A DNA stretch of 23,307 nucleotides from a virus, in the IMG/VR virus record IMGVR_UViG_3300030406_005149, positions 25,761 through 49,067 of that record; one strand, 5' to 3'. Below the pieces are notes generated by a model that saw nothing but the letters and a program-made list of their open reading frames with translations, ran no database searches and was not told the origin of the DNA. Below, piece by piece: positions 1 through 23,307 of the stretch (the first letter of the stretch is position 1; every line of letters starts with the position of its first letter). The position numbers and the translations under genes are program-made.

Positions 1-322
1 CTAACCATTTAACATTTGAATTATACATAGTGCGTCTAATATCTAAGTTATCAGCACAACATACAACTAAATCATATCCTTTCAATTGATTAGCAGTTAG
101 AACAGGATAAGGATTAGCAGATACATTATATCTTTCATCCATTACATCAACCTTTTTCTTTTCAATATCTTCTTTAGTAAAGTTTTGATATGTGATATTC
201 TTTTCCTCAACAATGTCGGGGTCATATACAGTAATATCATATATTCCTACTTTATCCAAAAGCGGTATCAGAAAACTTCCAATTCCACCTGCACCAATTA
301 TCATTACATTTCTTTTACTCAT
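1..322 (-). CDS. ThiF/MoeB/E1-like adenylyltransferase (3' end beyond window)
   Basis: About 107 residues from the start are visible; the gene runs off the left edge. The N-terminus reads MSKRNVMIIGAGGIGS, a Rossmann nucleotide-binding loop (GAGGIGS at residues 10-16). It is followed by a strand ending YDPD (the ribose-contacting Asp region), then VEEKNITYQ, which matches the D-x-V-x-x-x-N-x-x-x-Q pattern of E1/ThiF/MoeB enzymes, and later YDLVVCCADNLDIRR, which matches the conserved 'D.vv.a.Dn...R' strand. In known relatives this domain adenylates the C-terminal glycine of a beta-grasp carrier such as ThiS, MoaD or ubiquitin. The start overlaps the end of the TFB-like gene by 8 bases, so the two are probably co-transcribed. 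The catalytic Cys region and any C-terminal domain are outside the window. A beta-grasp gene on the same strand at 7877-8104 is a possible substrate. The family is clear; the pathway is not. Confidence 0.85.
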   Translation of the reverse strand, partial: MSKRNVMIIGAGGIGSFLIPLLDKVGIYDITVYDPDIVEEKNITYQNFTKEDIEKKKVDVMDERYNVSANPYPVLTANQLKGYDLVVCCADNLDIRRTMYNSNVKWL

Positions 323-944
323 TTCTTCTCACTTTCCTTAAGTTTCTTTTCAATCTTGGCAAACTAACTCCAAATTTTTTACACACTTGTTTTTGAGTAT
401 ATGGTGTGTATTCATATACATATGCGGCAATAATGCCTCTTGTTAATGTTTGAGTTTCATTCCACATTTTACACGCTTCAGAAACTTTCTCACATTCGAT
501 TTCCATATTAGATAAAAACTCGTCAATATCATTTATACCAAACACTCCAGAATTAGAATAATGTCTTGCAATCTTTTTTGCTAATCTTGAAACTCTTGTT
601 TCTTTACAACCTAAGAATTTACAGTAGGTTCGCATATTTGCTGGTTTATTTAAATCTCTCATTGTGTAATATAATATAGCCACAGCCCTTTCAGCACTAT
701 CATAACTATAATACAAATTAGTATAAGAAATATATTTGTCATTTTTAATAACTTCATCTCTATCTTCAATCTCGTATTCATTTAATAACAAAGTTAAATC
801 ATTTACTACTACCTTTTTATTAGGTAGAATATCATTAACCTCATATATTCTATAAGCCTGAATACAACCACAAACTGAACAAACAGGAAGATTAATTTCT
901 TTGTTTAAGTTCAGGTGCTTCGACTGACAATTTACACACGGCAT
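315..944 (-). CDS. TFIIB/TFB-like archaeal transcription initiation factor
   Basis: A 209-residue protein. An N-terminal zinc ribbon is formed by C3-x2-C6 and C22-x2-C25; because the first Cys is residue 3, this start must be right. Two cyclin-like helical repeats follow. The first contains AERAVAILYYTMRDLNKP, close to the 'aA.lY.acR' helix of TFB. The second contains RGIIAAYVYEY, then the helix-turn-helix YTQKQVCKKFGVSLPRLKRN near residues 180-200, which matches the BRE-contacting HTH of TFB repeat 2. Cellular TFB is about 300 residues, so this is a compact version with a short linker. In archaea TFB bridges the TATA-binding protein, the BRE and RNA polymerase; a virus-encoded copy may redirect the host polymerase to viral promoters. 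It overlaps the upstream 415-residue gene by 53 bases, which is unusually long, but both reading frames look genuine. Confidence 0.82.
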   Translation of the reverse strand: MPCVNCQSKHLNLNKEINLPVCSVCGCIQAYRIYEVNDILPNKKVVVNDLTLLLNEYEIEDRDEVIKNDKYISYTNLYYSYDSAERAVAILYYTMRDLNKPANMRTYCKFLGCKETRVSRLAKKIARHYSNSGVFGINDIDEFLSNMEIECEKVSEACKMWNETQTLTRGIIAAYVYEYTPYTQKQVCKKFGVSLPRLKRNLRKVRRNE

Positions 945-2139
945 CCCAATCCAACCTTATATCTTCTTGATTAATTTGATGCTCTTGAATATATCGCCTA
1001 ACAGTAGAAACTAATTTAACAAGCATAGTATCATTCATACAAGCAAATGCTCTCGCAGCAAATTGGTCGCCAACAGAAGCACCACTTGAAAGATTATCAA
1101 TACAAATCGGTCCTGCCCAATAAGGTTCTTTATCAGTATTATTTATTACATTAGGAATTACAGGATTTACATTTTCGGTATTTCTTGTAGTTAGAACATA
1201 TGTGCTCACATCTTGAATACCTCTCTTAGATTGATTATCTACAATCATCCAATCAGCATATTTACCACGAACAAACATAGCCAAAACATCTTCACCGTTT
1301 CTTGAATAAACACCTTTTGTAACTACATCGTATTTCTTAACCATATCATTAAACAATTCCATAGCCCTTTGTTCAGCCAAATCGCTTCTCCTATTTTGCT
1401 TCAAAAATTCTTTCATAATTTTAACTTGAGCAGGAGTGGCTTTTTCGCCAACAGTTCTAAACCATAATTCAGCAGGTGAAACCATATACCACTTACCCGT
1501 TCTTTTATTATAAAGATAGGAATTGATAAAAGTATTCAAATCTCTTGTCTTAATTTCTCCCCATACACCGCTACTAATTTCAAGTGCATAGTTATCCTCA
1601 GCAATTCTCATCAAAGACAAACGGGTATTTCTTTCTTTAACACCTTCATTTGTCCTTTCAAAGAATTTGTATGGTACTCTATTTTCCATAGCATAAGATA
1701 CATTTTCAGGAACATAGATACATCTAAAGAAATAATCATCTAATGCTTCTTGTGCTTCTTCTCCTTCTCCATTAATATAAGCGGAACGCATAATGGTTCT
1801 ACTAATGGCTTTCATGATAGTATCAAGATTAGCAAACTCACCATTTGCCATATATCTATTACCTACCTTTCTCATGTTAATAAGATACTTACAATTACCT
1901 ACTCTCATAAAGATACTTGACTTCTCGCTTGTTCTAACAAGATGATTTACTCTTAGTGTATTCTTAAGAGCATTGTGAATACTCTCAATTGTAGGTTCTT
2001 TTGAAATATTTTGGCGTTGTCTTTGTGCCCAAATATCAATTGTTCTATCTCTCATAAATGCTGATGATGTTAGTTTAGTTTCTAAGATAGAGTTTCTATC
2101 ATCACTTGCATGTCTAATTCTAAATACTGCTTCTCCCAT
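892..2139 (-). CDS. conserved-looking protein of unknown function, 415 aa
   Basis: I do not recognise this protein. It is mixed alpha/beta, soluble, and has no signal peptide or membrane segment. A basic, aromatic middle part (YLYNKRTGKWYMVSPAELW, near residues 209-227) is followed by an Arg/Glu-rich helical stretch. The C-terminal third has several predicted strands, then WAGPICIDNLSSG and a long helix with FACMNDTMLVKLVSTVRR. The 'P-I-C-I-D-N-L' Cys followed by a helix loosely recalls the catalytic segment of E2 ubiquitin-conjugating folds. It sits just upstream of the TFB and ThiF genes, but the similarity is too weak to assign. A purine-rich site (GGAGA) lies before the ATG, within the end of the preceding gene. 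The stop lies 53 bases inside the TFB-like gene. Confidence 0.75.
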   Translation of the reverse strand: MGEAVFRIRHASDDRNSILETKLTSSAFMRDRTIDIWAQRQRQNISKEPTIESIHNALKNTLRVNHLVRTSEKSSIFMRVGNCKYLINMRKVGNRYMANGEFANLDTIMKAISRTIMRSAYINGEGEEAQEALDDYFFRCIYVPENVSYAMENRVPYKFFERTNEGVKERNTRLSLMRIAEDNYALEISSGVWGEIKTRDLNTFINSYLYNKRTGKWYMVSPAELWFRTVGEKATPAQVKIMKEFLKQNRRSDLAEQRAMELFNDMVKKYDVVTKGVYSRNGEDVLAMFVRGKYADWMIVDNQSKRGIQDVSTYVLTTRNTENVNPVIPNVINNTDKEPYWAGPICIDNLSSGASVGDQFAARAFACMNDTMLVKLVSTVRRYIQEHQINQEDIRLDWDAVCKLSVEAPELKQRN

Positions 2140-2140
2140 T

Positions 2141-3334
2141 TTAATTTCTCCTTAATAATTCTCCAATCAAATCACTTGCTTGGCTTTTTGTCATGTTTTC
2201 TGTAACTTCTCCACCTAATTTTTTAATATATCTTAGTTGTTTATCAGATGCAGGTGTTTCATCTAATGCAGGTGCAATAATTCTTAATAGTGCATTTAAC
2301 TGATTAACAGAAAGTGTTTGCTTTCTAATAATTCTGTTAGACATATCATTCAAGAATCTTCGTTCCCAATCATTCTTTGCATCTTCTACTGAAAATACAG
2401 GAATATCATAATACTCACAGGCTTCTGCTAATGCTGTATTATCATATTCTCTTTTTGTTTCGGCTCTAATTCTGTTAGCCTCCTCTTTAATTCTCTCCCT
2501 TCGTTCTTCAGCAATTTCCATAGCCTTTTGATTTTGTTCACGGACATACGCTTTTCTTTGTTCAACCTCTTCCATCTTTTCATCTAAAAACTTTTCAAAC
2601 TTTTGTGATTTAGCAAATAGTAATTGAACATCTCTCCATAATTGTTCATTAGGATAACCTCTTGTATCAATTTGTCTTCTTGGATTATCAGGGTGATTCC
2701 AACGCCAAACAACAGAAGCCATTTTACCTAATGAATTAGTCCTTGTTTTAGCAATAGTCATGTGTGGTTCATATCTTTTAGTAGAGTGGTCGTAATATTT
2801 ACCTTTTGAACGGACATTAATTCTAATATCTAAATCCTTAACTTCATTAAACATTTCTTCCCAATCTTCACCATTTTCTTTCCACCACCATTCGGCTTTC
2901 ATAGTTTTAACTGCCTCTTTCATCCATTCAATTATCTTCTCTTCAGTAATTGCATCTTCAGGAATACCTTTGTTTTCTTTCAAGTGGCGAATAATCATCC
3001 AATTAGTAATATGTTCACTACCAAGAATCTCCAAAGTATTGTTTTCGGTATTCTCAACTTCAAAATGCCAAGCAATTGGATGTCCACATACACAATAATT
3101 AGGATGATTATCTCCATGAGGTGCAGGTAATTGTTGAATATTAGTACCTTCATATCTTAAAGGTCTATACCATACTTGTCCTGTTGCTCTCCATTCATGT
3201 TTTGCTACATCCCAATCATCAGAAACGCTAATTTCTGTCAATCTTCTAATTAGTGCTTGATTCAAAGCACCACTTTTGATGTTAATTTCTTGCTTATGTT
3301 CGCCTTCAATATAATGTCCAATAAAATCTTCCAT
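2141..3334 (-). CDS. unknown protein with short Cys motif, coiled coil and C-terminal phage-type helical domain
   Basis: This 397-residue protein starts at the ATG at 3334. A GTG nine bases earlier overlaps the preceding stop, but GGAGTGA sits 5 bases before the ATG and makes it the better start. Residues about 80-110 read YCVCGHPIAWHFEV...LGSEHI. This resembles the 'C.CG..I...f.v.n..t...l.iGs.ci' module of many phage proteins, with His replacing the last Cys. A charged coiled coil (roughly 235-290) is rich in Glu, Arg and Lys. The end reads ASDKQLRYIKKLGGEVTENM followed by TKSQASDLI; this short helical module is common in phage and plasmid proteins and is often paired with nucleic-acid functions. 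It lies in an operon with the two small genes upstream and the 415-residue gene downstream. The function is unknown; a nucleic-acid-binding role is a guess. Confidence 0.78.
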   Translation of the reverse strand: MEDFIGHYIEGEHKQEINIKSGALNQALIRRLTEISVSDDWDVAKHEWRATGQVWYRPLRYEGTNIQQLPAPHGDNHPNYCVCGHPIAWHFEVENTENNTLEILGSEHITNWMIIRHLKENKGIPEDAITEEKIIEWMKEAVKTMKAEWWWKENGEDWEEMFNEVKDLDIRINVRSKGKYYDHSTKRYEPHMTIAKTRTNSLGKMASVVWRWNHPDNPRRQIDTRGYPNEQLWRDVQLLFAKSQKFEKFLDEKMEEVEQRKAYVREQNQKAMEIAEERRERIKEEANRIRAETKREYDNTALAEACEYYDIPVFSVEDAKNDWERRFLNDMSNRIIRKQTLSVNQLNALLRIIAPALDETPASDKQLRYIKKLGGEVTENMTKSQASDLIGELLRRN

Positions 3335-3339
3335 CTCAA

Positions 3340-3585
3340 TCACTCCATTTCTGAATTAAACAGTTGCTGTTCTAAATATCCATCACACAATTGGTTTAAT
3401 TTTTCGGCTAAACTTTGTGTAATTCCAGGAATTGTACTTCTATTCAAACTAAGCCAAATAGTATGTGCTCGGTTTAGTACAATTACACAACCATTATCTG
3501 TTTCGTTCCTTTTAATTACCACAGGTGGTAAATCTTCGCTCTCTATCAATCTAAATTCTACTGCTTTCTTTCCTTTCATTTGCAT
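3340..3585 (-). CDS. small hypothetical protein, 81 aa
   Basis: Unrecognised. The ATG at 3585 is chosen over a GTG at 3594 because GGAGTGA lies 5 bases upstream of it, the same arrangement as the next gene downstream. The protein begins MQMKGKKAVEFRLIESEDLP, with predicted strands then helices. A hydrophobic stretch containing VIVLNRAHTIWLSL suggests a beta strand rather than a membrane segment. Its stop lies within the leader of the 397-residue gene, so translation is probably coupled. Confidence 0.6.
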   Translation of the reverse strand: MQMKGKKAVEFRLIESEDLPPVVIKRNETDNGCVIVLNRAHTIWLSLNRSTIPGITQSLAEKLNQLCDGYLEQQLFNSEME

Positions 3586-3590
3586 TTCAA

Positions 3591-3806
3591 TCACTCCATA
3601 TTCATTAAGTGTGTTAGTGGGTCTTGCTTCAATGTTTGCTTACTCAATAAAATATGAGGAAACTTAGATAGCAACATTGGTACTACCTTATTCCAATCAA
3701 TTTCATTATCGTACTGCTTTGTCCAAACGCTACCGTTTGATTTCAAAGAAGTTACCCTTATCACTTCATATTTTTCTTCGCTTTCATAATCCTTGCTTTC
3801 GCTCAT
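3591..3806 (-). CDS. small hypothetical protein, 71 aa
   Basis: Unrecognised. It begins MSESKDYESEEKYEVIRVTS and is acidic at the N-terminus. A middle part reads NGSVWTKQYDNEIDWNKVVP, with a helical Leu-rich end. An AGTGAT ribosome-site-like sequence precedes the ATG. It is the first gene after a 74-base gap downstream of the ribonucleotide reductase. The stop overlaps the leader of the next gene in a TATGGAGTGATTGA context that recurs at the end of that gene. Confidence 0.6.
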   Translation of the reverse strand: MSESKDYESEEKYEVIRVTSLKSNGSVWTKQYDNEIDWNKVVPMLLSKFPHILLSKQTLKQDPLTHLMNME

Positions 3807-3830
3807 TCTATCACTTCTTATTTTTTTATT

Positions 3831-3847
3831 TTCCCCATATAGGGAAG
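3831..3847 (-). other. short hairpin between nrdJ and the next gene
   Basis: TTCCC and GGGAA arms flank a CATATA loop in the 74-base gap downstream of the reductase. In the minus-strand RNA the flank is A-rich rather than U-rich, so it is not a convincing terminator. It may be a leader element of the 71-residue gene. Confidence 0.3.
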
Positions 3848-3880
3848 TTTTCTTGTGAATTTTATCTATTACATATTGTA

Positions 3881-5740
3881 TTAGATTTCACAAACTCCAC
3901 CTGCACAAGCAATTTCGCCCTGCAAGTCTGTATTATCTTCTGTTTCCTTAACTTGAGTCAAGTCAATAGAAGTCAATGAATCCATCATTTCTTCATATTT
4001 ACCTCTTAAAATAGTTTCAAACGGTGCTTGAACATAAGTACCACCATCATAAGGTAAAACAGATAGCCCATTGTAGAATTTTCTATTATTCCACATCCAT
4101 TCTCCAACTTCATCCCATTCAAATTTGCGAATAGAAATTGTTGCTGATACATTATGAGTATTCATACCTGTATTATGTCCTGTATTTACCCACTTTGTTG
4201 CGATATATTTTACCCTTCTAAGTAAATCAATTGCTGATTCATCTCTTGTAGTAGCCCCTTTAGGTGCTTTTTGTGGTATAGAAATTACCGCAGTATCATG
4301 AGGTCTAAATTGTTCATCTTCTATAATATTAGGATGGTTTTCTACAAGGTAATTATAAATCGCTTCATTCTTACCGACTCTAATCCTTCTAATATAATAT
4401 TCATCATGCCAAGCGTGAATACCTGATGAAGTTCCTAAAACACAAGATGTAGTTCCAGCAGGTTTAACACAAGTAATTCTTGCGGCAGGATTTATACCAA
4501 TCTCTTTTGCAATTAACTCATTTACTTCCTTTGCTAAATTAGCCGCCTCTTCAACATTTAATCCTTTCAACTTATTAGATGCAATTCCTGTCATACTAAC
4601 TCCAAGTAAAGCATCTTTTTCAGTAGTCTTTTTCCATACTTCTCTAAGATAATGAAAATCTGTATAACCTGCTTGTAAGGTAGCAAGTAAGGTAGCGGCA
4701 GCAACTCGTGAGTTTAAATCTTCTTGACTAACAATATCACTTACATTTACTTCAACAAGATTACAAAATTGATTAGGTCTCAGGGCTATTTCACAACAAG
4801 GATTAGTGCCCCAATCTTTATCATTACTAAAATAAATTCCAGGCTCACCAGAACCTGATTCTTCAATTCTTTTCCATAATTTCATAAAGTAATCTTTATC
4901 AATTCTACTTCTAATAAGAACGGCTGAATTATTAGCCCTTCCTCTTTGTGGATTTAACTCCCACCAATTACCAGATTTAGCAGTTATCATATCCATATCA
5001 TCTGCACTAAATAAAGAAATTAAAGCGGCTCGTCTAATACCACCTGCTAAAACTGCATCAGCAATATGACACATAATATCATGTGCTTGAATTGGAGTAA
5101 TTTTCTCTCCTGTTGGAATGTCTTTTAGTATTCCTTCTACTTTAACTAAACATTCTTTTAGTGGCTGAGGTCCTGGCGCTTTTCCTCCAGAAGTAATTAA
5201 TCTTTCACCTTTTGCTCTAATATCAGAAAAGTCAAAATCAGGTGTTGATGAAAGCCTACCAAAATATGACTTAATTAAAACCTTAATTGCGTCAGCCCAA
5301 CCTTCAATAGAATCTCCAATAAGATACCTTCTTTTTCTATTAGGGTTAGGGTGTTGAATTACAGGTAATTTGTCAATATGGTTATACTGTACTGAATATC
5401 CTACGCCTGTTCCACCTAACAATAAAAACATTGACTCAGAAAAAGCAGCAATATTGTCAATTGGTAAATAAGCACAATTGTAAATTCTATTAGGTGCTAC
5501 TTCAATCGGCTTTCCTCCAAACTGAAGACTTCTCATAGATGGTAGAATCTTTTTATTGAATACATATTCAGCATAGGTTTGTGTTATTTGACTTTCTAAA
5601 TGAGGATACTTTTTCAAATGCATCTCCATGTTTCTATAACATAACTCAGCCCATGTTTCTCTTCTTTCTTTTTCAGGTAAATACTTTGCATACTTCATAT
5701 GTACCGTTATATCACTCAAAATCTTACTCGCTTTATTCAT
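3881..5740 (-). CDS. nrdJ: adenosylcobalamin-dependent (class II) ribonucleotide reductase
   Basis: A 619-residue protein that reduces ribonucleotides to deoxyribonucleotides using a B12-generated thiyl radical, supplying DNA precursors in the cytoplasm. Signatures: YNCAYLPID with C89 (first redox Cys), LLLGGTGVGYSVQ (residues 107-118), NPCCEIALRP with N313, C315 and E317 (the N-x-C-x-E active site), QFCNLVEVN with C326 (redox partner of C89), GTTSCVLGTSSGIHAWHDEY, and a C-terminal CAGGVCEI whose C612/C617 pair would shuttle electrons. The layout resembles the monomeric ribonucleoside-triphosphate reductase (Lactobacillus leichmannii type, 739 residues). This one is shorter, with no N-terminal ATP cone. 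The ATG overlaps the upstream stop as ATGA. Class II enzymes need no oxygen and no second subunit, which suits a virus. All expected catalytic residues are present. Confidence 0.95.
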   Translation of the reverse strand: MNKASKILSDITVHMKYAKYLPEKERRETWAELCYRNMEMHLKKYPHLESQITQTYAEYVFNKKILPSMRSLQFGGKPIEVAPNRIYNCAYLPIDNIAAFSESMFLLLGGTGVGYSVQYNHIDKLPVIQHPNPNRKRRYLIGDSIEGWADAIKVLIKSYFGRLSSTPDFDFSDIRAKGERLITSGGKAPGPQPLKECLVKVEGILKDIPTGEKITPIQAHDIMCHIADAVLAGGIRRAALISLFSADDMDMITAKSGNWWELNPQRGRANNSAVLIRSRIDKDYFMKLWKRIEESGSGEPGIYFSNDKDWGTNPCCEIALRPNQFCNLVEVNVSDIVSQEDLNSRVAAATLLATLQAGYTDFHYLREVWKKTTEKDALLGVSMTGIASNKLKGLNVEEAANLAKEVNELIAKEIGINPAARITCVKPAGTTSCVLGTSSGIHAWHDEYYIRRIRVGKNEAIYNYLVENHPNIIEDEQFRPHDTAVISIPQKAPKGATTRDESAIDLLRRVKYIATKWVNTGHNTGMNTHNVSATISIRKFEWDEVGEWMWNNRKFYNGLSVLPYDGGTYVQAPFETILRGKYEEMMDSLTSIDLTQVKETEDNTDLQGEIACAGGVCEI

Positions 5741-6183
5741 TTTTCCACTTCCTTTCTTGTTGGTAATTCATTCCATTTGTTAAATTGTGCTAACAATCTA
5801 TTGTCTTTTTTTGTTACAACTATCCAATCCATTACTTGCAACCATTCCCATTCTCCCATTTCGGCTATTGCCTTATCGCCATGTATTCTAACAAGATTAC
5901 CAATATCCCAATACTCTTTTCCTTTGTATTTTATAATGGGATTACCGCTTGCTTGAATTATACTTTTTCGGCTTTCTCCAATTATCTGTCCATCACTATA
6001 AAAGTTAGGATTAGAACAGATAACATTTAAGTCATTAAATTTTCTATGAAAATTTGCTAAACTTAATGACTCTTTTATCTTCCAACCTGATGCCTTTAAA
6101 TCACCTTCAAAAATGCGACTTGGTAGGAAAAACTCATCTTCTTCATCTATATTATACTCGCTATAAAATTTACTTATTCTCAT
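5737..6183 (-). CDS. hypothetical protein, 148 aa
   Basis: Unrecognised. The ATG at 6183 is preferred because GGTGAT lies 3 bases upstream; an ATG 24 bases earlier has no ribosome site. The protein begins MRISKFYSEYNIDEEDEFF and contains a strand-rich part (GKEYWDIGNLVRIHGDKAIA) and a Trp-rich stretch, GEWEWLQVMDWIVV. It overlaps nrdJ by four bases (ATGA), so it is probably translationally coupled to the reductase. There is no evidence that it is a reductase partner beyond position. Confidence 0.65.
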   Translation of the reverse strand: MRISKFYSEYNIDEEDEFFLPSRIFEGDLKASGWKIKESLSLANFHRKFNDLNVICSNPNFYSDGQIIGESRKSIIQASGNPIIKYKGKEYWDIGNLVRIHGDKAIAEMGEWEWLQVMDWIVVTKKDNRLLAQFNKWNELPTRKEVEK

Positions 6184-6228
6184 ACTATCACCATATATAT
6201 TACCCATAGTCTTTTTTACACTAAAAAT

Positions 6229-6249
6229 CGAAAAAAAATAGGGCTATTT
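6229..6249 (-). terminator. likely intrinsic terminator
   Basis: On the minus strand, AAATAG-CC-CTATTT forms a 6-bp hairpin running straight into a run of eight Ts. It lies in the gap after the 107-residue zinc-ribbon gene and before the 148-residue gene, and may separate two transcripts. The T-run is the normal archaeal termination signal; the hairpin may be incidental. Confidence 0.5.
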
Positions 6250-6268
6250 CCCTCTAACTTCAAAAAAT

Positions 6269-6592
6269 TCAAGATTTTTCTTCTTGCTTAGGCTTCAGGA
6301 AATCGTCATTTCTAATATTGGTAAATATTATCCCCTTCTCAATATCCTTTTCATAACAGTCATCACACATACAAAACGATATTTGCTTGCGATTAAAATC
6401 GTTATAGGTATAATCATGCCTACTTCCCCATGTAGCATAGGAAATTAGTTCTACACCACCAATTAAGGACTTGGTTTTTGCACATGATTGTACCCCTTTA
6501 CCACAACAAATACACTCTCTAAGTTTATCTGCAACAGTATGTCCTATATTTTTCAGCCATCTTTCCTTCAATTTCTTTCTCTCATCATTCAT
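6269..6592 (-). CDS. small zinc-binding protein, 107 aa
   Basis: Cys-rich. CICCGKGVQSC near residues 25-35 and FCMCDDC around 74-80 give two Cys clusters, consistent with one or two zinc sites. The N-terminus is helical and basic (MNDERKKLKERWLKNIG). The sequence between the clusters (YATWGSRHDYTYNDFNRKQI) looks like a beta insert of a treble-clef or zinc-ribbon fold. GGTGA lies 6 bases upstream of the ATG, and the start overlaps the upstream stop. The family is not identified; nucleic-acid binding is plausible from the fold but unproven. Confidence 0.65.
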   Translation of the reverse strand: MNDERKKLKERWLKNIGHTVADKLRECICCGKGVQSCAKTKSLIGGVELISYATWGSRHDYTYNDFNRKQISFCMCDDCYEKDIEKGIIFTNIRNDDFLKPKQEEKS

Positions 6593-6819
6593 AATGTTTC
6601 ACCTTCTTTTCTGAATACCTTTCTTACAGAAGATTTAATTTCATTCCATCTTCCGTATGCTCTTGGGCTTTTTGAAACAGTAATTAGTTTAACTGTTCCT
6701 GTCTGTGGATTTTTAACCTTTAATTTAAGGTGCTTCGCATTGATAATCTCAATTATTTCTACACCTAAAGATTCAATCTCTTTACTTAATTTCTTAACAT
6801 CTTTTTTTGTTATTGTCAT
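6589..6819 (-). CDS. small HicA-like/dsRBD-fold protein, 76 aa
   Basis: The start at 6819 (MTITKKDVKKLSKEIESLG) is chosen because GGAGATGAT sits just upstream; in-frame ATGs five and two codons earlier fall on or inside that site. The pattern is helix, then strands KHLKLKVKNPQTGTVKLITV, then SKSPRAYGRWNEIKSSVRKV. The 'KH.k..v....g....it.s.SP...r....i.s.vRk' order matches small phage HicA-like proteins. In true HicA toxins the conserved His acts in RNA cleavage; here the His in KHLK is kept. No HicB partner is adjacent. The fold is tentative. It is transcribed just downstream of the two tRNA genes. Confidence 0.6.
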   Translation of the reverse strand: MTITKKDVKKLSKEIESLGVEIIEIINAKHLKLKVKNPQTGTVKLITVSKSPRAYGRWNEIKSSVRKVFRKEGETL

Positions 6820-6847
6820 AATCATCATCTCCATAAAATAATTAAAG

Positions 6848-6919
6848 CGGGCATAAGAGGAATCGAACCCCTATCTCCAACTTAGAAGGTTGGAATGCTA
6901 TCCATTACACCATATGCCC
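6848..6919 (-). tRNA. tRNA-Arg (anticodon UCU)
   Basis: A 72-nt cloverleaf on the minus strand. The acceptor GGGCATA pairs fully with TATGCCC, followed by discriminator G. The D-arm contains AATGGAT. The anticodon stem CCAAC/GTTGG encloses CT-TCT-AA, giving anticodon TCT. The T-arm carries GGTTCGATTCC. CCA is not encoded. It reads AGA, the dominant Arg codon of the surrounding genes. Confidence 0.93.
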
Positions 6920-6940
6920 ATTTTAATTATTAATTTGAAT

Positions 6941-7028
6941 TGGTAGCGAGAGTGGGATTTGAACCCACGAACCAAATACGGACAGGATTTTAAGCCCTGC
7001 GCTTTTAACCAAACTCAGCCATCTCGCT
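6941..7028 (-). tRNA. tRNA-Leu (anticodon UAA), CCA encoded
   Basis: A type II tRNA on the minus strand. The acceptor AGCGAGA pairs with TCTCGCT, followed by discriminator A and an encoded CCA. The anticodon stem CAGGG/TCCTG encloses CT-TAA-AA (anticodon TAA). A long variable arm (TCCGTATTTGGTTCG) is typical of tRNA-Leu, and the T-arm is GTGGG-TTCAAAT-CCCAC. It reads TTA, the most used Leu codon in this element, so the pair of tRNAs probably compensates for the AT-rich codon use. Confidence 0.93.
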
Positions 7029-7041
7029 ATGTTTTTTCTAC

Positions 7042-7368
7042 TTATGCAGTATTGTACCTCACAAGAGTAATTTCGTACTTATCCATATACTGTATAAGTG
7101 TTGATTCTAATTGTATATCCATTTCGGATTTACTTTCCTCCGTTATTCTAAAATAATTTACACAAAATTCAGTTAATATTAATTTAACTAAGTCATGCGG
7201 CATCTCATTCATGATATTTTGTTCAAATTCGTACAAAAATGCTGAAACGATACCTTCTTCATTTTTCCTCTTTTCAACAGACCTCGAATATTTCCTTTGA
7301 CTCCTAATATCTTTCCATAATGGATATAGATTTTTTAGGTAAAACCAGAAATCGCCAATTATCTTCAT
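7042..7368 (-). CDS. hypothetical protein, 108 aa
   Basis: The start at 7368 gives an ATGA overlap with the upstream stop; a longer reading from 7452 would overlap that gene by 88 bases. The protein begins MKIIGDFWFYLKNLYPLWKD and is entirely helical-looking, with basic (RSQRKYSRSVEKRK) and acidic segments and no Cys. The helix NEMPHDLVKLILTEFCVNYF lies in the middle. Unrecognised. It is followed 13 bases later by tRNA-Leu on the same strand. Confidence 0.6.
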   Translation of the reverse strand: MKIIGDFWFYLKNLYPLWKDIRSQRKYSRSVEKRKNEEGIVSAFLYEFEQNIMNEMPHDLVKLILTEFCVNYFRITEESKSEMDIQLESTLIQYMDKYEITLVRYNTA

Positions 7369-7739
7369 TGAAAGTTCGCCTCTTTCTTGAAATAGTAAAT
7401 CATATCTTTTGCTTCGGCAAATCTTTTCCTGCCATCTTTGCCATCTTTCCAAGTAATATTACTACTTGCCCATCTGTTTAGTTTTTGTATCATTATCCAA
7501 TCATACCTTTTTGCTTGTTCTTCTTCAGTTTCTTGACTCCAAGAATCCTTTATTGTTTGTTTTGCTTCGGCAATCATATCTTTTAATTGAGAATTCCAAC
7601 CTTTATTCAAAACAGGATATTTAACATGGTAAAGAGGACTTGGGTAATGACTATAAGTATAATAATCATTTCTCTTTTCCGCTAAATAATCACAAATTTC
7701 AATAAATTCTTCTGAGCCACTTTCTTTTTTCCAATACAT
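7365..7739 (-). CDS. hypothetical protein, 124 aa
   Basis: Unrecognised. It is Tyr/Trp-rich: it begins MYWKKESGSEEFIEICDYLA, then SHYPSPLYHVKYPVLNKGW, then a helical half with YDWIMIQKLNRW and a C-terminal YYFKKE. No known motif is visible. An AT-rich leader containing a terminator-like hairpin precedes it, so it probably starts a new transcript or lies behind a conditional terminator. Confidence 0.62.
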   Translation of the reverse strand: MYWKKESGSEEFIEICDYLAEKRNDYYTYSHYPSPLYHVKYPVLNKGWNSQLKDMIAEAKQTIKDSWSQETEEEQAKRYDWIMIQKLNRWASSNITWKDGKDGRKRFAEAKDMIYYFKKEANFQ

Positions 7740-7753
7740 AATGAAACCTCAAT

Positions 7754-7792
7754 AAAAAAATCCCGTTTTGATAAAGCAGACGGGAAACTGCT
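7754..7792 (-). terminator. intrinsic terminator with possible pseudoknot
   Basis: On the minus strand TCCCGT (7766-7761 strand complement) pairs with ACGGGA around a 13-nt loop, directly followed by seven Ts (7760-7754). The loop contains CTGCT, which can also pair with AGCAG just outside the stem (7775-7779 with 7788-7792), giving an H-type pseudoknot. It lies after the beta-grasp gene and before the 124-residue gene, so it either ends the upstream transcript or acts as an attenuator. Confidence 0.6.
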
Positions 7793-7876
7793 ATGAGTAG
7801 AATATTTTATCGGTAAAATACCAAAACCATATGCCATAGTCGCATACTAACTTTAGACTCTAATTACTGATATTAA

Positions 7877-8104
7877 TCAATAATCGTCATCATCAATGGT
7901 ACAAGAACCACCAACAATTGCTTGAGTCAATACGACTTCATCAACCGCATTAAAATCAATGTTAGCAATATCTTCTCTTGAAACCAATTCACCATCAACA
8001 TAAGCCCAATGAGTTGGGTGGTCGATAATTTGGTCTAATGCTTCACTTGCACTAAGAGTTAGTTCTGTGTGTCCTGTTTCATTCAAAATTGTAATCTTTA
8101 CCAT
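7877..8104 (-). CDS. ThiS/MoaD/ubiquitin-like beta-grasp protein with C-terminal tail after GlyGly
   Basis: A 75-residue protein. The ATG at 8104 is used because GGAGAT lies 7 bases upstream; an ATG three codons earlier overlaps that site. The pattern is strand MVKITILNETGHTELTLS, helix SEALDQII, strand WAYVDGELVSREDI, turn NIDFNAVDEVVL, last strand TQAIVGG. It follows the ThiS order closely ('..vNg..v.r........dG D.v.i...vgGG'). In ThiS, MoaD and ubiquitin the free terminal GlyGly is adenylated by a ThiF/E1 enzyme. Here GG (residues 65-66) is followed by nine residues, SCTIDDDDY, so activation would need trimming, as for ubiquitin precursors, or the protein no longer conjugates. A ThiF-like gene lies at 1-322 on the same strand. 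No JAB peptidase is visible in the window. A housekeeping sulfur-carrier role is the alternative. Confidence 0.72.
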   Translation of the reverse strand: MVKITILNETGHTELTLSASEALDQIIDHPTHWAYVDGELVSREDIANIDFNAVDEVVLTQAIVGGSCTIDDDDY

Positions 8105-8123
8105 TCTTTTCATCTCCTTTTAT

Positions 8124-8432
8124 TTATTCCCAAACGGGTTCTCCATTTTCAGTTAGATTTCCACCATTTGTAATGTGCTTTACAATAGCCTTTTCCATCT
8201 TCCTACGGGTACTTTCCATTCTCTTTTCACTTACAACATTTAAGTTTGATAGAGTAGTTAGAGTCGCATTGATAAAATTCTTAGCCAACTCAAACTGTGC
8301 ATTTTGGTTTTCATCAAGATAGACTCCACCTGTTGCACGACTCATAATTCTTCGTAGTTCAAAGTCTGTAATAAGACCTGCTTCTACTTGTTCCTTCAAC
8401 ATTGTTTCCAATTCGTTCACATTTTTGCTCAT
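8124..8432 (-). CDS. hypothetical helical protein, 102 aa
   Basis: Unrecognised and all-helical in appearance. It begins MSKNVNELETMLKEQVEAGL, contains FELRRIMSRATGG and a long helix LAKNFINATLTTLSNLNVV, and ends with a basic helix RRKMEKAIVKHITNGG. GGTGA lies upstream of the ATG. It is separated from the beta-grasp gene downstream by about 20 bases and is probably in the same transcript, which likely starts in the 155-base leader at 8433-8587. Confidence 0.62.
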   Translation of the reverse strand: MSKNVNELETMLKEQVEAGLITDFELRRIMSRATGGVYLDENQNAQFELAKNFINATLTTLSNLNVVSEKRMESTRRKMEKAIVKHITNGGNLTENGEPVWE

Positions 8433-8587
8433 TTCTTTTCACCTTTTTTCTTATTGGACATTAGGCTGTTCCTCACCATATTTACATACTAAACTGAGCC
8501 TATTAAGGTTCTTGTTTAATATATTGGACATATTGACTAAAAGCCAATGCCCTATACTATACAAATTGTACAGTATCTCATTTCGCA
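8433..8587 (-). promoter_or_regulatory. leader of the 8432 gene with 21-bp palindrome and direct repeat
   Basis: This gap holds TACTATACAA-A-TTGTACAGTA at 8555-8575, 10-bp arms with one mismatch, a typical operator shape. It also holds two copies of TATTGGACAT (8452-8461 and 8522-8531), 70 bases apart. The winged-helix gene at 8588-8818 is immediately upstream and could encode the binding protein; that link is inference. Confidence 0.45.
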
Positions 8588-8818
8588 TCATTTTACAGTC
8601 CAAACCTTTCCTTGATACGAGTTGAGTGTAATTCCCTTGACCCTTTCAGTATGGGATTCTCTAATGTATGGACTCTTAGCCAATACATTTGCTAATGCTT
8701 GCATCTGAATTCCATTCTTTTCACTACCATTAATATATTCATATATTTGGTGTGTGCTTTTAGGACCATTTTCTTCAAGATATTTTCTAATCTTGATTCT
8801 TATTCTTTTGTATTTCAT
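8588..8818 (-). CDS. small winged-helix protein, 76 aa
   Basis: The start at 8818 is set by GGAGG nine bases upstream; an earlier ATG at 8842 would enlarge the overlap with the preceding gene. It begins MKYKRIRIKIRKYLEENGPK and continues STHQIYEYINGSEKNGIQMQ, then ALANVLAKSPYIRE. This is helix, helix, recognition helix; the rest (VKGITLNSYQGKVWTV) forms a short beta wing. This is the usual pattern of small archaeal and phage winged-helix regulators. It overlaps the zinc-ribbon gene by 32 bases. It may act on the palindrome just downstream at 8555-8575. Confidence 0.65.
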   Translation of the reverse strand: MKYKRIRIKIRKYLEENGPKSTHQIYEYINGSEKNGIQMQALANVLAKSPYIRESHTERVKGITLNSYQGKVWTVK

Positions 8819-9017
8819 CAACAATAGCCTCCAATTTTTCAATAGTTTTCATAACACCATCAATTGTTTCTGATACTTCTTTAAGTTTTACATTAACCTC
8901 TTCCTTCCAAGAAGGATTCTTTGTAATTACTTTGCCAATATCTTCATAACAACTTTCGCAGATAATTGATTTACCTGTTGCTGATATAAAACATCCACAT
9001 GCTACACAATCAGTCAT
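8787..9017 (-). CDS. zinc-ribbon plus coiled-coil protein, 76 aa
   Basis: The N-terminal zinc site C4-x2-C7 and C20-x2-C23 (CVACGC ... IICESCYEDIG) is followed by a coiled coil (SETIDGVMKTIEKLEAIVDE). This compact adaptor-like layout is common in viral small proteins. No specific family is recognised. The start overlaps the upstream gene's stop (ATGA), so translation is probably coupled. Confidence 0.65.
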   Translation of the reverse strand: MTDCVACGCFISATGKSIICESCYEDIGKVITKNPSWKEEVNVKLKEVSETIDGVMKTIEKLEAIVDEIQKNKNQD

Positions 9018-9409
9018 TCTGTATTCCTCCTGTGATATAGTCTTGCATTTCTTCTTGAAGTTGCTGAACCATTAAATCGGTTATCAAATCTTGAACCTTT
9101 CTTATTTGAAGTTGTATTTGCAATATGGGAGTTTCCTCTTATTGCATCAAGAACCCTTGAATCTCTTGTACTTAACTTAAACTTCTTTTCAAGTTGAGTT
9201 TCAATATTCTTCAAACTTTCTTTGGTTTTCTTAATTGCTCTTTTCTTAGCATCAGCCTTATCTCTCAATTGCTTGTTCTTCAAAGGCTTGCCATAATTAG
9301 CAATATCTTTCTGTTTCTTCGCCTCAATCTGATTAAGAATATCTTTCAATTCTTTAGTTTGTAGGTTCAGTTTCGCTTGCATCTTCAGTTTCTTTTCTTG
9401 TGGTTTCAT
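9014..9409 (-). CDS. basic coiled-coil protein, 131 aa
   Basis: Very Lys-rich. Residues 1-95 form a heptad-like coiled coil (QTKELKDILNQIEAKKQKDI; KKRAIKKTKESLKNIETQLE). A basic tail is rich in Arg, Ser and Asn (RFDNRFNGSATSRRNARLYH) and probably disordered. The charge suggests nucleic-acid binding, but there is no family match. It overlaps the upstream 61-residue gene by 56 bases, a large overlap; no later start would remove it without losing the coil. Confidence 0.58.
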   Translation of the reverse strand: MKPQEKKLKMQAKLNLQTKELKDILNQIEAKKQKDIANYGKPLKNKQLRDKADAKKRAIKKTKESLKNIETQLEKKFKLSTRDSRVLDAIRGNSHIANTTSNKKGSRFDNRFNGSATSRRNARLYHRRNTE

Positions 9410-9539
9410 AATCTTCCCTCATTTCTCTTGCAATTTCTTTACACTTATGCCAATTGCCAGCACGACCATTTAGAAAAATAAACCAAGCGATTTTGTCTTC
9501 GCTAAAGTTATTTTCTAACATATAGTGGAGTTGTTTCAT
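9354..9539 (-). CDS. small hypothetical protein, 61 aa
   Basis: Unrecognised. It begins MKQLHYMLENNFSEDKIAWF and continues FLNGRAGNWHKCKEIAREM, then an acidic, Thr-rich tail that overlaps the next gene. The N-terminal half has the amphipathic regularity of a real helical protein, while the tail (after about residue 42) may be shaped by the overlap. An 11-base gap follows the DUF1599-like gene, whose stop region supplies a GGAGG ribosome site. Confidence 0.55.
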   Translation of the reverse strand: MKQLHYMLENNFSEDKIAWFIFLNGRAGNWHKCKEIAREMREDYETTRKETEDASETEPTN

Positions 9540-9550
9540 TTTTCCCAGGT

Positions 9551-9832
9551 TTATTCCTCCCTAATTTGTATTAGTAGAAGGGTCAAATAACCAATTAAAT
9601 CTTTTACAACATCTTCATCAGATTCCATGCTGTCATTACCTTGCATTAATCTATTGAGTTTATCATCAATTCTAACTCTTAGTCCTTCATCAATTCCTGC
9701 TTTAGAGAAAACCCTAATTGGGTTCATCACGGAATCGCCATATTGTTCATTCTTTTGGATTAGGAAATCCCTAATTTCATCCATTGTCTGTTTTATCTTC
9801 TTTTTTGTATCTGTCATGTTTTTCACATCCAT
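9551..9832 (-). CDS. DUF1599/Nmad1-like (MazG-fold) protein, 93 aa
   Basis: The protein contains QKNEQYGDSVMNPIRVFSK, then LRVRIDDKLNRLMQGNDS, then EDVVKDLIGYLTLLLIQI. The order 'K-x-x-x-YGDS ... RIDDKLxR ... D-x-x-x-DLIGY' is a widespread phage pattern, annotated as nucleotide-modification-associated domain 1 (DUF1599) and related to all-alpha MazG nucleotide hydrolases. Acidic residues in RIDDK and the last helix would bind metal. Its job may be to adjust the nucleotide pool, which would fit the reductase on the same strand. It is the first gene of the minus-strand block. Two starts are possible: 9832, used here, or the sixth codon at 9817, which has GTGA just before it. Confidence 0.68.
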   Translation of the reverse strand: MDVKNMTDTKKKIKQTMDEIRDFLIQKNEQYGDSVMNPIRVFSKAGIDEGLRVRIDDKLNRLMQGNDSMESDEDVVKDLIGYLTLLLIQIREE

Positions 9833-9876
9833 ATATTTTGTAAATAATTACAAAACAATAACTCATACAAAATGAC

Positions 9877-9977
9877 ACCTTTTCCCATTATCCCATCGTA
9901 CAAAATGTATGAGATAATATTTTGCATGAGATAATCCAAATATCTCTAACAAAACATTACCTTTTCCCATTATCCCA
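9877..9977. repeat. 19-bp direct repeat pair
   Basis: The same 19 bases, ACCTTTTCCCATTATCCCA, occur at 9877-9895 and 9959-9977, each preceded by a CAAAA run. Between them are two copies of TGYATGAGATAAT 27 bases apart. A partly inverted version (CTCATACTAATGGGAAA) occurs near 10138. Confidence 0.75.
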
Positions 9978-10321
9978 CTTTTCCCACGCTTACCCCCTCT
10001 CACATATATACACAAATATATACAGAAATAGAAAGGAAAGTAAGGTAAGTAAGTAAGGAAGGAAAGGGAAAAGGGGAAAAGATACTAAATAATACATAAT
10101 GAATTAGATATTAAGATTAACTCTAACAAAATGTTTTCTCATACTAATGGGAAATTGTGGGAAATCCCATCGAGAAAATTAAGTAGTACAAATTGACTGA
10201 CTTCTTTTATTAAAGAATAAGAGAAGAAGAATAATAAATTATAACTATATTCAATTAATTAGATATAGTTTATATATTGTCTTGGTTATACATACAGATA
10301 AAAGACAAATTGTCTGAAATA

Positions 10322-10398
10322 ATGGGTCATGGTTGTCCATCACTTGACACCACCTGCGAGCCTCAACCGCTTATAAGGGAAGGCGACCCCCGACCCAT
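10322..10398. ncRNA. GC-rich structured element, possible small RNA
   Basis: A GC-rich patch inside AT-rich intergenic DNA, closed by perfect 7-bp arms ATGGGTC (about 10323) and GACCCAT (about 10391). Its size and 7-bp closing stem recall a tRNA, but I could not find a T-arm or anticodon arm on either strand. It could be a small RNA or a DNA hairpin. The strand is unknown. Confidence 0.3.
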
Positions 10399-10442
10399 GC
10401 CCTATATATCACCATTTGTCGGACTCATAGCCGAAGTTTAGT

Positions 10443-10452
10443 ACCATATGGT
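10443..10452. repeat. CCATATGG palindrome, copy 1
   Basis: ACCATATGGT followed by TTTAAATGAAAT. Copy 3 at 12520 has almost the same flank (TTTGAAAATGAAAT). Both lie 120-140 bases beyond the 3' end of a minus-strand gene. Confidence 0.75.
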
Positions 10453-10533
10453 TTTAAATGAAATATAGTGAAAATTTGTGTAGCGCATAAAACCTTGAGG
10501 GGTTGCAATTTTTTACAGAAATTGCTAAAACTG

Positions 10534-10592
10534 CCCATTCAATTCATGGGTGAACCCGATTTCCTAAGAAATCAGTCCTCTTCTTCAAGAGG
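10534..10592 (-). terminator. three consecutive hairpins at the 3' end of the 10585-11070 gene
   Basis: Perfect stems: CCTCTT/AAGAGG at 10577-10592, overlapping the stop codon; GATTTC/GAAATC at 10558-10573; CCCAT/ATGGG at 10534-10550. Following them in the minus direction is a TGTAAAAAATTGC stretch. This is probably a transcript end or RNA-protecting structure. The T-run is not immediately after a stem, so intrinsic termination is only possible. Confidence 0.55.
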
Positions 10593-11070
10593 CATCATTA
10601 GATTCAACCTCAAAGGTAGCATCTAAGGACTCCAATTCACGATACATCAATTTGATACTTCGCAAATCCGCTTCTTCTTGCTTATCAGCATATGATTCAG
10701 CCGTGTGTTGATACCTAACATCATCTTTGACATATGTAGGCTTGACAGATGTATTATTGAAGAAGTCAATATGAACAGGGCGATTATCCTTCGCCTGTTT
10801 CTTCATTTTCTTCAACAAATCTTTGTCAATGCGAACAGATGTCCAACCCTCAAAATCAAGATGTCCGAATTCAAGTTTCAAACTCTTGACAATGTTTTGT
10901 CTGTTGGAGGCATTTCTTGAACCACGCTTAATTTGAAATTCAGCGTTCTCAATCATATCCAACATTTCATCGGTTTGTTCTTTCATGTTTAGAGATTTAA
11001 TCCACGCTACCAAAGGCGCAATGAATTTCTCCCATATTGCATTGTTTTCCCATTTGTTTTTCTTACTCAT
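10585..11070 (-). CDS. unknown protein with RG-x-R-x-A-x-x-R-x-N motif, 161 aa
   Basis: It begins MSKKNKWENNAIWEKFIAPL. Residues about 38-65 read ENAEFQIKRGSRNASNRQNI, which aligns with a segment of the 209-residue protein at 13442-14071 (IQMNIRRGNRSADKRKN), so the two are probably distant paralogues. The rest is charged and helical with an acidic end, and no enzyme motif is visible. GGTGA lies 6 bases before the ATG. A CCATATGG-GCTTTGC composite motif stands about 60 bases upstream, three hairpins follow the stop, and another CCATATGG copy lies beyond. Function unknown. Confidence 0.72.
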   Translation of the reverse strand: MSKKNKWENNAIWEKFIAPLVAWIKSLNMKEQTDEMLDMIENAEFQIKRGSRNASNRQNIVKSLKLEFGHLDFEGWTSVRIDKDLLKKMKKQAKDNRPVHIDFFNNTSVKPTYVKDDVRYQHTAESYADKQEEADLRSIKLMYRELESLDATFEVESNDAS

Positions 11071-11127
11071 TGGTTTTCACCACTATAATACAGATGTTTA
11101 GAATTATAGGGTTTCCACAAAGTTCCA

Positions 11128-11150
11128 ACCATATGGTAAGGCTGCTTTGC
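11128..11150. repeat. CCATATGG-GCTTTGC composite motif, copy 2
   Basis: ACCATATGGT at 11128-11137, six bases, then GCTTTGC at 11144-11150. It lies in the divergent gap between the 11070 minus gene and the 11196 plus gene, so it could serve either promoter. It has the same order and strand as copy 4. Confidence 0.72.
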
Positions 11151-11195
11151 TGCACGAACCTTATGTTCATTTGAACCACTTATCATGGTGAAAAA

Positions 11196-11414
11196 ATGTT
11201 TTGGAGAAAGCAAGAACCACAAAAGGAAGAAAAGAAAGAGGAAACAATGAAAAACTTTACAGTTAAGTTAAAGCAAGACAGATATAAAAATTGGATTTGT
11301 GAATCTGCAAGGGTTCAAGGCGATACAATTGAAGAATTAAAAGAACGCATGGACTTATTGATTGAAGCAGTAATTAACAAAACAAGAGAAGTAAATGGTG
11401 ATGATGATGAGTGA
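11196..11414 (+). CDS. HicB-like small protein, 72 aa
   Basis: A charged N-terminus (MFWRKQEPQKEEKKEE) is followed by TMKNFTVKLKQDRYKNWICE, then RVQGDTIEELKERMDLLIEA. The strand-strand-'GdT.eEl.e....ai' order is that of HicB-family partial RNase H folds. No HicA toxin is adjacent; a HicA-like gene exists at 6589-6819 on the other strand. The start has GGTGA five bases upstream; an internal ATG at codon 18 also has a purine-rich site (GAGGAAAC) and would give a minimal HicB core. First gene of a five-gene plus-strand cluster. Confidence 0.62.
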   Translation: MFWRKQEPQKEEKKEETMKNFTVKLKQDRYKNWICESARVQGDTIEELKERMDLLIEAVINKTREVNGDDDE

Positions 11415-11688
11415 AACTTTTGATGAATTATACAAACAATTGGTTGATTTGAGAATGAAAGTTATTGTTGCAAAAGATTCAAAGACAGGTAAAAAGCCTG
11501 TTTATCGAGATTATGCAATAACATATTTTCTAAATATGAATGATGCTTTACAAATGTATGGTGTTGAAGGTTTAAGAACACAGATTCTATACATACTTTC
11601 AAATCTTGAAGATTGGAAATGCGAAGAAGGAATGAAAACAAGGAATGAATTGAAAATGATACACATAAAATTGAAGGAGATGATTTGA
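11407..11688 (+). CDS. hypothetical protein, 93 aa
   Basis: The start at 11407 is set by GGTGAT at 11397-11402, four bases upstream; the ATG overlaps the end of the previous gene by 8 bases. It begins MSETFDELYKQLVDLRMKVI and is helical throughout, with FLNMNDALQMYGVEGLRTQI. Unrecognised. Tight overlap suggests co-translation with the HicB-like protein. Confidence 0.6.
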   Translation: MSETFDELYKQLVDLRMKVIVAKDSKTGKKPVYRDYAITYFLNMNDALQMYGVEGLRTQILYILSNLEDWKCEEGMKTRNELKMIHIKLKEMI

Positions 11689-11853
11689 ATGCCAACAGAA
11701 TTAAAATGCGATGATGGTTGTTGCACTACAACGGTTCATGATATACATGATAATGTTGCTTTTGTAGATGCAGTTAGATATTTATGGGCTATTTGTCCAA
11801 AGAAAGACACTTATTTGCATGGTGAAAAGAAAAAGAAAGAGGAAGAAGAATGA
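11689..11853 (+). CDS. Cys-containing miniprotein, 54 aa
   Basis: A short gene between two better-defined ones: ATG immediately after the previous stop, GGAGATGAT upstream, and an ATGA overlap with the next gene. It begins MPTELKCDDGCCTTTVHDIH and contains four Cys (7, 11, 12, 36) and several His, compatible with a small metal site. The tail is KKKK-EEEE. Gene spacing supports it more than any homology does. Confidence 0.6.
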   Translation: MPTELKCDDGCCTTTVHDIHDNVAFVDAVRYLWAICPKKDTYLHGEKKKKEEEE

Positions 11854-12068
11854 TTGAAGAAAAGATAAGAAGGGTAAAACAATGGTATGCTGATAATATC
11901 AAGGCTGATGAAATTCAAGATATACTATTTTTAACAAGATACACCATTTCAATTATGGAAGAAGAATTAGAAAAGACTCCAAGAGATGATGATAAGTTAG
12001 AAAGGTTATACTTATCCTTTGTTACATCGGTAAAGAATCTTAAGGACTTTCCGTTTTTGAGGAAGTGA
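11850..12068 (+). CDS. helical hypothetical protein, 72 aa
   Basis: It begins MIEEKIRRVKQWYADNIKAD and is two long helices with a charged turn (EELEKTPRDDDKLERL), likely a helical hairpin. There is no family match. The start overlaps the upstream stop as ATGA. Confidence 0.6.
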   Translation: MIEEKIRRVKQWYADNIKADEIQDILFLTRYTISIMEEELEKTPRDDDKLERLYLSFVTSVKNLKDFPFLRK

Positions 12069-12072
12069 TTAA

Positions 12073-12273
12073 ATGGGTAAATTTCAAAGAAGGCATTATG
12101 AAACAATTGCTGAAACCTTTGTTAAATTCAATGAACATGATTATTATTCATATGATGAAATTCTTGAAATATTCATTACCATGCTTCAAGAAGATAATCA
12201 AAAATTCAAAGAAGAAACATTCGTTAATAGAATACAACATTTGAAAGATAGGTTTGCCCCACGATATGATTAA
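12073..12273 (+). CDS. hypothetical protein, 66 aa
   Basis: It begins MGKFQRRHYETIAETFVKFN and contains YSYDEILEIFITMLQEDN and NRIQHLKDRFAPRYD. The small helical pattern (helix, EF-hand-like spacing without Ca ligands, helix) resembles archaeal viral HTH-like miniproteins, but no call is possible. It follows the previous stop by four bases with GTGAT upstream. Last gene of the plus cluster; a structured RNA-like region follows. Confidence 0.6.
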   Translation: MGKFQRRHYETIAETFVKFNEHDYYSYDEILEIFITMLQEDNQKFKEETFVNRIQHLKDRFAPRYD

Positions 12274-12420
12274 CTCGATACGCTGTTAATGTAAGGACAC
12301 AATTGTAGAATCAAACTACAGCGTAAATTCTTAAGTTAAAAATGTCTTGTCATCTGAGCAAGTGTTCATTCCTCCGCTTTAGCATAGGTTTGATAAGGCA
12401 ACTTTAAACTTAAGATTGTT
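12274..12420 (+). ncRNA. possible structured RNA downstream of the plus cluster
   Basis: No reading frame. Nested complementary arms: ACGCTGT (12280-12286) with ACAGCGT (12318-12324); CTTAAGTT (12330-12337) with AACTTAAG (12407-12414), extended by AAA/TTT with one bulge; and CTTG/CAAG inside. A strong plus-strand terminator follows. It may be a 3' UTR structure or a separate small RNA. Confidence 0.4.
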
Positions 12421-12428
12421 CAGTTTTT

Positions 12429-12487
12429 TGGCTGTTTTTCTGTAAAAAAAACAAGCCACTTTTGAAAAAAAGTTTTTAATTTTTTCA
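12429..12487 (+). terminator. plus-strand terminator
   Basis: TGGCT...AGCCA (12429-12458) is followed by ACTTTT-GAAA-AAAAGT (12458-12473) running into TTTTAATTTTTT. It lies between the converging plus cluster and the 12644 minus gene, so it fits the end of the plus transcript. Confidence 0.65.
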
Positions 12488-12510
12488 TTTTTGTAAAAAT
12501 GTAGGGTACT

Positions 12511-12529
12511 GCAAAGCGTACCATATGGT
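12511..12529. repeat. CCATATGG-GCTTTGC composite motif, copy 3 (inverted)
   Basis: GCAAAGC at 12511-12517, then ACCATATGGT at 12520-12529: the same two parts as copies 2 and 4 but in reverse order on this strand. The downstream flank matches copy 1. Confidence 0.72.
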
Positions 12530-12578
12530 TTGAAAATGAAATGAATCTTTGGATAATGTAATGAAAAACCACAGGTCG

Positions 12579-12615
12579 AGAGGCAGGGCTACCAACCATG
12601 TAGCCCCACCCCTCT
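12579..12615 (-). terminator. strong GC-rich hairpin beyond the 12644 gene
   Basis: AGAGG-CA-GGGCTAC, loop CAACCAT, GTAGCCC-CACC-CCTCT: a 7-bp inner stem and a 5-bp outer stem, the most GC-rich hairpin in the window. It lies about 30 bases past the minus-strand stop. There is no T-run directly after it, so it is more likely an RNA 3'-end structure than a classic terminator. Confidence 0.55.
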
Positions 12616-12643
12616 AATTTCAGGGGATGTAGATGAGAATCAA

Positions 12644-13114
12644 TCACTCATCGTCGAAAATGTGGAACATTTCTCTTGCCTCCTGTATTGATTCATAAAG
12701 TCTTGATGAGTCATTAAGAGCCATTTCAGCAATAACTCTCGCAAACTTGTTAGTCCTTTGAATATGTCCGTTTTTCCAGCGAACATTCTCAAATTTTGCT
12801 CTATACTCATCTTTCTTTTCTTGTTCATTCTTGTAATTCGTTCTTTGTTCGTCAATAGACTTCTTGAACGCTAAGTATGATGTTTTAATGGCTTCTAATT
12901 GGTTCATGGGTTGTCCTATTAGAATCATTAAGCAATCTTGGTTCACTCTATCACTTGACAAATCGTGCATAAACAATGTGTTAATCATATGGACAAACTT
13001 GTTCACAGGGTTATTCCATGAACATGTGCTTCTCTCAATACCCATTGCTTCAGCCAATTCAATTACATCCTCTTTGGTTGCTTTTCTTTCTTGGTTGTTT
13101 TCTTCTTCTACCAT
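12644..13114 (-). CDS. unknown protein, 156 aa
   Basis: It begins MVEEENNQERKATKEDVIEL, is helical and charged, and contains KNGHIQRTNKFARVIAEMAL then SSRLYESIQEAREMFHIFDD. There is no recognised domain. GGAGGG lies six bases upstream of the ATG, within a short ATGCC/GGCAT hairpin loop at 13118-13137. A CCATATGG motif lies about 70 bases upstream and another about 115 bases beyond the stop. A mini-frame at 14195-14218 keeps only this gene's kind of leader and its acidic end. Part of the same style of unit as the other two minus-strand genes in 10.5-14.1 kb. Confidence 0.7.
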   Translation of the reverse strand: MVEEENNQERKATKEDVIELAEAMGIERSTCSWNNPVNKFVHMINTLFMHDLSSDRVNQDCLMILIGQPMNQLEAIKTSYLAFKKSIDEQRTNYKNEQEKKDEYRAKFENVRWKNGHIQRTNKFARVIAEMALNDSSRLYESIQEAREMFHIFDDE

Positions 13115-13182
13115 CTTATGCCCTCCTGATTAGGCATCATATAGAATAATGGTAGGATTATCAGGTATTACTCAAAGATGCA

Positions 13183-13203
13183 TCCATATGGTAAGTGCTT
13201 TGC
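13183..13203. repeat. CCATATGG-GCTTTGC composite motif, copy 4
   Basis: TCCATATGGT (core 13184-13191), five bases, GCTTTGC at 13197-13203. It lies about 70 bases upstream of the 13114 start, as copy 2 does for the 11070 gene. Confidence 0.72.
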
Positions 13204-13346
13204 TACGCACCCTAAGTTTTAAAAAAATAATTTTTACAAATTAAATTTTAAAAAAGGTGGGGAGAAAATATATTACTATTTTTTTAACGGAGGTGATAAC
13301 GAAAACAAAAGCCCAAGACTTCGCAACCAAAACTCCCCATGAGGGT

Positions 13347-13431
13347 GAATATTTTTTACTGAGAAATATTCAAAACTCAGACTGACATTGATTCAGACCT
13401 CTAAGAAAATACTGATTCTAAAAAAGAATCA
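13347..13431 (-). terminator. hairpins at the 3' end of the 13442 gene
   Basis: TGATTC/GAATCA with a 7-base loop (13413-13431) starts about 10 bases beyond the stop. GAATATTT/AAATATTC (8 bp, 13347-13371) follows. This placement repeats that at the 10585 gene. Confidence 0.5.
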
Positions 13432-13441
13432 ATCTTCTTCT

Positions 13442-14071
13442 TCACGAATCATCAGATGAATCACCTGTTTCTTCGGTTTCAGCATTTTCATCAATTGGTG
13501 GTGCAATATTGAACCCTGCTTCAAGGTCAAAATTACCATCCCAACGACCATCGTTGAAATATTTGGTAAATCTTTGCTTGTTAGCAAATGCTCTTGCTTT
13601 TGCAAATTCTGTTCCTTCTTGATAAGGTGAACCACCCATTTCTTTGTTGCGGTCTGAAATAACCATTGTTTGTTGAACAATTAAATTGTTATTCCACAAT
13701 TCAACAAATGTGTCAAAGGTGTGTTGTTCAATTTGCTTAAGACTTGCTTGCACATGTGCTGGTAGATTTGATTCTTTTCCAACAGAAACAGGCCAATTAG
13801 TTGCTAATGCACCATCAGTTTTTTCAATAGTCCATTCTCTTCCTTCAATTAGAATTTGATTCCACAAATTCTTTCTCTTATCGGCTGAACGATTACCACG
13901 ACGAATGTTCATTTGAATTAACTCAACGGCATCCATTATGTCATCTGACGAATTTAGAAATTCTTGATTACCTTCATGGTTCAAGAATTCCAATACCCGC
14001 CCTGTTCTTGTGTTCCAACTTTCATCTGTCATAGACAAATCTTTTTCTTTCTTTTCTGTATTTTTCGGCAT
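13442..14071 (-). CDS. unknown protein, 209 aa, distant paralogue of the 10585-11070 product
   Basis: The start at 14071 is chosen because GGAGA stands seven bases upstream; an in-frame ATG at 14161 lies inside a CCATATGG repeat and has no ribosome site. It begins MPKNTEKKEKDLSMTDESWN. The segment IQMNIRRGNRSADKRKN near residues 50-70 aligns with QIKRGSRNASNRQN of the 161-residue protein. A later part (EFAKARAFANKQRFTKYFND) is basic and helical, and the end is acidic (ETEETGDSSDDS). Function unknown. RG-rich helix plus acidic tail would suit a nucleic-acid or structural protein, but this is speculation. Confidence 0.72.
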   Translation of the reverse strand: MPKNTEKKEKDLSMTDESWNTRTGRVLEFLNHEGNQEFLNSSDDIMDAVELIQMNIRRGNRSADKRKNLWNQILIEGREWTIEKTDGALATNWPVSVGKESNLPAHVQASLKQIEQHTFDTFVELWNNNLIVQQTMVISDRNKEMGGSPYQEGTEFAKARAFANKQRFTKYFNDGRWDGNFDLEAGFNIAPPIDENAETEETGDSSDDS

Positions 14072-14145
14072 GTTTTTTTCTCCTTTTTTTTTCGCTTCAC
14101 TTTGAAGCACTACTTTTATTATTTTATTTGAGATAAGGTATGTCT

Positions 14146-14166
14146 GCAAAGCGACAACCATATGGT
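14146..14166. repeat. CCATATGG-GCTTTGC composite motif, copy 5 (inverted)
   Basis: GCAAAGC at 14146-14152, then ACCATATGGT at 14157-14166. Same order as copy 3. It lies about 75 bases upstream of the 14071 start. Confidence 0.72.
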
Positions 14167-14194
14167 AACAAATTAAAATGTTCTACTGATGTAA

Positions 14195-14231
14195 TCACTC
14201 TTCATCGTCAAAGAACATTATGTTACCCTCC
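14195..14231 (-). pseudogene. seven-codon frame with strong ribosome site; likely remnant of a 12644-type gene
   Basis: On the minus strand, CAGGAGGG at about 14226-14233 is followed seven bases later by ATG TTC TTT GAC GAT GAA GAG TGA (MFFDDEE). The 13114 gene has the same CAGGAGGG leader and ends HIFDDE-stop, and the bases beyond both stops are similar. This looks like the leader joined to the tail with the body deleted. A leader peptide is the alternative. Confidence 0.4.
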
Positions 14232-14258
14232 TGCATGGTTCATAATATGCTAACGCAT

Positions 14259-14272
14259 GAACCATATGGTTC
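14259..14272. repeat. CCATATGG palindrome, copy 6 (14-bp GAACCATATGGTTC)
   Basis: The longest perfect palindrome of the set. It directly follows the 9-bp inverted repeat ATGGTTCAT/ATGAACCAT and is followed by TCTGTTTGCAG. Confidence 0.75.
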
Positions 14273-14341
14273 TGTTTGCAGGTTCATTCGTCATCATCTC
14301 TTATGGCGGAGGGTTCTTTTTGTTTCCTAATTCATTCTTGC

Positions 14342-14353
14342 ATCCATATGGTT
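14342..14353. repeat. CCATATGG palindrome, copy 7
   Basis: ATCCATATGGTT (core 14344-14351), followed by CTACTTTGG, similar to the flank of copy 6. It is the last copy in the window; none is seen in the tagged-gene array. Confidence 0.7.
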
Positions 14354-14577
14354 CTACTTTGGAGGTTCTTGAATTTTATATTAATTGTTTTAATTCTTTT
14401 CTTCCATCAAGAGAAAAACACCTTCATAGCAAAAAACTGTGTTTCTAACAGCATAAAAACGCAAAATCGCATACAAACTGTACAACAAAATAGCATACAA
14501 CCTAAAAATGCTCAAAAATACACAATACATAGTGTTATAACCCCTAACATACCCTAATAGCATACGAGGACAACCTT

Positions 14578-14937
14578 ATGGTGTTCAATTTCTACATAAA
14601 TAACCCGCCTGAAGATAATAATAAAGAAGAATTAGAAGATATTATGAAAAAACTTGAAAATCATTTCGCAGATTGGAATGACTTTTATACTTTCTTTACA
14701 AGAACAGCAGGAATACCACCAAGAAATGCTGAAAAGATACAGCAATTTTTTAATGATTTAAGAGAAGACTTTGTAGAGTTAGTTAAACAATATAACAATA
14801 AAATACGCCATTTTGCAGATATACATAGAGGTGAAGAACCAAATACAGACTTTGAAAATCAAGTTGTTAATCAAATGAAAGAAATGATGTCATCTAAATC
14901 AAAAGAAAACAAATCTGATTTTAATATGTATAATTAA
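14578..14937 (+). CDS. hypothetical helical protein, 119 aa
   Basis: It begins MVFNFYINNPPEDNNKEELE and is predominantly helical, with FHADWND-like aromatic segments (HFADWNDFYTFFTRTAGIPP) and a charged, Met/Ser/Lys-rich C-terminus. It lacks the W-E-D-I-L-K leader of the genes that follow and is separated from them by a 166-base promoter-like gap. Unrecognised. Confidence 0.65.
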   Translation: MVFNFYINNPPEDNNKEELEDIMKKLENHFADWNDFYTFFTRTAGIPPRNAEKIQQFFNDLREDFVELVKQYNNKIRHFADIHRGEEPNTDFENQVVNQMKEMMSSKSKENKSDFNMYN

Positions 14938-15073
14938 AACAATATTCTTATTCTGGAAATAGATTTAATTATAAAAAAAAATTTTTGCAAGTACCAAAAA
15001 AATTTGCGGGCATTTTTTCAAAAAAAGCGATGGTATATTTATATATCATTTTCTAAATTCGCAGCCATATAAG

Positions 15074-15084
15074 TTAAATAGTAA
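15074..15084 (+). promoter_or_regulatory. TTAAATAGTAA promoter box for the tagged array
   Basis: TTAAATAGTAA begins 30 bases before the ATG at 15104, the distance expected for a TATA box and a leaderless or nearly leaderless transcript. No ribosome site precedes that ATG. The same 11 bases recur at 21349-21359 before another tagged gene. A second AT-rich box (TATATTTATATA) lies near 15034. Confidence 0.6.
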
Positions 15085-15103
15085 TTATATTTTAGTATTT
15101 TAC

Positions 15104-15613
15104 ATGAGTTGGTTTAATATCCTTAAAGCCGACTTGTATGATGCTTCAAATTATAGCAGTAGAAAAGATGACCCTTCTTTTTATTGGGAAAGACCTAAAT
15201 TATTATTTGAACAAAATCCTGATAGGAATTTAGGATATATTATGTCTTATTGGTATCTTCAATATAAGGATGAAATAGATGATTGGGTTAATAGTACAGA
15301 TTTAGAAGGTAAATTTATTGATACAGGTGATAGGTCAAAAACATATAAACATTCAGTTGGTGGCTTTTTCATTTTTAGGAGAAATAAACTACAAAATGAA
15401 ATCAATAATAATAAAGAATTATTAGAAAGGTATAATATACCTACAACAGTAGAAGGATTTGTAGAGGCAGTTGCTACAAAGGCATTTCATAACACAGATA
15501 TTTACAATTTTATAGCAAGACAATTTGGAGATAAGTATAAAAGAAAGGATAATCCGTTGAAAACACATAGGTTAATGGCTAATTTTAAAGGTAGGCAAAG
15601 GGGGTTTGAATAA
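15104..15613 (+). CDS. tagged protein 1 (MSWFNILK), 169 aa, unknown
   Basis: First member of the array. Its N-terminus MSWFNILKADLYDASNYSSR carries the shared peptide (Trp at 3, Ile-Leu-Lys at 6-8). The body is unlike its neighbours: aromatic-rich (DPSFYWERPKLLFEQNPDRN), with YIMSYWYLQYKDEIDDWVN and a basic helical end. No known domain. It is probably leaderless, given the promoter box 20-30 bases upstream. It overlaps the next small gene by one base (TAATG). Confidence 0.75.
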   Translation: MSWFNILKADLYDASNYSSRKDDPSFYWERPKLLFEQNPDRNLGYIMSYWYLQYKDEIDDWVNSTDLEGKFIDTGDRSKTYKHSVGGFFIFRRNKLQNEINNNKELLERYNIPTTVEGFVEAVATKAFHNTDIYNFIARQFGDKYKRKDNPLKTHRLMANFKGRQRGFE

Positions 15614-15720
15614 TGACAAGATGTAAATTGTTAGATGAATGGTTTGATGCTAAGTCTAAAGAATTAGATAAGGCTGAGAAAAAAGATGGGAAAGATTTAA
15701 TCACAGGTGAAAAGAAATGA
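15613..15720 (+). CDS. miniprotein, 35 aa, untagged
   Basis: A short frame starting in TAATG and ending in an ATGA overlap with the metalloprotease gene. It begins MTRCKLLDEWFDAKSKELDK, is highly charged and probably one helix. It lacks the shared leader. Junction geometry on both sides is the main support; it may mainly couple translation. Confidence 0.5.
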   Translation: MTRCKLLDEWFDAKSKELDKAEKKDGKDLITGEKK

Positions 15721-16475
15721 CATGGTTTGAAGTCCTTAAGAGTTTGACTCCATCAAATATGGATGATATTCTTGATGACTTAGAAGATGTTATGGGTTTT
15801 TACAAAGGTGGTAGATATGAATATTGGACTCCTGAAATAGATAGACTTCATAATGATTTACAAGATTTATTAGATATAGCAGGTCCGACAACAAAAGAAG
15901 TATTAGCAAAATATGATTCAGTTATTTCTAAAATTTTAGATAGAGTGCAGGTAGTCTATAATACTGATAAGAGTAGAATTGAAGAACATTATGATTTAGA
16001 AGATTTTAACGATATGTTAAATGAATTAAGTTCAAAAATGATGACGGCTGATTTTAGATATGAACCAAGACAAGCGATGGGATATTATAATCCTGAAGAT
16101 GATGCAGTAGTAGTTAATTTGGCTACCAAAAAACACCCGATGATGATACAGTATTATTATGAACAACAAGAAAAAATATATGATACTTTGGCTCATGAGT
16201 TTGGACATCAAGCATCAAAAATATTAGATTACCCGTATAAAGATAAATCCGCAGGTATATCAGAAGGTAATAATTTAATGGAAGAGTATATTGCATATAC
16301 AGTACAAATGCCTGATAATCCTAATGGTAGATTATTAGCAGTACTTAGACATCCTCAAGTAAAAGCAAAAGCGAGAAGAAATCCAGCAACAATGAAAATG
16401 TATAATAAGATAAAGGAAAAATTAATTGATGAAGAACCTTACTTATTACAAGAATATGGGAGATATATATTATGA
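15717..16475 (+). CDS. tagged protein 2 (MTWFEVLK): putative zinc metalloprotease, 252 aa
   Basis: After the leader MTWFEVLKSL come acidic helices, then the active-site helix DTLAHEFGHQASKILDYP with HEFGH at residues 160-164 (His160, His164 and catalytic Glu161). A downstream acidic helix NLMEEYIAYTVQMP has Glu189/Glu190, a candidate third zinc ligand. This H-E-x-x-H...E layout is that of gluzincins; 'E-x-x-x-A-x-x-x-x-MP' recalls the ImmA/IrrE (M78) arrangement. Substrate unknown. Because it carries the same leader as its neighbours, it may travel with them and could process them, as a head-maturation protease would; that is inference. ATGA overlaps on both sides place it in one operon. Confidence 0.75.
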   Translation: MTWFEVLKSLTPSNMDDILDDLEDVMGFYKGGRYEYWTPEIDRLHNDLQDLLDIAGPTTKEVLAKYDSVISKILDRVQVVYNTDKSRIEEHYDLEDFNDMLNELSSKMMTADFRYEPRQAMGYYNPEDDAVVVNLATKKHPMMIQYYYEQQEKIYDTLAHEFGHQASKILDYPYKDKSAGISEGNNLMEEYIAYTVQMPDNPNGRLLAVLRHPQVKAKARRNPATMKMYNKIKEKLIDEEPYLLQEYGRYIL

Positions 16476-17089
16476 CATGGGAAGAAATATTAAAAATTAA
16501 AAATAATCAAGGCGAAAATCTAATTGTAAGAGATGTAGATAATTTTGTTGAAAGATTAAGAGCAGCAGTTAGAGCATCAGCAAGTCAATACTATGGTAAA
16601 ATTACTCAAGCCATGAGAGAGGGAGAGGATAGAGTATCTAATATCAATGTTAGAGAAAGATATATTTCAGATGAGATATTACAAATTAGGATTTCATATA
16701 GACATAAAGATACTAAGCAAAGGGAAGTATTTGAAATTATTATGATGGAGGATGAATCAGGTGATTATTACTTTGAAAGATTACTCGGACCATCTGTAAC
16801 TTTAACAAGAGATAGTGTAGTAAGTAGTGAAACTAAACTAATTACTATTGTTGCAGATGCAGTAGCAAGAAATGTAAAAGAAAATATTAGAGAAACAAAA
16901 GATTTGAGAGATACTTCAGGTGAGGATAGACAAACTGCTGAAGAAACTATTGCTGAAGTTGAAAGAGCAAATCCAGGATATTTATACATTAATCAAAAAA
17001 TGTATAAGATTGAAGATTTAAAAGAACAAGCAACAAAAGAGGGCATAAGTTATGATGCACTTCTTAGAAGATTAGGAAGGAATGTTTAA
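16472..17089 (+). CDS. tagged protein 3 (MTWEEILK), 205 aa, unknown
   Basis: Leader MTWEEILKIKNNQGENLIVR. Then a helical part with VERLRAAVRASASQYYGKIT, a beta-rich middle (ISDEILQIRISYRHKDTKQR, FEIIMMEDESGDYYFERLLG) and a helical acidic stretch. The end (YINQKMYKIEDLKEQATKEG) has a small helical-domain look. No family recognised. Start and stop overlap its neighbours by 4 bases and 1 base. Confidence 0.75.
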   Translation: MTWEEILKIKNNQGENLIVRDVDNFVERLRAAVRASASQYYGKITQAMREGEDRVSNINVRERYISDEILQIRISYRHKDTKQREVFEIIMMEDESGDYYFERLLGPSVTLTRDSVVSSETKLITIVADAVARNVKENIRETKDLRDTSGEDRQTAEETIAEVERANPGYLYINQKMYKIEDLKEQATKEGISYDALLRRLGRNV

Positions 17090-17574
17090 TGTGGGAAGAT
17101 ATTTTAAAGAGATTTGGTCCAACACAAACACCTAAACCATCTTTAGGTTCTAAAGTTAAAACGGAAACTAAGGTTAGTACAGATGCTGAACCATTACCTG
17201 AAGATGAGGATGTAAAATATAAAGTGTTTGTAACTGAACAGTATAATTCGCCAGGAATGAGAGGTGAGTGGTTTCATTACCCTAAAGAATTATTTGATAC
17301 AAGACAAGATGCGTATGATGGAATAGAAAGAATAATGTATGAAAAAGGAAATCCTCGACCTTGGACTGTTGAAGGAAATTTATTTGGTGGACATGCTGTT
17401 GTATATGATGGTATAGCGATGATGATAAATGCACCTTCTTATAAATTTATTATTGTAGAAGATGGAGAAGAATTGCCCGACCCTATTAATTATAATCCTA
17501 AAGTAGATTGGACTTCAGGAAGTAGAGTATTGGATAGATTAGATGGGAAAAGATACGATGAAAGTAGGTATTAA
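17089..17574 (+). CDS. tagged protein 4 (MWEDILK) with variant acidic module, 161 aa
   Basis: Leader MWEDILKRFGPTQTPKPSLG, then a divergent second module (STDAEPLPEDEDVKYKVFV, around residues 30-50) that keeps D-x-E-P-L-P-acidic but lacks R-Q-K-L-R and the following Cys. The body is different from the paralogous family that follows: YNSPGMRGEWFHYPKELFDT and aromatic strands. Unknown function. It may show that the second module is a portable linker, separate from the Cys-containing body. Confidence 0.75.
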   Translation: MWEDILKRFGPTQTPKPSLGSKVKTETKVSTDAEPLPEDEDVKYKVFVTEQYNSPGMRGEWFHYPKELFDTRQDAYDGIERIMYEKGNPRPWTVEGNLFGGHAVVYDGIAMMINAPSYKFIIVEDGEELPDPINYNPKVDWTSGSRVLDRLDGKRYDESRY

Positions 17575-17576
17575 TT

Positions 17577-18257
17577 ATGTGGGAAGATTTGTTAAAGGTG
17601 CAGGTTTCTGTTGCAAGACAGAAATTAAGAACAGATGATGAACCTTTACCAGATAATGAAGATGAGGATGATTGCCTTGAACGAATAATTGATTATATAG
17701 ATAAATTTGCTATGTGGAAACCAAAATTAGAATGGGAATTAGTAAATGGAAGTGAGGAAGAGTTAAATTATATTGAAGAAAATTTAGTATCAGAATTAGG
17801 TGTAAGAGGAAATGCATCAACATTTTATGCATATATTGAATTTGGTAATCCGATAATTTTTGATTACATGGGTCATTATCATCATGGTATAAGACTTAAT
17901 ATATATGACCGTAGTTTAAAAGACTTACTTTTTGAAGAAGCGTGTTTAGTATTAGCCGAATTAGAAAATTGGGTATCTAAAATTAATACTTCACATGAGC
18001 AACTCGATAAAATAATAGAAGGAACACCTTATACTGTTACTCATTCAAGTAAATATAGAGCAAGGTTAAGAAATAATGGAGATATGTTACAACCTATGAA
18101 AACGAGTAGGTTTGTAGTTTTTAAAACTAATACTCGTGAAATAATATTAGGTTTTAATATTGATATTCTTGATTTTCATCTTCCTTTTAAAAATGCTACC
18201 GAACCAATGAAATATAAAAGTAATTTTAGAGAAATAAAATTAGGTGATTGGCTATGA
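17577..18257 (+). CDS. tagged protein 5 (MWEDLLK + RQKLRTDDEPLPD), 226 aa
   Basis: Leader MWEDLLKVQVS, then ARQKLRTDDEPLPDNEDEDD (residues 13-32) and a Cys, then a helix and a strand-rich body (ASTFYAYIEFGNPIIFDYMG). A helix EEACLVLAELENWVSK and a second beta part follow. This is the first of six modules sharing the Arg-Gln-Lys-Leu-Arg/acidic block, although its body lacks the W-C motif of the others. Function unknown. GGTGAT for the next gene lies in its last codons. Confidence 0.75.
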   Translation: MWEDLLKVQVSVARQKLRTDDEPLPDNEDEDDCLERIIDYIDKFAMWKPKLEWELVNGSEEELNYIEENLVSELGVRGNASTFYAYIEFGNPIIFDYMGHYHHGIRLNIYDRSLKDLLFEEACLVLAELENWVSKINTSHEQLDKIIEGTPYTVTHSSKYRARLRNNGDMLQPMKTSRFVVFKTNTREIILGFNIDILDFHLPFKNATEPMKYKSNFREIKLGDWL

Positions 18258-18892
18258 ATTGGGAAGATATACTAAAGGTTCAGATTACTACTTCAAGACA
18301 GAAGTTGCGTACTGATAAAGAACCACTACCTGATGATGATGATGATGAATGTTTCCCTATTGTAGATAAAATATTTAGAGAAATTTTAAAACATGTGGTA
18401 ACTTTTCAAGGTAATACTTATGCTAATAAAAGAAATGTTCCCGTTGCAACAGTAGAGGCATTTTCAAGAAATTTATATGATGAAGACCAATGGTGTAAAA
18501 TATTAGCAGGATTTTCTGACTATGAACATCATAGTTTAACTATAATACATAGAAAACCTGAAGTTTTATACATGACCTCAAGATTTGATACAAAAGAAAC
18601 ATTTGGTGATGGACTAAAAGTACTTTTTAGATTTTATTTAGATAGAGAAAGAGATAATCCAGATGAGGATAAAGTAGAAATAGATATTAATATTTTTACT
18701 GCTCTTGATATTGATTCAAAATACCATGTGGCTCTTAGATTTTCGATGCCCGATTTAACCATAGGGGTTATGGAAGAATTAGAATTTATGCATGAGGCTA
18801 TCAAAAATACTATTGAAAGTAATGCAAAAGTATCTTTCCCAACCGACCCAACATTTATGAATAATATTAGAGAATTTACAAGGGGGATTTAG
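18254..18892 (+). CDS. tagged protein 6 (MNWEDILK + RQKLRTDKEPLPD), 212 aa
   Basis: The start at 18254 (ATGA overlap, GGTGAT five bases upstream) is preferred over an ATG two codons earlier, and it restores the leader exactly: MNWEDILKVQ. The second module is SRQKLRTDKEPLPDDDDDEC. The body contains YDEDQWCKILAGFSDYEHHS, with the family's W-C-[K/E]-x-L motif, then strands VLFRFYLD and a C-terminal helix. It is a paralogue of the products starting at 18894, 19364 and 20560. Confidence 0.78.
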   Translation: MNWEDILKVQITTSRQKLRTDKEPLPDDDDDECFPIVDKIFREILKHVVTFQGNTYANKRNVPVATVEAFSRNLYDEDQWCKILAGFSDYEHHSLTIIHRKPEVLYMTSRFDTKETFGDGLKVLFRFYLDRERDNPDEDKVEIDINIFTALDIDSKYHVALRFSMPDLTIGVMEELEFMHEAIKNTIESNAKVSFPTDPTFMNNIREFTRGI

Positions 18893-18893
18893 A

Positions 18894-19364
18894 ATGTGGA
18901 AAGATGTGTTAAAAAATCAAATACAAGTAGGTCGCCAAAAGTTAAGGTCTGACGACCAACCTCTTCCTGATGATGAAGAAGAGGATTGTAAAAGAAAGTT
19001 TATGTATTTAGATGCTATGATAGAGGCTAATACTAAGTATAAGAGTTATAGATTTATTAGGTTGGATAGAGTTCCAGATGAAATGTTTTGTAAATTTTTA
19101 GACTTTTTTAGAAATTTAAAAAAATATAGAATTGCTGTTAGGGTTAGTATAGATGATAGTGTGAGTTTATATTCCCGTAATAATATTATAAAAAGAACAG
19201 ATTGTGCATATTTAACCCATGTACCATCAGAAGATAAGATAATTATAGGATTTTTTTACGAAGGTGTATCAGACCAAGCAGGTTATGATGTTTATGAATT
19301 AGAAATATTTGATACTTTAGAACAATTTGATGAATTACTTAGCGTTATAGAGAGGTATGCCTAA
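18894..19364 (+). CDS. tagged protein 7 (MWKDVLK + RQKLRSDDQPLPD), 156 aa
   Basis: Leader MWKDVLKNQIQVG, second module RQKLRSDDQPLPDDEEEDC, then a short body with VPDEMFCKFLDFFRNLKKYR (family motif with F-C in place of W-C) and strands DKIIIGFFYEGVSD, then helix EQFDELLSVIERYA. It is the shortest family member. The segment IQVGRQKLR is identical to the one inside the next gene's second half, so the two are probably close relatives. Confidence 0.78.
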   Translation: MWKDVLKNQIQVGRQKLRSDDQPLPDDEEEDCKRKFMYLDAMIEANTKYKSYRFIRLDRVPDEMFCKFLDFFRNLKKYRIAVRVSIDDSVSLYSRNNIIKRTDCAYLTHVPSEDKIIIGFFYEGVSDQAGYDVYELEIFDTLEQFDELLSVIERYA

Positions 19365-20560
19365 TGTGGGAAGATATTATTAAAGTGCAGGTAAGCCAAG
19401 CAAGGCAAAAGTTAAGGTCTGATAATAATCCATTACCTGATGATGACGATGAAGATTGTTTTCAAAAATTTGATTATCTTGTTAGACAATTTCAAAAGAT
19501 GGGTAATATTATAGACCCTAATAAAACTTTATTATTAGATTTAGGTTATAGAGATTTTCTTACTCCTGAACAATGGTGTGAATTTTTAGAAACATTATCA
19601 TTTAATACTCATACAAGTGATGCTGGAAGGGTTTATGTTGCTGGACTCGGAGGTAAAGTTACATATAGAGGAACAAGTAAAGGTGAATTAATACCACCAA
19701 CAAAAAAAGATGTAAAATTATATTTTATCTGCGAACTACAATTACAAAATAATAGGTGTGTTCTTGAAGTAGAAATGGTAACGCCTGATGGTGATATGCC
19801 TAATGTATTTACAATGATGTTTGATGCTGAAGAAGGCTTTGGAAGCGCAGGTCAATCTTTTGATGAACAAATGTTATTTGATTGGTGGAGAAATGTAGCA
19901 CGATTCGCAAGAGAGTTAAGAAATTTTGAAAAAAGTGTATTGACACTAAATCCTAAAAGAGGTGATTTGATGGCAGATAGATTTTTATCCGCCATACAAT
20001 TACATGGGAGTAAGAAATTTGATTTCAAAAAGAGCCAAATTCAAGTAGGTCGTCAAAAATTAAGAACTGATGATGACCCATTACCCGATGAAGAAGATGA
20101 TAAAGACTGTGAACAATTATGGAGAGAAGCAGTAGAAGAAATTAAAGATTGGATTCAGCGTTATGATGACGACCAATGGTACACTCAAACTTCTTTTGAA
20201 GAACAAAGAGGGCAGGGTCAATCAATCTGTTATATGGCAAAACATAATAGTGATGTAGGTTTTGATATAAGTCTTAGATTTTATCATTATTTAGATACAC
20301 AATATCCATCCTCTAATGAATGGTTTTGTAAATTATTAGAAACAAGTGCTTTTTATGATTTTAGAAATGGGCAACATATAGTAGATGGTGGAGGAATCAA
20401 GACTAAAATTGGTGATTCTTATGGACATTCTATATCATGGTTTATCGCTTTAGGACAAGTAGGAAAAACTCGTGGCTTTAGAACAGGATTAGTTAGATTT
20501 TGTGGTGAATTAGAACATTTTGCAAGAGGCGTTATTGAAAGAAAAAGGAGGGAATTATAG
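19364..20560 (+). CDS. tagged protein 8, tandem fusion of two paralogues, 398 aa
   Basis: The first half has leader MWEDIIKVQVSQ, module ARQKLRSDNNPLPDDDDEDC, then TPEQWCEFLETLSF. The second half starts again near residue 226 with SQIQVGRQKLRTDDDPLPDE, Cys, then SSNEWFCKLLETSAF and a matching C-terminal helix. The join (about residues 195-225) contains an in-frame ATG at 19970 (residue 203), preceded by GGTGAT with three bases spacing. The second half could therefore also be made alone, without the leader (MADRFLSAIQLHGSKKF). It looks like a tandem duplication in which the second leader degraded and the stop was lost. Function unknown. Confidence 0.8.
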   Translation: MWEDIIKVQVSQARQKLRSDNNPLPDDDDEDCFQKFDYLVRQFQKMGNIIDPNKTLLLDLGYRDFLTPEQWCEFLETLSFNTHTSDAGRVYVAGLGGKVTYRGTSKGELIPPTKKDVKLYFICELQLQNNRCVLEVEMVTPDGDMPNVFTMMFDAEEGFGSAGQSFDEQMLFDWWRNVARFARELRNFEKSVLTLNPKRGDLMADRFLSAIQLHGSKKFDFKKSQIQVGRQKLRTDDDPLPDEEDDKDCEQLWREAVEEIKDWIQRYDDDQWYTQTSFEEQRGQGQSICYMAKHNSDVGFDISLRFYHYLDTQYPSSNEWFCKLLETSAFYDFRNGQHIVDGGGIKTKIGDSYGHSISWFIALGQVGKTRGFRTGLVRFCGELEHFARGVIERKRREL

Positions 20561-21342
20561 TGGATTGGGAAGATGTTATAAAAAAGAATCAAAAAACGAG
20601 TTATGGTATTCCAGCACAATCCTCATCAACAATTTTAACTAATAAACCAAGCACTTCCCTTAGAGGAAAATTAAGGTCGGACAATCAACCCTTACCTGAT
20701 GACGATGAAAATGAATGTTATGAATGGTTATTAGAGTTAAAAAGAATAATGTATGAACCTTATATTAAATCATTTAATAATATTTTTAGAATGAAAGATG
20801 CTCTATCTCAAGATGAAGATTTTTGGTGTGAAATAAAAAGAATGCTTGAAAATGAAAAAGAATATCATTTCTATGCAAAGGGCTTTACTGAATTTGGTTT
20901 AAATTATAATGAATATGGAAATTTGTGGGATTTAAATGTCTTTGGGCATAGTGGAAATGAACCTGAATTTAATATGGATATTTCTTTCGGTACAATACCT
21001 GAAGGCGAAGGAATGGAAACAAGATACCCTTATGTAATACCTTGGATTATGACTCAATATATTATTGTTTTACAAGCAGATGCCGATAAAGACATTAACT
21101 TACAAACAACTAAACATATTATTTTAGATGAATGGGAAAAAGAAATTAATAAAAATCTTGACAAATTTAATTTATTTTTTAACTATATAGGTAATAAAGA
21201 ATTACGACAAGAATTTTACTATAAATTAATAAGGGATGTTATCGAATATTTATACCAAAATCAAAAAGATAAGATTGAAGATGAATCGGTCTTTAATAGA
21301 GTGTACCACTATTTCATGAGTATAATTACTACTAAAATGTGA
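20560..21342 (+). CDS. tagged protein 9 (GTG start; MDWEDVIK + RGKLRSDNQPLPD), 260 aa
   Basis: Starts with GTG at 20560 in TAGTG overlap with the previous stop; GGAGGG lies upstream. The leader is MDWEDVIKKNQKTSY, followed by a Ser/Thr/Pro-rich insert of about 25 residues not seen in its relatives, then LRGKLRSDNQPLPDDDENEC and a body with EDFWCEIKRMLENEKEYHF. The insert between leader and module shows that the two are separable units. Its C-terminal part is a longer helical extension. Last of the run of paralogues. Confidence 0.77.
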   Translation: MDWEDVIKKNQKTSYGIPAQSSSTILTNKPSTSLRGKLRSDNQPLPDDDENECYEWLLELKRIMYEPYIKSFNNIFRMKDALSQDEDFWCEIKRMLENEKEYHFYAKGFTEFGLNYNEYGNLWDLNVFGHSGNEPEFNMDISFGTIPEGEGMETRYPYVIPWIMTQYIIVLQADADKDINLQTTKHIILDEWEKEINKNLDKFNLFFNYIGNKELRQEFYYKLIRDVIEYLYQNQKDKIEDESVFNRVYHYFMSIITTKM

Positions 21343-21348
21343 TAACTT

Positions 21349-21359
21349 TTAAATAGTAA
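21349..21359 (+). promoter_or_regulatory. TTAAATAGTAA promoter box, second copy
   Basis: Identical 11 bases to the box at 15074-15084, 31-41 bases before the ATG at 21390, in the only sizeable gap inside the array. It probably restarts transcription of the second half. Confidence 0.6.
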
Positions 21360-21389
21360 CTTTAAATTAAATTGTACTAAGGGATATTT

Positions 21390-21863
21390 ATGTGGGCTAA
21401 TATTCTAAAAGGTAAGGCTACCTCTCCACATAATAAAAGATATGTCTATAAACATGGCGTAACAGAAGACCAATTTTTATCAGCAGGTGGAGTTTTAGAA
21501 AGATTAAAAGATAGAGGTGGTAGAATGGCAGGTAATTTTACTACTACTTCTCTTGTATTTACACTCAAAGCATTAGAAAGAGATGGGTTAGTAGAATCTA
21601 AAGAAGATATAATTGCAAGTGAGGCTGGAGGAAGAAGAAATTTTGTTTTCAGAAAATTACCTGAACCTATTAATAAATCTGATTGGAAAGAAATGGTTGA
21701 TGAAATGGTAACCGAAAATACAGATTTTGAAGAAATGTATAAAAAAATTATTAGCAAATTAAAGTTTAATTCACCATCAAGAAAAGAAATTAACGAATAC
21801 CTTAGAGAAAATTATAAGAGAAATTCTCTATGGTCTAACTTATGGAGTAGGGAAGAACAATGA
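21390..21863 (+). CDS. tagged protein 10 (MWANILK) with winged-helix-like domain, 157 aa
   Basis: Leader MWANILKGKATSPHNKR. Residues about 25-90 read FLSAGGVLERLKDRGGRMAG, then NFTTTSLVFTLKALERDGLV, then RRNFVFRKLPEP: helix, helix, recognition helix and beta wing, as in MarR/PadR-like winged helices. A helical tail (residues 95-157) includes FNSPSRKEINEYLRENYKRN. It lacks the acidic second module. It could be a DNA-binding protein delivered or localised with the others. The end overlaps the next start by four bases. Confidence 0.7.
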   Translation: MWANILKGKATSPHNKRYVYKHGVTEDQFLSAGGVLERLKDRGGRMAGNFTTTSLVFTLKALERDGLVESKEDIIASEAGGRRNFVFRKLPEPINKSDWKEMVDEMVTENTDFEEMYKKIISKLKFNSPSRKEINEYLRENYKRNSLWSNLWSREEQ

Positions 21864-22150
21864 CATGGATGACAATTTTAAAAACAATTAGAAGAAAACC
21901 ACAAATAAGGTCAGCAGGTGGGAGTAAAGCCGATGACTTATTAGAAGTAGATGATAGACAACCTGATGTCAATGAATCATTTGAAGATGTATATGATAAT
22001 AAAACTGAAGAAGAATTAGCAATGGCTACTAAACAGGATATTATTACAGAAATTGAATATTATCTAAAAGGTCTATCTAAGGAAAAATTACTTGAAATTT
22101 TAGTAAAAACTAAGGGAGATATTAGATTAAAAGATGACCCATTTGAGTGA
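21860..22150 (+). CDS. tagged protein 11 (MTWMTILK), 96 aa
   Basis: Leader MTWMTILKTIRRKPQIRSAG, in which the acidic positions of W-E-D are replaced (W-M-T). An acidic linker (DDLLEVDDRQPDVNESFEDV) and a C-terminal helical part (TEIEYYLKGLSKEKLLEILV) follow. The linker is acidic but is not the P-L-P module. Unknown function. The ATG overlaps the preceding stop as ATGA. Confidence 0.7.
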   Translation: MTWMTILKTIRRKPQIRSAGGSKADDLLEVDDRQPDVNESFEDVYDNKTEEELAMATKQDIITEIEYYLKGLSKEKLLEILVKTKGDIRLKDDPFE

Positions 22151-22155
22151 TTTAT

Positions 22156-22479
22156 ATGAGATGGAATGACATTATAAGAAAAAATGATGCAACTAAAGCA
22201 TTATTAGAAATTATAATGGAAGATTTAAAAGTTACAATACCACATCATATAGACCAATCATTACAATTAAATAGAATGATGGGCTTCGATATAAGTGATA
22301 AAGCCATGCAACAAATTTGGAGAGATACATGGGAAAATAATGCAAGAACAGTTGTTGGTATGGATTCAGAATGGGTAAGACAATTTTTAGGTAGTGGTTA
22401 TACAATGGATGAAGTTAATTGGAATGAAATTTCAAAAAGAGTTATAGCCGAATATGATAGAATTTTTGATATGATGTGA
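22156..22479 (+). CDS. tagged protein 12 (MRWNDIIRK), 107 aa
   Basis: The start at ATG 22156 gives MRWNDIIRKNDATKALLEII; a GTG three codons earlier would overlap the previous gene and displace the leader. The leader is looser here (R for the final K). The body is helical: VTIPHHIDQSLQLNRMMGFD and AMQQIWRDTWENNARTVVG. It resembles a small helical structural protein; there is no family match. A short intergenic gap precedes the next gene. Confidence 0.68.
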   Translation: MRWNDIIRKNDATKALLEIIMEDLKVTIPHHIDQSLQLNRMMGFDISDKAMQQIWRDTWENNARTVVGMDSEWVRQFLGSGYTMDEVNWNEISKRVIAEYDRIFDMM

Positions 22480-22483
22480 TATT

Positions 22484-22732
22484 ATGTGGAAAGATATTTT
22501 AAAGGCTAAACTCAAAGCAGTTGAGAATAAGAAGTATAAAGTCTATGAAAGATTTATTAAAAAAGTTTTGAAAGATGAAGGCGGTGCAGTAGGAATGCAA
22601 GGTTTCATAGACGCTGGAAAAGAATTTAAAGGCTTTGATGAAAGATATTTAAAATATGTCATTAGTGATATATTAGACCATAAAGATTGGATGAAAGAAC
22701 ATGAACATGGCGATTATATTTTGGAGGAATAA
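22484..22732 (+). CDS. tagged protein 13 (MWKDILK), 82 aa
   Basis: Leader MWKDILKAKLKAVENKKYKV, then a small helical domain (FIKKVLKDEGGAVGMQGFID, YLKYVISDILDHKDWMKE). The order of short helices with a Gly-rich turn resembles a winged-helix fold, but I cannot confirm it. The last codons contain GGAGGAA, which serves as the ribosome site of the next gene. Confidence 0.7.
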   Translation: MWKDILKAKLKAVENKKYKVYERFIKKVLKDEGGAVGMQGFIDAGKEFKGFDERYLKYVISDILDHKDWMKEHEHGDYILEE

Positions 22733-22734
22733 TC

Positions 22735-23307
22735 ATGTCATGGGAGGATATTTTAAAAACTAAAATAAGAAATATTAAAGATATTGTAAGATTTGGTAAA
22801 GATTATGCTACTGAAGATATGTATGAAAGTATGATTATTTCTGATGAAGAATATGAATCATTAAATCGTAAAGATAAACAAAAATATCATACAAGATTTG
22901 AAAATCTTATAAGAAGATATGATGATGAAGGAACGCTTAGAGAAGAATTAAATTTTCATGCAAAAATGAGAAGTAGATTAACACAAAATTCTAATTTACC
23001 TACATATAATAAAATTGATAATATTAGAAACAAAGAGGAACAATTCAAGATAAGAGGGGGCATGAACAGAAAGCAAAAGGATATAAGACCTGAAGCAACT
23101 ATAAATGAAATGATTGTAGATTATTTTAAAATTTATGATAATATGTATGGGCGCAATCCTACTTTATCAGAAATTGAAGAAGAAGAAGGAAGACCCCTAA
23201 CTGTGGATGAAATTGAATCATTCAAATTGTATAATGAGCGTTTTATAAAAAAGAGTTGGGAAAATATCATAAAAAGAAAAAAGCGCAAAACAAGAAAGCG
23301 CAAAACA
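22735..23307 (+). CDS. tagged protein 14 (MSWEDILK), partial, with a second copy of the leader motif inside
   Basis: The reading frame is open to the window edge (191 codons). It begins MSWEDILKTKIRNIKDIVRF, with a helical charged body, ending with KKSWENIIKRKKRKTRKRKT at residues about 172-191. The S-W-E-N-I-I-K at residues 174-180 is the leader motif again, followed by a strongly basic stretch encoded by two exact 12-base copies (23281-23292 and 23296-23307). This may be another fused unit, or a tail that starts the next domain. The true C-terminus is not visible. Confidence 0.72.
   Translation, partial: MSWEDILKTKIRNIKDIVRFGKDYATEDMYESMIISDEEYESLNRKDKQKYHTRFENLIRRYDDEGTLREELNFHAKMRSRLTQNSNLPTYNKIDNIRNKEEQFKIRGGMNRKQKDIRPEATINEMIVDYFKIYDNMYGRNPTLSEIEEEEGRPLTVDEIESFKLYNERFIKKSWENIIKRKKRKTRKRKT

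Follow-up and report, generated by a model that had tools for sequence, protein, structure and literature searches.

A candidate E2-less ubiquitin-like system encoded by large, mainly marine archaeal viruses

A group of large, mainly marine archaeal viruses, represented by hundreds of contigs, carries linked genes for a small ThiS-like protein with an invariant GG (Ubl), an E1-like activating enzyme of minimal size and a JAMM peptidase. We lean towards the view that these genes specify a virus-encoded ubiquitin-like system that operates without an E2 and is most like archaeal SAMPylation. The evidence comprises the genes themselves, a GG that never varies although the tail behind it is dispensable, an unbroken JAMM motif, an E1 fold that retains the ATP-site Asp/Asn/Lys and an invariant loop cysteine, and the strict linkage of the set.

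The window, the whole stretch of 23,307 nucleotides that was analysed, corresponds to bases 25761–49067 of a 49,067-base virus record. The Ubl gene lies on its minus strand at 7877–8104 and encodes a putative ThiS-like beta-grasp carrier or modifier precursor of 75 residues from the ATG at 8104, or 78 residues from an in-frame ATG at 8113, three codons upstream; an MVK or MIK start is universal among the relatives. The protein ends in AIVGG followed by SCTIDDDDY, as a sequence-only reading of this DNA had described. Gly65-Gly66 (7907–7912, minus strand) is the predicted mature C-terminus, and the JAMM peptidase is predicted to cleave off the nine-residue cap (7880–7906, minus strand), which is of low confidence and without secondary structure in the model. 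Twelve Ubl relatives came from a first scan, and an alignment scan of IMG/VR confirmed 131, with 80 retained. Strong purifying selection acts on the core (dN/dS mostly 0.03–0.19), which, with the 131 relatives and the invariant GG, confirms the open reading frame as a real gene. When the window's Ubl was searched alone, no match was found in Pfam, PHROGs or NCBIfam. Between the Ubl gene and the next gene (window 7750–7787) lies a terminator-like element, in which an inverted repeat (CCCGT...ACGGG) precedes a T-run when read along the direction of transcription.

The sequence-only reading had proposed that the GG and the tail be followed among relatives, and that the loss of the GG would speak against it. 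The GG is retained in all 84 distinct sequences, in which the Asn, Gly and His of NxTGHT and the Thr-His-Trp of HPTHW are also invariant or nearly so. The tail is variable, with 0–9 residues behind the GG and most often 2; in 73 distinct proteins its length is 0 (n = 7), 1 (14), 2 (48), and 4, 7, 8 or 9 (one each). C, S, N or Q predominate at its first position and Y or C at its second. The near-identical contig L001 has the same tail as the window, and close relatives end in SCISDDD or CEDFDDGF, so that the long acidic tail is typical of a single small cluster of closely related sequences. An invariant GG, a free tail and a constrained core together are, at the level of sequence, the pattern of a precursor that matures at the GG.

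The AlphaFold model of the Ubl (mean pLDDT 70, low confidence from residue 62 on) has the order beta-beta-alpha-beta-beta-beta. Its Foldseek neighbours are mostly beta-grasp proteins, including ThiS (1f0z, 1zud and 2lek) and ubiquitin variants, none of them individually significant. The Ubl profile scores 21.2 against E. coli ThiS, compared with 9.8±2.1 for 200 shuffles in which the GG was kept (0/200 as high), and the alignment extends through the GG of both proteins. These three lines support, with moderate confidence, the ThiS-like strand order that had been noticed from the letters, and a beta-grasp fold appears likely. The ThiS family PF02597 is matched by 2 of 29 Ubl members (best E 0.0047), short of the family cut-off. 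The Pfam family of PinA, the T4 Lon inhibitor, is matched by 10 of the 29 (best E 1.4e-4, also below the cut-off), and T4 PinA itself scores 24.7 against the Ubl profile, compared with 11.2±2.2 for shuffles. These scores would suit a lookalike with a regulatory or structural role, such as an inhibitor that binds a host protease or pathway in the manner of the PinA family, or a decoy that engages the host's SAMP enzymes. We regard such a role as improbable: the PinA match is confined to the middle of the Ubl, PinA lacks the GG, and a pure inhibitor leaves both the invariant GG and the universal linkage to E1 and JAMM unexplained. The sub-threshold PinA resemblance in the middle part was noted in the L031, L050, L052 and L121 proteins.

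The E1-like gene (ThiF fold) occupies 2–322 of the window on the minus strand, where the first 107 of its 185 codons are present; the remainder lies beyond a 10-N gap to the left of the window. A ThiF/E1-like gene on the same strand at the left edge had been recognized in the sequence-only reading, and it is genuine (Pfam ThiF, E about 1e-17: 9.5e-18 and 3.1e-17). The contig itself continues beyond the scaffold gap (G000:C1:25751-25760) that interrupts the gene, and in contig L001 the gene runs on to 185 codons. Ten-N scaffold gaps that break genes are also found at L014 701-710, 2982-2991 and 3895-3904.

The intact E1 relatives are minimal enzymes of 185 residues that fold like ThiF, UBA5 and Cap2. 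Foldseek matches of the model (pLDDT 89) are Cap2 (best), UBA5, MccB and ThiF, with a TM-score of up to 0.81 to ThiF; MoeB joins these four when profile matches are included. NCBIfam SAMP E1 UbaA is also among the matches (E 2.2e-8, far below the UbaA equivalog cut-off), and PADLOC gives the protein an E1-E2 assignment. The Rossmann GxGGxG and the ATP-site Asp/Asn/Lys/Asp that define the ThiF superfamily are present, and D34, D36, N42, K57, D91 and cysteines 88, 89 and 141 are invariant in 107 distinct sequences (L086 numbering). In a global profile alignment that is weak in this region, Cys141, located in a low-confidence loop preceding the last long helix, aligns with the cysteine of the MoeB TCVEAG motif, which is where E1 enzymes usually have their cysteine. 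Arg14 and Arg73 of MoeB are active-site arginines. The viral E1 starts after the Arg14 segment, has Tyr45 at the position of Arg73 and is devoid of CxxC zinc pairs; on these sequence grounds its full E1 activity is uncertain. A collection of phages contained only distant ThiF proteins (from Flavobacterium and Bacteroides phages) and no Ubl relative; the single phage neighbourhood inspected differs from the one described here, and phage systems of this kind were set aside.

The JAB/Mov34 peptidase for which the sequence-only reading had proposed a search is present outside the window. Its gene (G000:C1:23522-23959, minus strand) lies 1.8–2.2 kb to the left and encodes a JAB/JAMM protein of 146 residues carrying HTHPFGQAYFSGTD. 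The catalytic Glu and HTHP-x6-S-x2-D are intact in all 106 relatives, in agreement with the JAMM/MPN+ signature (Glu + H-x-H-x7-S-x2-D). Pfam Prok-JAB is matched with E 4.1e-4, below the gathering cut-off, and the profile matches the AMSH-LP/AMSH/Sst2 deubiquitinases (E 0.0015). Where the Ubl already ends at the GG, the peptidase is retained with its motif intact (15/15 loci), which suggests a second job beyond uncapping, such as deconjugation.

Ubl, E1 and JAB genes occur together in 131 of the 162 loci with any match; the remaining loci appear, from their lengths and positions, to end too near the genes for judgement. To avoid the circularity of counting only from Ubl and E1 matches, linkage was recounted from X414, a neighbour without a known tie to Ubl biology. 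Among X414-seeded loci with sufficient flank, E1 is present in 79/79, JAB in 76/76 and Ubl in 60/60, always on a single strand, and the order Ubl>X414>TFB>E1>JAB is kept in all 57 five-gene loci. Certain contigs are counted at two or more loci and relatedness is common among them, which means that the totals do not represent independent lineages. The strict linkage partly reflects a conserved genome core. The Ubl gene lies 2.4–8 kb from E1, in the same strand cluster and separate from the E1 operon, which counts against the favoured SAMP-like reading. That operon probably comprises X414, TFB and E1, because in the window the TFB gene overlaps the E1 start codon and X414 overlaps TFB. The TFB-like transcription factor (315–944, minus strand; TFIIB zinc ribbon and core) is always directly upstream of E1, and X414 (892–2139, minus strand) is always upstream of both. 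X414, a conserved protein found in 130/130 loci, has a single invariant Cys in the motif G-P-I-C-I-D-N (72/72), with no convincing match in Pfam and none in the PDB. It is a possible partner of the module. A more ambitious proposal, in which a self-sufficient Ubl conjugation and deconjugation core is central to infection, with X414 as a new transfer enzyme or obligatory target and possible action on transcription through the adjacent viral TFB, seems to us unlikely.

Other genes recur in the same neighbourhood. An 84-residue protein (VEFRxV...ELPPIVI...NxxHxIWLSLxR; window 3340–3594, minus strand) is found in 123/130 loci, and relatives of an adenosylcobalamin-dependent (class II) ribonucleotide reductase (window 3881–5740, minus strand) in 89/130. 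Loci L062 and L084 are two different copies of the module, ~93 kb apart on one contig (IMGVR_UViG_3300021958_000021; 184,733 bases), as if two related viruses had been joined or co-assembled.

In the SAMP-like mechanism that we favour, the Ubl would be made with a short cap behind the GG, and the viral JAMM peptidase would cleave after the GG. The 185-residue E1 would then adenylate the exposed glycine with ATP, and the Ubl would probably be held on the invariant crossover-loop cysteine of E1. Transfer to lysine residues, on proteins of the virus or of the host, would follow without an E2, and the JAMM peptidase could later remove the tag. We infer each of these chemical steps, as well as a protein conjugate rather than a thiocarboxylate as the product. 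The set shares with SAMP-type systems a protein of beta-grasp fold (at moderate confidence) with a GG end and an E1 that is cognate by fold and linkage. Archaeal SAMP/UbaA/HvJAMM1 is similarly built of a ThiS/MoaD-like modifier ending in GG, one E1 and a JAMM peptidase, with no E2; here, in contrast, the set is virus-encoded and part of a viral core, the Ubl is capped, and the E1 has 185 residues instead of about 270 and no CxxC zinc pairs. SAMP systems function without an E2, and SAMP precursors of Caldiarchaeum subterraneum are cut by a JAMM peptidase (CsSAMP/CsJAMM) (PMC6043591). The CsUb precursor of the same organism loses nine residues behind its GG to the JAMM protease CsRpn11 (PMC6043591), the same length of fragment as predicted to be removed here; CsUb, however, is ubiquitin-like in sequence and is accompanied by an E2 and an E3, neither of which was found for the viral Ubl.

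The sequence-only reading had suggested a conjugation or sulfur-transfer pathway in an archaeal virus. Much of that suggestion survives, namely a beta-grasp carrier or modifier with a tail behind its GG, a linked E1, a JAMM peptidase and a virus of archaeal type; the E2 whose search it had proposed was not found with PF14461 or PF00179, models whose controls were weak (the UQ_con control gave no match, and those for PF14461 all stayed below the cut-off). Its argument from the tail, read as more typical of a modifier than of a sulfur carrier, does not stand. When one or two residues follow the GG of a sulfur carrier, a protease is typically required, for example the JAMM protease QbsD in thioquinolobactin synthesis, and PtmS2 and PtmS3 have MV and C, respectively, after the GG (PMC6006322). 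Capped sulfur carriers therefore exist, and the nine-residue tail is ruled out as proof of a modifier.

Sulfur delivery is accordingly the chief competitor, which we judge a real though distinctly less probable explanation. The JAMM peptidase would uncap the Ubl, E1 would adenylate it and a host sulfurtransferase would make the thiocarboxylate, as in systems of the QbsE/QbsD or Urm1/TtuB type, with the sulfur destined for a tRNA, cofactor or nucleotide needed in infection. The viral caps CY, SC, NC, C and SV resemble the known carrier caps MV and C (PMC6006322), a short cap and a linked JAMM protease occur together as in QbsE/QbsD and PtmS2/PtmS1 (PMC6006322), the Ubl is nearest to ThiS in sequence and fold among the carriers compared, and archaeal ThiS-family genes are most often tied to tRNA modification (PMC2948915). 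QbsE/QbsD and PtmS2/PtmS1, however, serve a biosynthetic pathway, and in the virus no pathway that would accept the sulfur was seen. The viral E1 lacks a rhodanese domain, and no rhodanese (PF00581), PAPS reductase (PF01507) or PP-loop ATPase/thiolase (PF01171) was detected in 27 virus records, in searches whose positive controls matched, although a viral carrier could rely on sulfurtransferases of the host. The retention of JAMM in cap-less loci also points away from a pure uncapping role, though JAMM can free sulfur-carrier adducts as well. A separate carrier for the ThiF pathway, which would have undercut the sequence-only reading, did not appear: the 27 virus records hold no second ThiS-family protein above the family cut-off, a search of limited power as the Ubl itself escapes that model. 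SAMP-like protein modification is preferred to sulfur delivery because systems of the SAMP and Urm1 type operate without an E2 and are able to serve both functions.

Ubl and JAB proteins also have a phage precedent in the tail-assembly proteins of the lambda TAPI/TAPK kind (PMC1779556), where JAB processing would belong to virion assembly. Such a role is very improbable here, as the genes lie in a replication and nucleotide cluster while the long gene run on the right is on the other (plus) strand, the JAB has no NlpC/P60 domain, and E1 is always present whereas TAPI systems lack one. Bacterial Bil and CBASS Cap2/Cap3 systems resemble the viral set in E1 fold (Cap2 is the best Foldseek match, and PADLOC calls E1-E2) and in having a JAB; the viral set differs in having no E2 domain, no CD-NTase seen nearby, a Ubl that is a separate small gene, and a setting in an archaeal virus instead of a bacterial defence island. 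Tail assembly, thiamine synthesis, Mo-cofactor synthesis and CBASS/Bil defence were each rejected as their other genes are absent.

The PolB of the virus is closest to those of haloarchaeal tailed viruses, and inspection of the genome identified open reading frames for PolB, RFC, PCNA, an AEP primase, a ligase and TFB; relatives have GroEL/GroES. Magrovirales, viruses of Poseidoniales, have genomes of 90–110 kb with their own replisome (PolB/PCNA/RFC/AEP primase/ligase), TFB, GroEL/GroES and a PolB related to Druskaviridae (PMC10768690). The gene content and PolB neighbours fit this group, and thus the virus is probably magrovirus-like, with Poseidoniales as the presumptive host on the same sequence grounds. 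One contig of the same archaeal virus group (L164, NZTP01000016.1) is placed in a bacterial MAG (Altibacter), probably by a binning error. At the right of the window (15104–23307, plus strand), fourteen consecutive genes share an almost identical N-terminal peptide, M(x)W-x-x-[ILV]-[IL]-[KR], followed in several by RQKLR[TS]D[DNK]xPLPD[DE]. Judged by sequence, the shared peptide resembles a delivery or head-targeting signal, for which the T4 capsid targeting sequence is the comparison.

According to passages of the RaFAH report, MoeB/ThiF is among the most prevalent auxiliary genes of archaeal viruses, with ubiquitination suggested as its role (PMC8276007). As described in those passages, it is very likely the same E1 gene as here; they make no mention of a Ubl, a JAMM gene or a fixed module (PMC8276007). 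The prevalence of ThiF in archaeal viruses is thus already published, and the Ubl, the JAMM peptidase and the complete module are provisionally the new part, with no report of them found in a literature search that covered part of the magrovirus literature.

A complete Ubl, E1 and JAMM set that is never missing where this can be checked would amount to a viral post-translational or sulfur-transfer pathway of core rank. The parts are defined well enough for in vitro tests, with a mature Ubl of 66 residues, an E1 of 185 residues and a small JAMM peptidase, and the unusually small E1 offers a handle on Ubl conjugation without an E2. These uncultured viruses apparently enter the cell equipped with a pathway of their own for protein tagging or sulfur delivery.
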